A DNA stretch of 64,000 bases. It comes from Blastochloris sulfoviridis. Its GTDB lineage: Bacteria > Pseudomonadota > Alphaproteobacteria > Rhizobiales > Xanthobacteraceae. The DNA lies in assembly GCF_008630065.1 (NCBI RefSeq), contig NZ_VWPL01000020.1, positions 1-64,000 on the forward strand. Reading direction: 5' to 3'. Positions 1 to 64,000 of the stretch are shown here, one piece after another (the first letter of the stretch is position 1; every line of letters starts with the position of its first letter). The notes below the pieces were generated by a model. The model made no database searches and was not told where the DNA came from. It saw only the letters and a list, made by a program, of their open reading frames with translations. A program made the translations under genes and the position numbers.

Positions 1-246
1 TGCGGGCCGACGCACGGCGGCCGAACGCCTTGGCTTGGCGGCAGCACGCCATGGACCGGCGGCCGAACGCCATGGACTGGCGGGCGAACACCATGGATCG
101 GCGTACGCACGCCGCCTGGGCAGTGCGGGCCGACGCACGGCGGCCGAACGCCTTGGCTCGGCGGCAGCACGCCATGGACCGGCGGCCGAACGCCATGGAC
201 TGGCGGGCGAACACCATGGATCGGCGGCCGGACGCCGCCAGGGCAG
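1..246. repeat. Tandem 123-bp coding repeat (two visible copies)
   Basis: Copies at 1-123 and 124-246 are near-identical and in frame with the minus-strand DUF11 protein, each encoding 41 residues of Pro/His/Gly-rich tail. The array continues off the window. The period is a multiple of three, so copy number can change without a frameshift. Confidence 0.85.
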
Positions 247-3200
247 TGGTGCCCATAGCAGGGCGGCTTCGGCGGCAGCACGTTGACCGGCGGCACGTAG
301 ACCGGCGGTACATAGACCGGCGGCACGTAGACCGGGGGCGGCACGTAGACCGGCGGTGGCACATAGACCGGAGGTGCCACATAGACCGGGGGGGAGACCC
401 GCACCGGCGGCCGCGTCGGCGACACCAGCGGCATGACGGGCGCCGGAGCCTGCTGCTGCGGCGGGCACGTCACCTTGAAGTTCCAGGCGGTGCCGGTGGT
501 GCCGGCACAGTTCGGGATAACCTCGACCCGCACCTTCTGCGCCCCGGGCGGCACCTGGAACGGCATGTCGCCGCCGCCCCCGGTACACGTGGTGTCATGG
601 ACCAGCCGGCCGTCGATGAAGACGCGCATCTGGTCCTTGATGTCGAAATTCTCCCAATGGAAGCTCGCGTTGCCCTGGCGTCCGGCGAGGTCGAGTTCGA
701 TCGCCTCCGGCTTGTCGCCGCCGGCGCTGATCACGTCGTCGCACTTGCCGGGCCTGGTGGTCTGCGGCGGCTGGTCCACCGGCGGCTGCACAGGCGGCGG
801 TTGGTCCGGTGGCCGAATGTCGATCGGGATGCAGACCGTGTCGATGCAGTTGACGCTGCCGGCTGGCAGGTCTGGCGGCAATTGCACGGTCATCGTCACC
901 GTGACCGACTCGCCGGGATTGAGCGTCACCGGCGGGTATTCGCACGCCACCTGGGTGCCATTGGGCGCACAGTTCCACGGCGCCGAGGCGGCGACCGCGG
1001 TTGCTCCCGGCGGCAGGGTGTCGGTGAAGCGCGGCGTGCCGGTCCACAGCTGGCCGGTATTGTTGGTCAGCGTCAGGTCGAAGGCGCATTGCCCGCCGGG
1101 CTGGCACGGCGCCTGCTGGGTCTTGGAGGGCGTCAGCGGCGGCTGATTGACCGGCGGCTGGTCCGGCGGCGTGGTGTCGATCGGGATGCAGACGTCGTCG
1201 ATGCAGTTGACGCTGCCGGGTGGCAGGTCCGGCGGCAGCTGGATCGTCGTGGTCAGCGTCACCGACTCGCCGGGATTGAGCGTCACCGGCGGGTATTCGC
1301 AGACGATCTGGTTGCCGGTGGGCACGCACGCCCAGGGCGGCGAGGCGTCGATCGGGATTGCGCCGGGCGGCAGCGTGTCGGTCAGGCGCGGGATGCCGGT
1401 CCACACCTGGCCGGTGTCGTTGGTCAAAGCGAGGTCGAACACGCACTGCCCGCCGGGCTGGCAGATGGCCTGCTGCGCCTTGGACGGCGTCAGTGGCGGC
1501 TGGTCCGGCGGCGCGGTGTCGATCGGAATGCAGACGTCGTCGATGCAGTTGACGCTGCCGGGTGGCAGGTCCGGCGGCAGCTGGATCGTCGTGATCAGCG
1601 TGACCGACTCGCCGGGGTTGAGTGTCGCCGGCGGATATTCGCAGATGATCTGGTTGTCGGTCGGCACGCACGCCCAAGGCGGCGAGGCGTCGATCGGGAT
1701 CGCGCCGGGCGGCAGCGTGTCGGTCAGCCGCGGTATGCCGGTCCACACGCCGGGGCCGGGATTGGTCAGCGTGAGCGTGAAGCTGCACGGGCCGCCCGGC
1801 TGGCAAAGGGCGGCCTGAATTTTGCTAGGTACAAGGCTAGGCTGGCCGGGGAGCGGCGGGGGGCGGCGCGGCGGCAACTGCGCCGGCTTCTTTGGCGGCG
1901 GGGGCGCGTCGCAGGGCTGGTAGATGGCGATGTCGCCGATGCGGGTGGCATCGTTGCGGGCGAGGCCTGCGGTGTCGACCTCGCCATCGACACCGACATT
2001 GATGTCGGTGTCGATGAGGTAGGACTGCAGCAGGCCCGTCGGCGGGTAGGGCGGGCCGTCGGGCGGATAGGGCCTTGCCGCGCCGGGCGGCATCGTCTCC
2101 TCGACCGCGCTGGCCGGCGTGCCCTGGATGCCGTGAACCTGCGAGCCGTCCGGCCCGGGACACGGCGCCTTGGGCGAGCACAGCGTATCGCCGCTTGTCC
2201 AGACTGTCATGTTGGGCCGGGCAGGGTCGAGGGTCCACAGCACCGGCGTGTAGCCATAGCCGAAGGCGATGCCGCCGGCGCAGTTGGCCCGCAAATACGG
2301 CTGGCCTTCGGCGCGGCGATCGTAATGGCCGACGTCATAGCGCCCGCCGAGCTGCCAGCCCTGGGCCGGATCGAGCACGTAGCGCAGCGCCCGCGCCTCG
2401 TGCGGGGTGGCGAACGCCGCCTCCGCGCCGAGCCCGAGATTGCGCAGGCCGCCCCGCTCGGCCAGCAGCATCACCGCCTGCTCGCCACAGTCGGGGAAGG
2501 TGATGTCGCTCACCGGCTGGCTGAAGCCGGCACGGGCGATGTCGGCCGGCTTGGAGAAAAAGTCCGGCAGAAGGAATTCGCGCCGCACGTCGGCGGTGTC
2601 GAACGCGCCATCGGGCCCGAGCCGCACCGACCACACGGCGTTGCGCTTCTCGTCCTCGGGCAGCTGCCCCCAGGCGCTATTGCCGAAGGCCGGGCTGCTC
2701 CACACCGCGTAATAGAGCCGGCTCTCGCTGCGCGCCGCATCGCGCCGCACTCCCAGGCCCCAGATGCGCCGACCGGACGCGGCGAGGTTCCAGCACTCGG
2801 GGGACCGGTCGAAGCCGGCGGCGCCGCAGTCGCTGAAGCGCGCCGTCGAGGCCGGATCGAACGCGATCGGCTGAAGGCTGCGCGTCTGGCCGCTGGCGAC
2901 GTCGAGGAAGCGTGCCCGGCCCTGGGTGCCATGGTCGTAGCTGCCGAGATCGGCGCCATCAGACACGCGGATGCGGTGGATCATGCCGGTTTCGAGGTCG
3001 GAGACCAGGAGCTGGCGGCTGGCCTTGTCGAAGGCGATGTTGCCGAGGCCCGCGGCGGTGTTCAGTCGGCCGTTCAGCGTGACATGGGCAAAGATGGAAG
3101 GCCGGTAGCCGTCGGCGGCGTCGAGCCGGTAGATGGTCCCAGGCCCGCCGCCCGGCCCCCACATGCCGGCCATCCACTGGCCGGTGGCGCCGTCGCGGTG

Positions 3201-3668
3201 CAGGCCGAAGGCGGCCGTCGCCGTGAGGTAGATGTTCGGCGGCGTCGCATCGTCCAGCGCCACGCCGAACACCTGTCCGACTTCGGCCGCGCTGACCGGG
3301 CCCCGCTGCGGCTCGTTGATCCAGTGCGTGCCGGTCGGTGGCTGGCCAGGCGCCCGCAGGTCGAGGATGCTGCCGACCGTGCCGGCAGGGTCCAGGATCA
3401 GGATGGGCTGGTCGTTCGGGCCGCGGACGGTCGTGGTGCCTGAAAACCGGGTGACGAAGGCCTCGCCGGGGGCAAGGCCCTGTCCCTGCGCCACGGCCGG
3501 CAGCGGCGCGGCGCCGAGGAGGGCGGCGGCGACGGCCAGCGCCCGCCAGGGCCGCCGGCGCGACGGCAGCACGGCCGGAAGGGGCGGACGACTGGCAAGC
3601 GAACGCGCCGGCAAGCGGACCGAGATCGGCCACGCGCGCGGCAAAGGCCTCGAACTTGAAAAAAACAT
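1..3668 (-). CDS. Large secreted DUF11-repeat protein, C-terminus cut by window edge
   Basis: The frame is open from ATG 3668 to the window edge, at least 1222 codons. GAGGGGG 6 nt upstream supports the start. A basic segment (about residues 37-42) and a hydrophobic one (43-60, ending AVAQ) form a Sec signal with a long N-region. Residues about 61-600 form a large domain I do not recognise; short repeated blocks hint at a beta-propeller. Three DUF11-like beta-sandwich repeats follow, starting near 613, 727 and 846, each with TLTNxTGxxWTG, TDTLPPGA, CEYPP and TLNPGES motifs. A separate domain lies at about 970-1068. The tail is proline-rich: PPVYVPP units, then 41-residue repeats rich in GVRPPVHG. 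The protein is probably exported and cell-surface or extracellular, with the tail as stalk or wall-spanning segment. Function is unknown. The opposite strand has a longer open frame, but its product is Arg-rich and repeats no domain. Confidence 0.85.
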   Translation of the reverse strand, partial: MFFSSSRPLPRAWPISVRLPARSLASRPPLPAVLPSRRRPWRALAVAAALLGAAPLPAVAQGQGLAPGEAFVTRFSGTTTVRGPNDQPILILDPAGTVGSILDLRAPGQPPTGTHWINEPQRGPVSAAEVGQVFGVALDDATPPNIYLTATAAFGLHRDGATGQWMAGMWGPGGGPGTIYRLDAADGYRPSIFAHVTLNGRLNTAAGLGNIAFDKASRQLLVSDLETGMIHRIRVSDGADLGSYDHGTQGRARFLDVASGQTRSLQPIAFDPASTARFSDCGAAGFDRSPECWNLAASGRRIWGLGVRRDAARSESRLYYAVWSSPAFGNSAWGQLPEDEKRNAVWSVRLGPDGAFDTADVRREFLLPDFFSKPADIARAGFSQPVSDITFPDCGEQAVMLLAERGGLRNLGLGAEAAFATPHEARALRYVLDPAQGWQLGGRYDVGHYDRRAEGQPYLRANCAGGIAFGYGYTPVLWTLDPARPNMTVWTSGDTLCSPKAPCPGPDGSQVHGIQGTPASAVEETMPPGAARPYPPDGPPYPPTGLLQSYLIDTDINVGVDGEVDTAGLARNDATRIGDIAIYQPCDAPPPPKKPAQLPPRRPPPLPGQPSLVPSKIQAALCQPGGPCSFTLTLTNPGPGVWTGIPRLTDTLPPGAIPIDASPPWACVPTDNQIICEYPPATLNPGESVTLITTIQLPPDLPPGSVNCIDDVCIPIDTAPPDQPPLTPSKAQQAICQPGGQCVFDLALTNDTGQVWTGIPRLTDTLPPGAIPIDASPPWACVPTGNQIVCEYPPVTLNPGESVTLTTTIQLPPDLPPGSVNCIDDVCIPIDTTPPDQPPVNQPPLTPSKTQQAPCQPGGQCAFDLTLTNNTGQLWTGTPRFTDTLPPGATAVAASAPWNCAPNGTQVACEYPPVTLNPGESVTVTMTVQLPPDLPAGSVNCIDTVCIPIDIRPPDQPPPVQPPVDQPPQTTRPGKCDDVISAGGDKPEAIELDLAGRQGNASFHWENFDIKDQMRVFIDGRLVHDTTCTGGGGDMPFQVPPGAQKVRVEVIPNCAGTTGTAWNFKVTCPPQQQAPAPVMPLVSPTRPPVRVSPPVYVAPPVYVPPPVYVPPPVYVPPVYVPPVYVPPVNVLPPKPPCYGHHCPGGVRPPIHGVRPPVHGVRPPVHGVLPPSQGVRPPCVGPHCPGGVRTPIHGVRPPVHGVRPPVHGVLPPSQGVRPPCVGP
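274..405 (-). repeat. PPVYVPP-type short coding repeats
   Basis: Minus-strand codons encode a run of six to seven PPVYVP-like units just upstream of the 41-residue repeats. This looks like a polyproline-II stalk. Units are 15-18 bp and slightly divergent. Confidence 0.7.
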
Positions 3669-4222
3669 CGTCGCCCCCTCGCCGAGATGGGGCTGCCCTT
3701 GCGGTATCAGGCGCAGATCAGACCGCTTCGCCCGGGGGGGTCAATGCCTGTGCGCTCGCCCGCAATCCTTGCGCCCCGCTCAGCAAATCACCGGCATCGC
3801 GACCGGATTTGAATAAAATAGCATTGCAGGCAAGTTCATCGCAAAACAATTGTCTAATTCCATCTGGCAAGCCAAGATCTTGGTTAGCAGCTTGTCCTTG
3901 CACCCCTGGGCCTGCAACCCTTGCGGTTGCATGCGCGATTGATGAGACGAGACAGTCGTCCGTGAAGGGTTCGCAGGCGCGTGAAGAGGCGCAGGGATCG
4001 GCGCGTCGGATGCATTCGTTTTTGCGGGACCGGCGGTCCAGGACCGTAGATTCCGTGCCCCTGCATCGTCCCAACCCCGCAAAACACGCACGCGGCGGCG
4101 CCGGTCATGCACGCCTGCAGGTTGTCCCCCGTCCGCCCACCAAGACGCCTGCCGGCGTGCCGGCAGGTCCGGCCGACCCCGGCGCGGGCGCGACGCCCTT
4201 CGAGAGGGCGATGCGGACCGGC
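3669..4222. other. Intergenic region without a supported gene
   Basis: Open frames here have no ribosome-binding site or family resemblance. The part from about 3800 to 3900 is clearly more AT-rich than its surroundings and lies upstream of the DUF11 gene, so it is the likely promoter area for that gene. Nothing else was recognised. Confidence 0.5.
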
Positions 4223-4270
4223 GGCGCCGTCACTTCCAGGCGCCGTCATTTCCAGGCGCCGTCACTTCCA
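4223..4270. repeat. Three tandem 16-bp copies spanning a stop codon
   Basis: Unit ggcgccgtcacttcca occurs at 4223-4238, 4239-4254 (one change) and 4255-4270. The last copy contains the TGA of the minus-strand gene that ends at 4262. The period is 16, so the extra copies fall in other frames. Confidence 0.85.
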
Positions 4271-5449
4271 GCTGCCGTCCTCGGTGTCCCAGCGCTGGCC
4301 GCCGAGCGCGCCGGCGAAGGCGTCGAGCAGCGACTCGGTGTCGACCTGGGGCAGCGCGCTGTTGTCGCCCTCGTCATCGCCGCCGACGAAGGTGAGGTGC
4401 GGGCCGGACCCCTCGTCGACGGTGGTGGTGCTGGCGCCCTGCAGCCACAGGAGGGCCTGGTCGCCTGCGCCCGGCGTCTCCGGCCCGAGGGCGATCTGCA
4501 GCTCGATGACATCGGTCAGCCCCAGGCTGGGCACCACCTCGCTGGCGCGCTTCAGGACCAGTTTCAGCTCACCCGTCGTCGGGTCCCAGGCGGCGGCGCG
4601 GCTCCTGGCGCCGACGATGCCGGAGGCCACCTCGCCCAGCCGCTCGGCGAGCCGTTCGCGGTCGAGCGCGGCGCCCTTGCGCCAGGCGTCCGTGGGGAAG
4701 CGCACCGCCCACTCCACGGCGTCGGCGCTGGTCCAGCCCGCGGCAGCGACGCCGGGCAGGGCACGCACCTTGGCGAGCACGTCGGGCGCGCGCTCGGCCG
4801 CCAGGCGCAGTTGCAGCACCTGTTCGCCGGTGCGCAGCGCCCGGCAGGAGTCGACCAGCGTGGGCAGCGACACCCGCACCTGCTCGCTCCGCAGCGCCTG
4901 CAGCACGCCGGGCAGGCCGGCGCGCGTCACCTTCACCCCGAGGGCGAAGGGCGAGAGGGTTCCGAACACGGCGGGCGCCGGCTCGATCGTCTCCTCCACG
5001 GGAAGCGATTCGGCGAACTGCTCCTCGGTCTGCTCGGTGAGGTCGGCGGCATCGACCTCGATCGCGGCATCGCCGCGTGTGAGGGTGCCCTGGAACGAGA
5101 AGGTCTTGCCGGTGGCTTTGCGGGTCAGGCTCACCGCCACCGGCAGGCGCTGCTCGGAGGTCTGGCCGGTGCCGGTCAGCTTGGCGCCCTCCGGCTTGAG
5201 GGCGACGACGAAGCGATCCTTGCGCGGGCTGTTCGGCCCGAGGGCGTAGCACACGTCCAGCTCGGCCGACACGACGCGGCCGCCCTGGCGCGTTTCCTTC
5301 AGGAAGGCGTCGACCAGTTCGTCGCCGAACAGGCCATCATCGAACGTGAAATAGCGGACCGACTCGGGTGCCGGCTTGGCGGGCTCTTTGGCGTGGCTGG
5401 GCAGGACGAGCGCAGCGAGGACGCCGGCTGCAAGAACGCTGGAGCGCAT
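4262..5449 (-). CDS. Secreted hypothetical protein, 395 aa
   Basis: I chose the start ATG 5449 because the protein then begins with a clean Sec signal peptide (MRSS, then VLAAGVLAALVLPSHA, cleavage near residue 20) and GGA lies 9 nt upstream. An upstream in-frame ATG at 5548 would bury the signal. The mature part is soluble, mixed alpha/beta, with acidic stretches near the C-terminus (GGDDEGD). It has no membrane segment or cysteine-rich motif. No family was recognised. It is transcribed away from the glycine-zipper gene at 5592 and shares the 5450-5591 intergenic region with it. Its 3-prime end sits in a 16-bp tandem duplication. Confidence 0.75.
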   Translation of the reverse strand: MRSSVLAAGVLAALVLPSHAKEPAKPAPESVRYFTFDDGLFGDELVDAFLKETRQGGRVVSAELDVCYALGPNSPRKDRFVVALKPEGAKLTGTGQTSEQRLPVAVSLTRKATGKTFSFQGTLTRGDAAIEVDAADLTEQTEEQFAESLPVEETIEPAPAVFGTLSPFALGVKVTRAGLPGVLQALRSEQVRVSLPTLVDSCRALRTGEQVLQLRLAAERAPDVLAKVRALPGVAAAGWTSADAVEWAVRFPTDAWRKGAALDRERLAERLGEVASGIVGARSRAAAWDPTTGELKLVLKRASEVVPSLGLTDVIELQIALGPETPGAGDQALLWLQGASTTTVDEGSGPHLTFVGGDDEGDNSALPQVDTESLLDAFAGALGGQRWDTEDGSWK

Positions 5450-5591
5450 GGCGGATTCCGTAGGTTGACGCGCCGGGATCGACAGCGAGATCCCGATTTT
5501 CGCAAGCTTGAGGATGCGATACTGTCCCGGCGCGTGGCTAGGCTGCAAGCTTGGTTGAATTCGGCCTCGCCGTCATCAGGGGGAGAAAGCG

Positions 5592-6065
5592 ATGGCAATG
5601 CGGCAGCGTGTGGCGGCGGGGACCGTGGCGATGGTGCTGGCGGTTTCGGCGGGCGGGGCGTCGGCGCAGATGGGGTCGAAGGAGCAGGGCGGCGCCATCG
5701 GCGGCGCCCTCATCGGCGGCGCCGTGGGCTCCTTTATCGGCGGCAACGCGGCAGCCCGGGTTGGCTCGGCGGTGGCGGGCGCCATGATCGGCTCGTTCAT
5801 CGGCAGCCGCATCGGCGCCGCGCTGGACGAGGAGGACCGCCGGCAGTTGGCGCGAATGACCCGCGCCTCGATGGAATCGAACAGCGGCAAGCAGTACACC
5901 AGCCGCAAGACTGGCGCGAAGGTCCGCACCCGCGTCGCCAAGACCGCCCGCAACGCCGAGGGCCAGACCTGTCGCACCGTCGAGCAGGAAGTGGTGACCA
6001 AGGACGGCCGGGTTGTGAAGGACCGCGTCACCGGCTGCCGCGGACCCAACGGATGGTCGGTGTGA
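5592..6065 (+). CDS. Glycine-zipper outer-membrane/surface protein (17 kDa antigen-like)
   Basis: AGGGGGAGAAAGCG precedes ATG 5592, a strong ribosome-binding site. Residues 1-25 are a signal peptide ending GGASA. Residues about 33-75 are a glycine-zipper two-helix segment (GGAIGGALIGGAVGSF and GAMIGSFIGSRIGAAL). The C-terminal half is basic, with two cysteines and a TCRTVEQEV segment typical of Rickettsia 17-kDa surface-antigen relatives. The family consists of small envelope proteins of poorly defined role. The next gene overlaps its 3-prime end by 13 bp, so the two are probably co-transcribed. Confidence 0.8.
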   Translation: MAMRQRVAAGTVAMVLAVSAGGASAQMGSKEQGGAIGGALIGGAVGSFIGGNAAARVGSAVAGAMIGSFIGSRIGAALDEEDRRQLARMTRASMESNSGKQYTSRKTGAKVRTRVAKTARNAEGQTCRTVEQEVVTKDGRVVKDRVTGCRGPNGWSV

Positions 6066-6913
6066 GGCTGCGTGCGGGCGCGCTCGCCCTCGTCGCCACG
6101 GTGTGGGCGGACGCGGCGCTGGCCCAGCAGCCGATCTCCGGCCGCTCCGAGACCCTGGGCATCACCTTCGCCGGCCGCGGCGAGGCGGCGTGGTGCGGCC
6201 CGACCGTCAGCATCGACCTCGCCGCCGACACCGCCGCCGCCTATGACGACATGCAGGCGGTGCAGCAGATGGTGGGGCGCATCCGCGCCGCAGTCGGCCA
6301 CCCCAAGGAGTGCCCGACGGCCGAGCTGGTCTATTTCCATGCCTTCGCCGGCGGGGAGCCCTATTTCTCCATGCTCGCCACCCGGCTGGGGCGCTGGCGG
6401 GTGTTCGACGTCGACCCCGCGACGTTGATGCCGCGCTGTCTCGACGCCGATGCCGACGACGCCCGCTGCGCCGACCGCGTAGCGGCGTTTTCGCTGATGC
6501 ACCAGCTGTTCGCCGAGGAGGCGTTCGCCGGCCTGCAGCTCACCGAGATGCTGAGCGTGGCCACCGCCTCTCCGCTGGCCTGGCGGGGCCGCGCCTCCGA
6601 AGGCCGGCTCGACATCTTCGACGCCGAGCCCGGCACCTCGCCCGCCGCCCTGGCCGACGGCGCCGCCGAGGCCGAGCGGGCGGCCTGCGCGGACCAAGGC
6701 GGCCGCTTCGAGGTCGGCGCCGGCAGCCGCGGCGAGCGCGTCGCCAGCGCCCGCACGCGCTGTCGCAAGGGCGGCAGGACCGCCACCACCGAGCACGTCG
6801 CGTGGCTGCGCGGCGCGGCGCTCTATCTGTTCCGTATCGCGGCCACCGGGTCGGACGTCGAGGCGGCGCGCACCAGCGAGCGGCTGGTGGAGATGCTGCC
6901 GCAGATCGAGTGA
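6053..6913 (+). CDS. Secreted hypothetical protein, 286 aa
   Basis: The open frame extends far upstream, but ATG 6053 (or GTG 6062, overlapping the previous stop) gives a signal peptide, GALALVATVWADAALAQ, with cleavage near residue 24. The mature protein has six or so cysteines spread along it (for example AAWCGP, KECP, ADQGG region), consistent with disulfides in the periplasm. No family was recognised. It overlaps the 17-kDa-antigen-like gene by 13 bp, which suggests translational coupling. Confidence 0.7.
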   Translation: MVGVRLRAGALALVATVWADAALAQQPISGRSETLGITFAGRGEAAWCGPTVSIDLAADTAAAYDDMQAVQQMVGRIRAAVGHPKECPTAELVYFHAFAGGEPYFSMLATRLGRWRVFDVDPATLMPRCLDADADDARCADRVAAFSLMHQLFAEEAFAGLQLTEMLSVATASPLAWRGRASEGRLDIFDAEPGTSPAALADGAAEAERAACADQGGRFEVGAGSRGERVASARTRCRKGGRTATTEHVAWLRGAALYLFRIAATGSDVEAARTSERLVEMLPQIE

Positions 6914-7442
6914 GCCGGCTTCCGGCGGCAGATCCGCCTGCGTTTTCAAGGTCTGATCGCGAGAAATTCCTGCAATAGTGCGATAGCGACCTGAATTTTC
7001 CGGAACCACCCGAAATGCGCGATGGCATTTCTTGTCGGGCCGACGTGACACGGTGGAAGTCGGCGGATGTCCAAGGATTCGTTGTCACCTGCGAAGGAAT
7101 TTGCGCAGGGGAATAATAAGAGTCGGTACGGAATCAGTACGAACGGCGAGCTCAGGGCATTCTTCGCAAAAGTGGGAACCGGTTTTGCGGAAGAGAATGC
7201 GACAACTCGATAACTTGGAGCGTCCGCCTGGTTCAACGAGATCGGCGGACGCTCCAGTCGCCGATGCTAGCCGCAAAATTTTTTAAGTAATTGAGTTATG
7301 GGGAAAAAGGAAGGAGTCGCATTCTTGTCACGCTGATGCGGTTTCCGCATGCTGCCGCAAGGACGACCGTGACCGGGCCGGCGCCCGGCCACGACGTGGC
7401 GAGAACGGGGAGCGCCGCCCGCGCCCGGCCGCCGAAGGCCGG
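6914..7442. other. Intergenic region holding one family A repeat
   Basis: No gene is supported. The stretch lies between convergent genes and contains the family A palindromic element at 7157-7255. The rest has no recognisable feature. Confidence 0.5.
7157..7255. repeat. Family A dispersed palindromic repeat, copy 1
   Basis: About 99 bp with two stem-loops. The first pairs GCATTCT with AGAATGC and GCAAAA with TTTTGC around gTGGGAACCGG. The second pairs GGAGCGTCCG with CGGACGCTCC. Related copies are at 9530, 28181 and 42358. Confidence 0.9.
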
Positions 7443-8003
7443 TCACAAATCCTGCTTCCTGCGCATCTTGTGGATGACGAAGGGCGCGACCAGGCCGACC
7501 ACGGCGACGGCGCCGAGCAGCATCAGCAGCGCCGACTCCTCCAGCCAGGCGATGCCCGGGACGGTGAGCGCGAGCACGATCCCCACCAGCGCGACATGCC
7601 ACGACGCGATATGGATGCCGGCGGTGAAAGTGCCGAGCGCCAGAATGGTCAGGGTCGACAGCGCTGTGGCATCCGCGCTCATCATGTCGGAGACGTCGGC
7701 GATCGACAGCAGCTCGATGGCCCCCAGGACGGCGGCCCAGTGCAGAACTTGGGTCCAGATCAGCCGCAGCCGGCCCTTCCGGTCTCCCGCCGCCCGCCAT
7801 TGCGACAGGATGCACATCAGACCAATGATCGGCCCCAGCGCGATCCAGTAGCCGCGCAGCGGCGTGCCGGAGAAGCTGGTGTAGGCCGCGCCGAAGATCG
7901 ACAGCGCCAGCACCGCCAGATACGGCAGCTCGCGGAAGATCAGCCGCCGCCCGAAGGAAGGCGCGGCGTCGGCGACAGCATCGTCTGCATTCCAGTTCGT
8001 CAT
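7443..8003 (-). CDS. Hypothetical six-span membrane protein
   Basis: ATG 8003 with AAGGGA about 9 nt upstream gives 186 aa. Six hydrophobic segments are visible (for example LPYLAVLALSIFGAAY, YWIALGPIIGLMCILS, TLTILALGTFTAGIHIA, LLMLLGAVAVVGLVAPF). The C-terminus is short and basic (KMRRKQDL), so probably cytoplasmic. It lies just downstream of, and on the same strand as, the AI-2E-family gene, 154 bp apart. No family was recognised; it looks like the small uncharacterised membrane proteins common in Hyphomicrobiales. Confidence 0.75.
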   Translation of the reverse strand: MTNWNADDAVADAAPSFGRRLIFRELPYLAVLALSIFGAAYTSFSGTPLRGYWIALGPIIGLMCILSQWRAAGDRKGRLRLIWTQVLHWAAVLGAIELLSIADVSDMMSADATALSTLTILALGTFTAGIHIASWHVALVGIVLALTVPGIAWLEESALLMLLGAVAVVGLVAPFVIHKMRRKQDL

Positions 8004-8156
8004 AATCCGGTCCCTTCGTTCGGCCGAGACATGGTTCTTCACGTCGCCCGCAGCAGGCGGGGTTGCCCGAATTCGCGTTCGATCATGCCGCCGAACCGGC
8101 GGAATTGCTTGTGTTGAATCGCGTTCCGGAAGCCTTTGCACATTGCCTGGAGCACC

Positions 8157-9251
8157 CTAGGCCGTCGTAATGATGTCCGGCGCGGGGGCGCGCTGCGGCT
8201 CCGACTCCTCGGGCTTGGGGCGGTCGAGATACATCTTCGTCAGGAACCGGAAGATGACGCCGATCGCCGCCGCCAGCGGCACCGCGACCACGAGGCCGAA
8301 CAGCCCGAACAGCTTGCCGAACGCGAACAGCGAGAACATCACCCACACCGGCCCCAATTCCACCCGGCGCCCGAGCAGATAGGGCGACAGCACGTAGTCG
8401 GCGATGGTCTGGCCGACCAGGAAGACGGCGGGAACCTGGAGAACCAGCAGCCAGCTCGGCCAAGACTGGGCCAGGGCGATGAGGGTGGCGACGACGAGCC
8501 CGGTGAGAAATCCCAGATAGGGAACGAAGCTGAGGAGGCCGGTGGCGATGCCGATGATCAGGGCGTGGTTCAGGCCGATCAGGCTCAGCGCGACCGCATA
8601 GAAGACCGCGAGCACGAGGCACAGCGTCGCCTGTCCGACCATGAAGCCGCTGATCTTGTCGTTGATCTCGCCGGCCAGCGCATGCACGGTGTCCTTGTGG
8701 GCGTCCGGCACGCAACGGTCGAGGAAGGTGGTGATCCGATCCCAGTCCTTGATGAAGTAGGCCGCGACGATCGGCACGACGATCAGCACCGACAGCACCG
8801 AGATCAGCTCCTCGCCGCCCGACCAGGCGGAGCTGAGGAAGCTCTCGGCCGAGCTCACCGCCGCCGAGGACAATTCCGAGAACGCCTTCTCGGCCTGCCC
8901 CATGCCGTCGCCGAACACCCGCGCCAGCCACGGCCGGTCCGGACTGCCGGCCGTGAACTCCTGCAGCTGGCGGAAGTAGGCCGGCGCCCGCTCGACCAGA
9001 TAGCTGAGCTCCTTGATGACGATCGGGCCGGCAACGACGACGAGCCCGATCAGCACGACGCCGATGACCGCGAAGATGCCGAGCGCGGCGCCGAGCCGGC
9101 TCACGCCGAGCCGTTCCAGGCGGATCACCAGCGGGTTCAGCACATAGGCGACCGCGGCCCCGGCCACGAAGGGCAGCAGGGCCTCGCGCAGCACCGTCGC
9201 GGACACCACCACAACGGCAAGGAGCGCCAGCCATGCGTGCTTCTGGACCAT
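8157..9251 (-). CDS. AI-2E family transporter (PerM/TqsA-like permease)
   Basis: The 364-residue polytopic inner-membrane protein has the family layout: two N-terminal hydrophobic hairpins, a long amphipathic periplasmic insert (about 95-150), then a C-terminal membrane block with the characteristic GLLSFVPYLGFLTG and a PLLG-like stretch (SPYLLGRRVELGPVWV). Family members export autoinducer-2 or act as ion/solute antiporters, and the substrate cannot be told from sequence. The start ATG 9251 directly precedes the first hydrophobic segment. The gene is the upstream member of a probable two-gene minus-strand unit. Confidence 0.85.
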   Translation of the reverse strand: MVQKHAWLALLAVVVVSATVLREALLPFVAGAAVAYVLNPLVIRLERLGVSRLGAALGIFAVIGVVLIGLVVVAGPIVIKELSYLVERAPAYFRQLQEFTAGSPDRPWLARVFGDGMGQAEKAFSELSSAAVSSAESFLSSAWSGGEELISVLSVLIVVPIVAAYFIKDWDRITTFLDRCVPDAHKDTVHALAGEINDKISGFMVGQATLCLVLAVFYAVALSLIGLNHALIIGIATGLLSFVPYLGFLTGLVVATLIALAQSWPSWLLVLQVPAVFLVGQTIADYVLSPYLLGRRVELGPVWVMFSLFAFGKLFGLFGLVVAVPLAAAIGVIFRFLTKMYLDRPKPEESEPQRAPAPDIITTA

Positions 9252-9993
9252 GCGCGATGCCCGTCCCGACCTCCGCCGGCCCGACGAGGCCGGGTCGGAT
9301 GCCCCGAATGAATGGTCCGGCGCATTTCCTGTCGCAAGCCGTCCGGTCTTGCAAAAATGCGTCCGCCCCGCCGCCGTCCCTCAAGGCTTCCGGACAAGGT
9401 GCCTGCGCAGACTAGGGAAGTTCGAGAGAGCCGACAACGACGCGATCAACTCTAGCATGAAATGGCTGTGATTCCGGTTCCCTGGCGTCGGGAGGAGCCA
9501 TCCGCGGACCGGACCGGATGTCCTCCGGGGCATTCTCCGCAACAGTGGGAACCGGTTTTGCGAAAGAGAATGCGACAACCCAAGGACTTGAGAAGCGTCC
9601 GCTTGGTTCGAACTTGCCAGCGGACGCGCTAACGACGGCAGCGTGCGCGGACCGCTGGGTCCGGTCGCGGATTTTCGCGACATCCTCGATGTCCGCACCA
9701 CCTCGATCATCGCCGCCATTCTGCCGGACAGAGGAAAGCCGCCCGCTCGTCCCCATTTGCGGGGTCCGGTCCCGGATCTTCGGGCGCATCACGTCTTTGC
9801 TTCGGCACGGCGGCTCCGGCGTCAACCGCACCCCCGGCGCAGCCAGACCACAAGCGGTTTCACGCGTCTGTTATCCATTGGTGCAATCCGGGTGAACGCG
9901 ACTACGTATAAATAAGCAGAGCGCGCGTGAAGGGACGCTCTTTCGTTCGAAGCGGCAACACGGGTAGAACAATCTCTCAATGGAGTGTGGAAT
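9252..9993. other. Intergenic region with family A and D repeats, upstream of the LH1-gamma gene
   Basis: No coding gene is supported in this 740-bp stretch. It holds family A copy 2 (9530-9630) and a weak family D copy (about 9628-9680). An AT-rich TATAAATAA at 9907-9915 lies about 80 bp before the LH1-gamma start and may be part of its promoter. No convincing PpsR (TGT-N12-ACA) or FNR box was seen. Confidence 0.45.
9530..9630. repeat. Family A dispersed palindromic repeat, copy 2
   Basis: It has the same GCATTCTCCGC ... GTGGGAACCGGTTTTGCG ... AGAATGC stem-loop as copy 1. The second stem (AGCGTCCG ... CGGACGCG) is slightly degenerate. Confidence 0.85.
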
Positions 9994-10167
9994 ATGAAGA
10001 AAGCAGCTGCAATCGGGGCAGCCACTCTGCTCCTCACGTCGACGATTGCTTCAGCCTACGTCAACCCGGATGGATCGATTACGCCGAGCATCACCGACTC
10101 CTATCTCTGGATCAATTTCACAATTCTTGGCCTGCCGGCCATCTGGGCGGCGATCCTGTACAGCTAG
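9994..10167 (+). CDS. LH1 gamma antenna polypeptide (B1015-gamma-like) precursor
   Basis: GGAG lies 8 nt before ATG 9994. The 57-residue product has a signal peptide of 21 residues (KK, a hydrophobic core, then ASA) and a mature part of 36 residues starting YVNPDG. The mature part has a short polar head (NPDGSITPSITDS) and one membrane span (about residues 16-35) with aromatic residues at both ends (Y16, W18, F21, W30, Y35). Established knowledge: the B1015 antenna of Blastochloris viridis contains a 36-residue, single-span gamma subunit packed between LH1 alpha/beta pairs around the reaction centre. Length, aromatic belt and sequence type fit. No puf genes are nearby, so it is a stand-alone locus. 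A cleavable signal implies N-terminus periplasmic. Identification is from memory of the family and not from an alignment. Confidence 0.75.
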   Translation: MKKAAAIGAATLLLTSTIASAYVNPDGSITPSITDSYLWINFTILGLPAIWAAILYS

Positions 10168-10190
10168 GCATCGCGGATGCGCTGAACGGC

Positions 10191-10212
10191 GGCGGCGCCA
10201 AGCTGCGCCGCC
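10191..10212 (+). terminator. Possible terminator hairpin after the LH1-gamma gene
   Basis: An 8-bp perfect stem (GGCGGCGC / GCGCCGCC) with a 6-nt loop starts 23 nt after the stop codon. No T-run follows, so it may only stabilise the mRNA end. Confidence 0.35.
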
Positions 10213-10260
10213 TTCGCGGCCTGCTGGACGGTCAGGCTGCGCTCGTTCAGCGAATAATAC

Positions 10261-10350
10261 CAACGTCGGCGGTAGCCGACCGTTGGTTCAACTTGCGAAT
10301 TTTCGCGAAATCGTTGATTTCCTTAAAGGAAATTCGCAAGATTCACGGCC
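10261..10350. repeat. Family D dispersed repeat, copy 1
   Basis: It starts with CGGC..TAGCCGACCGTTGGTT and includes an 11-bp stem CTTGCGAATTT / AAATTCGCAAG (10292-10302 with 10330-10340). A related element is at 38436-38520, and a weaker one near 9628. Confidence 0.6.
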
Positions 10351-10380
10351 TCACGCGTCAGCGTTTAGGGCCGTTAGTGT

Positions 10381-10417
10381 CATACGGTTTCCGGCCAAAT
10401 CGGCCGGAAACCGTATG
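10381..10417. repeat. Perfect 16-bp-stem palindrome
   Basis: CATACGGTTTCCGGCC pairs perfectly with GGCCGGAAACCGTATG around a 5-nt AT-rich loop. It sits between two 25-bp direct repeats (10354-10378 and 10467-10491). It lacks a T-run in either direction. Confidence 0.85.
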
Positions 10418-10492
10418 ATCCGTTTCCTTGAATTTCGCAAAGTCCAACCGCGAGGCTGAATGGCCCCGCGTCAGCGTTTGGGGCCGTTGGTA

Positions 10493-10852
10493 TCAGGCCG
10501 CTTGGCGCGAGTCCGCCTGGGTGGCGGGCCGGCAGGTGGGCTGCGGCTCGGCGGTGTCGGGCGCATCGGCGATGCTGACCGTGATTCCGGATTCGCTCAG
10601 GCGGCGGCCGAGCCATTCCATGCGGGCGGCCTGCGAGCCGGCCTGCGGAAATTCGCTGCCGCTGCGCTGCAGCCGCTCGGCCATCAGGCAGATGCAATCG
10701 GCCATGAACGCCAGCGGCAGCTTCACGCGGGTCATCCCGTCATGGCAGCGCCGGCGGTCCCAGGCGGCGGCGATGACGCCCTCGCGCGCCTTCTCCGCGG
10801 TCTGGTTGGTGAAGGCGGCAAGTTCCTCGTAGGTCAACCACAACTGGGGCAT
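10493..10852 (-). CDS. Hypothetical protein, 119 aa
   Basis: ATG 10852 starts MPQLWLTYEELAAF, with GGGAG about 11 nt upstream; the frame extends to 10903 without better signals. The N-terminal LTYEELAAFTN plus AAWDRRRCHDGMTRVKLP pattern recurs in small uncharacterised alphaproteobacterial proteins and resembles a helical DNA-binding-like fold. A central LAFMADCICLMAERL segment contains two cysteines. Function is unknown. It is transcribed divergently from the secreted-protein gene at 10993. Confidence 0.65.
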   Translation of the reverse strand: MPQLWLTYEELAAFTNQTAEKAREGVIAAAWDRRRCHDGMTRVKLPLAFMADCICLMAERLQRSGSEFPQAGSQAARMEWLGRRLSESGITVSIADAPDTAEPQPTCRPATQADSRQAA

Positions 10853-10992
10853 TGGGGCAGGCTCCCGTTTCCGACGCTCGTGCAGCTTACATAACGGAAA
10901 CACCCGAAAATTCGGTTGTGCCGACCTCTAAACTTTGATCAAAACGCCGATCATTGGCCCAACCTGGGCGCGGGACCGCGAAAGGTTGCCAG

Positions 10993-11451
10993 ATGCACCG
11001 GACTGGAGTGCGGGGAGGCGAGGCGTGCGCACGTCGGCGGCTGCGCATCGCGGCGATTGCGCTTGGCGGCTGGCTTTTCAGCGCGGCGGGCGCGCTGGCC
11101 GGCGGCTCGCTGCCGTTCTCGGACGTCCTGGAGCACGCCCGCGCCGTGCCCGTGCTGGCCGAGCAGTTGGCGGCGATGGTGGCGCAGGAGAACGTCGATC
11201 CGGCCGAGCTGGTGTGCGATGCGACCCGGCTGGGCAATCAGTGGCGGCATCTCGGCGGCGAGCGGGTGTTGCCCTTCGAGTGCGAGATCGGCGCCCGCAC
11301 CGTCGTCATCGAGGGCGCCATCGAGTTCCTGAACGCCAAGGGCAAGGTGATCGCCACCGTGGTCGATGGCGATGCCAAGGACATCACCAAGGCGGTGTTC
11401 CGCGACGCCGCCTCGGTCCGCTTCAGCGACCTGCACCTGAAGCCGGAGTGA
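10993..11451 (+). CDS. Secreted hypothetical protein, 152 aa
   Basis: ATG 10993 has AAGG 10-11 nt upstream. A basic stretch (ARRRLR) is followed by the hydrophobic IAAIALGGWLFSAAGALAGG, a signal peptide. The mature domain has two cysteines (LVCD and FECE, about residues 74 and 96) likely to pair, and alternates beta strands (TVVIEGAIEFLNAKGKVIA). No family was recognised. Its 3-prime end overlaps the convergent O-antigen-ligase gene by 29 bp. Confidence 0.7.
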   Translation: MHRTGVRGGEACARRRLRIAAIALGGWLFSAAGALAGGSLPFSDVLEHARAVPVLAEQLAAMVAQENVDPAELVCDATRLGNQWRHLGGERVLPFECEIGARTVVIEGAIEFLNAKGKVIATVVDGDAKDITKAVFRDAASVRFSDLHLKPE

Positions 11452-12700
11452 GACGGTTTCCGCTCGGCGGCGGCGGCGGCGCCTGCGCCCGCGTTGCGAT
11501 CGTCAGGCCCCAGACCAGCCCGAGCAGCATCCAGAACAGTCGCCAGTGGTCGGAATCGATCACGAAGCCGAGCATCGCCATGCCGAGGAAGGTGCTGTAG
11601 ATGGCGATGTAGGCGCCCTGCCACGGCGTCGGCCGCAGCACCGTCGCAAAGCCGAAGCCTGTGGTGATCAGCACCAGCAGCGCATAGGCCAGCCCCGAGA
11701 TCCAGCCGCCCGACAGGAAGGCGTTGAGATAGACGTTGTGGGGATCCTCGACGAAATAGAGATGGAACTGGCGCGGCCCGATGCCGAGCGGATGGTCGAG
11801 CGCCAGCAGCGCGCCGAGAATGTGCCGCCCGAACCGGCCGAGCGGGCCGGAATCGTAGCTCTGGGTCAGCGAGGCGCGCTCGCGGAACAGCGTGCCCACC
11901 TCATCGACCGACAGCGCCGCCACCACCAGCGCGCCGACGAACACCACGCCGATCCCCGCCAGCAGAATGATCCGCGCGCGCTCAGCCGTCGCGCGGGCGG
12001 TGACGAGCGACAGCAGCACCGCGATCGTCGCGGAGGCTGCGAACATGAACCAGGAGCCGCGCGAGAAGCTGAGGACCAGCCCCAGCAGCAGCACCGCCAG
12101 CACCGCGACGTTGCGCACGATGGTGCCGAGATTGCCGGCGAGGCTGCGCTGCACGCACAGCACCGCCGGCAGCACCAGGAACGGCCCGAACACGTTGGGA
12201 TCGTTGAACGTGCCGCGGGCGCGGCCATAGCGCGTGAAGAGATCGGCGAGCACGCCGAAATAGCCGGCGATGCCGCAGGCGGCGGCGATCACCGCGCCGA
12301 TCATCACCCCCGCCAGCAGGAAGCGCAGCCGCCGCGACGTCTCCTCGGCCATCACCAGCGCGAAGCCGATGGCGGTTACGCCGAGATACCACGACACCGC
12401 CACCCACATGCCGGTCTTGTCTTCGCCGAGCACCTGCAGCAGCGAGAGCGTGAACCCGACATTGTAGACGATGACGAGCAGCAGCAGCGGGATGTAGGCC
12501 GCGTTGAGGGTGAGGCCCGCCGCGACGAACGCCGTGAACGTCACAAGCGAGACGATCTCGTAGGGCGAGGGCTCGATGAACACGAACGCCCCGGCAAGGC
12601 CGGCGAGCAGCAGCAGGAAGGGCCGCACGCGCTCGCGCCGCCGCGGCGCGGCGATGGACGGGAGAGCGTCGGCGCAGATGCTCACGGCCCGCCCGCTCAA
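11423..12700 (-). CDS. O-antigen ligase family / Wzy-like membrane protein
   Basis: The 425-residue polytopic inner-membrane protein has about ten hydrophobic spans, a GTFNDPNVFGPFL motif and a large loop with LGRFGRHILGALLALDHPLGIGPRQF followed by DPHNVYL, the Wzy_C/O-antigen ligase signature. It likely polymerises or ligates polysaccharide repeat units at the periplasmic face. Its start is non-canonical: TTG 12700 overlaps the TGA of the upstream sugar-transferase gene (TTGA), and GTG 12685 is an alternative. The overlap indicates translational coupling. It is part of the exopolysaccharide locus at 11.4-19.8 kb. Confidence 0.85.
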   Translation of the reverse strand: MSGRAVSICADALPSIAAPRRRERVRPFLLLLAGLAGAFVFIEPSPYEIVSLVTFTAFVAAGLTLNAAYIPLLLLVIVYNVGFTLSLLQVLGEDKTGMWVAVSWYLGVTAIGFALVMAEETSRRLRFLLAGVMIGAVIAAACGIAGYFGVLADLFTRYGRARGTFNDPNVFGPFLVLPAVLCVQRSLAGNLGTIVRNVAVLAVLLLGLVLSFSRGSWFMFAASATIAVLLSLVTARATAERARIILLAGIGVVFVGALVVAALSVDEVGTLFRERASLTQSYDSGPLGRFGRHILGALLALDHPLGIGPRQFHLYFVEDPHNVYLNAFLSGGWISGLAYALLVLITTGFGFATVLRPTPWQGAYIAIYSTFLGMAMLGFVIDSDHWRLFWMLLGLVWGLTIATRAQAPPPPPSGNRLTPASGAGR

Positions 12701-14238
12701 TAGGCGTTTTCGGTCTTGAACAGCGCGAACGGCGTCTTGAGCAGGATCGCCAGGTCGAACAGCACCGACCAGTTCTCGATGTAATAGAGATCGTGCTCGA
12801 CGCGGCGCTGGAGCTTCTCCTCGGTGTCGGTCTCGCCGCGCCAGCCATTGATCTGCGCCCAGCCGGTGATGCCGGGCTTGACGCGATGGCGGGCGAAATA
12901 GCCGTCCACCGCCTCGTCATAGAGCCGGTTCTCGGCCTTGGCGTGCACGGCGTGCGGCCGCGGCCCGACCAGCGACAGGTTGCCGGCGAACACCACGTTG
13001 AAGAGCTGCGGCAGCTCGTCGAGCGAGGTCTTGCGCAGGATGCGGCCGACGCGCGTCACCCGCGGGTCGCCCTTGGTGACCAGCCTGGCGGCGGTGGCGT
13101 CGCAGGTGTCGGTGTACATCGAGCGGAACTTGAACACCTCGATCAGCTCGTTGTTGAAGCCGTAGCGCTTCTGGCGGAACAGCACCGGCCCCGGCGAGTC
13201 GAGCTTCACGGCGATCGCCACCAGCAGCATCACCGGCGACAGTGCGAGAAGCGCGAGGCTGCCGACGATCTTGTCGAACAGCCACTTCATCACCACGTCC
13301 CAATCGGCCAGCGGCCGGTCGAACACGTCGAGCGTCGGCACGTTGCCGATGTAGGAGTAGGCGCGCGGCCGGAAGCGGAGCTTCGCCGAGTGCGCCGACA
13401 GCCGGATGTCGACCGGCAGCACCCATAGCTTCTTCAGCATGTCCAGGATGCGGGTCTCGGCGGAGACCGGCAGCGAGAACACCACGAGGTCGATGCGGGT
13501 GCGGCGGGCGAACTCGACGAGGTCGGCCACGCTGCCGAGCTTCAACTTGTCGCCGACCTGGCCCGGCGAGCGGCGGTCGCTGCGGTCGTCGAACACGCCG
13601 ACGATGTCGAGGTCGCTGTCGGGCTGCGCCTCCAGCGACTTGATCAGCTTCTCGCCGGCCTCGCCGCCGCCGACGATGACGGTGCGGCGCACCAGCCGGC
13701 CCTCCTGGGTCCAGGTTCGCACCAGGCTGGCAAGGCCGATGCGCAGCGCGAGCAGCGTCATCAGGCCGCTGACGTACCAGCTGCCGATCCACACGCGCGA
13801 GAAGGCATCCTCGATGCGCGCGAAGAATGCCACGGCGAAGGCGACCAGGAACACGAGCGTCCAGGCCGCCGCCAGCCGCGAGAACTGCGCCGACACCGAG
13901 CGGAAGGCCTGCACGTGATAGATGTCGACCGCCTGGAAGGCGAGCACGGCCGCCCCCGTCAGCGTCAGGATGGCAACCGGATAATAGGCGGCGAAGCCGT
14001 CGTTCGGCACCACATAGGCGAGGTAGATCGCCGCGCCCAGCAGCGCGATGGCGGTGAACTCGACCAGCCGCACGAAGCCGGCCAGCACGATCGGCGAGAC
14101 AGCCGCGGCGATCGGCTCGGCCGCAAGCCGGCGGGCGACGGCGGTGAGGCGAGGCTTCGCGGCCGGCGTGGAGGCGGCCGGCGAGGAGGGCGCGACCGGG
14201 CAGTTCTCCGGCTCACCGCGCAGATTTGCATCGAGCAT
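12697..14238 (-). CDS. Undecaprenyl-phosphate sugar phosphotransferase (WcaJ-type)
   Basis: The 513-residue protein has the layout of polyisoprenyl-phosphate hexose-1-phosphate transferases. Four to five N-terminal membrane spans (about 45-165) precede a Rossmann-like CoA-binding-type domain ([17 protein letters not shown], about 190). The C-terminal catalytic domain has [57 protein letters not shown] and [17 protein letters not shown]. It should transfer glucose- or galactose-1-phosphate to undecaprenyl phosphate, the first step of repeat-unit assembly. It heads the unit with the O-antigen-ligase gene, with which it overlaps by 4 bp. Confidence 0.93.
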
Positions 14239-14325
14239 ACCGATACGCTCCGAAGGATGCGCGCGCGAGATTGCGCACCCTGTTCTTTTGCGGAGCGAGG
14301 CTAGGCCAGAACCTTCACGGAAGGC

Positions 14326-15441
14326 TTAATTTCCGTGTGTGGGTATAACCGTTCGGTAAGCGTCGAGCACGCCATCGGCCATCGCCGCAACGCTGAAGAG
14401 ATCGCGCACCCGCGCGCGAAGTGTGGCGGTTGCAGCCTCGTCCGGCATGGCGATGGCGCTGCGCAGAGCGGCCATCAGCGCGGCGATGTCGCCGGGCTCA
14501 ACCAGCCTCTCGGCCGCCGCGCCGAAGATCTCCGCCATGCCGCCGACCCGGCTCGCCACCATCGGAATACCGGCGGCGGCGGCCTCCAGCACCACATAGG
14601 GCAGCGACTCCGCCAGCGAGGGCACGCACAGGAGATGGCCGAGCGCGAAGGCCTCGCGGGCGGGCAGGGGCCCGGTGAAGCGCACGCGATCGAGCAGGTC
14701 GCGCGCCTCGACGAGATCGCGGAAATAGCGCGCGTCCGGCCCGCCGCCGACGATGGTGGCGGTGAGCTGGAAGCCTGCGATCCGCAGCCGGGCCATCGCC
14801 TCGATCAGCACGTCGACGCCCTTGAGGCGGCGAAGCTCGCCGACGAACACCATGTCTGTGGCATCCGGCCGCGGCGCCACCGGCTCGAACTCCTCCGGGT
14901 GCAGGCCGTTGTGCACCACGCGCGCCTCGGCCGTGGGGCGGGCGATCTTGCGGGCATAGGTGTCGCGGCCATAGGCGCTTTCGAACAGGAACAGGTCGGT
15001 GCGCCGCGCCAGCAGCCGCTCCAGCGTCAGATAGACGAGCCCCGACGCCGAGCGCGCGTCGTAATGCAGGCTGCCGCCGTGCGGCGTGTAGACGCGGATC
15101 GCGCCGGGCGCGGCGGCAAGGCGCGCACAGGCGCCGCCCTTGGCGCCGTGGCCGTGCAGCACGTCGGCGCGCGTGTCGCGCGCCCGCGCGCCGACATGGC
15201 GCACCGCGCCGATATCGTCGAACCCGACCTGCCGGGTCATGCGGACGCGGCTGACGCCGAGTTCGAGCTGCGGTTCGAGTTCGGCCAGCGCCGTCTCGGA
15301 CAGCACGCCGCCGCTCGCCGTGGCGGCCACCACGCCGACCGCATGGCCGCGCGCCGCCTGCTCGCGGGCGAGGTCGACGACATGGCGGAACAGGCCGCCG
15401 ACCGGCGCCCGCAACACGTGAAGAATGCGAAGGGATGTCAT
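14326..15441 (-). CDS. Glycosyltransferase family 4 protein
   Basis: The 371-residue GT-B fold enzyme has an N-terminal acceptor domain starting ILHVLRAPVGGLFRHVVDLA and a C-terminal donor domain with MVFVGELRRLKGVDVLIEA, the E-x7-E region SLAESLPYVVLEAAAAGIP, and RVGGMAEIF. It is a retaining, nucleotide-sugar-dependent cytoplasmic enzyme likely adding a sugar to the lipid-linked repeat unit. GGAA lies 11 nt before ATG 15441. A family C palindromic repeat occupies the gap to the next gene upstream. Confidence 0.9.
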   Translation of the reverse strand: MTSLRILHVLRAPVGGLFRHVVDLAREQAARGHAVGVVAATASGGVLSETALAELEPQLELGVSRVRMTRQVGFDDIGAVRHVGARARDTRADVLHGHGAKGGACARLAAAPGAIRVYTPHGGSLHYDARSASGLVYLTLERLLARRTDLFLFESAYGRDTYARKIARPTAEARVVHNGLHPEEFEPVAPRPDATDMVFVGELRRLKGVDVLIEAMARLRIAGFQLTATIVGGGPDARYFRDLVEARDLLDRVRFTGPLPAREAFALGHLLCVPSLAESLPYVVLEAAAAGIPMVASRVGGMAEIFGAAAERLVEPGDIAALMAALRSAIAMPDEAATATLRARVRDLFSVAAMADGVLDAYRTVIPTHGN

Positions 15442-15476
15442 AGGGATTCCGGCTGGGCAGCTTGGCTTCTTTCTTC

Positions 15477-15626
15477 CCTCTCCCCTTGTGGGAGAGGGTG
15501 GCGCGATCGAGCGAACGCGAGGGCGCGCCGGGTGAGGGGTGCGGATGGGCGAATGCAGGAAGATTCACCCCTCACCCGCCTCGCGATCTGAGGATCGCTC
15601 GGCACCCTCTCCCACAAGGGGAGAGC
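15477..15626. repeat. Family C large inverted repeat, copy 1
   Basis: The arms CCCTCTCCCCTTGTGGGAGA and its complement (15604-15626) bound a core with a second nested palindrome (GGTGAGGGGTG / CACCCCTCACC). The total is about 150 bp. Elements with this CTCTCCC...GGGAGAG pattern are common between genes in Hyphomicrobiales. Confidence 0.85.
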
Positions 15627-15675
15627 GCGGCTCCCGGCCGGTGGGCTGTACCGAGTTGAGTGTCTGAAACCTATC

Positions 15676-16230
15676 TCACAGCCACCGTTCGATGACGTTG
15701 ATGGTGTCGCCCGGCCGCACCGGATAGGTCAGCGGCACGCTGGTGCGCACGAGCTGGCCGTCGACGACGCGCGACACCTCGGCATAGGTCTTGTAGGCAC
15801 GTGGCGAGAAGCCGCCGGCGATCGCCACCGCGGTCTCCACCGTCATGCCGTTGACGTAGGCGTACTGGCCGGCGGCGGTGACCTCGCCCAGCACGAAGAA
15901 CGGCCGGTAGGCCTCGACCTCGACGGCGACGTGCGGTTCGCGCACATAGCCCTGGCGCAGCTTCGCCGTGATGGCGCGCGCCAGGCTCTCGGTCGTGCGC
16001 CCGCGCGCCTCCACCGGGCCGATCAGCGGCACGGCAATCTTGCCCGAGGCGTTGACGGCGTAGGAATTGGTCAGCCCGTCCTGGCCGAACACGGTCACCC
16101 GCAGCTTGTCGCCGGCGTCGAGCGTATAGGGCGCCTCGGGCGCCGCCTCGACCGGCGGAATCTGGGACGGCGTGGCACAGCCGGCGAGTCCCAGCATGGC
16201 GGCCAGCAGGATGGTGGAACGCAGTCGCAT
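15676..16230 (-). CDS. Wza/ExoF-type polysaccharide export lipoprotein
   Basis: The 184-residue precursor has a lipoprotein signal with lipobox LAGC (Cys18). A Poly_export domain follows (YTLDAGDKLRVTVFGQDGL ... VNASGKIAVPLIGPVEARG) and then a SLBB-like segment (FFVLGEVTAAGQYAYVNG). It lacks the long C-terminal helix of full-size Wza, as is usual for the short rhizobial ExoF/PssN-like forms. It likely forms or gates the outer-membrane/periplasmic export channel together with the co-polymerase encoded divergently at 16384. Confidence 0.9.
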   Translation of the reverse strand: MRLRSTILLAAMLGLAGCATPSQIPPVEAAPEAPYTLDAGDKLRVTVFGQDGLTNSYAVNASGKIAVPLIGPVEARGRTTESLARAITAKLRQGYVREPHVAVEVEAYRPFFVLGEVTAAGQYAYVNGMTVETAVAIAGGFSPRAYKTYAEVSRVVDGQLVRTSVPLTYPVRPGDTINVIERWL

Positions 16231-16383
16231 CGCGATGAACCCGATCGCCTCAGGTCTCCTCTATCGGGCGAACATGGTTAACGAAACGTTGCGTCAAGCG
16301 AATTGCCGCGCCGATTAACCGACCGGCAACCATGAAGCGACGTTAATCGCCCCAGCGTTCGGTTGCGTTGAGTGGAGTAGGCG

Positions 16384-18504
16384 ATGCGTAGCGTCGGCGA
16401 GGTGAGTGGGCTCGAACCGTTGGTGCCGGTTCGGGCGCCCGCGGTTCCGGGCGCGCGGGAGCACGACGGCGACATCGACCTTGCGGCGCTCGGCCGCGCG
16501 CTGTGGGAGAAGCGGCGGTGGATTCTGGCGCCGACCCTGGTCGCGCTCGCCATCACCTTCGTCGCCGTCAATCTGATGACGCCGGTCTACCGCGCCGAGT
16601 CGCGCATCCTCATCGAGAACCGCGAGAACGCCTTCTTCCGCCCGGAGATCGAGCGCAACAGCGCGGTCGACCGCACGCTGGTGGATCCGGAAGCGGTCAC
16701 CAGCCAGGTGCAGATTCTGCTGTCGCGCGACCTCGGCCGCCAAGTGGTCACCGAGCTTCATCTCGCCGACAAGGCGGAATTCGACGCGGGCTCGCTGGTG
16801 TCCAATCTTCTGCGGCTGGTCGGCCTCGGCCGCGACGACAAGCTGGCCACCGAGGAACGCGTGCTGCGCGCCTATTTCGAGCGGCTCAAGGTCTATCCCA
16901 TCGAAAAGTCGCGGGTGATCGCCATCGAGTTCGAATCCCGCGATCCCGATCTCGCGGCCAAGGTCGCCAACGCGGTGGCCGAGGCCTATCTCGCGCTCCA
17001 GCAGCTTGCCAAGCAGGACTCCACCCGTCAGGCATCAAACTGGCTGCAGGGCGAGATCGAGAAGCTGCGCAGGAAGGTGGCCGACGCCGAAGGCCGCGCC
17101 GAAGCCTTCCGCTCGCGCGCCGACCTGTTCGTCGGGGTCAACAACACCCAGCTCTTCAACCAGCAGCTCGCCGAGCTGAACACCCAGCTCGGCGTCGCCC
17201 GCACCCAGAAGACGGAAGCCGAGTCGAAGGCGCGGATGATCCGCGAGATGCTCGCCTCCGGCCGCCCCGTCGAGGCGTCCGACATCATCAATTCCGAGCT
17301 GATCCGCCGGCTCGTCGAGCAGAGCATCACGCTCAAGGCGCTCCTGGCCGAACAGTCCTCGACGCTGCTCAGCCAGCACCCGCGCATCAAGGAGCTGCGG
17401 GCCCAGATCGCCGGCCTCGGCCGCCAGATCCGCGACGAGGCCGAGCGCATGGTGCGCGCGTTCGAGAACGACGCCCGGATCGCCGACGCCCGCCAGGCGC
17501 AGATCGCGCGCGATCTCGACCAGCTCAAGCAGCAGGTCGCCGGTGCCGGCGAGCAGGACGTGCAGTTGCGGGCGCTGGAGCGCGAAGCGAAGGCCGAGCG
17601 CGACCTGCTCGAATCCTATCTGGCGCGCTATCGCGACTCGGCGGCGCGCGACACGCTGTCGGCCCTGCCGCCGGATGCGCGCATCATCTCGCGCGCCATG
17701 CCCTCCAACGTGCCGGCCTTCCCCAAGAAGGTGCCTATGATCCTGCTGATCACCCTGGCGACCTTCGTCCTGTCGACCGGCATCGTCGCCAGCGGCGAAT
17801 TGCTCAGCGGCCAGGCCCGCCACATGGCGGTGCGCGAGCGCGGCGTTCCCGTCGCGCTGAACCTGCAGCAGAGCCTGCCGCTCGACGAGGAGGCCGAGGC
17901 GCCTGCGCAGGCGCCAAGCCTGGCCGAACTGGTGGGCGCGCACGAGCCGGGCATGGTCGCAGTGGTGCCGGCGACCGAAGCCGTGGCGGCGACGCCGATC
18001 GCCGCCAAGCTGGCGCGCGATCTGGCCTGTCGCGGCGAGCGCACCGTGCTGATCGAGCTCGATCCGCGCGCGGCCGCCGCGAGCCTGGTGCGCGATCCCA
18101 CCGCGCCGGGCGTCGTCAATCTGGTGCGTGGCACCGCGTCGTTCGGCCAGGTCATCCACCGCGACCGCACCTCGCGCCTGCACGTCGTGCCGTTCGGCGG
18201 GCCAGCCGCCGAGATCGACGACCTGCTCAAGGCCGAGCGCTTGGCGCTGGCGCTGTCGGCGCTGGTGCAGACCTATGATCACGTCGTGCTGGCCGCGCCG
18301 CCGGCCGCAACGCTGGCCAAGGCCGGCTTCGTCGGGCAATTGCCGCTGGCGGTGGTGGTCGGGCCGAAAGTGTGGGAGCCGGCCGAGGCCGAGGGCGTCT
18401 ACGACCAGCTTGCCGAGGCCGGCATCGCCGATCTCATCGCGGTGGTCGAGACGGACGTCGCGGGCACGGGGCCGGGATCGGGCGATCCGGTCATGGCGGC
18501 GTGA
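16384..18504 (+). CDS. Wzc/GumC-type polysaccharide co-polymerase with degenerate kinase domain
   Basis: GGAG 9 nt upstream supports ATG 16384. The 706-residue protein has a Wzz domain (about 30-130, first span ILAPTLVALAITFVAVNLM), a long periplasmic coiled-coil region (about 195-430), a second span (about 455-475, PMILLITLATFVLSTGIVAS) and a C-terminal BY-kinase-like domain. In that domain the P-loop GxxGxGKST is replaced near residue 525 by VVPATEAVAATPIAAK. Walker A-prime reads VLIELDPRAA and Walker B VVLAAPP, and there is no C-terminal tyrosine cluster. It should still set chain length and bridge to the export lipoprotein, but phosphorylation looks lost. It is divergent from the Wza-like gene. 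Confidence 0.9.
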   Translation: MRSVGEVSGLEPLVPVRAPAVPGAREHDGDIDLAALGRALWEKRRWILAPTLVALAITFVAVNLMTPVYRAESRILIENRENAFFRPEIERNSAVDRTLVDPEAVTSQVQILLSRDLGRQVVTELHLADKAEFDAGSLVSNLLRLVGLGRDDKLATEERVLRAYFERLKVYPIEKSRVIAIEFESRDPDLAAKVANAVAEAYLALQQLAKQDSTRQASNWLQGEIEKLRRKVADAEGRAEAFRSRADLFVGVNNTQLFNQQLAELNTQLGVARTQKTEAESKARMIREMLASGRPVEASDIINSELIRRLVEQSITLKALLAEQSSTLLSQHPRIKELRAQIAGLGRQIRDEAERMVRAFENDARIADARQAQIARDLDQLKQQVAGAGEQDVQLRALEREAKAERDLLESYLARYRDSAARDTLSALPPDARIISRAMPSNVPAFPKKVPMILLITLATFVLSTGIVASGELLSGQARHMAVRERGVPVALNLQQSLPLDEEAEAPAQAPSLAELVGAHEPGMVAVVPATEAVAATPIAAKLARDLACRGERTVLIELDPRAAAASLVRDPTAPGVVNLVRGTASFGQVIHRDRTSRLHVVPFGGPAAEIDDLLKAERLALALSALVQTYDHVVLAAPPAATLAKAGFVGQLPLAVVVGPKVWEPAEAEGVYDQLAEAGIADLIAVVETDVAGTGPGSGDPVMAA

Positions 18505-19747
18505 GCGGGGCGGCGAACAGCCGGCGGCGGGTGGCCAGCACCAGGTTCCACAGCCGCGGCGAGCGCTTGATGTGGCGCTTGAGCGTCCCCAGTCCGCGCC
18601 GGCCCGCAGCCATCAGCCGGCCGGCCGCGGTCACCGGCAGGCAACTGTCGAACAGCGGCTCGGCCTCGTCGCAGAACCAGCCCTTGTAGCCGGCCTCGCC
18701 GACGCCGAGGTCGAACCAGTCGAGGCCGTCCTCGCAGCAGGCGCTGGCGATGTGGATGAACAGCAGCACGCCGGGGCTGAAGCGCGCATGCTCCGAGCCG
18801 GTGATCGACACCTGCATGCACGAGCAGCGGCGCGCGTCCCGCAGGGCGCAGACGACGGCGATCACCTCGTCGTCGCACACCAGCGCGTGGCATTCGAGCA
18901 GCGGCCGTCCGGTCTCGACGCCATGGCGGGCGGCATCGCGCAGGAACGCCTCGACACCGGGCTCGGCGAACACGTTGGTGAGGCCCGCCGCCCGCATCCG
19001 CGCCGCCTTCTGCGCGAAATGGGCGCCAAGCAGCCGCTCGGCTTCGTCCGGACTCGACGCCGTCACATAGCGATAGCCGGGCAGGGCGGCGAGCTTGCGC
19101 GCCTTGCGGTGGAACTTGTTGCGGGTGTCGGCGGACATCGTCCGCCCGAGATACGCCGCAGGATCGGTGGCGAGCCGCCCGCGCCAGCCGAAGCTCGGGG
19201 TGGCGTGGTGCGGCAGCAGCCGCAGCGGGTTGGGCACGTCGTGCCAGCTTTCGGGCTGGCGCTCGATCGAGATGATGTCGAGCCGCGGCCCGAGCCGGCC
19301 GATGCGCGCAACGAGGTCGGCGGTCGCGGCGGCATCGAGCGCCTCGGCGATGTCCTTGCGCCACAGGCCGAAATTGTAGTTGACGTGCTTGCCGCCGAGC
19401 GGCTCGGCCACCACCAGCGGGCCGACCCGCCGCCGGCCGAGCGGCAACAGGAATGCCGGCCGGCCCGCCTCGTCGCGGCCGACCACGATGAACGGCGCGA
19501 TTCCGGCCGCAGCCCCGATGTGGCGCTGCCACAGCGCCAGGAAGTCGAAGCGCTGATAGGCGGGGAAGACCGCCTCGCGCTCCAGCGCGCGCCAGACCGG
19601 CTCGGCCGCGGCGAGATCGCCGAACGCCTCCAGCTCTGCCACGGCCTGCGTGCCGGCGGCGCTCTTGGTCAGCGCCCGGCGAGTTGCGTCGGCATCGGTC
19701 AAGCTCAGAGTCAAACTGCGTCCCTCGGCTGCGGGCGCAACGGTCAC
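18491..19747 (-). CDS. CelD/BcsL-family GNAT acetyltransferase
   Basis: The 418-residue protein matches the Acetyltransf_6 (CelD/BcsL) architecture of polysaccharide-locus acyltransferases. It has two GNAT-like halves, a central RNKFHRKARKLAALPG basic helix and the C-terminal LFIHIASACCEDGLDWFDLG ... GYKGWFCDEAEPLFD motif. It probably acetylates or otherwise acylates an EPS precursor in the cytoplasm. The start is GTG 19747, with a weak GGA upstream. Its 3-prime end overlaps the convergent co-polymerase gene by 14 bp. Confidence 0.82.
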   Translation of the reverse strand: MTVAPAAEGRSLTLSLTDADATRRALTKSAAGTQAVAELEAFGDLAAAEPVWRALEREAVFPAYQRFDFLALWQRHIGAAAGIAPFIVVGRDEAGRPAFLLPLGRRRVGPLVVAEPLGGKHVNYNFGLWRKDIAEALDAAATADLVARIGRLGPRLDIISIERQPESWHDVPNPLRLLPHHATPSFGWRGRLATDPAAYLGRTMSADTRNKFHRKARKLAALPGYRYVTASSPDEAERLLGAHFAQKAARMRAAGLTNVFAEPGVEAFLRDAARHGVETGRPLLECHALVCDDEVIAVVCALRDARRCSCMQVSITGSEHARFSPGVLLFIHIASACCEDGLDWFDLGVGEAGYKGWFCDEAEPLFDSCLPVTAAGRLMAAGRRGLGTLKRHIKRSPRLWNLVLATRRRLFAAPLTPP

Positions 19748-19880
19748 GGTCGTTCTGTCCGGCGGAGCGAAGCCCCTGCCGAGTGTGCGCCTTCTGGCTT
19801 CGCGAAAGGTGGCAGCAATTCCTCAAGGAAAGGTTGGCGCCACGTGCCGGATGCGTCGCGCCCCGCGAATCCGAGGGGGA

Positions 19881-20093
19881 TCAGGCCGCGCGATCGGGCT
19901 GGGCCATCCACCACACCAGGGCGCCGGCCGGGATGACCCAGCCGATGCCGGCCACCACGTAATAGACCAGCTCGGTGAACCAGTGGCCGAGGCCGATGCC
20001 GAGCTGCGCCACCATCATGGCGCCGAGCGACCAGACGACCACCAACAGCAGCAGCAGGATGGCGCCCCAGAATTTGCGTGTGCGCTGTCGCAT
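19881..20093 (-). CDS. DUF2842 family small membrane protein
   Basis: The 70 aa, with GAGGA 9 nt before ATG 20093, form two spans (FWGAILLLLLVVVWSLGAMM and VYYVVAGIGWVIPAGALVWW) and a WMAQP-type C-terminus. This matches the alphaproteobacterial DUF2842 family, which has no known function. It lies directly downstream of metY on the same strand. Confidence 0.8.
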   Translation of the reverse strand: MRQRTRKFWGAILLLLLVVVWSLGAMMVAQLGIGLGHWFTELVYYVVAGIGWVIPAGALVWWMAQPDRAA

Positions 20094-20110
20094 TCCGGAA
20101 TTCCTCTTTC

Positions 20111-20142
20111 TTACGCCAGCGCCTGCTTACGCCAGCGCCTGG
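20111..20142. repeat. Tandem 16-bp duplication spanning the metY stop codon
   Basis: Unit ttacgccagcgcctgc at 20111-20126 is repeated at 20127-20142 with one change. The second copy holds the metY codons QALA and TAA. The first is an extra, out-of-use copy downstream. Confidence 0.85.
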
Positions 20143-21404
20143 TCGAGGTCGGCGATGATGTCGGCGGCATCCTCCAGCCCGATCGACAGCCGCACGGTGT
20201 CCGGCCCGGCGCCGGCCTGGATCTTCTGGGCGTCGGTGAGCTGGCGGTGGGTGGTGGAGGCCGGGTGGATGATCAGCGAGCGGGTGTCGCCGATATTGGC
20301 GAGGTGGGAGAACAGCTCGACCTTCGACACCAGCTTGACGCCCGCATCATAGCCGCCCCTGAGGCCGAACGTGAACACCGCGCCCGCGCCCTTGGGCACG
20401 TACTTCTTGGACAGCGTATGGTAGCGGTCGCCCTTGAGGCCGGGATAGCTGACCCAGCTCACGGCGGGATGCGACGACAGGAATTCGGCCACCGCCAGCG
20501 CGTTCTCGCAATGGCGCTGCATGCGCAAGGGCAGCGTCTCGATGCCGGTGAGCACCAGGAAGGCGTTGAACGGCGACAGCGCCGGCCCGAGATCGCGCAG
20601 GCCGAGCACGCGGCAGGCGATGGCGAAGGCGAAATTGCCGAACGTCTCGTGCAGCACCATGCCCTGATATTCCGGGCGCGGCTCCGACAGCATCGGATAG
20701 CGGCCTTCCTGCGACCAGTTGAAACTGCCGCCGTCGACGATCAGGCCGGCCAGCGAATTGCCGTGGCCGCCCAGGAACTTGGTCGCCGAATGCAGCACCA
20801 CGTCGGCGCCGTGCTCGAACGGCCGGCACAGATAGGGGGTGGCGAGCGTGTTGTCGACGATCAGCGGCACGCGGGCGCGCCGCGCCACCCCGGCCACCGC
20901 CTCGATGTCGGTGATGACGCCGCCGGGGTTGGCGATCGATTCGATGAAGATCGCCTTGGTCTTCACCGACACCGCGTTCTCGAAGCTCGCAATGTCGTCC
21001 GGATCCGCCCATTTCACCGTCCAGCCGAAGTTCTTGAAGGCGTGGTTGAACTGGTTGATCGAGCCGCCATAGAGCTTCTTGGAGGCGATGAACTCGTCGC
21101 CCGGCTGCAGCAGCGTGTGCAGCGTCAAGAGCTGCGCCGCATGGCCCGAAGCCACCGCCAGCGCCGCAGTGCCGCCCTCCAGTGCGGCGATGCGCTCCTC
21201 CAGCACCGCATTGGTGGGGTTGCCGAGCCGGGTATAGATGTTGCCGAACGCCTTGAGGCCGAACAGCGCCGCCGCGTGGTCGACGTCGTCGAACACGAAG
21301 GAGGTGGTCTGGTAGATCGGCGTCGCCCGCGCACCGGTGGTCGGGTCCGGCTTGGCGCCGGCGTGGATGGCCAGGGTCGAAAAGCCCGGGGTGCGGTCGG
21401 TCAT
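20127..21404 (-). CDS. metY: O-acetylhomoserine sulfhydrylase (MetY)
   Basis: This PLP enzyme of the Cys/Met metabolism family converts O-acetylhomoserine and sulfide to homocysteine in the cytoplasm. AGGAG 6-10 nt before ATG 21404 fixes the start (425 aa). The motifs are [38 protein letters not shown] and the PLP lysine K209 in SATKFLGG. The long loop with EPRPEYQGM and the final [10 protein letters not shown] are typical of sulfhydrylases as opposed to cystathionine gamma-synthase. The leader contains a GGCAGTGGTTCG tandem repeat but no recognisable SAM-II riboswitch. Confidence 0.93.
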
Positions 21405-21420
21405 GGCGGTCTCCTGGTCC

Positions 21421-21455
21421 GGCAGTCGTTCGGCAGTGGTTCGGGCAGTGGTTCG
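21421..21455. repeat. Short tandem repeat in the metY leader
   Basis: Three 11-12 bp units of ggcagtSgttcg lie 17-51 nt before the metY start codon. They could affect leader structure or simply be slippage-generated. Confidence 0.75.
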
Positions 21456-21585
21456 GCACGTCGGCGGAACCGCTACCATTACGACAGGGGCGTGGGGAAG
21501 AGAACCGCGGGTGCGGATCTATCGTCCCGCTCCGCGCGATGCGCCGAGCCGGGACCGTTTTTCAGCGCCGCGGTCTCCAACGCCG

Positions 21586-21671
21586 TAGGGCGCAACAGCG
21601 TCGGCGTATTGCGCTGGAGCGCGAGCTGCCTCCACCACAGAGGTGCAATACGCCGACGCTATTGCGCCCTA
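21586..21671. repeat. Family B palindromic repeat, copy 1
   Basis: The arms TAGGGCGCAAcAGCGTCGGC(GTATTGC) and the complement ending GCTATTGCGCCCTA pair over about 27 bp with one mismatch. The right arm provides the TAG stop of the CoA-binding-protein gene. A second copy is at 49544. Confidence 0.9.
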
Positions 21672-22133
21672 GCGATGTCGGCCCGCCAGCCCCAGCCGGG
21701 GGATCTCGATCGCCGGGCAGCGGTCCATCACCACCGCGATGCCGGCGGCTTCGGCCTGCGCCGCCACCGTGTCGTCGACCACCCCGAGCTGGGTCCACAG
21801 CACCTTCGGGCGCACATCCAGCGCCAGCATCTCGGCGAGGATGCGGGGCAGGTGGCTCGAGTCGCGGAACACGTCGACCATCTCGACCGGCTCGGGAACA
21901 TCGGCGAGGCCCGCATGGACGGTGCGGCCGAGCAGGGTTTGGCCGGCGAGCCCGGGATTGACCGGGTGGACGCGATAGCCGGCCGCGATGAGGTAGCCCA
22001 GCACCTGATGGCTGGGCCGCGCCGGATTGGCCGAGGCGCCGAGCAGGGCGATGGTGGTCGTCCCGGTCAGGATGCGGCGGAGCGCGGCGTCTGGGTCGCG
22101 GCCGGCCGAAGCGCGGCCGTGTGCCGGCATCAT
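21669..22133 (-). CDS. CoA-binding domain protein (YccU-like)
   Basis: The 154 residues form one Rossmann-like CoA_binding_2 domain, with IALLGASANPARPSHQVLGYL near the N-terminus, YRVHPVNPG, VDVFRDS, LWTQLGVVDDTVAAQAEAAG and a C-terminal MDRCPAIEIPRL. The family binds CoA or nucleotides, and its role is undefined. Its ATG overlaps the TGA of the enoyl-CoA hydratase gene by 1 bp (TGATG), so they are coupled and may act together. The stop codon lies in a family B repeat, which may have altered the extreme C-terminus. Confidence 0.85.
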   Translation of the reverse strand: MMPAHGRASAGRDPDAALRRILTGTTTIALLGASANPARPSHQVLGYLIAAGYRVHPVNPGLAGQTLLGRTVHAGLADVPEPVEMVDVFRDSSHLPRILAEMLALDVRPKVLWTQLGVVDDTVAAQAEAAGIAVVMDRCPAIEIPRLGLAGRHR

Positions 22134-22963
22134 CAGCGGTCCTCCCAGTGGGGATGGCGCTTCTCGATGAAGGCGGAGATCCCTTCCTCGGCGTCGCGCG
22201 CCAGCATGTTCTCGACCATGACTTCGGTGGCGTAGGTATAGGCCTCCGGCAGCGTCATCTCGCGCTGGCGGTAGAAGGCTTCCTTGCCGATCTTGACGGT
22301 GTGGGCAGATTTCGCGGCGATCTTATTGGCCAGCGCCAGCGCGGTCTTCAGCACCTCATCCTTCGCCGCCACCCGGTTGACCAGGCCCCACGCGCACGCC
22401 GTCTCGGCATCGATCATCTCGCCGAGCAGCAGCATTTCCAGCGCCTGCTTGGGCGCGACGTTGCGCGACAGCGCCACCATCGGCGTCGAGCAGAACAGGC
22501 CGATATTGACGCCGGGCGTGCAGAACTTGGCCTCGCGCGCCGCCACCGCGAGGTCGCAACTCGCCACGAGCTGGCAGCCCGCCGCGGTGGCCGTGCCCTG
22601 CACCGCGGCGATCACCGGCTGCGGCAGCGTGACGATGGCCTGCATCACGGCGGCGCAGCGGCCGATGATGTCGGCGTAGAAGGCGCGGCCGCCGTCCGGG
22701 CCGGCGCGCGCCGCCGTCATCTCCTTGAGGTCGTGGCCGGCCGAGAACACCGGCCCCTGCGCCGTCAGCACCACCGCGCGGATGGCGCGGTCGGCCCGGA
22801 TGTCGTCGAGCGCCGCCGCGAGCGCGGCCAGCATCGCGTCCGACAGCGCGTTGCGGCTGGCCGGGCGGGCGAGCGTGACGATCTCGATCGCGCCGTCGCG
22901 GGCGCGGACGATCGGCGAGGTATCATGTTGCGGGGTAGTCTCTTGCAGGGCAACGTCGGCCAT
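22133..22963 (-). CDS. Enoyl-CoA hydratase/isomerase family protein
   Basis: The 276-residue crotonase-fold enzyme has the first oxyanion-hole motif FSAGHDLKEM and the second AAVQGTATAAGCQLVASCDL. In the active-site helix region the usual catalytic Glu pair is replaced by REAKFCTPGVNIGLFCSTP, as in the ECHDC3-like subgroup. Typical members act on short or medium acyl-CoAs. Precise activity is uncertain, because the second glutamate position appears as Cys/Ser. It is the first gene of a two-gene unit with the CoA-binding protein. Confidence 0.85.
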   Translation of the reverse strand: MADVALQETTPQHDTSPIVRARDGAIEIVTLARPASRNALSDAMLAALAAALDDIRADRAIRAVVLTAQGPVFSAGHDLKEMTAARAGPDGGRAFYADIIGRCAAVMQAIVTLPQPVIAAVQGTATAAGCQLVASCDLAVAAREAKFCTPGVNIGLFCSTPMVALSRNVAPKQALEMLLLGEMIDAETACAWGLVNRVAAKDEVLKTALALANKIAAKSAHTVKIGKEAFYRQREMTLPEAYTYATEVMVENMLARDAEEGISAFIEKRHPHWEDR

Positions 22964-23149
22964 CGCGTCCTCACGGGGGCTTGCTCACATAGGCTTGAGC
23001 GTACGGGATACGGTTACATTCTAATCTAATCGCAGGACGGGCCGCGACACGAGCCCGTCCAGGGAAACGCCAGTGCACGGAACCAGTCAGAAGATGCACG
23101 GAGTTGGCGCAATCGTGCACTAGATTCTTTCGTTGGTGCAGCAGCTTAT

Positions 23150-23188
23150 CCAGTCGGATGCGGCCTTCGGCTTGATGCATCCGACTGG
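23150..23188. promoter_or_regulatory. 12-bp inverted repeat upstream of the thioesterase gene
   Basis: CCAGTCGGATGC (23150-23161) pairs perfectly with GCATCCGACTGG (23177-23188) 33 nt before the start codon. The area also contains several GTGCAC/TGCAC hexamers (around 23072, 23096, 23115 and 23193). It may be an operator for a dimeric regulator, or an mRNA hairpin. Confidence 0.5.
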
Positions 23189-23220
23189 GCTGGTGCACTG
23201 GCATGCAGGGGAGGACCGGA

Positions 23221-23691
23221 ATGCAGCTGCCGACCACGGCCGAGACCGCCGCGCCCGATGCCGCGCCGCGCGCGCGCATGACCACCGCCGAGCTGCAGGC
23301 GTTCCTGCGGCGGGAATTTCCGCAATCCTTCGAGGACGACGGCGACCTCGTGGTGGAGGCCACCGGTTACGGCTTCGCCCGGGTGCGCCTGAAGCATGCG
23401 GAGAAGCATCTGCGGCCGGGCGACACGCTCTCCGGCCCCTCGATGATGCTGCTCGCCGATGCCACGGTCTATGTCGCGCTGCTTGCCTCGATCGGCCCGG
23501 TGCCGCTGGCGGTGACCATCAATCTCAACATCAATTTCCTGCGCAAGCCGACGCGGCGCGACCTGATCGCCGAATGCCGGCTGATCAAGCTGGGCAAGCG
23601 GCTGGCGGTCGGCGACATCGGCATCCGCTCGGATGGGCGCGACGAGCTGGTCGCCCACGCCACCGCCACCTACTCGATCCCCGACAAATGA
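23221..23691 (+). CDS. PaaI-type hotdog thioesterase
   Basis: ATG 23221 is preceded by GGGGAGG 8 nt upstream, better than ATG 23203. The 156-residue hotdog-fold protein has the PaaI/YdiI pattern: a LRPGDTLSGPSMMLLADATVY helix with the catalytic-type Asp, VTINLNINFLRKP and the terminal AHATATYSIP. It probably hydrolyses an acyl-CoA thioester in the cytoplasm. It is transcribed divergently from the enoyl-CoA hydratase unit, with a palindromic element in the shared region. Confidence 0.85.
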   Translation: MQLPTTAETAAPDAAPRARMTTAELQAFLRREFPQSFEDDGDLVVEATGYGFARVRLKHAEKHLRPGDTLSGPSMMLLADATVYVALLASIGPVPLAVTINLNINFLRKPTRRDLIAECRLIKLGKRLAVGDIGIRSDGRDELVAHATATYSIPDK

Positions 23692-23860
23692 AAGGGCTTG
23701 CCCAATGGTATTAAAACACCAAAATTATAAATCATTGTTCTAATGAAGAAATTCGTCGCATTCGAGCATTGACCGTCGCGCGCGCCTTCTCTACAAGGCC
23801 GCTCACGCTGCGGTCCCGGTTCGTCCGGGTGCCGCGCCCGTTGTCAACCCGGAAACCGCC

Positions 23861-24325
23861 ATGAAAACCTATTCGGCCAAGGCCGGCGATATCGACAAGA
23901 AGTGGGTGGTGATCGACGCCTCCGGCCTTGTCGTCGGCCGGCTCGCGACGATTATCGCGATGCACCTCAAGGGCAAGCATCTGCCGACCTACACCCCGCA
24001 CATGGATTGCGGCGACAACATCATCGTCGTCAATGCCGAGAAGGTGGTGCTCACCGGCCGCAAGCTCGACCAGAAGGTCTACTACCACCACACCGGCTAT
24101 CCCGGCGGCATCAAGGAGCGTTCGGCCAAGTCGATCATGGCCGGCAAGTTCCCCGAGCGCATCCTGGAGAAGGCGGTCGAGCGCATGCTGGCGCGCGGCC
24201 CGCTCGGCCGCAAGCTGATGGGCAACCTGCGTGTCTACAAGGGCCCGGCCCACCCGCACGAGGCCCAGCAGCCGGTCAAGCTCGACGTTGCCGCCATGAA
24301 CCGCAAGAATGTGAGGAGCGCCTGA
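23861..24325 (+). CDS. rplM: 50S ribosomal protein L13
   Basis: The 154-residue L13 is recognisable throughout: [67 protein letters not shown] and LPxK-like C-terminal [19 protein letters not shown] lies just upstream of ATG 23861. It forms the conserved rplM-rpsI operon, with 2 bp between stop and next start. The leader contains CCCGG/CCGGG pairing that could belong to autoregulation. Confidence 0.98.
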
Positions 24326-24327
24326 CG

Positions 24328-24804
24328 ATGGCCGAGGTTCTGCAGTCCCTCGAAGACCTTCAGGGCTTGAAGGGCTCCGTCGCCGAGGCGCCGGTCTACG
24401 AGAAGAAGGTCGATGCCCAGGGTCGCGCCTATGCCACCGGCAAGCGCAAGAACGCGGTCGCCCGCGTGTGGATCAAGCCGGGCTCCGGCAAGATCACCGT
24501 CAATGACCGCGTCGTCGACGTCTATTTCGCCCGCCCGGTGCTGCGGATGATGATCCAGCAGCCGTTCCAGGTGGCCAGCCGCGTCGACCAGTACGACGTA
24601 CAGTGCACGGTCTCCGGCGGTGGCCTGTCCGGCCAGGCCGGCGCGCTGCGCCACGGCATCTCCAAGGCGCTGACCTATTTCGAGCCGGAGCTGCGCGCCG
24701 TGCTCAAGAAGGGCGGCTTCCTGACCCGCGACTCGCGCGTCGTCGAGCGCAAGAAGTACGGCCGCGCCAAGGCCCGCCGCAGCTTCCAGTTCTCGAAGCG
24801 CTGA
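24328..24804 (+). CDS. rpsI: 30S ribosomal protein S9
   Basis: The 158-residue S9 has an N-terminal extension of about 30 residues usual for alphaproteobacteria, then [37 protein letters not shown] and the basic tail [18 protein letters not shown] that reaches the P-site tRNA. GAGGAG lies 11 nt before ATG 24328, inside the rplM end. A strong terminator follows. Confidence 0.98.
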
Positions 24805-24830
24805 TCGGCTTCCTTGCCGCCAGGACGTTC

Positions 24831-24863
24831 AAAGGCCGGGCGAAAGCCCGGCCTTTTTGTTTT
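24831..24863 (+). terminator. Rho-independent terminator of rplM-rpsI
   Basis: AAAGGCCGGGC / GCCCGGCCTTT forms an 11-bp stem around a GAAA loop, followed by TTGTTTT. It lies 26 nt after the rpsI stop. Confidence 0.95.
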
Positions 24864-25107
24864 CGCATGGAGGCCATCCAGCTCGCGCGGTTTGATCCAC
24901 CTCATACGGGAGCGGCCGCACTGCCGATATGTCTTCTGCCCAAGTTTGAGGCGGGAGAGTTCGAGGCGGGAGGGTTCGAGGAGACCACCTGCGGCCACGT
25001 TGGCCCGTCCGTCGCACGATTTGCTGCCGGCCTGCGTCGCTCCATCGGAGCTTCATGCCGACAGAGCAACGCAACAATAGACTGACACGCTCCAGGAGTG
25101 TTGAGAC

Positions 25108-26556
25108 ATGGCGACAGTGAAGTTCTACGGCGAGGAGTCGGTCCCGCTGGAAATGCACAAGGTGCGCATTGTCCAGAAACTGAATCTCCTGCCGATCGAC
25201 CAGCGCCTCAAGGCGATCTCCGAGGCCGGCAACAACACGTTCCTGCTGCAGAACGCCGATGTGTTCCTCGATATGCTGACCGACTCCGGCGTCAACGCGA
25301 TGAGCGACCAGCAGCTCGCGGCGATGATGGTCGCCGATGACGCCTATGCCGGCAGCGCCACCTACACGCGCCTTGCCGACAAGCTGCACGAGATCTTCGG
25401 CATGGACTATTTCCTGCCGACCCACCAGGGCCGCGCTTGCGAGCACATTCTGGCGAAGGTGCTGGTGCAGCCGGGCACGGTGGTGGCGATGAACTACCAC
25501 TTCACCACCACCAAGGCGCACATCACGCTGCAGGGCGGCGTGGTCGAGGAGCTGGTGGCCGATGCCGGGCTGGAGGTGACCAGCGACCTGCCGTTCAAGG
25601 GCGACATCGACATCGCCAAGCTCGAAGCCGTCATCAAGAAGTACGGCGCCGACAAGATCGCGTTCGTGCGCGTCGAGTCGGGCACCAATCTTATTGGCGG
25701 TCAGCCGGTGTCGCTGAAGAACCTCGCCGATCTGCGCAAGGTCTGCTCGCAGCATGGCATCCTGTACGTGCTCGACGCCAGCCTGCTCGCCGACAATCTC
25801 TACTTCAACAAGATCCGCGAGGAGAGCTGCAAGAACCTCTCCATTCGCGAGATCACCCGCAAGGTCGCCGACCTGTTCGACATCATCTATTTCTCGGCGC
25901 GCAAGCTCGGCTGCGCCCGCGGCGGCGGCATCTGCATCCGCGACAAGGAGCTCTACTTCAAGATGCGCGGCCTGGTGCCGCTCTATGAGGGCTTCCTGAC
26001 CTATGGCGGCATGTCGGTGCGCGAGATGGAGGCGCTCGCCGTCGGTCTCGAAGAGACCATGGACGAGGACATGATCAGCCAGGGGCCGCAGTTCATCGCC
26101 TGCATGGTGAACGACCTCGACAAGCGCGGCATCCCGGTCATCACCCCGCCCGGCGGCCTCGGCTGCCACCTCGACGCCAAGCGCTTCGTCGACCACATCC
26201 CGCAGTCGCAGTATCCGGCCGGCGCGCTGGCCTCGGCGCTCTACATTGTCTCCGGCATCCGCGGCATGGAGCGCGGCACGCTCTCCGAGCAGCGCGAGCC
26301 GGACGGCAGCGAGGTGTTCGCCAACATGGAGCTGGTGCGCCTTGCGCTGCCGCGCCGCGTCTTCACCCTGTCGCAGGTGAAGTATGCGGTCGACCGCATC
26401 GCCTGGCTGCACGAGAACCGCCGGCTGATCGGCGGCCTGGAGTTCATCGACGAGCCGCCGATCCTGCGCTTCTTCTATGGGCTGCTGAAGCCGGTGTCGG
26501 ACTGGCAGGAGAAGCTGGTGGCCAAGTTCCGCGCCGATTTTGGCGACAGCCTTTGA
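25108..26556 (+). CDS. tpl: Tyrosine phenol-lyase-like beta-eliminating lyase
   Basis: The 482-residue PLP enzyme belongs to the tryptophanase/tyrosine phenol-lyase (TPL) family. Shared family features are PTHQGRA (R109), HFTTTKAH (F132, T133), SGTNLIGGQP (N194), LDASLLADN (D223) and the PLP lysine K266 in FSARKLG, plus R411 in RLALPRR. Two discriminating positions favour TPL. SGIRGMERG carries the arginine (R389) equivalent to TPL Arg381, where tryptophanase has Ile. LRFF has Phe455 where tryptophanase has the catalytic-site His. The expected reaction is L-tyrosine to phenol, pyruvate and ammonia. AGGAG lies about 12 nt upstream. It is monocistronic, and no TyrP-type permease is adjacent. 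Confidence 0.85.
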   Translation: MATVKFYGEESVPLEMHKVRIVQKLNLLPIDQRLKAISEAGNNTFLLQNADVFLDMLTDSGVNAMSDQQLAAMMVADDAYAGSATYTRLADKLHEIFGMDYFLPTHQGRACEHILAKVLVQPGTVVAMNYHFTTTKAHITLQGGVVEELVADAGLEVTSDLPFKGDIDIAKLEAVIKKYGADKIAFVRVESGTNLIGGQPVSLKNLADLRKVCSQHGILYVLDASLLADNLYFNKIREESCKNLSIREITRKVADLFDIIYFSARKLGCARGGGICIRDKELYFKMRGLVPLYEGFLTYGGMSVREMEALAVGLEETMDEDMISQGPQFIACMVNDLDKRGIPVITPPGGLGCHLDAKRFVDHIPQSQYPAGALASALYIVSGIRGMERGTLSEQREPDGSEVFANMELVRLALPRRVFTLSQVKYAVDRIAWLHENRRLIGGLEFIDEPPILRFFYGLLKPVSDWQEKLVAKFRADFGDSL

Positions 26557-26623
26557 GGCGGCAGTCTCTGAGGCCGTCGGCGAGATTTCGACCGAGAGGC
26601 CGAGAGGTTGCCTCGTACCAAGT

Positions 26624-26756
26624 TGCCCCTCACCCGGATCGCTGGCGCGATCCGACCTCTCCCCATGAAGAACGGGGAGAGGTGACGGGCCGCCTCTCCT
26701 TCACCTCTCCCCGTTTGCGGGGAGAGGTCGCGAGCAACGCGAGCGGGTGAGGGGCA
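26624..26756. repeat. Family C large inverted repeat, copy 2
   Basis: Outer arms GTTGCCCCTCACCCG and CGGGTGAGGGGCAC enclose two nested CCTCTCCCC/GGGGAGAGG hairpins with GATCGCTGGCGCGATC and GCGAGCAACGCGAGC side stems. It lies after the tpl gene. Confidence 0.85.
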
Positions 26757-26924
26757 CCTGAGCAAGTCTTCCGCAAGACCGCACGATCCATCTGCGATAA
26801 GCCCGTCTGCGGCAGGCAATCTCTGCGCGAGGCCAATTTTTTCACGAGTTTGCGCCACCCTCCGCAATCGAGAACCCGCGCGCCGGACCGGCGATGCGGG
26901 TCAATTCGGTCGGGGACGGCGATC

Positions 26925-28160
26925 TTGGCGGATTCTTCGGATGGCGGACGGGGCGTTCTGATCGTCGGCGGCGCGCATGGCGCCCTGGCGCTGGCCCGCA
27001 GCCTGGGGTCGCGCGGGGTGCCGGTCCGCTTCATCGCCAACGAGACGCTGCTGCCGGCGTGGTCGCGCTTCGTCGCGCGCGTTGCCGGCTGGCCCGGCCC
27101 CGCCAGCACCAACGCCGTCCCGTTCCTGCTGGAGGCGACGAGGACGCACGGCCTCGACGGCTGGCTGCTGGTGCCGGGCGATGACACGGCCGTCCGGCTG
27201 GTGTCGCAGTCGCACGCGGCGCTCTCGGCCGCCTACCGGCTGATGCTGCCGCCGTGGGAGGCGCTGCAGTGGGCGTGCGACAAGCCGCTGCTCTATCGCC
27301 GCGCCCGCGAGTTCGGCCTCGCCATTCCGCAGACCTACGCGGTGGCCTCGCTCGACGAGGCGGCGAAGCTGGAGCCGCGATTTCCCATTGTGCTCAAGCC
27401 GCACATGGGCGTCGGCGGCGGCCGCTTCGTGAAGTCCAAGGTGGTGCGGGCCGACGACCGGGCCGCCTTCCTCGCCGCGTTTCGCGCCGCCGCCTCCGAG
27501 ATCGGCGGCGAGCACGTCGTCGTCCAGGAGCTGATTGCGGGTGGCGGCGAGAGCCAGTTCTCCTATGCCGCGCTGTGGCGCCGCGGCGCGCCGGTGGCGG
27601 AGTTCGTCGCCCGCCGCGCGCGCCAGTATCCGATCGAGTTCGGCTTCACCAGCACCTATGTCGAGGTGGTCGAGGATCCGGGCGTGGTTGCGGCCGCCCG
27701 TCCGCTGCTCGCCTCGATCGGCCATGACGGGCTGGTGGAGGTCGAGTTCAAGCGCGATGCCCGCGACGGGTCGTTCAAGCTGCTCGACGTCAATCCGCGC
27801 CCCTGGTCGTGGTTCGGGCTGGCCCGCGCCGCCGGCGTCGATCTCGGCGCCATGCTGTGGGATGCCGCGGAGGGCCGCGAGGTGGCGCCGGCCGCAGCCC
27901 GCCCAGGCACGGCCTGGACCTATGCCCTGCGCGATGCCGTGGCGGCGAGCCAGCTCATCCTCAAGGATCGCTTGCGCGCAACCGATTATCTGGCGTCTCT
28001 TGCCCGGGTGCGGGCGGAGGCCGCCTTCGCGCTCGGCGATCCGCTGCCGGGCCTGATCGATCCGCCGGCGACGGCGTGGCGGGTGCTGACCCGGCGGCTG
28101 CTGCCCCGCCTTGCATCCCGTCTCAAGGAAGGCCCGGCTGCGGGCACGTCGCCACCATGA
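26925..28160 (+). CDS. ATP-grasp domain protein
   Basis: The protein has an N-terminal pre-ATP-grasp Rossmann segment (GVLIVGGAHGALALARSLG) and an ATP-grasp core: CDKPLLYRRAREFGLAIPQT, the lysine strand PIVLKPHMGVGGGRF, HVVVQELIAGGGESQF, and the metal-binding VEVEFKRDARDGSFKLLDVNPRPWSW. Such proteins ligate a carboxylate to an amine or thiol; the substrate is unknown. No ATG fits the frame. TTG 26925 after GGGGACGG is my choice, and TTG 26850 is the upstream limit. Its stop overlaps the deacetylase ATG (ATGA), so the pair is coupled, possibly modifying a surface glycan or peptide. Confidence 0.82.
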   Translation: MADSSDGGRGVLIVGGAHGALALARSLGSRGVPVRFIANETLLPAWSRFVARVAGWPGPASTNAVPFLLEATRTHGLDGWLLVPGDDTAVRLVSQSHAALSAAYRLMLPPWEALQWACDKPLLYRRAREFGLAIPQTYAVASLDEAAKLEPRFPIVLKPHMGVGGGRFVKSKVVRADDRAAFLAAFRAAASEIGGEHVVVQELIAGGGESQFSYAALWRRGAPVAEFVARRARQYPIEFGFTSTYVEVVEDPGVVAAARPLLASIGHDGLVEVEFKRDARDGSFKLLDVNPRPWSWFGLARAAGVDLGAMLWDAAEGREVAPAAARPGTAWTYALRDAVAASQLILKDRLRATDYLASLARVRAEAAFALGDPLPGLIDPPATAWRVLTRRLLPRLASRLKEGPAAGTSPP

Positions 28161-29308
28161 GCGCAGGTTTGACCGCCAGAGCATTCTCCGCACGAGTGGG
28201 AACCGGTCTTGCGAAAGAGAATGCGGAAACTCAAAGGCCTGGAGCGTCCGGCCGTTTCAGTCTGATCGGCGGACACGCCAAGCGTCTCCTCAGATACGGT
28301 GTCATCCGCGCCGGCCTGGAGGCGGTGGCGCTGACGCACGCCGGCCGGCTGATGCCGGGTGCGGCGGGGCGCGGCGTGGTGTTCACGCTCCATCATGTGC
28401 GGCCGGCGGCAGCGGCGAACTTCGATCCCAACGCCATCCTGGCGGTGACGCCGGCCTTTCTCGAACAGGCGATCGGCGTGGCGCTGAAGCGCGGCCTGAC
28501 GCCGGTCCACCTCCACGACCTGCCGAAGCTGCTGGCCGACGAGTCGGACCAACGCAAGTTCGCAGCCTTCACGCTCGACGACGGCTATCGCAACAATGCC
28601 GAATTCGCCGCACCGGTGTTCCGGAAATACGGCGTGCCCTACACCGTGTTCGTCACCCCCGGCTTCAGCACCCGCACCCGCACCATCTGGTGGGAGACCG
28701 CGGCCGCGCTGGCCGGGCAGGGGCCGTCCGTCCGCTTCGATTTCGGCGCCGGTCCCGAGACGGTGGCGACCGCCACCGGCCTGCAGAAGTTCGCAGCCTT
28801 CGAGCGGCTTGCCGCGTTCGTCCAGAGCATCGACGAGGACGAGGCGGTGGAACGCATCGACGAGGCTGCGCGTGCGGCGGGCCTCGATCCGCTGGCCATC
28901 GTCGACGGTCTGGTGATGACGGTTGACGAGTTGCGCGTGCTTGGCGCCGATCCGCTCGCCCATCTCGGCGCCCACACCATGACGCACGTCAACCTGATGC
29001 GCGTGAGCGCGGAGCGCCTGCACCATGAGATCGCCGCCTCGACGCGGACGATCGAGGACTGGGTCGGCGCCAGGCCGCGCGCGTTCTCCTACCCCTATGG
29101 CTGGGCGAGCGCGGCTGGCGCGCGCGAGTTTGCCGCTGCCGCCGCGGCCGGCTTCGAGGTGGCGGTGACCACCCGGCCCGCCGTGCTGCCGTTCGGCCGC
29201 CTTGAGCGGCCGACGGCGCTCGGCCGCGTTTCGCTCAACGGCCTCTATCAGCAGCCGCGCTACGTCGAGGCGCTGATCTCCGGCATTCCGTTCCGGCTGA
29301 TGGGGTAG
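28157..29308 (+). CDS. Polysaccharide deacetylase (NodB-like), repeat element in 5-prime end
   Basis: The 383-residue protein has a carbohydrate-esterase-4 fold, with the first motif FTLDDGYRNN (metal-binding Asp), LGAHTMTHVNL (the HxxxH pair) and RAFSYPYGW. It likely removes N-acetyl groups from a polysaccharide. ATG 28157 overlaps the ATP-grasp stop codon by 4 bp. Codons about 9-41 are a family A palindromic repeat read in frame; authentic protein sequence resumes at AKRLLRYGVIRAGLEA. Either the element inserted just after the start and is translated, or translation begins at a weak internal codon. No signal peptide is obvious. Confidence 0.85.
   Translation: MSAGLTARAFSARVGTGLAKENAETQRPGASGRFSLIGGHAKRLLRYGVIRAGLEAVALTHAGRLMPGAAGRGVVFTLHHVRPAAAANFDPNAILAVTPAFLEQAIGVALKRGLTPVHLHDLPKLLADESDQRKFAAFTLDDGYRNNAEFAAPVFRKYGVPYTVFVTPGFSTRTRTIWWETAAALAGQGPSVRFDFGAGPETVATATGLQKFAAFERLAAFVQSIDEDEAVERIDEAARAAGLDPLAIVDGLVMTVDELRVLGADPLAHLGAHTMTHVNLMRVSAERLHHEIAASTRTIEDWVGARPRAFSYPYGWASAAGAREFAAAAAAGFEVAVTTRPAVLPFGRLERPTALGRVSLNGLYQQPRYVEALISGIPFRLMG
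28181..28279. repeat. Family A dispersed palindromic repeat, copy 3 (inside a CDS)
   Basis: GCATTCTCCGCacgaGTGGG, AACCGGTCTTGCG and AGAGAATGC form the first stem, and GGAGCGTCCG ... CGGACACGCC the second. It lies wholly inside the deacetylase reading frame without a stop codon. Confidence 0.85.
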
Positions 29309-29448
29309 CGCGGCTTCCGGCCGATCGGCTCTTTTCCTTCTCCCGCAAGAGCTTTGCCAGGGCACGCGCAAGCGCGGCCCGGGTGGGAGAGAGGAAGAGC
29401 GCGGCTCTTGGCGGCTGGCTGTTCCGATAGGATGACCCGGAAACCGGG

Positions 29449-30189
29449 TCAGCTCACCCGGAACGTGGTGTCGCGCACCAGCCCCGGCTGGAAGGTGAGG
29501 TCGGCGATCGGTGTCTCGCCGGCAACCGTGGTCTGGCCTTCGCCGACCAGCACGCGGGCGCCGGGCGGCAGGTAGATGTCGACGCGCGAGCCGAAGCGGA
29601 TCATGCCGAAGCGCTCGCCGGTGCCGACCTGCTCGCCTTCTTTGACCCAGCACACGATGCGCCGCGCCACGAGGCCGGCGATCTGCACCACGCCGAGGGT
29701 GGCGCCGGTGGTGGTCTTGATGATCACGCCGTTGCGCTCATTGTCCTCGCTCGCCTTGTCGAGGTCGGCATTGAGGAAGACGCCGGGCTTGTAGGCGACA
29801 CGCTCCACCCGCCCGGCGATCGGCGCGCGGTTCACGTGGCAATTGAACACGTTCATGAAGATGGCGACGCGGGTGCGCGGCGCGTCGCCGAGGTCGAGCT
29901 CGCGCGGCGGCGGCGCATTCACGATGCGCTGGACGACGCCGTCGGCCGGCGCGATCACCAGCCCGTCGCGGATCGGCGTCACCCGCTTGGGATCGCGGAA
30001 GAAGGCGAAGCACCACGCCGTCAGCACCAAGCCGATCAGCCCGACGCTGAACGACATCCAGAACAGGCCGAGCGTGATGATGGCAAACACCGCGACGAAC
30101 GGCACGCCTTCACGGTTGAGGGGCGGGATCGACTTGCGCGCCGAGGAGAGCGCAGTCATGAGCGAGGAGACGTCCAGGGAAGATGACAT
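29449..30189 (-). CDS. psd: Phosphatidylserine decarboxylase proenzyme
   Basis: The 246-residue short-form Psd makes phosphatidylethanolamine from phosphatidylserine at the inner membrane. It has one or two N-terminal spans (about 30-62), [26 protein letters not shown], and the self-cleavage site FGS at residues 199-201, where Ser201 becomes the pyruvoyl group ([11 protein letters not shown]). The downstream end overlaps a CCCGG/CCGGG hairpin. It lies on the same strand as, and downstream of, the Atm1-type exporter. pssA, its pathway partner, is divergent across that exporter pair. Confidence 0.95.
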
Positions 30190-30374
30190 GATGGCTCCTT
30201 TCCACCCGATCCGGCGCTGCGCCGCAAGGGACTATCATTGGAATTCCGGTGGACCGACTCGCGATTCCGGACGCAGGCTCGCCTAAGACGGGAAAGAGAT
30301 AGCGGGATTTTCGGCGGCAGGAAGGCCCTTCGCCGCCCCGCCGGCCGAAATCCCGGTGAAGATCTACCGCCCCC

Positions 30375-32303
<1,929 letters not shown>

Positions 32304-32322
32304 CGCCTGTATCCGTGTCCGC

Positions 32323-32691
32323 TCAACTGGCGGCCGGCTGGTCGCCGCCTGCGCATGAAGCGGCAGAATGGGGTGGCTGACCGCCGCCGAGAGTCGCAAA
32401 GAGGCCGGCGAGATCGGCAGCCAACTCGGCAATCGCGTCGGCATCAAGGCCGTAGCAGGAGCGCGGCCCGTCGATGCGGCCGTGCACCAGGCCGGCGTCC
32501 TTCAGCACCTTGAGATGCTGGGAGACGGTCGACTGTGCCAGCGGCGTCAGCTCGACGATCTGGCCGCACAGGCAGGTGCCGTGCCGCGCCAGCGCCCGCA
32601 GGATCGCCAGCCGGGTCGGATGGGCGAGGGCGCGCAGCCGCTCGGCGCGGCGAACGTCGTCCTGGTCGAAGATGCCGTCCTGTTCGAACAT
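32323..32691 (-). CDS. ArsR-family winged-helix regulator
   Basis: The 122-residue protein has a classic ArsR winged helix-turn-helix: LRALAHPTRLAILRALA, CLCGQIVELTPLAQSTVSQHL, KVLKDAGLVHGR and the wing. It has a CxC pair at the start of the recognition region (GTCLCG), a Cys after the wing (RSCYG) and another near the C-terminus (SCAGG), so a thiol-metal or redox sensor is plausible. It immediately precedes the Atm1-type exporter gene and probably represses the pair and itself. Confidence 0.88.
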   Translation of the reverse strand: MFEQDGIFDQDDVRRAERLRALAHPTRLAILRALARHGTCLCGQIVELTPLAQSTVSQHLKVLKDAGLVHGRIDGPRSCYGLDADAIAELAADLAGLFATLGGGQPPHSAASCAGGDQPAAS

Positions 32692-32828
32692 GCGCTGGAG
32701 CCTTAACCGGCAAATGTGCAGATTCGCTCATCGTCAGTTGCCGATATAAAGGTCCGCTCCCGGCCCGGCAAGCAGACCGTTTGCGCGTGGTCGGTGTCGC
32801 TGGCCTTGTGCGCTGCTGGTTGGGCCGT

Positions 32829-32867
32829 TGGTCTTGGACGCTGGTCTTGGACGCTGGTCTTGGCGTC
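32829..32867. repeat. Three 13-bp tandem units in the pssA leader
   Basis: Unit tggtcttggacgc occurs three times (the last one imperfect), ending 23 nt before the pssA start codon. Confidence 0.8.
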
Positions 32868-32889
32868 GGGAGCGTCTTATGGTCGTCAC

Positions 32890-33792
32890 ATGGGTCCCTT
32901 CTTCCGATCGTTCGAATCGAGCCGGCGCCGGCAGGCGCCGCTCGACCGCCTTCGCCGCATTCCGCTTCGCCTGCTCGCGCCCAATCTGGTGACGTTGTTC
33001 ACGGTGGGCCTGGGGCTCACCGCCATCCGCATGGCGGCCGACGGTCGCTTCGAATGGGCGGTCGGCGCCATCGTCGCGGCGGCGCTGCTCGACGGCGTCG
33101 ACGGCCGTCTCGCCCGCTGGCTGAAGGGCACCTCGCGTTTCGGCGCCGAGCTCGACAGCCTCGCCGACTTCGTCAATTTCGGCGTGGCGCCGGTGCTGAT
33201 CCTCTATTTCTGGGGCCTGCACGATCTCAAGAACGTCGGCTGGATCGCCTGCCTGCTGTTCGCCATTGCCGCGGCGCTGCGGCTCGCCCGCTTCAACGTC
33301 ATGCTGGAGGATCACGACCGCCCGGCCTGGCAGAGCGACTTCTTCATCGGCATTCCGGCGCCGGCGGGCGCCATCGTCGTGATGCTGCCGATGTATCTCG
33401 CCTTTCTCGGCCTGCCGCATGGCATCGTGCTGCACGTCCTGTCGACCCTGCTCACGCTCGCGGTCGGGGCGCTGATGGTGTCGCAGGTGCCGACACTGTC
33501 CGGCAAGCGGGCGACCTCCAAGGTGCCACGCGAATGGGTGCTGCCGCTCCTGGTGGCTGTGGTGGCGTTCTTTGCGCTGCTGGCGAGCTTCCCGTGGGAG
33601 GTGCTGATCTTCGGCACGCTCGCCTATCTCGCGGTGCTGCCGTTCGGCGTGAAGCTCTACCACCGGCTGGAAGAGAAGCATCCCAACGGGGAGCCGGCCG
33701 AGGCCGACGATGCCGCCGACGCGCCAATGGAGATCCTGCCGCCCGCCGATCAGCCGGGCTACGGCGCCGGCCGAGTAGGCCGGCTGAACTGA
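32890..33792 (+). CDS. pssA: CDP-diacylglycerol--serine O-phosphatidyltransferase
   Basis: The roughly 300-residue polytopic enzyme has the CDP-alcohol phosphatidyltransferase motif DGx2ARx8Gx3Dx3D, seen as DGRLAR, G and AELDSLAD around residues 75-100. It has about seven spans, including the type II PssA pattern (FGVAPVLILYFWGL, RLARFN, GIPAPAGAI). It supplies phosphatidylserine to Psd. The start ATG 32890 has a weak ribosome-binding site; the frame extends upstream to 32716 through a tandem repeat that is unlikely to be coding. It is divergent from arsR. Confidence 0.93.
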   Translation: MGPFFRSFESSRRRQAPLDRLRRIPLRLLAPNLVTLFTVGLGLTAIRMAADGRFEWAVGAIVAAALLDGVDGRLARWLKGTSRFGAELDSLADFVNFGVAPVLILYFWGLHDLKNVGWIACLLFAIAAALRLARFNVMLEDHDRPAWQSDFFIGIPAPAGAIVVMLPMYLAFLGLPHGIVLHVLSTLLTLAVGALMVSQVPTLSGKRATSKVPREWVLPLLVAVVAFFALLASFPWEVLIFGTLAYLAVLPFGVKLYHRLEEKHPNGEPAEADDAADAPMEILPPADQPGYGAGRVGRLN

Positions 33793-33916
33793 GGCCCGGC
33801 AGCCAGATCCGGCCACCATCTCCTGCCTCGATCACCGCAATGTGCGGGCCGCGGCCATTGGCGGAACGGGGACAGCCGCCCTATCTTTTTAATGGTTCCA
33901 AACATGGAGAGACGGT

Positions 33917-34225
33917 GTGCCCCGACATCTGCTCAGACTTCTTGGATTGAATGCTCTGGCCGGCGCCGGCGCGGCGGTCGTTCTGGTGGCCCTCCTCGTG
34001 GCCTTCGATGCGCACGGCCTCGGGACGCTGATGGCCCGCTCGGAGACGCCGCTGCTGCCGCTGGCGGTCTTGACCTTCGGCTTCGTCGTGACGCTGTCGA
34101 GCGTGGCGATGGGGGCGGCGGTGATGCTGCTGCCGCGTGACGATCAGCAGCCGCACGGCACCGCCAAGGTGCCGGTGGGCGAACTGGTGCCGGTGCGGGT
34201 TGCGGCGCGGGCGAAGCGGCGCTGA
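33917..34225 (+). CDS. Small two-span membrane protein, 102 aa
   Basis: GTG 33917 has GGAGAG 9-11 nt upstream. There are two hydrophobic spans (about 9-30, LNALAGAGAAVVLVALLVAF, and 47-70, LAVLTFGFVVTLSSVAMGAA). A cytoplasmic-looking polar tail follows, ending RVAARAKRR. No family was recognised. Its placement before the TRAP genes, 78 bp upstream and on the same strand, may be coincidental. Confidence 0.7.
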   Translation: MPRHLLRLLGLNALAGAGAAVVLVALLVAFDAHGLGTLMARSETPLLPLAVLTFGFVVTLSSVAMGAAVMLLPRDDQQPHGTAKVPVGELVPVRVAARAKRR

Positions 34226-34302
34226 TATAGGCGCCGCCGCCGAACAGGCGGACGGAGGATTCGCCGCAGCGGCGGATCGGGCCTTTGGGGGAGGGCCTCG
34301 AC

Positions 34303-35364
34303 ATGCCGTCTCGTCGCCGCATCATCGGACTTGCGGGCAGGGGACTTGCGGGCGCGCTTCTGGCGTCGCCCGCCGTGTTGCGCGCTCGCTTAGCCCGCGC
34401 AGCGGAGGTCACCCTTCGCCTGCATCATTTCCTGCCGCCGACCACCAGCGGGCAGGTGGGCTTCCTTGCGCCCTGGGCGAAAAAGATCGAGGCGGAGTCC
34501 GAGGGCCGGATCCGCATCGACATCTTTCCCAGCATGCAGCTCGGCGGCAAGCCACCGCAGCTCTACGACCAGGCGCGCGACGGCGTCGCCGATCTGGTGT
34601 GGACGCTGCCCGGCTACACCGCCGGCCGCTTTCCGATTCTCGAAACCTTCGAGCTGCCCTTCATTGCCGACAAGCGCGCGCGGGTGAATGCGCTGGCGGT
34701 GCAGGATTTCGCCGATGCCCATCTCGGCGCGGAGCTCGGCGAGGTGAAGCCGCTCTGCGTCTGGGCGCACGACGGGGGCGTGATTCATTCGTCGCGGCAG
34801 GTGGCGAAGCTGGAGGACATGAAGGGCCTCAAGCTGCGCTTTCCGTCGCGCCTGTCGGGCGAGGCGCTGAAGGCGCTCGGGGCGCAGGCCATCGGCATGC
34901 CGGTGCCGCAGGTGCCCGAGGCGCTCTCCCAGCGCGTCATCGACGGCGCGGTGGTGCCGTGGGAGGTGGTGCCGGCGGTCAAGCTGCAGGAGCTGGTGAA
35001 ATTCCACACCGAGTTCGCCGGCTCGCCGACCTTCTATGTCGCAACCTTCGTGCTGGCGATGAACAGGGCGCGCTATGACGGCCTGCCGGCCGAGCTGAAG
35101 GCGGTGATCGATGCCAATTCCGGCCTTGCCGCCGCCGCCATGGCCGGCCGCAGTTGGGATGCCGCCAGCGCCGAGGTGCGCGAGCGCGTCGGGACGCGCG
35201 GCAACACCATCACCACGCTGCCGCCCGAGGAGGTTGCGCGCTGGCGCGCCGCCACCGAGCCGGTGGTGAGCGCTTGGCTCGCCCAGATGGCGGCGCGCGG
35301 CCTCGACGGGCAGCGCTATCTCGCCGCGGCCCGCGCGGCGATCGCCAAATACGCGGCAGCCTGA
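34303..35364 (+). CDS. dctP: TRAP transporter substrate-binding protein (DctP type)
   Basis: GGGGGAGGG 8 nt upstream selects ATG 34303. The 353-residue protein begins with a Tat-like signal (SRRRIIGLAGRG, then hydrophobic) and continues as a DctP-fold periplasmic receptor: FPSMQLGGKPPQLYDQARDG, KRARVN, MKGLKLRFPSR (the conserved carboxylate-binding Arg) and a long C-terminal helix. It binds an organic acid and delivers it to DctQM, encoded directly downstream (3 bp, then a 4-bp overlap). The ligand cannot be fixed from sequence. Confidence 0.93.
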   Translation: MPSRRRIIGLAGRGLAGALLASPAVLRARLARAAEVTLRLHHFLPPTTSGQVGFLAPWAKKIEAESEGRIRIDIFPSMQLGGKPPQLYDQARDGVADLVWTLPGYTAGRFPILETFELPFIADKRARVNALAVQDFADAHLGAELGEVKPLCVWAHDGGVIHSSRQVAKLEDMKGLKLRFPSRLSGEALKALGAQAIGMPVPQVPEALSQRVIDGAVVPWEVVPAVKLQELVKFHTEFAGSPTFYVATFVLAMNRARYDGLPAELKAVIDANSGLAAAAMAGRSWDAASAEVRERVGTRGNTITTLPPEEVARWRAATEPVVSAWLAQMAARGLDGQRYLAAARAAIAKYAAA

Positions 35365-35367
35365 GCG

Positions 35368-35892
35368 GTGCCGGCGTCACAGCAGGAGCCGGTGCGGAAC
35401 GCCGCGGCCGCCCGCGGCCGGCCGACGGAGGTGCGCATCTCCATCGGTCTGGCGCTGGGCGGCGGCGCGGCGCTCGTCGCCCTGTCCGCCCTCGTCACCC
35501 TCAGCGTGCTGCTGCGCTGGCTGGGGGAGGGCGGCATTCCCGGCGATTTCGAAACCGTGGAGATGCTCACCGCGCTGGCGGCGTTCGCCATGCTGCCGCT
35601 GTGCCAGCAGACGCGCGGCAATGTCATCGTCGACACGCTGTCGCGCAACTGGCCGCCCCGCGCCGTCCGCCTGGTCGATGCGCTGTGGGATGTGCTCTAT
35701 GCCGCGGTGGCGCTGATCATCGCCTGGGGCGCGTGGCAGGGCGGGCGCGATGCGCTCGCCAACGGCACCGCCACCATGGTCCTCGGGCTGCCGGTCGGCT
35801 GGGCGATGATCGCGGCGGCGGGGCTCGCCGTCTGGCTGGCCATCGGCGCCGTGGTCAGCGCGCTGCGTCTGGTGTTCGAGGGGCGGTCTTGA
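35368..35892 (+). CDS. dctQ: TRAP transporter small permease (DctQ type)
   Basis: The 174-residue, four-span protein has the DctQ signature (EGGIPGDFETVEMLTALAAFAMLPLCQQTRGNVIVD). GTG 35368 is the start, with a weak ribosome-binding site, so translation is probably coupled to dctP. It bridges the receptor and the large permease in the inner membrane. Confidence 0.9.
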   Translation: MPASQQEPVRNAAAARGRPTEVRISIGLALGGGAALVALSALVTLSVLLRWLGEGGIPGDFETVEMLTALAAFAMLPLCQQTRGNVIVDTLSRNWPPRAVRLVDALWDVLYAAVALIIAWGAWQGGRDALANGTATMVLGLPVGWAMIAAAGLAVWLAIGAVVSALRLVFEGRS

Positions 35893-37208
35893 GTGGCGTT
35901 CTGATTGCCGTCGCCGGCTTTGCCGCGATGCTGGTGCTGATCGTGCTGCGCATGCCGGTCGGGCTGGCCATGCTGGTGGTCGGCGCCGCCGGCTATGCCA
36001 CGCTTGCCGGCGTGGCGCCGCTGCTCGCCTTCCTCAAGACCACGCCCTACTACACCTTCGCCAACTATACGCTGTCGGTGATCCCGCTGTTCGTACTGAT
36101 GGGCGCGCTGGCCGAGCGCGGCGGGCTGGCGCGGGCGCTGTTCGAGGCGGCGGCAGCCGTGATCGGCCATCGCCGCGGGGGGCTCGCCAGCGCGGTGATC
36201 GCCGCCTGCGCCGGCTTCGGCGCCGTGTGCGGCTCATCGGTCGCCACCACCGCCACCTTTGCCCGCGCAGCCCTGCCCGAGCTTTTGCGCTATCGCTGCG
36301 ATCCCGGCTTCTCGGCCGCCACGGTGGCGGCCGGCGGCACGCTCGGCATCCTCGTTCCGCCCTCGGTGGTGATCGTGGTCTATGCCATCTCCACCGAGCA
36401 GAACATCGCCAAGCTGTTCATGGCGGCGCTGGTGCCGGGGCTGCTGGCGACGCTGCTCTATATCGGCGCGATCGCCGTCCGGGTGCGGCGCAACCCGGCG
36501 CTCGCGCCGCCGGCGAACCGGGTTGAGCGCGCCGGGCGCCTGACGGCATTGCTGCGGGTCTGGCCGGTGGCGCTGATCGCGCTGGTCGTGGTCGGCGGCA
36601 TCTATGGCGGGGTGTTCACGCCCACCGAGGCTGCCGCGGTCGGCGCGCTGGCGACGCTGCTGGTGGGTCTGGCCCAGGGCAGCCTGCGCTGGCCCGAGAT
36701 CCGGCAGGCGATGATCCAGACCGCCGAGACCACGGCGATGATCTTCCTCATCCTGCTCGGCGCCGAGGTGTTCAACGGCTTCCTGGCGCTGTCGCGGCTG
36801 CCGGACACGCTGGCCCAGGCGGTGATCGAAGCCGGCCTGCCGGCCTATGGCGTGCTGGCCGCGCTCTTGCTCGTCTACATCCTGCTCGGCGCGGTGATGG
36901 ACGAGCTGGCGATGATCCTGCTCACCTTGCCGGTGTTCTTCCCGGTGATGATGTCGCTCGATTTCGGGCTGACGCCGGAGGAGACGGCGATCTGGTTCGG
37001 CATCCTCGTGCTCACGGTGGTGGGCATCGGCCTCACCGCGCCGCCGATCGGCCTCAACGTGTTCGTGGTCAGCGCCATCGCCCGCGAGGTGCCGATCGCC
37101 GCGATCTACCGCCGCGTGCTGCCGTTCCTGGCCGCCGACCTGGTGCGGATTTCGCTCCTGGTGGCCTTCCCGGTCCTGTCGCTGGGGCTGGTGCGCCTGC
37201 TGGGGTGA
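35889..37208 (+). CDS. dctM: TRAP transporter large permease (DctM type)
   Basis: The start is TTG 35889, overlapping the dctQ stop (TTGA) with GAGGGG 9 nt upstream, giving 439 aa. It is a DctM/ion-transporter-superfamily permease with about 12 spans: RMPVGLAMLVVGAAGY, VSVIPLFVLMG-like YTLSVIPLFVLMGALAERGG, GFGAVCGSSVATTATFA, GGTLGILVPPSVVIVVYA, GVFTPTEAAAVGA and VGIGLTAPPIGLNVFV. It performs sodium-coupled uptake of the DctP ligand. Confidence 0.93.
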   Translation: MSGVLIAVAGFAAMLVLIVLRMPVGLAMLVVGAAGYATLAGVAPLLAFLKTTPYYTFANYTLSVIPLFVLMGALAERGGLARALFEAAAAVIGHRRGGLASAVIAACAGFGAVCGSSVATTATFARAALPELLRYRCDPGFSAATVAAGGTLGILVPPSVVIVVYAISTEQNIAKLFMAALVPGLLATLLYIGAIAVRVRRNPALAPPANRVERAGRLTALLRVWPVALIALVVVGGIYGGVFTPTEAAAVGALATLLVGLAQGSLRWPEIRQAMIQTAETTAMIFLILLGAEVFNGFLALSRLPDTLAQAVIEAGLPAYGVLAALLLVYILLGAVMDELAMILLTLPVFFPVMMSLDFGLTPEETAIWFGILVLTVVGIGLTAPPIGLNVFVVSAIAREVPIAAIYRRVLPFLAADLVRISLLVAFPVLSLGLVRLLG

Positions 37209-37229
37209 TCGTTTCGGGTATCCCGAAGG

Positions 37230-37565
37230 TCACTGGCTCGACAGCCGGCGCGCATTGGCCCGCACGCGGGTGTAGGCCGGTTTCAGCGCCGCCTTGCTGA
37301 CCGAGTAGAGGCCCTCCGGCACGTCGGCCGCCGGCAGATTGCCGGTGGCGGCGCGGCCGATAAGTTCGCCCGCCGCCAGCGTCGCATCGAACGAACCCTG
37401 GATGGCGGCCTCGACCTTTTCCGACACCATGCGGAACGCCTCGTCGTGGCCGCGGCCGGACGCAAGTATCGGAATGCGATGCGCGATGGTCACGAACGCA
37501 TCGAACGATGACAGCGCCGCCGCCGCGGTGAATTCCGTTGATATACCGAGCAGACGGGTAAACAT
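37230..37565 (-). CDS. Small hypothetical protein, phasin-like
   Basis: The 111 aa, with GAGGA 7 nt before ATG 37565, are mostly helical, with the repeated A-rich amphipathic pattern and FRMVSEKVEAAIQGSFDATLA typical of small phasin-like proteins of Hyphomicrobiales. It has no signal peptide or cysteines. Assignment to the phasin family is tentative. It is convergent with dctM. Confidence 0.65.
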   Translation of the reverse strand: MFTRLLGISTEFTAAAALSSFDAFVTIAHRIPILASGRGHDEAFRMVSEKVEAAIQGSFDATLAAGELIGRAATGNLPAADVPEGLYSVSKAALKPAYTRVRANARRLSSQ

Positions 37566-37768
37566 GACATCCTCACGATCTCAGTTGATATTCTGCCGCC
37601 ATCACCATTGGTGTACGACATCGTTTATGATTGTCGCTAGGTGAGGCGGAATCTAGGACGTGAAAGATCAACAAATCGTGCATCGCCAGCAGATACAACC
37701 TGTCGATGAGTTCGATCTGAGACTCTTTTATACGAGCCAGCGCAGTTATCGGTTCGCACGATCGGTGC

Positions 37769-38392
37769 TCACCGCGTGAGCGAGATTGTCGCACCCTGGG
37801 TCGCGGTGCCGTCGAACCGGTTCGGTCCGCTGCTGGTGAGCCGGGCGAGCGGCCGGGTGTCGCGGTCATAGAGGAACAGGCTGGAGCCGGTGAGCGTCCA
37901 GCTCGTCGCGCCGGCGAGACTGCCGCATTGCGGCTCGGCCTGCGCCCAGCCGGCGCGGGAGGCGGGCGGCTCCCGCAGCACGATCTGGCAGTTCTGGCCA
38001 TCGCCGGCGAGCGTCCACGTGCCGCCAAGTCCGGCGGCCTGGGCGCCCGGCGCGATGCGCGGCGGCTCGCTCGCCGCGCTCGGCGGCAGTGGCGCCGGGC
38101 TCTCGTCGATGATCGACGGAAAGCCGCCTGAAATACCGGTCGACCCGCCACTTGAGACCCTGGACGAGAGGCCTGGCGGTGCCGCGGGCGGCGGCGCCAG
38201 GACGGCCTCCGAGGCCGATGCTCCCGGCGGCGGCGGCAGGGCGCTGCCGGTGACCGGCGCCGTCGGTGCGGCCGAGACGGGCGAGTCCGCTGGGGCGGAC
38301 TCCATCACCAGAGGGCGCTCGATGGCGCAACCGGCAAGGGTGGCCGCGAGCAGCAGGGCCGCGAGGGGGAGCGGAATCGGGGCAGCGGTCAA
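37769..38392 (-). CDS. Inh/Omp19-type lipoprotein (protease inhibitor family), copy 1
   Basis: TTG 38392 with GGAGG about 11 nt upstream is the likely start (207 aa) and puts a lipobox signal at the N-terminus (ALLLAATLAGC, Cys about 21). A long Pro/Ala/Ser linker is followed by a small beta-barrel of the AprI/Inh type: GLGGTWTLAGDGQNCQIVL, ... CGSLAGATSWTLTGSSLFLYD and FDGTATQGATISLTR, with a Cys pair. Brucella Omp19 is the best-known relative, inhibiting host and periplasmic proteases. A paralogue follows 302 bp upstream on the same strand. Confidence 0.82.
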   Translation of the reverse strand: MTAAPIPLPLAALLLAATLAGCAIERPLVMESAPADSPVSAAPTAPVTGSALPPPPGASASEAVLAPPPAAPPGLSSRVSSGGSTGISGGFPSIIDESPAPLPPSAASEPPRIAPGAQAAGLGGTWTLAGDGQNCQIVLREPPASRAGWAQAEPQCGSLAGATSWTLTGSSLFLYDRDTRPLARLTSSGPNRFDGTATQGATISLTR

Positions 38393-38694
38393 ACCCGGAT
38401 GCCTCCAGCGCCGAGGCCGCTCGGGACGATCCCGACGACGCCGGCAGCCGACCGTTGGTTCCTCTCGCGCGTGTTCATGAAATCGCTGATCCCCAGAAAG
38501 AAAATTCACGAGAGCGAAAGGCCCGAAGCGACGTCATCCGCGGCCGTTCGTCGGATGCCACGTCTGGCCGCGCCGGCCGAAGATCCGCACTCCGTTGCCG
38601 CAAACCCCGTTTGCGAACGGGGATGCACGGCAGGACGGCTGGCAGGCTCACACTGAGACCCCGCAATTGCGGCACAGCAGCCGGCGAAAGCGGC
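38393..38694. other. Intergenic region with a family D repeat
   Basis: It lies between the two Inh/Omp19-like genes and holds family D copy 2 (38436-38520) and an accccgtttgcgaacggggat hairpin near 38605, similar to one near 55108. No gene is supported. Confidence 0.55.
38436..38520. repeat. Family D dispersed repeat, copy 2
   Basis: It begins CGGCAGCCGACCGTTGGTT like copy 1 and keeps the ATGAAATCG/CGCGAAATCG core. A degenerate stem (CTCTCG ... CGAGAG) sits where copy 1 has its 11-bp stem. Confidence 0.6.
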
Positions 38695-39255
38695 TCAGCG
38701 CACCAGCACCACGGGCTCGCCTTCGGCGCCATAGCCGTCATAGCGGGTGGCGCCGGTCGACTGCATCCGGGCGATCGGCTGGTTGCCGGAATCGGTCAGC
38801 ACCATCTCGTTGCCCTGCAGCTTCCAACTTTTGGCCTTGGAGTAGGCGCTCCAGCAGTCGCCGCTGGCCGAGACCGAGCCGCTCGCGCCGTTGGCGGTCG
38901 ACAGCGTCATCATGCAGGCCTTCTGGCCGTTGGAGAACTGCCAGGAGCCGTTGAACGGCGAGTTCGCCTTGGTCGATGCGGTTTCGCTGGCGGGCTGGCG
39001 GGCGGGCTGCTGCGTCTCGGTCTTTGCGGTCTTCTTCTCTTTTTCGGCGGCGCGCGCCGTCGGCTTCGAGGTCGAGCGGGCCGGCGTGCTGCGGGCCTGC
39101 GGCGGCGCGGCCGCGGGCGGCGGCGCTTCGGCGGTTTCGGCCGCGGGTGGCGGCGGCGCCTGCTCGGTGGTGCTCAGAAGCGACGTACCGTCGCTTGCGC
39201 AGCCTGCCAGCATCAGCGCCCCGGCGACCAGGGCAAAACGGCGGAACGGTTGCAT
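38695..39255 (-). CDS. Inh/Omp19-type lipoprotein (protease inhibitor family), copy 2
   Basis: GGGGGA about 6-11 nt before ATG 39255 fixes the start (186 aa). The lipobox is MLAGC (Cys20). A Pro/Ala/Lys-rich linker precedes the Inh domain: FNGSWQFSNGQKACMMTLS, ... GDCWSAYSKAKSWKLQGNEMVLTD and RYDGYGAEGEPVVLVR, with the two conserved Cys. It is paralogous to the gene at 37769. Confidence 0.85.
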   Translation of the reverse strand: MQPFRRFALVAGALMLAGCASDGTSLLSTTEQAPPPPAAETAEAPPPAAAPPQARSTPARSTSKPTARAAEKEKKTAKTETQQPARQPASETASTKANSPFNGSWQFSNGQKACMMTLSTANGASGSVSASGDCWSAYSKAKSWKLQGNEMVLTDSGNQPIARMQSTGATRYDGYGAEGEPVVLVR

Positions 39256-39746
39256 AGCAATCCCCCAATATCCCAACCCCGCATCCTCGATCGAGCAACC
39301 GGGGAACGTGGCCATAGGAGCCGGTACATCCGTCCCATGGCCAATCCATGATGGTCTTATTAACACTCCGCAGAAAAATGATGAAATCCTCTCGTGCGCC
39401 ATCCACCCCGGGGATGATCCCGCGGCCCGACAGCGAAGTGCCGGCTCATCGGCCGGCACCTGGGGCTTAATCTTGAGGGGAAGGACCGGTCCCGGTCCGG
39501 TTCGGCGGCGCCGGTCGCCGCAGGTCTTGGCCGCTGGCCGGGCCGAAAGTCTTGTCCGGGCCGAAAGTCTTGGCCGGGCCGCAGGTCTTGGCCGGGCCGC
39601 AGGTCTTGGCCGGGCCGCAGGTCTGGCCCGAACGGTACGTCAGGGACCGGGGCGCGAAGCCCGCGCCGGCTCAGCCGGTCCCCGAATCGTTGCATCACCG
39701 ATCGCGGCAACACCGATCGCGGCGCGATCGGCTGCCGCAGGCTCGA
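39256..39746. other. Intergenic region with an 18-bp minisatellite
   Basis: Apart from the tandem array at 39536-39625 no gene is supported. A 117-codon minus-strand frame over the array (39360-39713) consists mainly of RPGQDL repeats and lacks family resemblance. Confidence 0.5.
39536..39625. repeat. Five tandem 18-bp units
   Basis: Unit ggccgggccgMaRgtctt repeats five times head to tail, followed by a degenerate copy. There are no unique spacers, so it is not a CRISPR array. Confidence 0.9.
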
Positions 39747-41243
39747 TCACTTCATGGTCGGGATGATGAAGTCCGCGCCGTCCTTGATGCCGGAGGGCCA
39801 GCGCGAGGTGATCGTCTTGGTGCGGGAATAGAAGCGAATCGCATCCGGCCCGTGCTGGTTGAGGTCGCCGAACGACGAGCGCTTCCAGCCGCCGAAGGTG
39901 TAGTAGGCCAAGGGCACCGGGATCGGCACATTGACGCCGATCATGCCGACCTGGACCTTGGAGGCGAAGTCGCGCGCCGCATCGCCGTCGCGGGTGAAGA
40001 TGGCGACGCCATTGCCGTATTCATGGTCGTTGGCGAGCTTCAGGCCCTCGGCATAGTCGTGCGCGCGCACCACCGCCAGGACGGGGCCGAAGATCTCCTC
40101 CTTGTAGATGCGCATGTCGGCCGTCACCTCGTCGAACAGGCAGCCGCCCAGGTAGAAGCCGTTCTCGTAGCCCTGCATCTTGAAGCCGCGGCCGTCGACC
40201 ACCAGCTTGGCGCCTTCCTTGACCCCGAGGTCGACGTAGGACTTCACCTTCTCCAGATGGGCCTTGGTGACCAGCGGGCCGTAATCGGCGTCGAGCGAGG
40301 TCGAGGGGCCGATCTTCAGCGCCTCGACGCGCGGGATCAGCTTCTCGATCAGCCGGTCGGCAGTGGCCTTGCCCACCGGCACCGCCACCGAGATCGCCAT
40401 GCAGCGCTCGCCGGCCGAGCCGTAGCCGGCGCCGATCAGCGCGTCGGCGGCCTGGTCGAGGTCGGCGTCGGGCATGATGATCATGTGGTTCTTGGCGCCG
40501 CCGAAGCATTGCACGCGCTTGCCCGCCGCGCAGCCGCGCGAATAGACGTGCTCGGCGACCGGCGTCGAGCCGACGAAGCCGACCGCCTTGATGTCGGGAT
40601 CGTCGAGCACGGCGTCGACCGCTTCCTTGTCGCCATTGACGACGTTGAGCACGCCGGCCGGCAGCCCGGCTTCGAGCAGCAGCTCGGCGAGCTTCATCGG
40701 TACGCCGGGGTCGCGCTCGGAGGGCTTGAGGATGAAGGCGTTGCCGCAGGCCAGCGCCGGGCCGAACTTCCACATCGGGATCATCGCCGGGAAGTTGAAC
40801 GGCGTGATGCCGGCGACGACGCCGAGCGGCTGGCGCATCGAATAGATGTCGATGCCGGGGCCGGCGCCGTCGGTGTACTCGCCCTTCATCAGGTGCGGCA
40901 CGCCGGTCGAGAACTCGATCACCTCGACGCCGCGCTGGATGTCGCCCTTGGCGTCGGGGATGGTCTTGCCATGCTCGCGGGCGAGCAGCTCGGCAAGCTG
41001 GTCGTAGTCGCGCTGCACCAGCCGCAGGAATTCCATCAGCACGCGGGCGCGGCGCTGCGGATTGGTGGCGGCCCAGGCCGGCTGGGCGGCTTTCGCATTC
41101 TCGACCGCCGCGCGAACCTCGGCGGTGGTGGCGAGCGCGACCCTGCCGATCACCTCGCCGGTCATCGGCTGGAACACCTCGCCAAAGCGCCCGGAGGTGC
41201 CCGGCACGTGCTTGCCGCCGATGAAATGCCCGTAGTCCCGCAT
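39747..41243 (-). CDS. mmsA: CoA-acylating methylmalonate-semialdehyde dehydrogenase
   Basis: GGGAGAGACGC precedes ATG 41243, giving 498 aa, the usual length. It is an ALDH-fold enzyme converting methylmalonate semialdehyde plus CoA and NAD to propionyl-CoA (valine and inositol catabolism). Subfamily marks are TPFNFPAMIPMWKFGPALACG, the nucleotide-binding VGFVGSTPVAEHVY, FGGAKNHMIIMPDA, the catalytic Cys in GERCMAIS and the terminal FYSRTKTITSRW. It stands alone here, without mmsB or valine-pathway neighbours. Confidence 0.94.
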   Translation of the reverse strand: MRDYGHFIGGKHVPGTSGRFGEVFQPMTGEVIGRVALATTAEVRAAVENAKAAQPAWAATNPQRRARVLMEFLRLVQRDYDQLAELLAREHGKTIPDAKGDIQRGVEVIEFSTGVPHLMKGEYTDGAGPGIDIYSMRQPLGVVAGITPFNFPAMIPMWKFGPALACGNAFILKPSERDPGVPMKLAELLLEAGLPAGVLNVVNGDKEAVDAVLDDPDIKAVGFVGSTPVAEHVYSRGCAAGKRVQCFGGAKNHMIIMPDADLDQAADALIGAGYGSAGERCMAISVAVPVGKATADRLIEKLIPRVEALKIGPSTSLDADYGPLVTKAHLEKVKSYVDLGVKEGAKLVVDGRGFKMQGYENGFYLGGCLFDEVTADMRIYKEEIFGPVLAVVRAHDYAEGLKLANDHEYGNGVAIFTRDGDAARDFASKVQVGMIGVNVPIPVPLAYYTFGGWKRSSFGDLNQHGPDAIRFYSRTKTITSRWPSGIKDGADFIIPTMK

Positions 41244-41344
41244 GCGTCTCTCCCGTGGTTTGTCGATGCGGGGACGTGATTGCCCCGCTCTCTCCACGCA
41301 TAGCTAAAGACGCTGCCGTGCGAAAGGCGACGGAGGTCGCACAT

Positions 41345-41378
41345 AAAAAAAGCCCCGGCCGTGACGGCCGGGGCCTTT
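41345..41378 (-). terminator. Rho-independent terminator after porin gene 1
   Basis: On the minus strand GCCCCGGCC / GGCCGGGGC with a 5-nt loop is followed by seven T. It lies 80 bp past the stop of the gene ending at 41459. Confidence 0.9.
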
Positions 41379-41416
41379 GTGCGGAACGATCCGCCCGGTG
41401 TTCCGGGATGTACGGA

Positions 41417-41472
41417 TCAGTCCTTGCAGCTCAGTCCGTGCAGCTCAGTCCTGGCAGATCAGTACTTGCGGA
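41417..41472. repeat. Four 14-bp tandem units spanning a porin stop codon
   Basis: Units begin tcagtcc.tgcag at 41417, 41431, 41445 and 41459. The last contains the TGA and final codons of porin gene 1. Each extra unit carries another TGA in a shifted frame. Confidence 0.85.
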
Positions 41473-42160
41473 CGAGCGGCTCGGAGGCGCCGCCGAAGCG
41501 GTAGTTGACGCCGAGCTTGACGACGTTGACGTCGGTGTCGACCTTGGCGAAGGAGCCATCCGGGAAGAAGGTGTTCTTGTCGCCGAAGTCGTAATAGTCG
41601 TACTCGACGAAGGTCGACCAGTCCGGGGCGAAGGCGTATTCGATGCCGCCGCCGAGGGTCCAGCCATCGCGGGTGTCGCTCTTCGAGATGCCGCCAACGA
41701 CTTCATTGTCGAGGTCGGTCCAGGCGACGCCGCCCTTCACGTAGAACAGCGCGCGATCGACGGTGAAGCCGATGCGGCCGGTCACGCTGGCGAGCCAAGT
41801 GGCCTCGTTCTTGTACTCGTTGATGCCGTAGAGAGTCTTGCCTTCGAGGCTGGCGCCCGAAATGTCGCCCTGGATGCCGAGCACGATGTTGTTGAACTGG
41901 TAGTCGAAGCCGATCTGGCCGCCGCCGACGAAGCCGTCGAAATCGTTGCTGACGCCCCAATTCCAGGCGTCGTTGGACCAATCATTGCCGCCCCAGCCAT
42001 AGCCGAGGTGGCCGCCGAGATAGAAGCCGGTCCAGTTGACACCGTAGGTGACCGGCGCGGCGGCAGCCGCGGCGGCGGCCTTGCGGGCAGCCAGGTCGGC
42101 GGCCGAAGCGGTGCCGGCCAGCACGGTCGAGGCCAGGAGTGCGAGAGCGATACGACGCAT
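41459..42160 (-). CDS. Omp25/Omp31-type outer-membrane beta-barrel protein, paralogue 1
   Basis: The 233-residue precursor (ATG 42160) has a signal peptide MRRIALALLASTVLAGTASA followed by ADLAARK. The mature part is an eight-stranded OmpA-like barrel: NWTGFYLGGHLGYGWG, FDGFVGGGQIGFDYQ, LGIQGDISG, VTGRIGFTVDRALFYVKGG, WTLGGGIEYAFAPDWSTFVE and LGVNYRFGG. These are the marks of the rhizobial RopB/Brucella Omp25 family. It is probably an abundant envelope-stabilising protein. It is the first of four tandem paralogues, has its own terminator and lies in a separate transcription unit. Confidence 0.92.
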   Translation of the reverse strand: MRRIALALLASTVLAGTASAADLAARKAAAAAAAAPVTYGVNWTGFYLGGHLGYGWGGNDWSNDAWNWGVSNDFDGFVGGGQIGFDYQFNNIVLGIQGDISGASLEGKTLYGINEYKNEATWLASVTGRIGFTVDRALFYVKGGVAWTDLDNEVVGGISKSDTRDGWTLGGGIEYAFAPDWSTFVEYDYYDFGDKNTFFPDGSFAKVDTDVNVVKLGVNYRFGGASEPLVRKY

Positions 42161-42357
42161 GGTTCTTGTGTCTCCAGTGTGATGGAGCCGGCGGTTTATA
42201 CCCGCCCATGCGTCAAAGAATGGCGAAATCGTGCAAGGCTGCGTTTTCGCAGGGGCTGTTGCTGCTATGCAACATTTGCAGAATGGCGCAACGGCAACCA
42301 GCAACTTTGCATAGCGGGTCCGTCAATCCCTGCGTGTTGCGCTGCACAACGCTTAGA

Positions 42358-42476
42358 GCATTTTCCGCAAAAGTGGATACCGGTTTTGCGAAAGACCCGA
42401 AGGGCCGCGTCAGCGAAAATGCGATAAACCAGAAACTTAGAGCGTCCGATCTGATGCAGTCAGATCGGACGCTCTA
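42358..42476. repeat. Family A dispersed palindromic repeat, copy 4
   Basis: The core GCATTTTCCGCAAAAGTGG, ACCGGTTTTGCGAAAG and second stem AGAGCGTCCGATCTGA / TCAGATCGGACGCTCT are intact. A roughly 20-bp insertion (cccgaagggccgcgtcagcg) interrupts the right arm of the first stem. Confidence 0.88.
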
Positions 42477-42508
42477 GGTCAAGGATGGCGCGGCCCGCCA
42501 AACGAAGA

Positions 42509-42531
42509 GAGCCCCGGCATGGCCGGGGCTC
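42509..42531 (-). terminator. Terminator hairpin after porin paralogue 2
   Basis: GAGCCCCGGC / GCCGGGGCTC forms a 10-bp stem with a 3-nt loop. On the minus strand it is followed by TCTTCGTTT, a weak T-run. Confidence 0.7.
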
Positions 42532-42560
42532 CCATAGGCGGCCGAATGCGTGGCCGTCGA

Positions 42561-43235
42561 TCAGTAGCCGAAGCGGTAGTTGACGCCGACCTTCACGACG
42601 CTGACATCGGTGTCGACCTTGTAGAGATCGCCGTCGAAGATCGTGTTCTTGTTGCCGAAGTCGTAATAGTCGTACTCGACGAAGGTCGTCCAGTTCGGCG
42701 CGAAGGCATATTCGACACCGGCGCCGAGGGTCCAGCCGTCGCGGGTCTCGCTCTTCGAGTACACGGTGTTGCCGACAACGGCGGTGCTGTCGACGTCGGT
42801 CCAGGCGGCGCCGCCCTTGATGTAGAACAGCGCGCGGTCGGCGGTGAAGCCGAGGCGGGCGGTGAGGGCGGCGATCCAGGTCGCCTTGTTCTCCAGCCAG
42901 TCGCCATCGATATCGAAGACCTTGCCTTCGAGATTGGCGCCGGAAAGGTCGCCCTGCAGGCCGAGGACGATATTGCCCATCTGGTAGTTGAAGCCGAGCT
43001 GGCCGCCGCCGACGAACCCGTCGAAATCGGTGCTGACCGAGCCGGGGGCCCACGACGGGGCGGTCCAGTCGTTCGAGCCCCAGCCATAGCCGAGGTGGCC
43101 GCCGACATAGAAGCCGGTCCAGCTGAAGGCATAGGCCGCGGCCGCCGGCTCATAGCGGCGGGCCGACAGGTCTGCCGCGGAGGCGGTGCCGGCGATCATC
43201 GTCGTCGCCAGCAGGGCAAGGGTGATTCGACGCAT
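42561..43235 (-). CDS. Omp25/Omp31-type outer-membrane beta-barrel protein, paralogue 2
   Basis: Two ATGs lie two codons apart. AGGAG sits directly on the first, so ATG 43235 (spacing 6) is preferred and gives MRRITLALLATTMIAGTASA, aligned with the other paralogues. The mature barrel repeats the family blocks SWTGFYVGGHLGYGWGSNDW, FDGFVGGGQLGFNYQ, LTARLGFTADRALFYIKGGA, WTLGAGVEYAFAPNWTTFVE and VGVNYRFGY. It is 224 aa. It is most similar to paralogues 1 and 4. Confidence 0.92.
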   Translation of the reverse strand: MRRITLALLATTMIAGTASAADLSARRYEPAAAAYAFSWTGFYVGGHLGYGWGSNDWTAPSWAPGSVSTDFDGFVGGGQLGFNYQMGNIVLGLQGDLSGANLEGKVFDIDGDWLENKATWIAALTARLGFTADRALFYIKGGAAWTDVDSTAVVGNTVYSKSETRDGWTLGAGVEYAFAPNWTTFVEYDYYDFGNKNTIFDGDLYKVDTDVSVVKVGVNYRFGY

Positions 43236-43344
43236 TTTCATCTCCTGAAAGGGAGCCGGGCCGGCGGGAACACCCGAAGGACCGGCAAGTGGCGGGTTGG
43301 ATGGGGATTGTCCGCGAAGCCGCCGCCTGCGCGGACAGTGGAGC

Positions 43345-44073
43345 TCAATAGGGACGGTTGGCCGGCGGCACCGGCGGCACCGGTGCGAAGCGGTAGTTCA
43401 CGCCCAATTTCAGGGCCTGAACCTCCTGGTCGACAGCCGGTGTGAACGGCGCGACCGAGCCGGTGAAGACCGTGTCGTCGGCGCCGAAATCCATGTAGGC
43501 GTAGTCCAGCCGGGCCGACCAGGTGGGCGACAGCGCCACCTCGACGCCGCCGCCGGCGGTCCAGCCGGTGCGGCGGGTCTCGGCCGTCGCCGAGTCGATG
43601 CCGTCCGTCCAGGTCAGGTTCTGGTCGGCGAAGGCGGCGCCGCCCTTGGCGTAGACCAGCACGCCGCCGAAATCGTAGCCGGCGCGCGCGGTGAGGGTGG
43701 CGAGCCAGTTGATCTCGGCATCGAAGCGCGAGGCGGGCGCGACCGGATCGTTCGTGCCGCCGGACAGGTCGGCGGCGGAGATGTCGGCCTCGAGGCCGAC
43801 GACCCAATGGTCCATCTGGTAGTTCAGGCCGATCTGGCCGCCGCCGAGGAAGCCGTCATGGTCCTGATGCAGCGACCAGTCGGCAGCCGTGCCGAAATAG
43901 CCGGTTTCGACCCATCCCCAGCCGACATGGCCGCCGAGATAGATCCCGGTCCAGTCGGTGACGGCAACAGGCTCCCCGGAATAGGGGGTGGGAGCGCGGC
44001 GCGCGAGATCCGCCGCAAACGCTGGGGCAACCGCGAGCAAGGAAGCCGCCACTGCAAATACGCAACGCCGCAT
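43345..44073 (-). CDS. Omp25/Omp31-type outer-membrane beta-barrel protein, paralogue 3 (divergent)
   Basis: The 242-residue precursor has signal MRRCVFAVAASLLAVAPAFA. The barrel blocks are recognisable but diverged (DWTGIYLGGHVGWGWVETGY, HDGFLGGGQIGLNYQ, LTARAGYDFGGVLVYAKGGA, WTAGGGVEVALSPTWSARLDYAYMD), and it ends in a PVPPVPPANRPY tail. It lacks the YDYYDFG block shared by the other three. No clear terminator separates it from paralogue 2, which lies 109 bp downstream. Confidence 0.9.
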   Translation of the reverse strand: MRRCVFAVAASLLAVAPAFAADLARRAPTPYSGEPVAVTDWTGIYLGGHVGWGWVETGYFGTAADWSLHQDHDGFLGGGQIGLNYQMDHWVVGLEADISAADLSGGTNDPVAPASRFDAEINWLATLTARAGYDFGGVLVYAKGGAAFADQNLTWTDGIDSATAETRRTGWTAGGGVEVALSPTWSARLDYAYMDFGADDTVFTGSVAPFTPAVDQEVQALKLGVNYRFAPVPPVPPANRPY

Positions 44074-44263
44074 GACCGTGTCCTTTCGGCTCTGCGGCTT
44101 TTGTGCGCGATCAGAATTAAGCTCGGGTTACTGGGAAAAATTTTCCGATAATCCGTGTCTTCCCGGCCACGGAGCGGAAACCGCGACCGGGCGCCGGGCC
44201 GCGGCGTCGCGGGCGGACTCCGTCCCGCGGGCGCGAGACCGAAAAAACCGCAGGTGCGAGGCC

Positions 44264-44293
44264 AAAAAAGAACCCCGGCCGGAGCCGGGGTTC
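44264..44293 (-). terminator. Rho-independent terminator after porin paralogue 4
   Basis: GAACCCCGGC / GCCGGGGTTC with a 4-nt loop is followed on the minus strand by six T. Confidence 0.92.
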
Positions 44294-44324
44294 AGGACGT
44301 TTGGAAGCAGATCGTATCGGGCAA

Positions 44325-45029
44325 TCAATAGCGAGCGGACACCGCCGAGGGGCCGCCGAAGCGATAGTTCACGCCGATCTTGACCGCGCTGACATCGGTG
44401 TCGACCTTCAAAGTACCACCCCAGTTGGGGAAGTAGTAATTCTTGTCGCCGAAGTCGTAGTAGTCGTATTCGAGGAACATCGTCCAGTTGGGGGCGAAGG
44501 CATATTCGATGCCCGCGCCAAGGGTCCAGCCAGAGCGGGTGCTGCTCGAATTGTCGGTCAGGACGTCCCAGTACCAGGAGCTCTCATGGTCGGCCCAGGC
44601 CGCGCCGCCCTTGATGTAGAACAGCGCGCGGTCGGCGACGAAGCCGAGGCGGCCGGTCACGGTGGCGATCCACGACGCTTCGTTCCGGTAGTATTCGTCG
44701 AGGTAGACCGACTTGCTTTCGAGCGAAGCGCCGGTGATGTCCGCCTGGATACCGATCACGACATTGTTGAACTGATAGTCGTAACCGATCTGGGCGCCAC
44801 CGAGGAACCCGTCGAAGTCATTGCCGACGCTTCCCCAGCCGGGGAATTCCGGAGACGACCAATCGTTGCTGCCCCATCCGTAGCCGATGAAGCCGCCGAC
44901 ATAGAACCCGGTCCAGTTGGGAGCCATCACGACCGGGGCAGAGACAATCGACTTGCGAGCGAGATCCGCTGCTGACGCGGTCCCGACCAGCGCAGTCGAG
45001 GCAAGCAGCGCAATAACGAGACGACGCAT
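44325..45029 (-). CDS. Omp25/Omp31-type outer-membrane beta-barrel protein, paralogue 4
   Basis: GGAGG lies 5 nt before ATG 45029. The 234-residue precursor starts MRRLVIALLASTALVGTASA and contains NWTGFYVGGFIGYGWGSNDW, FDGFLGGAQIGYDYQF, VTGRLGFVADRALFYIKGGA and FLEYDYYDFGDKNYYF. It is closest to paralogue 1. With the other three it forms an array in which three members have individual terminators, which suggests independent expression. Confidence 0.92.
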   Translation of the reverse strand: MRRLVIALLASTALVGTASAADLARKSIVSAPVVMAPNWTGFYVGGFIGYGWGSNDWSSPEFPGWGSVGNDFDGFLGGAQIGYDYQFNNVVIGIQADITGASLESKSVYLDEYYRNEASWIATVTGRLGFVADRALFYIKGGAAWADHESSWYWDVLTDNSSSTRSGWTLGAGIEYAFAPNWTMFLEYDYYDFGDKNYYFPNWGGTLKVDTDVSAVKIGVNYRFGGPSAVSARY

Positions 45030-45306
45030 CACAGCCTCCATTGCAGAACGACCAAACACGACATGGTGGTAGCACCGTCCCAGTTGGCTTGACAGAGGGA
45101 TTCCTGGACCTGCTTCGCTTTCCCGGCCTGTGTTGCTTCGCGGCAACAACTTGCCGTTGGGATAGTCGCCTTTCGGTGTTTTGAGGCAAATGCATCCGCT
45201 TAGGGTAGGCCGCTTACCCGGAATTAAGCTCGGCTTCCGAATATGGCGGCTCGAACGGGATCCGCCGCCAGGGCGGTTTCCCAGCGACTGTGGGAGCCTC
45301 GCCTCT

Positions 45307-46080
45307 ATGGATATCGCGACCGCACTGGGCTTCGCGCTCGGCATCGGAACGGTTTTGCTGCTGATGGTCATGGACGGTGACGTCAGCATGTTCGTCGACA
45401 AGCACGCCGCGATCGTGATCTTCGGTGGCAGCACGGCCGCCACGCTGATCCGCTTTCCGCTGTCGACCATCATCCACGGCCTGCCGATGGGGATGAAGTT
45501 CGCCTTCAATCTCCGGCGCATTACCGCGCACGACCTTGTCGAGCAGATTTCCCACCTTGCCGACGTGGCGCGCAAGCAGGGGCCGATCGGCCTGGAGAAG
45601 GAGGTGATCGAGGACACCTTCCTGGCCAAGGGCATCCGCTACGTCGCCGACGGCTACGACAGCGACTTCATCCGCGACAATCTGGAGCGCGACCGCGACA
45701 ACTTCCTCACCCACCTGGAGGAGGGCTCGAAGGTCTACCGCGCCATCGGCGACTGCGCGCCGGCCTTCGGCATGGTCGGCACGCTGATCGGCATGGTGCA
45801 GATGTTCGCCAACATGTCCGACGCCTCCAAGCTCGGGCCGTTCATGGCGGTGGCGCTGCTCGCCACGCTCTATGGCGCGGTGATTTCCAACATCGTCTGC
45901 CTGCCGCTCGCCGACAAGCTGCACGGCCGCCTGATCGACGAGGAGATCAACCGCTCGCTGATCATCGACGGCGTGCTGATGATCCGCGACTCCAAGAGCC
46001 CGGGCGTGGTGCGCGAGATGCTGCTGGCCTACTTGCCCGAGCACAAGCGCGACGAGCTCGCCGAACCGGCCACGGCCTGA
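45307..46080 (+). CDS. Flagellar stator protein, PomA type
   Basis: The 257-residue MotA-superfamily protein is of PomA length (about 254), shorter than enteric MotA (295). It has four spans: MDIATALGFALGIGTVLLLMV, VDKHAAIVIFGGST, then FGMVGTLIGMVQMFANM and GPFMAVALLATLYGAVISN. The cytoplasmic loop carries charged residues (REDNLERDRD-type) that meet the rotor FliG. It pairs with the PomB-like gene 24 bp downstream. No other flagellar gene is in view. Confidence 0.88.
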   Translation: MDIATALGFALGIGTVLLLMVMDGDVSMFVDKHAAIVIFGGSTAATLIRFPLSTIIHGLPMGMKFAFNLRRITAHDLVEQISHLADVARKQGPIGLEKEVIEDTFLAKGIRYVADGYDSDFIRDNLERDRDNFLTHLEEGSKVYRAIGDCAPAFGMVGTLIGMVQMFANMSDASKLGPFMAVALLATLYGAVISNIVCLPLADKLHGRLIDEEINRSLIIDGVLMIRDSKSPGVVREMLLAYLPEHKRDELAEPATA

Positions 46081-46104
46081 CGGCGAAGGCGGAGGGCGAA
46101 CAAG

Positions 46105-46929
46105 ATGGCGCGCAAGAAGGGCGGCGGGCACGGCGGCGGGCACGGCTGGTACGTGACGTTCGCCGACCTCATGGGCCTGTTGATGATGTTCTTCGTCACG
46201 CTCACCGCGTTCTCGACGATGGACAAGGTGAAACTGCAGACCGTCGCCGGCTCGATGCGCGAGGCTTTCGGCACCCAGACGCTGTTCCGCTATTCCGGCA
46301 TGGTCGAGGTCGATGGCCTGCCGACGCGCCAGAAGCTCAAGCATGTCGGGCAGGTCAATCCCGAGGACGCCACCGACAGGCCGGCGCCGGTCGAGCCCGA
46401 TGTGGAGAAGGACAACGGCCAGCGCTCGCGCGACATGGAGTTTGCGCTGGCGACCGCCTCGCTTCGCCAAGCGCTGCAGGATCTGCCCGAGATCAGCGAC
46501 ATCTCGAAGAACATCATGATGGAGGAGACGAAGCGCGGTCTCGACATCTCGCTGGTCGACCAGGACGGGCGCGCGATGTTTCCGGAGGGCATGAAGGAGC
46601 CGGTGGAGCGCGCCCGGCGCGTGCTGGTCCAGCTTGCCGGTCCGCTCAAGCAGATGCCCTACCGTATCTCGATCACCGGCCACACCGCCGCGACGCGCGC
46701 CCCCCCGCGCCCCGGCTACGGCCCCTGGGATCTGTCCGCCGACCGCGCCAATGCGGTGCGCCAGATTCTCGAAGAGACGGGCGTGCCGAGCGCCCAGATC
46801 TTCGCGGTCACCGGCAAGGCCGACACCGAGCCGATGTTTCCGGACGATCCCTATCTGTCGGCCAATCGCCGCGTGACGCTGACCCTGATGAAGGAAGCGC
46901 CGCCGCTGCCGCCGGGCTTCACGCCCTGA
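46105..46929 (+). CDS. Flagellar stator protein, PomB type with OmpA domain
   Basis: The 274-residue protein has a short basic N-terminus and a single span, YVTFADLMGLLMMFFVTLTA, carrying the ion-binding Asp21. A plug/linker and an OmpA-like peptidoglycan-binding domain follow (about 150-265, ISITGHTAA, DLSADRANAVRQILEETG, NRRVTLTL). The FADLMxLLMxFFVxL pattern followed by MDKVKLQTVAGSMREAFG resembles Vibrio PomB more than enteric MotB. Sodium as coupling ion is possible but cannot be concluded from sequence. Confidence 0.87.
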   Translation: MARKKGGGHGGGHGWYVTFADLMGLLMMFFVTLTAFSTMDKVKLQTVAGSMREAFGTQTLFRYSGMVEVDGLPTRQKLKHVGQVNPEDATDRPAPVEPDVEKDNGQRSRDMEFALATASLRQALQDLPEISDISKNIMMEETKRGLDISLVDQDGRAMFPEGMKEPVERARRVLVQLAGPLKQMPYRISITGHTAATRAPPRPGYGPWDLSADRANAVRQILEETGVPSAQIFAVTGKADTEPMFPDDPYLSANRRVTLTLMKEAPPLPPGFTP

Positions 46930-47040
46930 GCGGGGTGCTTCCCGGCGAAGGGTGGATTGGCGTGGCCTGCGCGCCTGTCGTACGATACGGCGGAACTTGA
47001 GGAATTCGGCCGGCGGGCCGATTGGGCGGGGGGCGCTGCG

Positions 47041-48141
47041 ATGATCAACCGACGTCTTGCCATCGTGGGTGCCGGCACCATGGGCACCGGCATTGCCATC
47101 AATGCGGCGCAGAACGGCATGCACGTCGTGGTGATCGACGCCACCGCCGCTGCGGCCGAACGGGCCAAGCGGCGCGCGGCGGAGGTCTATTCCCGCTTCG
47201 TGGAGAAGGGGCGGATGAGCGAGCGCGAGCGCGCCGCCGCGCTGTCGCGGTTCGAACTCGGCGCCGGCATCGGCGACGTCACCCGCGCCGATCTGATCAT
47301 CGAGGCGGTGTTCGAGGATTTCGCGATCAAGGCGCCGGTGTTCGAGGAAATCTCGCGCCATGCCCAGCCCGGGGCGCTGATCGCCACCAACACCAGCGCG
47401 CTGCGCGTGGGGCGCCTTGCCGCCCATGTCGCCGATCCCGGCCGCTTCCTCGGCCTGCATTATTTCTCGCCGGCCGAGATCAATCCGGTGGTCGAGCTGG
47501 TCAGCGCCGAGACCACCGCGTCCGAGACGGCGGATCTGGCGCAGGCCTTCCTGCAGGCGACGCGGCGGGTCGCCTTGCGCTGCAAGGATTCGCCGGGCTT
47601 CGCGCTCAACCGCTTCTTCTGCCCCTACACCAACGAGGCCGCCCGCCTGCTCGGCGAGGGGGCCGGCACCGTCGGCGAGATCGAGCGCGCGGCGGAGGAG
47701 GCGTTCGGCGCGGCCGCCGGTCCGTTCCGGGTGATGAACCTGATCAAGCCGCGCATCAATCTCGGCGCCATCCGCAACCTCGCCGAGCTCGGGCCGTTCT
47801 ACGCGCCGGCGCCGAAGATGGTCGAGGTCGGCGAGGCCGACGCCAGCTTCGAGATCGACCAGCCGCAGGCCCCGGTCGACGAATCGCGGCACGCGGCGAT
47901 GGTCGGCCGCATCCGCGGCGCCGCCTTCCTGTCCATCCTGCAGGAGCTCGACGAGGACGTCGCCGCGCCCTCGGCCATCGACAGCGGCGCCAAGCTCGCC
48001 TTCAAGTTCGCGCACCCGCCCTGCGCCCTGATGGACACGCTGGGCCGCGCCACGGTCGAGGCGCTGATCGCGCCATTCCTTGAGCGCTACGGCCTCGACA
48101 TGCCGGCGAGCATCGCCCTGGTCGGCCGGCTGGCGGACTGA
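47041..48141 (+). CDS. 3-hydroxyacyl-CoA dehydrogenase family protein
   Basis: ATG 47041 directly precedes the Rossmann motif VGAGTMGTGIAINAAQNG. The 366-residue protein has the HCDH layout: VFEDFAIKAPVFEEI, ATNTSALRV, GLHYFSPAEINPVVELV (catalytic His/Glu context) and KDSPGFALNRFFCPYTNEA. It carries about 80 residues more than single-domain enzymes, forming a second HCDH C-terminal half (AGPFRVMNL onward). It likely oxidises L-3-hydroxyacyl-CoA with NAD. It has no hydratase domain. Genomic neighbours give no pathway clue. Confidence 0.88.
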   Translation: MINRRLAIVGAGTMGTGIAINAAQNGMHVVVIDATAAAAERAKRRAAEVYSRFVEKGRMSERERAAALSRFELGAGIGDVTRADLIIEAVFEDFAIKAPVFEEISRHAQPGALIATNTSALRVGRLAAHVADPGRFLGLHYFSPAEINPVVELVSAETTASETADLAQAFLQATRRVALRCKDSPGFALNRFFCPYTNEAARLLGEGAGTVGEIERAAEEAFGAAAGPFRVMNLIKPRINLGAIRNLAELGPFYAPAPKMVEVGEADASFEIDQPQAPVDESRHAAMVGRIRGAAFLSILQELDEDVAAPSAIDSGAKLAFKFAHPPCALMDTLGRATVEALIAPFLERYGLDMPASIALVGRLAD

Positions 48142-48278
48142 CGTCGGCGCCACCGGAAGCCCGCCGCCGCCTGCGGAAGCGTCGCGCCCGTTGTACCGCC
48201 TGCCGGCCCGTTTTAACGTGGTGGCGCAGGGCATTCGGCGTCAAAGGGCGCCGTGCGAAACGATCCGGAGAGGGCGAG

Positions 48279-49391
48279 ATGGCAAGGCGGCACGGACTGA
48301 TGGGAGTGGCGCTGGCGGCGATGCTGGCGCTGGCGTGGCCGGCGGCGGGCGAGTCGCGCGAAGTGCGGGTGTTCAACTGGTCGGACTATATCGACGAATC
48401 GACGCTTGCCGCCTTTACCAAGGAGACCGGCATTGAGGTCCGCTACAACGTCTTCGATTCCAACGAGACGCTGGAGACGCGCCTGCTTGCCGGCCGCACC
48501 GGCTTCGACGTCGTCGTACCCTCCGGCAACTTCCTGCAGCGCCAGATCAAGGCCGGCGTCTTCCGCAAGCTCGACAAGTCGAAGCTGCCGAACCTCGTCA
48601 ATGCCTGGCCGTTCGTCACCGGGAAGCTCGCGGTCTATGACCCCGGCAACGAGTACGGCGTCAATTACATGTGGGGCACCACCGGCCTCGGCTATAACGT
48701 CGACATGGTGCGCGAGCGCCTGGGCGACGAGCCGATCGATTCCTGGTCGATCGTGTTCGATCCCGCAAAGCTCGCCAGGCTGAAGGATTGCGGCGTCCAC
48801 GTGCTGGACGCGCCCGACGAGCTGATTCCCGCGGCGCTGACCTATCTCAAGCTCGATCCCAACAGCCGCGACAAGGCGGACTTCGAGAAGGTCGAGAAGC
48901 TGCTGGCGCCGCTGCGGCCGTTCATCCGCAAGTTCCATTCGTCCGAATACATCAACGCGCTGGCCAATGGCGACATCTGCCTCGCGGTCGGCTGGTCGGG
49001 GGACGTGCTGCAGGCCAAGAAGCGCGCGGCCGAGGCCGCCGAGAAGACCGGGCGCGCGCCGGTGCAGGTGGCCTTCGCCATTCCGCGCGAGGGCACGCTG
49101 ATGTTCTTCGACAATTTCGCCATCCCCAAGGACGCCAAGAACATCGACGAGGCCCACGCCTTCATCGACTTCATGCTGCGGCCGGAGATCGCGGCGAAGA
49201 ATTCGAGCGCGGTGAGCTACGCCAATGGCAACCTCGCCAGCCAGCCGCTGATCGAGCCGCACGTGCTCAACGATCCCGCGGTCTATCCGCCGCCCGAGAC
49301 GCTGGCCAAGCTGTTCATCATCACGCCCTGGGACGCCGCCACCCAGCGCGTCGGCACGCGGCTGTGGACCAAGTTCAAGACCGGGCGGTGA
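48279..49391 (+). CDS. potF: Polyamine ABC transporter periplasmic binding protein (PotF-like)
   Basis: GGAGAGGGCGAG precedes ATG 48279. The 370-residue protein has a signal peptide ending WPAAGES, then the PotD/PotF fold: VRVFNWSDYIDESTLAAFTK, YNVFDSNETLETRLLAGRTG, DVVVPSGNFLQRQIKAG, NYMWGTTGLGYNVD and a C-terminal PWDAATQRVGTRLWTKFK. Residues of the SDYID type bind putrescine or spermidine. The cognate ATPase and permease genes are not adjacent, so it is an orphan here. Confidence 0.92.
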   Translation: MARRHGLMGVALAAMLALAWPAAGESREVRVFNWSDYIDESTLAAFTKETGIEVRYNVFDSNETLETRLLAGRTGFDVVVPSGNFLQRQIKAGVFRKLDKSKLPNLVNAWPFVTGKLAVYDPGNEYGVNYMWGTTGLGYNVDMVRERLGDEPIDSWSIVFDPAKLARLKDCGVHVLDAPDELIPAALTYLKLDPNSRDKADFEKVEKLLAPLRPFIRKFHSSEYINALANGDICLAVGWSGDVLQAKKRAAEAAEKTGRAPVQVAFAIPREGTLMFFDNFAIPKDAKNIDEAHAFIDFMLRPEIAAKNSSAVSYANGNLASQPLIEPHVLNDPAVYPPPETLAKLFIITPWDAATQRVGTRLWTKFKTGR

Positions 49392-49712
49392 CTCCAGTGT
49401 TCGCCGTCCCGGGCGAGCGTGAGCGAGACCCGGGACCGTTATCCGGAAGGGTGCTTTTTCTGAAAACGGTCCCGGCTTGCGCGGCTTTCATCCGCTTGGC
49501 CGGGACGACGACCTCTCCCCGCTGTCGTCCCGGGCGAGTTTTGTAGGGCGCAATAGCGTAGCGTATTCCGCCAAGGCCGGCTGCCCGAACGGCGCAATAC
49601 GCGTTCGCTATTGCGCCGACGATGCCGAACGACGGTGTGATGGCCGCATCGTGAGGTCTGATCTTGTCCCGGTCATGTCCCGTTGGGGGGGGAATGAACC
49701 CGGGCCGCGCGA
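49392..49712. other. Repeat-rich intergenic region
   Basis: It contains a gtcccgggcgagcg/gagacccgggac imperfect palindrome (49406-49436), another gtcccgggcgag near 49527, and family B copy 2 (49544-49617). No gene is supported. Confidence 0.6.
49544..49617. repeat. Family B palindromic repeat, copy 2
   Basis: TAGGGCGCAATAGCGTagCG and the opposite arm GGCGCAATACGCGTTCGCTA pair imperfectly. It has the same arms as the element at 21586. Confidence 0.85.
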
Positions 49713-50120
49713 TCACTCGACGATCTGGACGATGCGGTGGGTGCGCGGGTCGACCAAGACGGTGCGGTTGTTCACCACCGTATAGCGATAGCTCTTCACG
49801 CCGTATTCCGCCGGGACTTCGTAGTAGGTGACGCCGGAGGACGGCAATTCCGAGCCCACCGCGACATCGCCGTCGTAGGTGTAGGACCGGCGCTTTTCCC
49901 GCACCACGTATTGGAGGAAGCGCGGCCGGGTCTCGTCCGACAGGCCACCGACGATGGCGCCGCCGACGCCGCCAACCACGGCGCCCACGGGGCCGCCGAC
50001 GATGGCGCCGCCGACTGCTCCGGCTGCGGCGCCGCCTGCGGCACCGTCCTGAGCCTGGGCGGCAAAGGGTACGACCGCGACCGCCAGAATCGCGGTCGCC
50101 GCGAGAAATGTTTGTCGCAT
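49713..50120 (-). CDS. DUF1236 protein with glycine zipper
   Basis: The 135-residue precursor has a signal peptide ending FAAQAQ, then a glycine-zipper segment (GGAAAGAVGGAIVGGPVGAV). A DUF1236 domain follows (LQYVVREKRRSYTYDG, VGSELPSSGVTYYEVPAEYGV and YRYTVVNNRTVLVDPRTHRIV). The family is frequent in Hyphomicrobiales; proteins are exported and of unknown function. Confidence 0.87.
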   Translation of the reverse strand: MRQTFLAATAILAVAVVPFAAQAQDGAAGGAAAGAVGGAIVGGPVGAVVGGVGGAIVGGLSDETRPRFLQYVVREKRRSYTYDGDVAVGSELPSSGVTYYEVPAEYGVKSYRYTVVNNRTVLVDPRTHRIVQIVE

Positions 50121-50285
50121 GGTGATCTCCCGTTATGCGTGAGCCCACGGCCCGCGCTCAATCACCAACAAACGTTCGAAGCCCATGTTCCGGCGCCGGG
50201 AGAGCGAGCCGATGCAAAGGCGTGGCGGAACGGAGCATGAAAACGCTGGCGCGGAGCGGGCGCGTGTTCACGGCGCAGGCGCGCA

Positions 50286-51236
50286 TCACCGCCAGCGGCG
50301 GTGCAGCCACAGCCACTGTTCGGGATAGGCGCGCACCCAGTCCTCGATGATCGAGGTGATCATCTGCATCGAGGCCTGCACGTCGATGCTGCCGTCCTTC
50401 GCCTGCGGCAGATCGAGCCGCTCGGTCAGCTCGACGCGGAAGCGGTGGTCGGGCAGGCGGATCACCCGCACGCCGTGGACCGGCACGTCGGGATAGAGCC
50501 GGGCGAGGCGGGCGATGGTCGGGTTGGCCATGCAGCGCCGACCGAAGAAGGTCACCGGGACGCCGCGGCCGAAGCGCTGGTCGACCAGCATGCCGAGGTG
50601 CTCGCCGCGCTCCAGCACGCCGGCCATCGTCAGCACCGCGTCGGGGCCCGAGGCGATCAGCGTGCCCATGGCGTTCTCGCGCACCTGCTCGATCGCATCG
50701 GCGATCTTGAGATTGTTGGGGGCGCGGTAGAGCACGGCGGCCTTGAGGCCGTGGGCGGCGGCGGCCACCGCCGGCAGCTCCCAGTTGGCGAGGTGGGCGG
50801 CGAAGATCAGCGCCGGCTTGCCGTCGTCGCGCAGCCGGTCGTAGAGCGCGACCGAGGGCGTCTCGATGCGCCCGCTGCCGGGCTGCTCGCGGTTGAAGTC
50901 CCACAGCCGATCGATGTGCGGAAACTCGCCGGCGACCCGGCCGAGATTCTCCCAGCAGCCGGCGAGCAATTCCTCGATCTCGGCGGCGCTCTTGGCCGGG
51001 AAGGCGGCGCGCAGATTGGCCCGTCCGGTGCGGCTGACCGGCAGGATCGGCCCGAACCGCCGGGCCACCCGGCCCATGACGTCGCTCATCCGGTCCGGAT
51101 CGGCGCGCCGCGCCAGCTTCAGGGCGCCGAGGGTGATGGCCGCGAACAGCGCATCGACCACCTTCAGCCCGGCGCGGACGAGCGTATGCCGGGCGCGGGC
51201 GATGAGCAGCTTGGCGCGAAGGACGTGATAGCGCAT
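50286..51236 (-). CDS. Lipid A acyltransferase, LpxL/HtrB family (probable LpxXL)
   Basis: The 316-residue acyltransferase has the HX4E catalytic motif (AAHLANWELPA) and the family blocks ADPDRMSDVMGRVARRFGP, LVDQRFGRGVPVTFFGR and a PEQWLWLHRRWR C-terminus. An N-terminal hydrophobic helix anchors it at the inner membrane. It is the last gene of the acpXL-type cluster, 3 bp after the adh gene. In Rhizobium the enzyme in this position, LpxXL, transfers a C28 acyl chain to lipid A, so that role is inferred from context. Confidence 0.88.
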   Translation of the reverse strand: MRYHVLRAKLLIARARHTLVRAGLKVVDALFAAITLGALKLARRADPDRMSDVMGRVARRFGPILPVSRTGRANLRAAFPAKSAAEIEELLAGCWENLGRVAGEFPHIDRLWDFNREQPGSGRIETPSVALYDRLRDDGKPALIFAAHLANWELPAVAAAAHGLKAAVLYRAPNNLKIADAIEQVRENAMGTLIASGPDAVLTMAGVLERGEHLGMLVDQRFGRGVPVTFFGRRCMANPTIARLARLYPDVPVHGVRVIRLPDHRFRVELTERLDLPQAKDGSIDVQASMQMITSIIEDWVRAYPEQWLWLHRRWR

Positions 51237-51239
51237 GGG

Positions 51240-52262
51240 TTAGAAGGTCACGATGATCTTGCCGAACACCTTGCGGCTTTCCAGCCGCTCCAGGCCCTCG
51301 GCGAAGCGCTCGACCGGCAGCTCGGTATCGATCACCGGCCCCATGCCGGCGGCGATCTTGTCCAGCGAGCGGCGAATCGCCGCCATCGGCGCACCGAACG
51401 AGCCGATGATGCGGTACTGCTGCTGGAACAGCTGCATCAGGTTCATCTGCACCGAGACGCCCGAGGTCGAGCCGCAGGTGACGAGCCGCCCGCCGCGCTT
51501 CAGGCACAGCAGCGAATCGTTCCAGGTCTCGGCGCCGACATGCTCGAACACCACGTCGACGCCCTTCTTGCCGGTCAGCCGGCGGGTGATGGTGGCGAAG
51601 CGGTCCTTGCGGTAGTTGATCACATGGTCGGCGCCCAGCGCCTTGGCCTTCTCGGCCTTCTCGTCGTCGCCGACCGTGGCGATGACCGTGCAGCCGATGG
51701 CCTTGGCCATCAGGATCGCCACCGTGCCGATGCCGGAGCCGCCGGCCTGCACCAGGATGGTCTCGCCGGGCTCCAGCCTGGCGTTGTCGAACAGCATGTG
51801 CTCGACGGTGGAATAGGCGATGGGCGCGCAGGCGGCGGCCTGGAACGAGACGCCGGCCGGCACCGGAATGGTCAGGCGCGCCGGGTGGTTCATCACGTCG
51901 CGGGCGAAGCCGTCGACATGGAAGCCGAGCACGCCGGCGACGTTCTCGCACAGATTGTCGCGGCCCTCGCGGCAGGCCTTGCAGTGGTTGCAGGTCAGCG
52001 CCCCATACATCACCACCGGTTGACCGATGGCGAAATCGCTCACGCCCTCGCCGAGCGCCGCGATCTCGCCGGCCGCCTCCGCCCCCACCACCAGCGGCAG
52101 CGCGCGCTTGGCGAACGCCATGCCGCGATATCCCCACACGTCGATATGGTTGAGGCCGATGGCCTTGATGCGGATCTGCACCTCGCCCGGCGCCGGCGGG
52201 GCAGGGGGCGCCATCTCGTCGAGGCGCAGATCGCGGTCACCATGGAGTCTGAGCGCACGCAT
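51240..52262 (-). CDS. Zinc-type alcohol dehydrogenase of the acpXL cluster
   Basis: The 340-residue medium-chain dehydrogenase/reductase has ALRLHGDRDLRLDEM, the GHE-equivalent VVGAEAAGEIAALGEG, a structural-zinc cysteine lobe (CNHCKACREGRDNLCEN), the NADP-binding VQAGGSGIGTVAILMAKAIG and a quinone-reductase-like C-terminus. The homologous adh2XL-type gene in Rhizobium lies in the same place. A reductive step in very-long-chain acyl or omega-1 hydroxy-acyl formation is possible; its exact reaction is unproven. Confidence 0.88.
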   Translation of the reverse strand: MRALRLHGDRDLRLDEMAPPAPPAPGEVQIRIKAIGLNHIDVWGYRGMAFAKRALPLVVGAEAAGEIAALGEGVSDFAIGQPVVMYGALTCNHCKACREGRDNLCENVAGVLGFHVDGFARDVMNHPARLTIPVPAGVSFQAAACAPIAYSTVEHMLFDNARLEPGETILVQAGGSGIGTVAILMAKAIGCTVIATVGDDEKAEKAKALGADHVINYRKDRFATITRRLTGKKGVDVVFEHVGAETWNDSLLCLKRGGRLVTCGSTSGVSVQMNLMQLFQQQYRIIGSFGAPMAAIRRSLDKIAAGMGPVIDTELPVERFAEGLERLESRKVFGKIIVTF

Positions 52263-52413
52263 GGGATACTGCTCCGAAAACGTGCCGCACCCGCCGGCTG
52301 ATGGCGGGGCTGGCGGCAGGACTGGGGCGGGGCTATAGGCTGGCGCCGCCGCCGTCAACAGAGGGACGTCGGCATTGGCGTTCAGACGAGCGGAACGAGA
52401 GGGAGACTACGGC

Positions 52414-52863
52414 ATGTCGGAACAAGGAACGCAACAGCCCTCGGCGCAGACGAGGGCTCTGCGGCCGCGGCGCCGCAGCTTTCTGGGTTGGGTTGGGTTT
52501 TCGATCACGGTGATCATGCTGTCCACCATGATCAGCGGCTATATGGTCTATCGCACCAGCTTCCTGCGCGTTCCCGCAATTGCCGAGGCGCTGTGCGGCA
52601 AGGGACAGCATATCGAGTTCTTCATCACCAAATACACCGTGCCGGAGACCGGCATGGAGGTCGAGGACAAGCAGGTCGCCTGCATCAATGCGCAGGGCAT
52701 GCGCACCGATGAGTCGGTCAATCTGGCGATGCTCAAGCTCTGGCTCCTGTGCGCGCTGATCGTCGGCGGGTTGCTGCATACGGGTCTGGCCTGGCGCGCG
52801 CGCTGGGAGCTGAGCCGGCTGGAGCGCGAGTACAAGGCCGCCGTCGAGAAGGCGAAGGGCTGA
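52414..52863 (+). CDS. Two-span membrane protein on the opposite strand in the acpXL cluster
   Basis: GGGAG about 10 nt before ATG 52414 gives 149 aa. There are two spans (about 36-55, LGWVGFSITVIMLSTMISGY, and 108-125, LWLLCALIVGGLLHTGLA) bounding a roughly 50-residue loop with two Cys (ALCGKGQ and VACINAQG), likely periplasmic and disulfide-bonded. It ends with a charged helix. No family was recognised. It splits the minus-strand cluster between adh and the SDR gene. Confidence 0.72.
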   Translation: MSEQGTQQPSAQTRALRPRRRSFLGWVGFSITVIMLSTMISGYMVYRTSFLRVPAIAEALCGKGQHIEFFITKYTVPETGMEVEDKQVACINAQGMRTDESVNLAMLKLWLLCALIVGGLLHTGLAWRARWELSRLEREYKAAVEKAKG

Positions 52864-52904
52864 GTCGGAGTCCTAGGCAATCGGCTCGGCGGCGATCGGC
52901 TCGG

Positions 52905-52945
52905 CCTCTTTTCTCCCTCTTCCGAAAGGGGAGAGGGCAGGAGGG
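52905..52945. repeat. Family C-like partial hairpin
   Basis: TCTCCCTCTTCCGAAAGGGG / GAGAGGGC-type pairing lies between convergent genes. It looks like a truncated family C element and could serve as a bidirectional terminator. Confidence 0.5.
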
Positions 52946-52984
52946 GGCTGCGCCCGCCGGCTTGGTAGCGCCCGCCTGTGGCGA

Positions 52985-53749
52985 TCAGCGCTGCAGGGTC
53001 AGCGTGCTGGACAGGCCGCCGTCGATCACCAGCGTCTGGCCGGTGAGCGCCCCGGCCGGCGGCGACAGCAGGAAGGCGACGAGCCCCGCCACCTCGTCCG
53101 GCTTGACGAAGCGGCCGAGCGGAATCTGCGCCTCCATCTTCTCGCGGAAGGCGGCGTAGGGCGCCAGCATGTCGGTGTCGACGAAGCCCGGCGCAATCAC
53201 ATTGACGGTGATGCCGCGCCGGGCGCTTTCCGTCGCCAGCGTCTGGGCGTAGCCGATCATCGCCGCCTTCGAGCCGGCATAGGGCGCGTTGCCCTGGCTG
53301 CCGCGCAAGGCCGCGATCGAGCCGATGCCGACGATGCGCCCGGCCCGCGCCCGCATCATGCCGCGCACCACCGCCTTGGCGAGCCGGGTGAACGACCAGT
53401 AGTTCACCTGCATCAGCACCTCGGCCTTGTCCTGGTCCATCATCGCCGCCAGCGTGTCGTAGGGCATGCCGGCATTGTGGACGAAGCCGAAATAGCTCTC
53501 GTCGGCGACCGCTGAGGCGACCGCCTCGACCGCCGCCCGGTCCGTGAGGTCGAGCGCGCGCGTCTCGAAGCTCTGGCCTGGGTGGGCGGCCTTGAGCTCG
53601 GCGACGAGCGCGTCCGCCTCGGCGCTGGCCGAGCGGTAGGTGAAGGTGACGTCGAACCCGGCCTGGGCCAGCGCCCGCACGCTGGCGGCGCCGACGCCGC
53701 GGCCGCCGCCGGTGAGCAGAATGCGGCGGCTTTTCGCAGCTTCGGCCAT
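52985..53749 (-). CDS. SDR 3-oxoacyl-ACP reductase (FabG-like)
   Basis: The 254-residue classical SDR has the cofactor motif TGGGRGVG, NAG (VHNAGMP), catalytic Ser in GIGSIAAL, YAGSK with Tyr and Lys, and the terminal GQTLVIDGGL. ATG 53749 overlaps the upstream FabF stop (TGATG), with GGAG 9 nt before. By context it supplies the ketoreduction step of the cluster. The published rhizobial clusters, as I recall, lack a dedicated reductase here. Confidence 0.9.
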   Translation of the reverse strand: MAEAAKSRRILLTGGGRGVGAASVRALAQAGFDVTFTYRSASAEADALVAELKAAHPGQSFETRALDLTDRAAVEAVASAVADESYFGFVHNAGMPYDTLAAMMDQDKAEVLMQVNYWSFTRLAKAVVRGMMRARAGRIVGIGSIAALRGSQGNAPYAGSKAAMIGYAQTLATESARRGITVNVIAPGFVDTDMLAPYAAFREKMEAQIPLGRFVKPDEVAGLVAFLLSPPAGALTGQTLVIDGGLSSTLTLQR

Positions 53750-55032
53750 CACGCCGGCTCCCGCGCCAGCACCAGGCAGACGTTCTGGCCGCCGAAGCCG
53801 AACGAGTTCGACAGCACCCGCGCCACCTCGGCATCGCGGGCGACGTTCGGCACCACGTCGAGCGGGATCGCCGGATCGGGAACCTTGTAGTTGATGGTCG
53901 GCGGGATGCGGCTGTTGACCATGGTGAGGATCGAGAACACCGTCTCGATGGCGCCGGCCGCCGATAGCGTGTGGCCGACCATCGACTTGTTGGACGACAC
54001 CGGCAGCGCCTTGAGCAGATCGCCGAACACGGCGTTCATCGAGTTGTATTCCATCTTGTCGTTTTCCGGCGTGCCGGTGCCGTGGGCGTTGACATGATCG
54101 ATCGCCTCCGGCCCGACGCTGGCATCGGCCAGCGCGTTCCGGATGCAGCCGATCACCGGCTTGCCGTCCGGCGAGGCGCGGGTGCGGTGGAACGAATCGG
54201 CGAGCTCGCCCACGCCCTCGACAATGCCGAGGATGCGCGCACCCCGCGCGATCGCCGCGTCATAGTCCTCCAGCACCAGAGCGGCGGCGCCTTCGGCCAT
54301 CACGAAGCCGTCGCGGTTCTTGGAGAAGGGCTTGGAAGCCTCCTCAGGCGGCTCGTTGGCGGTCGACAGCGCCGACAGCAGCGAGAATCGCACCAGCGAT
54401 TCGAGGTTCACCGTGGCGTCGGTGCCGACGCAGAGCGCAGCCCGTGTCTCGCCGCGGCGGATGGCCTCGACGCCGAGCTGGATCGCCGAGGCGCCGGAGG
54501 CGCAGGCGGTCGACAGCGTGATCGGCGAGCCCTGGGTGCCGAACCGCTCGGCGACATGGTCGGCGACCGAGCCGAACAGGAAGCGCTCGCCCCAGGCGCG
54601 GAACTTCCCCGTCGCGGCGCCGGCCAGGAGCGTGGCGTAGGTGACCGGTTCGGCCGTCGGTCCCGCGGCCAGCACCGCCTCGCGCTGCTCCCACTCGGTC
54701 TCGACCGGCGGCATCGCCAGGAACAGCGGGCCGGGGAAGTAGCCCTTGCGGCCGATGGCCGCCTCGGCCAGGGCCTCCTCGACCGCGACATGGGCGAGGC
54801 GCTCGGTCAGCTCGGCGGCGCAGAACGGCTCGGCCGGGATGAAGTCGATGGTGCCGGCGACGGTGGTCTTGAGCCCGTCCAGCGGAAAGCGCTTGATGGT
54901 CGAAAGGCCCGATTTGCCGGCCATGATGGCCGCCCAGTTGTCGGCCTTGCCAATTCCGAGCGAGGTCACCACGCCCATGCCGGTGATGGCGACCACCGGC
55001 CGGCCCTGCCTGTCGCGACGTTCGCCAGCCAT
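53749..55032 (-). CDS. Beta-ketoacyl-ACP synthase, FabF1XL type
   Basis: The 427-residue KAS II-like thiolase-fold enzyme has an intact catalytic triad: Cys177 in STACASG, His317 in NAHGTGT and His354 in SMVGHTLSAAG. It elongates acyl chains, here presumably to about C28 on the specialised ACP. It is encoded 155 bp after the FabF2-like gene in the same direction; the gap contains a ccgaaaaccccgtctgcgaa repeat fragment. Confidence 0.92.
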   Translation of the reverse strand: MAGERRDRQGRPVVAITGMGVVTSLGIGKADNWAAIMAGKSGLSTIKRFPLDGLKTTVAGTIDFIPAEPFCAAELTERLAHVAVEEALAEAAIGRKGYFPGPLFLAMPPVETEWEQREAVLAAGPTAEPVTYATLLAGAATGKFRAWGERFLFGSVADHVAERFGTQGSPITLSTACASGASAIQLGVEAIRRGETRAALCVGTDATVNLESLVRFSLLSALSTANEPPEEASKPFSKNRDGFVMAEGAAALVLEDYDAAIARGARILGIVEGVGELADSFHRTRASPDGKPVIGCIRNALADASVGPEAIDHVNAHGTGTPENDKMEYNSMNAVFGDLLKALPVSSNKSMVGHTLSAAGAIETVFSILTMVNSRIPPTINYKVPDPAIPLDVVPNVARDAEVARVLSNSFGFGGQNVCLVLAREPA

Positions 55033-55187
55033 GTCCTGATCCTCGCTTTGCGATTTCGTTCAATGATACGATCTCCGGCTGATCAAGCCGGAGCTTCGTA
55101 TTCCACTCGCCGAAAACCCCGTCTGCGAACAAGGATATTTCGGCGAGTCCGCTACCGGTATCCCGAAGGGACCAACCGGAGCCCGTC

Positions 55188-56378
55188 TCAGTCGACCGCC
55201 TCGACCAGCGCCGCCGCCTCGCCCCGCCAGTGCCCGACGGAGGTCACCGCCATCTGCCTGAGCGGCCCGGTGAACGGCGCCTCGATGGCGTCACTTCCGA
55301 AGGGCGCGAAGAGCGCGCCCTTCGACAGGGCAATCGCCGCCAGCGCGACGTTGGCCGGGAACTGCGACTCGATCCCCGCGCCGATCAGGCTCGCGGTCGC
55401 CCGAACCGGCAGGCCGCGCCCGGCGAGCGCCGCGCGCTCCTCGCTGGTCGCGGTCTCCGTGCCGACCGCACCGGACAGGATCGCCGACGAGGCCGGGTCG
55501 AGCGGGCCGAGCGCATCGAGATGGCCGCTGATCGACGCCGCCACGTCGCCCGCATTGCGCCGCGAGCGGCCGGACTGCACCGCCGCGAGCCTGGCGAACG
55601 GCTTGGCGCCGCGCGCCAGCGCGTGGGCCTTCTCCTCCAGCACCAGGAACGCCGCCATCGAGCCCAGCGCCAGCCCGCCGCCGCGCGCCGCCCGCTCCCA
55701 CACCGGGGCATAGGCGCCGTGCAGCAGCGCGCCGCCGAGCTCGAACAGGAGCAGCATGTCCTCGCGCTCGGCATTGAACGCGCCGCCGACCAGGAAGATG
55801 TCGCCGGTGCCGCCGATCAGGCGCGACAGCGCGATGCGGACGGCATCGACGCCCGAGGCCTCCTCGCCCATGAAGGTGCGCGACGAGCCGACCACGCCGT
55901 GGACGATCGAGATGTTGCCGGCGAGCAGGTTCGAGAGCTGGGCGAGAAACAGCGTCGGCCTGAGGTCGCCCATCAGCCGGTCGTTGAGGAACCGCCCCTT
56001 GGACTCGGCGGTGCGCAGGCCGTCGAGGATCTTGATGTCGACGGAATTGTCGCGCTCGCCGCCGCCGGCGGCGACGATCATGTGGGTCCGCGACAGGATC
56101 TCGGTGTTGCCCTTGATCCCCGCGCTCTCCAGCGCCAGGCCGGCTGTGTAGGTGCCGTAGCGCTGCCACGGCTCCATCTGCCGCTGATCGCCCCGTTTGG
56201 GGATCTGCTTGTCGAGATCGAGCGGCGCCATCGGATGGACCGGGTAGGGCGCGAACCGGGTCTCGTCGACCGTGGGGCCGGCGCCGCTGGTGAGCGCCGT
56301 GTAGTGGGCCTCCAGTCCTTCGCCGAGCGAAGAAACCAGCCCGATGCCGGTGATCCAGGCTTCGCGGCGATCAGGCAT
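55188..56378 (-). CDS. KAS homologue without catalytic residues (FabF2XL, chain-length-factor-like)
   Basis: The 396-residue protein has the KAS fold (ITGIGLVSSLGEGLEAHYTAL at the N-terminus, LGSMAAFLVLEEKAHAL). However, the nucleophile region reads IVHGVVGSSRTFMGEEASG, with Ser165/166 and no Cys, and neither the NAHGTGT nor the GHTLSAAG histidine motif is present. It therefore resembles chain-length factors that dimerise with an active KAS. It overlaps fabZ by 8 bp. It likely pairs with the FabF1-type enzyme downstream to set product length. Confidence 0.88.
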   Translation of the reverse strand: MPDRREAWITGIGLVSSLGEGLEAHYTALTSGAGPTVDETRFAPYPVHPMAPLDLDKQIPKRGDQRQMEPWQRYGTYTAGLALESAGIKGNTEILSRTHMIVAAGGGERDNSVDIKILDGLRTAESKGRFLNDRLMGDLRPTLFLAQLSNLLAGNISIVHGVVGSSRTFMGEEASGVDAVRIALSRLIGGTGDIFLVGGAFNAEREDMLLLFELGGALLHGAYAPVWERAARGGGLALGSMAAFLVLEEKAHALARGAKPFARLAAVQSGRSRRNAGDVAASISGHLDALGPLDPASSAILSGAVGTETATSEERAALAGRGLPVRATASLIGAGIESQFPANVALAAIALSKGALFAPFGSDAIEAPFTGPLRQMAVTSVGHWRGEAAALVEAVD

Positions 56379-56859
56379 TGTTGGCCTCGGGTGACTCTAG
56401 GGCGGCGAAGGGGAAGGAGAGGCGGGCCGCACGGTCCATCACCATCGCCTTGAAAGCGTCGTTCAGGAACGGCATCAGCCGCATGCTGAGCTCGGAATCG
56501 CACACCGTCTTGCCGCCGGCCAAGACCTGGCAGCGCAGCCGGGTGAAGCCGGACCCTTCGTGCAGGAGCTGGCCGTGGCCCTCAAGCAGGGTTCCCGGCG
56601 TCACGAAGGTGCGCAGCTTCACCTCCTTGAAGCCGGCGAGGAACGCCATGCGGGTGAAGTTGAGCTTGGCCATCGACAGCCAGCCGCAGGTCTGGGCCAT
56701 GGTTTCGCAGAGCAGCACCCCGGGCATCAGCGGATAGCCCGGGAAATGCCCCTCGAACACGGTGCTTTCATGCGGCACGACCGCCTCGGTCCGGATGGTG
56801 CCGGCCGAGAGGTCGATGTCGATGATTCGGTCGATCAGTTCGAAGTACTCAAGACGCAC
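56371..56859 (-). CDS. 3-hydroxyacyl-ACP dehydratase, FabZXL type
   Basis: The 162-residue hotdog dehydratase has active-site FEGHFPGYPLMPGVLLCETM (catalytic His and Glu). It lies between the ACP gene (39 bp upstream) and the FabF2-like gene (8-bp overlap). It dehydrates 3-hydroxyacyl-ACP during chain elongation. Confidence 0.92.
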   Translation of the reverse strand: MRLEYFELIDRIIDIDLSAGTIRTEAVVPHESTVFEGHFPGYPLMPGVLLCETMAQTCGWLSMAKLNFTRMAFLAGFKEVKLRTFVTPGTLLEGHGQLLHEGSGFTRLRCQVLAGGKTVCDSELSMRLMPFLNDAFKAMVMDRAARLSFPFAALESPEANNA

Positions 56860-56898
56860 GTTGGGGGCCTCAGTCGCCGGCGCCGGTCAAGCGCTCGA

Positions 56899-57180
56899 TC
56901 ATGCCCCCTTGGCCTTGATCAGATCGTCGATCCGCGCACAAAGATTTTCGAGCACGAAATACTGTTCCGTGGAAGCCTTGCCTTCGTTGACTTCCTGCGT
57001 CCACTGCTCAAGCGGCAACTTGATGCCGAAGGCCTTGTCGATCGCAAAGGCGATGTCAAGAAAATCAAGACTGTCGATGCCGAGATCGTCAATGGCGTGG
57101 CTCTGCGCCGTGATCTTCTCGCGCGGAATGTCGCAGGTTTCAGAAATGATATTTGCGACGGTATCGAATGTGGAAGACAT
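56899..57180 (-). CDS. acpXL: Specialised acyl carrier protein AcpXL
   Basis: The 93-residue ACP starts at ATG 57180 ([12 protein letters not shown]). The phosphopantetheine site is [15 protein letters not shown], and the fold continues [20 protein letters not shown], longer than housekeeping AcpP (about 78). AcpXL carries the very-long-chain acyl group destined for lipid A. It is the first gene of the minus-strand cluster. Confidence 0.93.
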
Positions 57181-57507
57181 CTCGCAACCTTGCTCTTTAA
57201 AGGGAGCGAACGGCACTCCGGCCGCACCATAGGCCGTTTCGGACCGCTACGGCCCCAGGTGGAAGCCCCGAATGTGGCGACCCTCTTACCGGGTTGGCCG
57301 CACGAGTTCAATGGCGCTTAAGTCGTCCAAGGGTAGCGCAAATCCAATCTCCATTCTCGCTCGCTTATTGGTTTCGGCCGCAAATTCGGGAATGATCATC
57401 CGAGAATCAGGGAGTGACGGGGTGGTGATCCACGCGGCCGGCCATGTCGGTCCGAGAGCACCGGGCGTTTTCGTCGCGAGGGCGGCTGTCCACCGGCGGA
57501 GCGTGCG
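57181..57507. other. Divergent promoter region acpXL / hyf-like operon
   Basis: This 327-bp gap separates the two divergent operons. No gene is supported, and no clear FNR or sigma-54 site (TGGC-N8-TTGC) was found. Confidence 0.5.
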
Positions 57508-59520
57508 GTGAGCCTGTTTGTGCTCCATGTGAGCCTCACCTTCGGCCTGCTGCTCGCGGCTGCCGCCGCAGGCGTGGTGGGGCTGCGCCGCCAGGGGGCC
57601 TCGGACGTCGTCTATGGGCTCTCCGCCCTGGCCGCCGCGGGCGGCGCCGGATTTGCCGTTGTCCACGGATTTCTTGGCGAGTCGCCTGCCGCGCTGGCGC
57701 TGCCCGGCGGGCTGCCGGGGGTCGGCATCAGGCTGCGAATCGATTCGCTGAGCCTTGTCTTCCTGGTGGTGGTGAATGCGGTGGCGGCTCTCGTCAGCCT
57801 CTATGCGGTTGGCTACGGCCGCCACGAGCACCCCGGCCGGGTGCTGGCGCTCTATCCGCTGTTCCTGATCGGCATGAACGTGGTGCTGATCGCCGACGAC
57901 GCCTTCACCTTCCTGATCGGCTGGGAGTTCATGTCGCTGGCGTCCTGGGGCATGGTGGCGGCCCGCCACGAGGATCCCGAAGCGCGCCGCGCCGCCCACC
58001 TCTATCTGCTGATGGCCTGCGGCGGGGCGTTCGCGCTGCTGTTCGCCTTCGGCGTGCTGGCCGGGCACGCCGGCGACTATGCGTTCGCCGCCATTCGCGC
58101 CCGCACCCTGACCGGCTGGATGCCGGAGCTGGCGCTGGTGCTGATCCTGATCGGCACCGGCTCCAAGGCCGGTCTCGTGCCGCTGCACGTCTGGCTGCCG
58201 CTCGCTCACCCGGCCGCGCCGAGCCACGTCTCGGCGCTGATGTCGGGGGTGATGACCAAGGTTGCCATTTACGGCACCATCCGCTTGGTGTTCGACCTGA
58301 TGCCGACGCCGCAATGGTATTGGGCTCTGCCGTTCCTGTTCGCCGGCATCTCCACCGCGCTGATCGGCCTGCTGCAGGCGCTGGTGGAGCGCGACCTCAA
58401 GCGGCTGCTGGCGTTCTCGACCATCGAGAACATCGGCATCATCTATGTGGCGCTCGGGCTGGCGGTGGCGTTCACCGCGACGCACCTCGCCGCACCGGCG
58501 GCGGTGGCGCTCACCGCGGCGCTGTTTCACGTCGCCAACCACGCGGTGATGAAGAGCCTGATGTTCTGCGGCGCCGGGGCGGTGCTGCACGCGGCCCACT
58601 CCAAGGATCTCGAAAAGCTCGGCGGCCTGTTCAACCGCATGCCGGCGACCGGCGCGCTGATGCTGATCGGTGCCGCCGCCATCTCGGCGCTGCCGCCGCT
58701 CAACGGCTTCGCCTCGGAGTGGATGGTGTTCCAGGCGATCCTGGCCAGCCCGGCGCTGCCGGTGGAGGGCCTGCGCTTCCTGGTGCCGGCGGTCGGCGCG
58801 GTGCTGGCGCTGGTGGCGGCGCTGGCCGCCGCCTGCTTCGTGCGTGCCTATGGCATCGCCTTCCTCGGCCGGCCACGCTCGCCGGAGGCGGCGGCCGCCC
58901 ACGAGGTCGACCGCGTGTCGCTCGCCGCCATGGCGCTGATGGCGGGCCTGTGCATCGCCGGCGGCGTGCTGGCGCCGCTGGTGGTCGAGGCGCTGCGGCC
59001 GGCGACCCTGCAGCTTGTCAATGCCGGCCTGCCGGCGCAGGCGGGGCCGGTGCCGCTGACGCTGACACCGTTCGATGGCACGCGCTCCACCTATAACGGC
59101 TTCATGATCGCCGTCTTTCTTCTGGTGTCGTCGTTCCTGGCGTCCTGGGGAGTGCACCGCATCGCCACGCGCGCCACCCGCCGCGCCCCGGCCTGGGACT
59201 GCGGCTTCCCCGATGCGTCCCCCGCCACCCAGTACACGGCGTCGAGTCTCGGCCAGCCGATTCGCCGGGTGTTCGGCCCGATCGCCCTGCGCGTGCGCCA
59301 GCAGATCGCCATGCCGCCGCCCGGCAGCACGGCGCCCGCCGAGTTCCGCCTGTCGATGACCGATCCGGTGTGGTCGCTATTCTACGTGCCGCTCGCGCGC
59401 CTCGTCGAACTCCTGTCGTGGCAGTTCAACATCCTGCAATTCCTCACCATCCGCCGCTATCTGACCTTGATGTTCGCGGCGCTGGTGCTGCTTCTCGTCG
59501 TGGTGGTGCTGTGGCGATGA
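57508..59520 (+). CDS. hyfB: HyfB-like proton-pumping subunit (complex I antiporter family)
   Basis: GGAG 8 nt before GTG 57508 supports the start (670 aa). It is a NuoL/HyfB-type protein with about 15 spans. Pump residues typical of the family are visible: the Glu in FLIGWEFMSLASW, the Lys in GTGSKAGLVPLHVWLPLAHP, the Lys in HAVMKSLMFCGAGAV, and LPPLNGFASEWMVFQ. The C-terminal part includes the HyfB-specific WDCGFPDASPATQYTASSLG. It begins the operon. Downstream genes overlap or nearly abut (4 bp, 2 bp, 4 bp, 4 bp). Confidence 0.92.
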   Translation: MSLFVLHVSLTFGLLLAAAAAGVVGLRRQGASDVVYGLSALAAAGGAGFAVVHGFLGESPAALALPGGLPGVGIRLRIDSLSLVFLVVVNAVAALVSLYAVGYGRHEHPGRVLALYPLFLIGMNVVLIADDAFTFLIGWEFMSLASWGMVAARHEDPEARRAAHLYLLMACGGAFALLFAFGVLAGHAGDYAFAAIRARTLTGWMPELALVLILIGTGSKAGLVPLHVWLPLAHPAAPSHVSALMSGVMTKVAIYGTIRLVFDLMPTPQWYWALPFLFAGISTALIGLLQALVERDLKRLLAFSTIENIGIIYVALGLAVAFTATHLAAPAAVALTAALFHVANHAVMKSLMFCGAGAVLHAAHSKDLEKLGGLFNRMPATGALMLIGAAAISALPPLNGFASEWMVFQAILASPALPVEGLRFLVPAVGAVLALVAALAAACFVRAYGIAFLGRPRSPEAAAAHEVDRVSLAAMALMAGLCIAGGVLAPLVVEALRPATLQLVNAGLPAQAGPVPLTLTPFDGTRSTYNGFMIAVFLLVSSFLASWGVHRIATRATRRAPAWDCGFPDASPATQYTASSLGQPIRRVFGPIALRVRQQIAMPPPGSTAPAEFRLSMTDPVWSLFYVPLARLVELLSWQFNILQFLTIRRYLTLMFAALVLLLVVVVLWR

Positions 59521-60497
59521 CCGGGGATCCCGCGTTGATTGGCCTGTCGCTGCACGAGCTCGTCTGGCAGGGCTGCCAGATGCTGCTGATGCTGGTGATC
59601 GCGCCGGCGCTGGTCGGCCTCATCCGCAAGGTCAAGGCACGCCTTCTCAGCCGCCGCGGCCCGCCGGTCTTCCAGCCCTATCGCGAGCTGTGGCGGCTGA
59701 TGCACAAGGAGGCGGTGGTGGCGGAGACCGCCTCGCCGCTGTTCCGCATGGCGCCCTATGGCCAGTTTGCCGCCACCTGGGTGGCGGCGGCGCTGGTGCC
59801 GAGCTTCGCCACCGGCCTGATGTTCTCCTGGTCTGCCGATCTCATCGCCATCGTCGCGCTGCTCGGTACGGCGCGCTTCATCCTGGCGCTGGCCGGCATG
59901 GATGTCGGCACCGCCTTCGGCGGCATCGGCACCTCGCGCGAGATACTGTTCGCCTCGCTGGCAGAGCCGGCGCTGCTGATGATCACCTTCACCGTGGCGC
60001 TGCTCGCCGGCACCACGCTGCTCTCCGCCATTGCCGACCACCTGCTGCTGCAGCCGGTGGGCCTGCGCATCTCGCTGGCGCTCTGCCTGGTCGCGCTGAT
60101 GGTGGTGGCGCTGACCGAGACCGGCCGCGTCCCGGTCGACAATCCCGCCACCCACCTCGAACTGACCATGGTGCACGAGGCGATGGTGCTGGAATACTCC
60201 GGCCGCCACCTCGCCATGATCGAGTGGGCGGCGGCGCTCAAGCTCACCGCCTACCTGTCGCTGATCGCCTGCCTGTTCGTGCCGTTCGGCATGGCGACCT
60301 CGACCGAGGATCCGGTGGCGATGGCCATCGGGCTCGTCACCTATTTCGCCAAGCTGGTCGGGCTCGGCGTGGCGGTAGCGGTCATCGAGGTGTCGGTGGC
60401 CAAGATGCGGGTGTTCCGGGTCACCGATTTCGTCGGCGGCGCGTTTGCGCTGGCCTCGATGGCGGCGCTCCTGCTGTTCGTGTCGCGAGGGTTCTGA
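59517..60497 (+). CDS. hyfC: HyfC-like membrane subunit (NuoH family)
   Basis: The 326-residue NuoH/HycD-type subunit is the membrane anchor for the peripheral arm. Marks are KARLLSRRGPPVFQPYRELWRL near the N-terminus, GGIGTSRE and the acidic loop ETGRVPVDNPATHLEL followed by EAMVLEYSG, the quinone-site-like loop of complex I. ATG 59517 overlaps the hyfB stop by 4 bp. Confidence 0.92.
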   Translation: MTGDPALIGLSLHELVWQGCQMLLMLVIAPALVGLIRKVKARLLSRRGPPVFQPYRELWRLMHKEAVVAETASPLFRMAPYGQFAATWVAAALVPSFATGLMFSWSADLIAIVALLGTARFILALAGMDVGTAFGGIGTSREILFASLAEPALLMITFTVALLAGTTLLSAIADHLLLQPVGLRISLALCLVALMVVALTETGRVPVDNPATHLELTMVHEAMVLEYSGRHLAMIEWAAALKLTAYLSLIACLFVPFGMATSTEDPVAMAIGLVTYFAKLVGLGVAVAVIEVSVAKMRVFRVTDFVGGAFALASMAALLLFVSRGF

Positions 60498-60499
60498 GA

Positions 60500-61171
60500 A
60501 TGGGCGATTTTGCCTTCGACCTCGCCCATTTGCTCTCCGGCCTCATGGTCGTGGTCAGCATGGTGCTGCTCTATCAGGACCGGCTGACGGCGATGCTCAA
60601 CGTCTTCGCCGCCCACGCCATGCTGCTCGGCGCCGCGGTCGGCTGGCAGGCCGAGGTGCAGGGCGCCGGCCATCTGTGGATCACCGCCGGCATCGCCTTC
60701 GTGTTCAAGGGCATCGTCATCCCGGCCGCGTTGCACGCCATGGTCCGCCGGCTCGGCATCCACCGCGAGATCGAGACGGTGGTCGGCGTCGGCCCGACTT
60801 TGATCGCCGCCCTGGCGCTCACCGCGCTGGCGGTGCTGGTGGTCATGCCGGCCACCGAATACGCCAACCCGCTGGCACGCGAGGATCTCGCCTTCGCCTT
60901 GGCGGTGGTGCTGCTCGGCCTGCTGATGATGATCACCCGGCGCAACGCGGTGAGCCAGATCGTCGGCTTCATGTCGCTGGAGAACGGGCTGATCCTGGCC
61001 GCTGCCGGCGCCAAGGGCATGCCGCTGGTGGTGGAGGTGTCGGTCGCCTTCTCGGTGCTGATCGCCTTCATCGTGTTCGGCGTGTTCGTCTTCCGCATCC
61101 GCGAGCGCTTCGACACCGTCGACATCGGCACCCTCGAACGCTACCGCGGCGAACAGCAGGACGGCGCATGA
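60500..61171 (+). CDS. hyfE: HyfE-like membrane subunit
   Basis: The 223-residue HyfE protein has a NuoK-like part in its second half (RNAVSQIVGFMSLENGLILAAA with the conserved Glu). About six spans are seen, and the C-terminus FDTVDIGTLERYRGE is cytoplasmic. GAGGG lies upstream of ATG 60500. HyfE is characteristic of hydrogenase-4-type complexes as opposed to Hyc-type, and also of their non-hydrogenase relatives. Confidence 0.9.
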   Translation: MGDFAFDLAHLLSGLMVVVSMVLLYQDRLTAMLNVFAAHAMLLGAAVGWQAEVQGAGHLWITAGIAFVFKGIVIPAALHAMVRRLGIHREIETVVGVGPTLIAALALTALAVLVVMPATEYANPLAREDLAFALAVVLLGLLMMITRRNAVSQIVGFMSLENGLILAAAGAKGMPLVVEVSVAFSVLIAFIVFGVFVFRIRERFDTVDIGTLERYRGEQQDGA

Positions 61172-62601
61172 CCCCCCTCATAGCCGTCCTTTGCGTTCCG
61201 TCCTTCGCGGTGGCGGTTCTCGTGCTCTCCGCCGACTACCGCCTCAGCGCCGGCCTCAACGTCGCCTTCTCGGTGGCGAGCCTTGCCGCGGCGGTGTGGC
61301 TGCTCGTCAGCGGCCCGTTCGTCACCGAGCTGTTCCTGGTCGATGATTTCAACATCTACCTGATCCTGCTCAACGCCTTCATCGGCTGCACCACCGCCAT
61401 CTTCTCGGCCGCCTATATCGGCCACGAACTGGAGACCGGCCGGCTGACGCCGCGCATCCTCGGGCTCTATCACGCCATGTATCAGGCGATGATGGGCGCC
61501 ATGGTGCTGGCGCTGATCTCCAACAATATCGGCCTGATGTGGGTGGGCATCGAGGTCGCCACCGTCTCCACCGTGATGATGGTCGGCATCTACCGCACGC
61601 CGCAGGCGCTGGAGGCGGCCTGGAAATACTTCATCCTGGGCTCGGTCGGCATCGCCCTGGCGTTCCTCGGCACCATCTTCGTCTATGTGGCCGCCGAGCA
61701 GCAGCTCGGCGGCGGCCTCGCCTCGATGGCCTGGACCAACCTCAAGGCCAGCGCCGCGACGCTCGACCCCGGGCTGCTGTCGCTTGCCTTCGTGTTCCTG
61801 CTCATCGGCTACGGCACCAAGGCGGGCCTCGTGCCACTGCACGCCTGGCTGCCGGATGCCCATGCGGAAGGGCCGACGCCGGTCTCGGCGGTGCTGTCCG
61901 GGCTCCTGCTCAATGTCGCGCTTTACGCGCTGCTGCGCTTCAAGATCATCCTCGCCGGCAATCCCGCCACCATTCCGGTCGGCCCGGTGCTGATCGTCAT
62001 GGGGCTGGTGTCGCTGATCTTCGCCGCGGTGATGCTGTACCGGCGCGTCGACATCAAGCGCTTCTTTGCCTACTCCTCGATCGAGCACATGGGCATCGTC
62101 GCCTTCGCCTTCGGCATGGGCGGGCCGCTGGCCAATTTCGCCGGCCTGATGCACATGACCATGCACTCGCTCACCAAGTCGGCGATCTTCTTCGCGGTCG
62201 GCCACATCGCCCAGGTCACGCACTCCCAGCGCTTCGCCGATATTCGCGGCCTGTCGGTCAGCCATCCGGGGCTGGCGGTGGCCTTCGCCTTCGGCGTGCT
62301 GGCGATCGCCGGCCTGCCGCCGTTCGGCGTGTTCGTCAGCGAGTTCCTGGTGGTGTCGTCGAGCTTCGCCCGCCAGCCGCTTCTGGCGGTGCCGCTCGCC
62401 ATCGGCCTTCTCATCGGCTTCGGCGCGCTGATCTGGCGCCTGCAGGACGTGCTGTTCGGCACGCCGAACCCGGCCTACGCGCCGCGGCAGGCCTCGCTGC
62501 TGCCGGTCTATGTCCACATGATCCTCGTCCTCGTCGCCGGCCTGTGGCTGCCCGATCCGGTGCGCCGCTGGTTCGAGACGGTGGCGGCGCAGCTCGGGTG
62601 A
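61168..62601 (+). CDS. hyfF: HyfF-like proton-pumping subunit (complex I antiporter family)
   Basis: The 477-residue NuoN/HyfF-type subunit has about 14 spans. It has the Glu in WVGIEVATVSTV, the Lys in GYGTKAGLVPLHAWLPDAHA, the Lys in HSLTKSAIFFAVGH and LPPFGVFVSEF. ATG 61168 overlaps the hyfE stop by 4 bp. With HyfB it gives the complex two antiporter-like modules, so it should translocate ions. Confidence 0.92.
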   Translation: MTPLIAVLCVPSFAVAVLVLSADYRLSAGLNVAFSVASLAAAVWLLVSGPFVTELFLVDDFNIYLILLNAFIGCTTAIFSAAYIGHELETGRLTPRILGLYHAMYQAMMGAMVLALISNNIGLMWVGIEVATVSTVMMVGIYRTPQALEAAWKYFILGSVGIALAFLGTIFVYVAAEQQLGGGLASMAWTNLKASAATLDPGLLSLAFVFLLIGYGTKAGLVPLHAWLPDAHAEGPTPVSAVLSGLLLNVALYALLRFKIILAGNPATIPVGPVLIVMGLVSLIFAAVMLYRRVDIKRFFAYSSIEHMGIVAFAFGMGGPLANFAGLMHMTMHSLTKSAIFFAVGHIAQVTHSQRFADIRGLSVSHPGLAVAFAFGVLAIAGLPPFGVFVSEFLVVSSSFARQPLLAVPLAIGLLIGFGALIWRLQDVLFGTPNPAYAPRQASLLPVYVHMILVLVAGLWLPDPVRRWFETVAAQLG

Positions 62602-62605
62602 CGCA

Positions 62606-64000
62606 ATGACGGCGCCCTCGACCTCATCGCCTGAGACCACCCCCGCCGCCGATCCGTTCGCGGGGGCGGAGCCCGTTGTGGCCCACCGGCCCTGGCCGCG
62701 CTTCGTGCTGCAAGACGCGGCGGCCTGGACGGCGCTGGCCATGGCGCTCGGCCGCCGCGAGGGCGATCTGGTGGCGCTGTTCGCCGACGCCGATGCCGTC
62801 CACATGGCGGTGCGTGGGGCGATTGCGGCCCCGGTGGGCGGCGTGGCGGTGGCCTCGCTGCCGGTACCGGACGGCCGGTTCCCTTCGGTCGGCGCCCACC
62901 ATCCGCCGGCGATCCGGCTGGAGCGGGCGATCCGCGACCTCTATGGCCACATTCCGGAGGGCGCCCTGGACGCGCGGCCGTGGCTCGATCACGGAGTCTG
63001 GGGCACCGGCACGCCGCTCGCCGCGCGCGCGGGCGAGCCCCAGCCGGCCGACTATTCGTTCCTGCCGGTGACGGGGGAGGGGCTGCACCAGATCCCGGTC
63101 GGCCCGGTTCATGCCGGCATCATCGAGCCCGGCCATTTCCGCTTCACCGCCAATGGCGAGGCGGTGGTGCGGCTGGAGGAGCGGCTGGGCTACGTCCACA
63201 AGGGCGTCGAGGGGCTGGCGGCCGGCGCATCGCTGGAGCGGGCGGCCAAGCTCGCCGGGCGGGTGTCGGGCGATTCCACCGTGGCCTATGCGCTGGCCTT
63301 CGCCCGCGCCGTCGAGGCGGCGCTCGGCATCGCACCGCCGCCGCGCGCGCACCTTCTGCGCGGCGTGCTGGCCGAGCTGGAGCGCCTCGCCAACCATCTC
63401 GGCGACATCGGCGCGGTGTGCAACGACGCCGCCTTCGCCCTGATGCTGACGCAGTGCGGCCTGCTGCGCGAGGAGGTGCTGCGCACGGCGGATGCGGCCA
63501 CCGGCCACCGGCTGATGATGGATATGATCGTGCCCGGCGGGCTCGCCCGCGACGTTCCGGCCGATGGCACCGAGCGCGTCCGCGTGCTGCTGTCGCGGCT
63601 GGAGCCGCGCTTCGCCCGCATCGTCGAGCTTTACGATACGACACCCTCGCTGCTCGACCGCACCGTGGCCACCGGCTTCGTCAAGCCGGCCGATGTCCGC
63701 CGCTTCGCGGCCGGCGGTCATGTCGGCCGCGCCACGGGGCGCGATTTCGACGCCAGGCGCGACCACGCCTATCCGCCCTATGACCGCATTGCGCCCATCG
63801 TCGCCTTGCGCGAGGCCGGCGACGTCGACGCCCGGCTGTGGGTGCGCATCGACGAGGTGCGCGACTCGATCCGGCTGATCCGCGCCTTCCTCGACGAGCT
63901 GCGCGCCGGGCCGGTCAAGGCGGAGGTTGTGCCGGCCGGCGAGGTGCGCGAGGGAATCGCCATGGTGGAGGCCTTCCGCGGCGACGTGGTGGCGTGGGTG
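62606..64000 (+). CDS. hyfG: HyfG-like large subunit lacking the proximal Ni-binding CxxC; 3-prime end outside window
   Basis: At least 465 codons. An N-terminal NuoC-like (30-kDa) domain (about 28-150, HPPAIRLERAIRDLYG) is fused to a NuoD/hydrogenase-large-subunit domain (from about 165, GHFRFTANGEAVVRLEERLG, then YVHKGVEGL), as in HyfG/HycE. At the proximal [NiFe] site, where hydrogenases read RVCGICS, this protein reads RVSGDST (S221-S224), so both cysteine ligands are gone. The distal DPCxxC site would lie beyond the window. Hence it is unlikely to be a hydrogenase. It resembles the energy-converting-hydrogenase-related (Ehr) complexes of the complex I superfamily, whose substrate is unknown. 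Confidence 0.9.
   Translation, partial: MTAPSTSSPETTPAADPFAGAEPVVAHRPWPRFVLQDAAAWTALAMALGRREGDLVALFADADAVHMAVRGAIAAPVGGVAVASLPVPDGRFPSVGAHHPPAIRLERAIRDLYGHIPEGALDARPWLDHGVWGTGTPLAARAGEPQPADYSFLPVTGEGLHQIPVGPVHAGIIEPGHFRFTANGEAVVRLEERLGYVHKGVEGLAAGASLERAAKLAGRVSGDSTVAYALAFARAVEAALGIAPPPRAHLLRGVLAELERLANHLGDIGAVCNDAAFALMLTQCGLLREEVLRTADAATGHRLMMDMIVPGGLARDVPADGTERVRVLLSRLEPRFARIVELYDTTPSLLDRTVATGFVKPADVRRFAAGGHVGRATGRDFDARRDHAYPPYDRIAPIVALREAGDVDARLWVRIDEVRDSIRLIRAFLDELRAGPVKAEVVPAGEVREGIAMVEAFRGDVVAWV

Follow-up and report, generated by a model that had tools for sequence, protein, structure and literature searches.

The window, which is the whole stretch of 64,000 nucleotides analysed from Blastochloris sulfoviridis, contains a small gene on its forward strand (Table 1). 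The original prediction, made from the letters alone, had described a gene of 57 codons with a strong ribosome-binding site, a 21-residue signal ending in ASA and a mature peptide of 36 residues, and all of this was borne out; the precursor consists of MKKAAAIGAATLLLTSTIASA (signal, 21 residues) followed by YVNPDGSITPSITDSYLWINFTILGLPAIWAAILYS (mature, 36 residues). The sample for comparison comprised three Blastochloris genomes, namely the host assembly of the window (G000; 3,845,334 bp in 91 contigs), G001 and G002.

Table 1. Position and basis of the features at the gamma-4 locus of the window
Feature	Position	Strand	Basis
LH1-gamma-4-type precursor gene, 57 aa + stop	9994..10167	+	ATG at 9994, TAG ending at 10167; PDB 9j2f gamma homology; orthologues 84-86% in two other species
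Signal peptide, 21 codons, ASA at end (ALA in both orthologues)	9994..10056	+	Sequence; cleavage position by homology with Edman-determined mature gamma
Mature gamma-4, 36 residues, single transmembrane span	10057..10164	+	Conserved PSITD, LW, ILG.P.IW.A..Y
Shine-Dalgarno GGAG, 8 nt before ATG	9982..9985	+	Invariant across three species
17-bp leader block	9860..9876	+	0 differences in 17 bp among three gamma-4 leaders
Upstream cassette part	9805..9993	+	Shared with G001 gamma-4 (from about 9860 also G002); neighbours differ beyond
Dispersed intergenic repeat copy, directly 3' of the gene	10240..10405	+	
Partial copy of the dispersed intergenic repeat, 5' of the gene	9630..9694	+	Same orientation as 10240..10405
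Perfect 17-18 bp inverted repeat, weak T tail	10379..10419	+	Fold z -7.4

Identity of the gene product

A small gamma subunit enables Blastochloris to carry out photosynthesis with light beyond 1000 nm. In phmmer searches, the window peptide matched the gamma chains of PDB 9j2f with E values of 8e-17 (9j2f_F) and 3.5e-10 (9j2f_G), which confirmed its membership of the LH1-gamma family; the gamma of 6et5, with 24 resolved residues, gave a weak match to the 57-residue product. No model of Pfam or NCBIfam matched the peptide (for Pfam, nothing was returned up to an E value of 1). The puf genes are present in the host genome, where PF00556 found pufB and pufA as its only two matches; the window peptide is not an LHC alpha or beta polypeptide. 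As had been proposed, the gene is not part of the puf operon: contig C33 carries pufB and pufA, whereas the window is on contig C12.

The reading frame is not a product of chance, because it has the matches to the PDB gamma chains, orthologues of 84-86% identity in the other two genomes, and codon differences among these orthologues that cluster at third positions with a low dN/dS (about 0.14-0.25). Since dN/dS stayed in this range throughout, the gamma-4 protein is constrained. For the cleavage site, the clustered gamma copies of G002 are informative: when cut after ASA, the three copies have T, T and V as mature residue 34, and PMC9788563 reports that Edman degradation of Blc. viridis gamma gave 36 residues with T:V of 2:1 at position 34. 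Because these copies reproduce both the length and the ratio, homology supports that the window precursor is likewise cut after ASA to give a 36-residue mature form. From the predicted cleaved signal, it can fairly be expected that the N-terminus of the mature peptide is periplasmic.

Gamma genes in three Blastochloris genomes

The search for further gamma copies yielded two more genes in G000, clustered on contig C4 (C4:38640-39874), and a gamma profile search of this genome recovered all three. G001 also has three gamma genes and G002 has four; in each genome one stands alone and the rest are clustered (at 2.045 Mb in G001 and 1.954 Mb in G002). Two clustered G001 products equal, as aligned, both gamma sequences of 9j2f; G001 was therefore taken to be the species from which that structure came, which is probably Blc. 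tepida. G002 was read as Blc. viridis because its T, T, V at position 34 equals the published 2:1 heterogeneity. According to Namoon 2022 (PMC9788563), Blc. viridis has four gamma genes, three of them clustered and one divergent, named gamma-4, and gamma-4 was undetected in purified LH1.

Since the window gene shares 86% identity with the stand-alone copy of G001 and 84% with that of G002, compared to 50-58% for all clustered copies, it is, judged by its sequence, the LH1-gamma-4 orthologue in Blc. sulfoviridis. Twenty-three columns are invariant across the 10 gamma genes, and PSI.D, LW and ILG.P.IW.A..Y, which are invariant in gamma, are intact in the window peptide. The original prediction had taken the gene for the B1015-gamma subunit itself. 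The family part of this claim holds but the choice of copy does not, because the clustered C4 genes are B1015-gamma. The alignment with known gamma proteins showed homology to 9j2f, but both gamma sequences of that structure match clustered G001 genes and not the window type. None of the 9j2f gamma chains is a counterpart of the gamma-4 type, and no structure containing this type was found. The idea that the window gene is the ordinary B1015-gamma subunit of Blc. sulfoviridis is in line with the shared family, the precursor layout and the 36-residue mature form. However, the two clustered G000 copies have orthologues that are present in LH1 (9j2f), while the window copy groups with gamma-4, which was undetected in viridis LH1, and both the low identity to clustered copies and the lack of a promoter-like box (see below) place the peptide outside B1015-gamma proper (gamma-1 to gamma-3). 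We consider this idea very improbable.

The second clustered copy (G000:C4:38640-38807; G001:C1:2045346-2045513) encodes a 35-residue mature form. In 9j2f, the G001 product of this copy ('gamma1') is present as 1 chain, compared to 15 chains of the other gamma, and thus one position of the LH1 ring seems to take a dedicated gamma.

Upstream region and regulation

The three gamma-4 leaders share the 17-bp block TCACGCGTCTGTTATCC without a single difference (17/17 bp), compared to only 30/57 third codon positions of gamma-4 that are invariant in the three species. An invariant run of 17 bp at a given place has a chance of about 2e-5, before allowing for the choice among about 200 columns. The block is absent upstream of the clustered gamma and puf genes, and no known regulator site was recognised in it; it is probably a promoter or operator. 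Upstream searches for FnrL, PpsR/CrtJ and sigma-54 patterns gave nothing shared, and no sigma-70 match was found in the gamma-4 leader. A hairpin in the 5'-UTR (AGAGCG...CGCTCT) occurs in all three gamma-4 leaders, but its stability was no better than that of shuffles and it was discarded. Rfam gave no match.

Upstream of all seven clustered genes, about 177-196 bp from the start, is a box, CCATTGCATTC, which is exact in six of them and has 1 mismatch in the seventh; a TA-rich, TAGTGT-like hexamer follows it by about 16 bp. This box is missing from all three gamma-4 leaders, in which the best site had 4 mismatches. Because the gamma-4 leaders lack the box and share a different block, gamma-4 appears to be regulated separately from the clustered gamma genes; its published absence from LH1 agrees with this.

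The clustered gamma genes are about 1.1-1.2 kb apart from start to start, and each has its own promoter-like box. This spacing, together with a box for every gene, suggests that they are separate transcripts and not the one joint transcript that PMC9788563 infers.

Chromosomal location

In G001, gamma-4 is at 3.70 Mb, compared to 0.29 Mb for puf and 2.05 Mb for the gamma cluster; in G002 it is at 3.33 Mb, compared to 0.66 Mb and 1.95 Mb; and in G000 the three are on contigs C12, C33 and C4, respectively. A location apart from puf has already been reported for all gamma genes and is not special to gamma-4. The neighbours of gamma-4 in G000 are a gene for an AI-2E-family transporter (8157-9251, minus strand) and an exopolysaccharide-type cluster. 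These flanks of the window are also found in G001 at 2.175-2.179 Mb, where the counterpart of window positions 9282-10527 (1245 bp) spans 320 bp without a gamma gene. Gamma-4 of G001 (3.703 Mb) adjoins a hemY-like gene and a response regulator; in G000 this interval measures just 170 bp, and in G002 it lacks a gamma gene. In G002, gamma-4 (3.330 Mb) is a neighbour of efp; no gamma gene lies close to the efp orthologues of G000 and G001. The three gamma-4 loci have in common only the reading frame and about 130-190 bp upstream. The gamma clusters, unlike the gamma-4 loci, kept homologous flanks in all three genomes. No two of the species have gamma-4 and its upstream stretch at the same place in the chromosome; sulfoviridis has no gamma-4 at the tepida site, and tepida has none at the sulfoviridis site. 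When genes were assigned by eye in G001:C1:3698000-3708500, gamma-4 was seen beside a PhyR-like response regulator/sigma-factor locus and the hemC-hemD-hemY region.

In G000, copies of a dispersed intergenic repeat flank gamma-4 on both sides; G001 has a copy on the downstream side, oriented alike. G000 and G001 each contain at least 40 copies, and G002 far fewer. Gamma-4 may have been relocated by recombination between such repeats; with so many copies, their proximity could be chance. The repeat is about 130-150 bp long (ACCAACGGCGGCG...GGGGCCGTTGGTA), its copies are 74-85% alike, and the window holds another at 38425-38566. The inverted repeat behind the gene, with arms TCATACGGTTTCCGGCC and GGCCGGAAACCGTATGA, also occurs scattered through the genus, with short matches in G001 and G002, and is possibly a terminator-like hairpin.

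Divergence and distribution

Blc. sulfoviridis and Blc. tepida are the closer pair genome-wide, with an ANI of 91.5% vs 83% (PMC7193936). However, 20/57 third codon positions of gamma-4 differ between G000 and G001, compared to 141/1342 in six comparison genes (Fisher p 1.5e-6), whereas the comparison between G000 and G002 was ordinary (13/57 vs 338/1313, p 0.76). Had the tepida gamma-4 descended vertically at a normal rate, its divergence from that of sulfoviridis should be about one third of what is seen. Because this divergence is excessive for the closest pair of species, three origins were considered: the tepida gene was replaced from another lineage, is an older paralogue, or evolves fast; three sequences cannot separate these. 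Phage-borne horizontal transfer of gamma-4 was also considered and found no support.

Outside Blastochloris, scans for gamma in 84,980 species contig sets and a viral collection, and profile or protein searches in 397 genomes of the order and 101 genomes of the family, returned only chance-level matches. The best of them had an E value of 0.003, and such matches lay inside long unrelated frames. Since nothing above chance level was found there, the claim stands that gamma is confined to the genus Blastochloris.

Possible role of gamma-4

According to PMC9788563, viridis gamma-4 expressed in trans from the puf promoter in a gamma-free LH1 gave 1003 nm, compared to 1018 nm for gamma-1. We suggest, with a probability of roughly 85%, that the sulfoviridis orthologue is an exported single-span gamma paralogue with its own leader, most likely an alternative antenna-tuning subunit. 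The window gene would encode a divergent paralogue of the gamma subunit, which packs outside the LH1 beta ring. The signal peptide would export the precursor, and cleavage after ASA would leave a single-span peptide, its N-terminus presumably in the periplasm, that could fill the gamma sites between the beta polypeptides. By analogy with the viridis orthologue, the red shift may be smaller, about 1003 nm and not 1018 nm. The distinct conserved leader, unlike the box of the clustered genes, points to expression most likely under conditions other than standard phototrophic growth. For Blc. sulfoviridis, we infer both this regulation and the use as an alternative antenna-tuning subunit.

It is also conceivable that the peptide serves in another role, for example as a factor in assembly or, like PufX or protein W, as a subunit on the gap side. 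Its single span, its one copy per genome and a leader unlike that of the clustered genes would agree with this, but the retained invariant gamma positions and the red shift that the viridis orthologue imparts to LH1 would then be hard to understand, and we give such a role hardly any credit.

Gamma-4 might be nearly idle, since the viridis deletion study (PMC9788563) reported no phenotype attributable to gamma-4 under any tested condition. A decaying or idle spare without a present role, retained by chance, would also agree with the lack of detection in viridis, with chromosomal positions that are not conserved and with a tepida copy that was probably horizontally replaced or fast-evolving. 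However, the frame is open in all three species with third-position-biased changes and a dN/dS well below 1, the Shine-Dalgarno sequence and the 17-bp leader block are invariant, and the viridis copy works when it is expressed (1003 nm). An idle spare is thus unlikely, and the alternative antenna-tuning subunit is preferred. A further step is tentative, and we regard it as somewhat doubtful: gamma-4 may be a self-contained cassette of leader and reading frame that moved between sites, and perhaps between lineages, and that is under selection, separately switched, and alters the tuning of LH1 in some light or redox regime that experiments have yet to cover.

The gamma subunit sets the low-energy limit of known photosynthesis, and every Blastochloris genome examined (three) keeps a divergent gamma of a type not found in LH1. 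The changing position implies that gamma-4 is retained for its own sake and not for its neighbours, and the conserved leader, which differs from that of the clustered genes, offers a concrete handle on the condition that switches it on.

Comparison with known systems

A gene of this kind is already known and published; the change of site, the distinct leader and the odd divergence in tepida were not found in the limited open-access literature. LH1 alpha and beta (PF00556, LHC) are small antenna peptides with a single span like the window peptide, which differs in having no Pfam match; the genes of alpha and beta belong to puf, and neither polypeptide is made with a signal peptide. B1015-gamma (gamma-1 to gamma-3), the gamma and gamma-1 of 9j2f and the gamma of 6et5 resemble the window product more closely, with a signal, a single-span mature peptide of 35-36 residues and the invariant core, but they are only 50-58% identical to it, are clustered, share the CCATTGCATTC box and are the copies present in LH1. 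The closest known system is LH1-gamma-4 of Blc. viridis, which in PMC9788563 is, like the window gene, single, stand-alone, divergent and away from the photosynthesis gene cluster. The stand-alone copy of G002, read as this gene, is 84% identical to the window gene and has the same layout; it differs in species, in chromosomal neighbourhood and in 10 residues.
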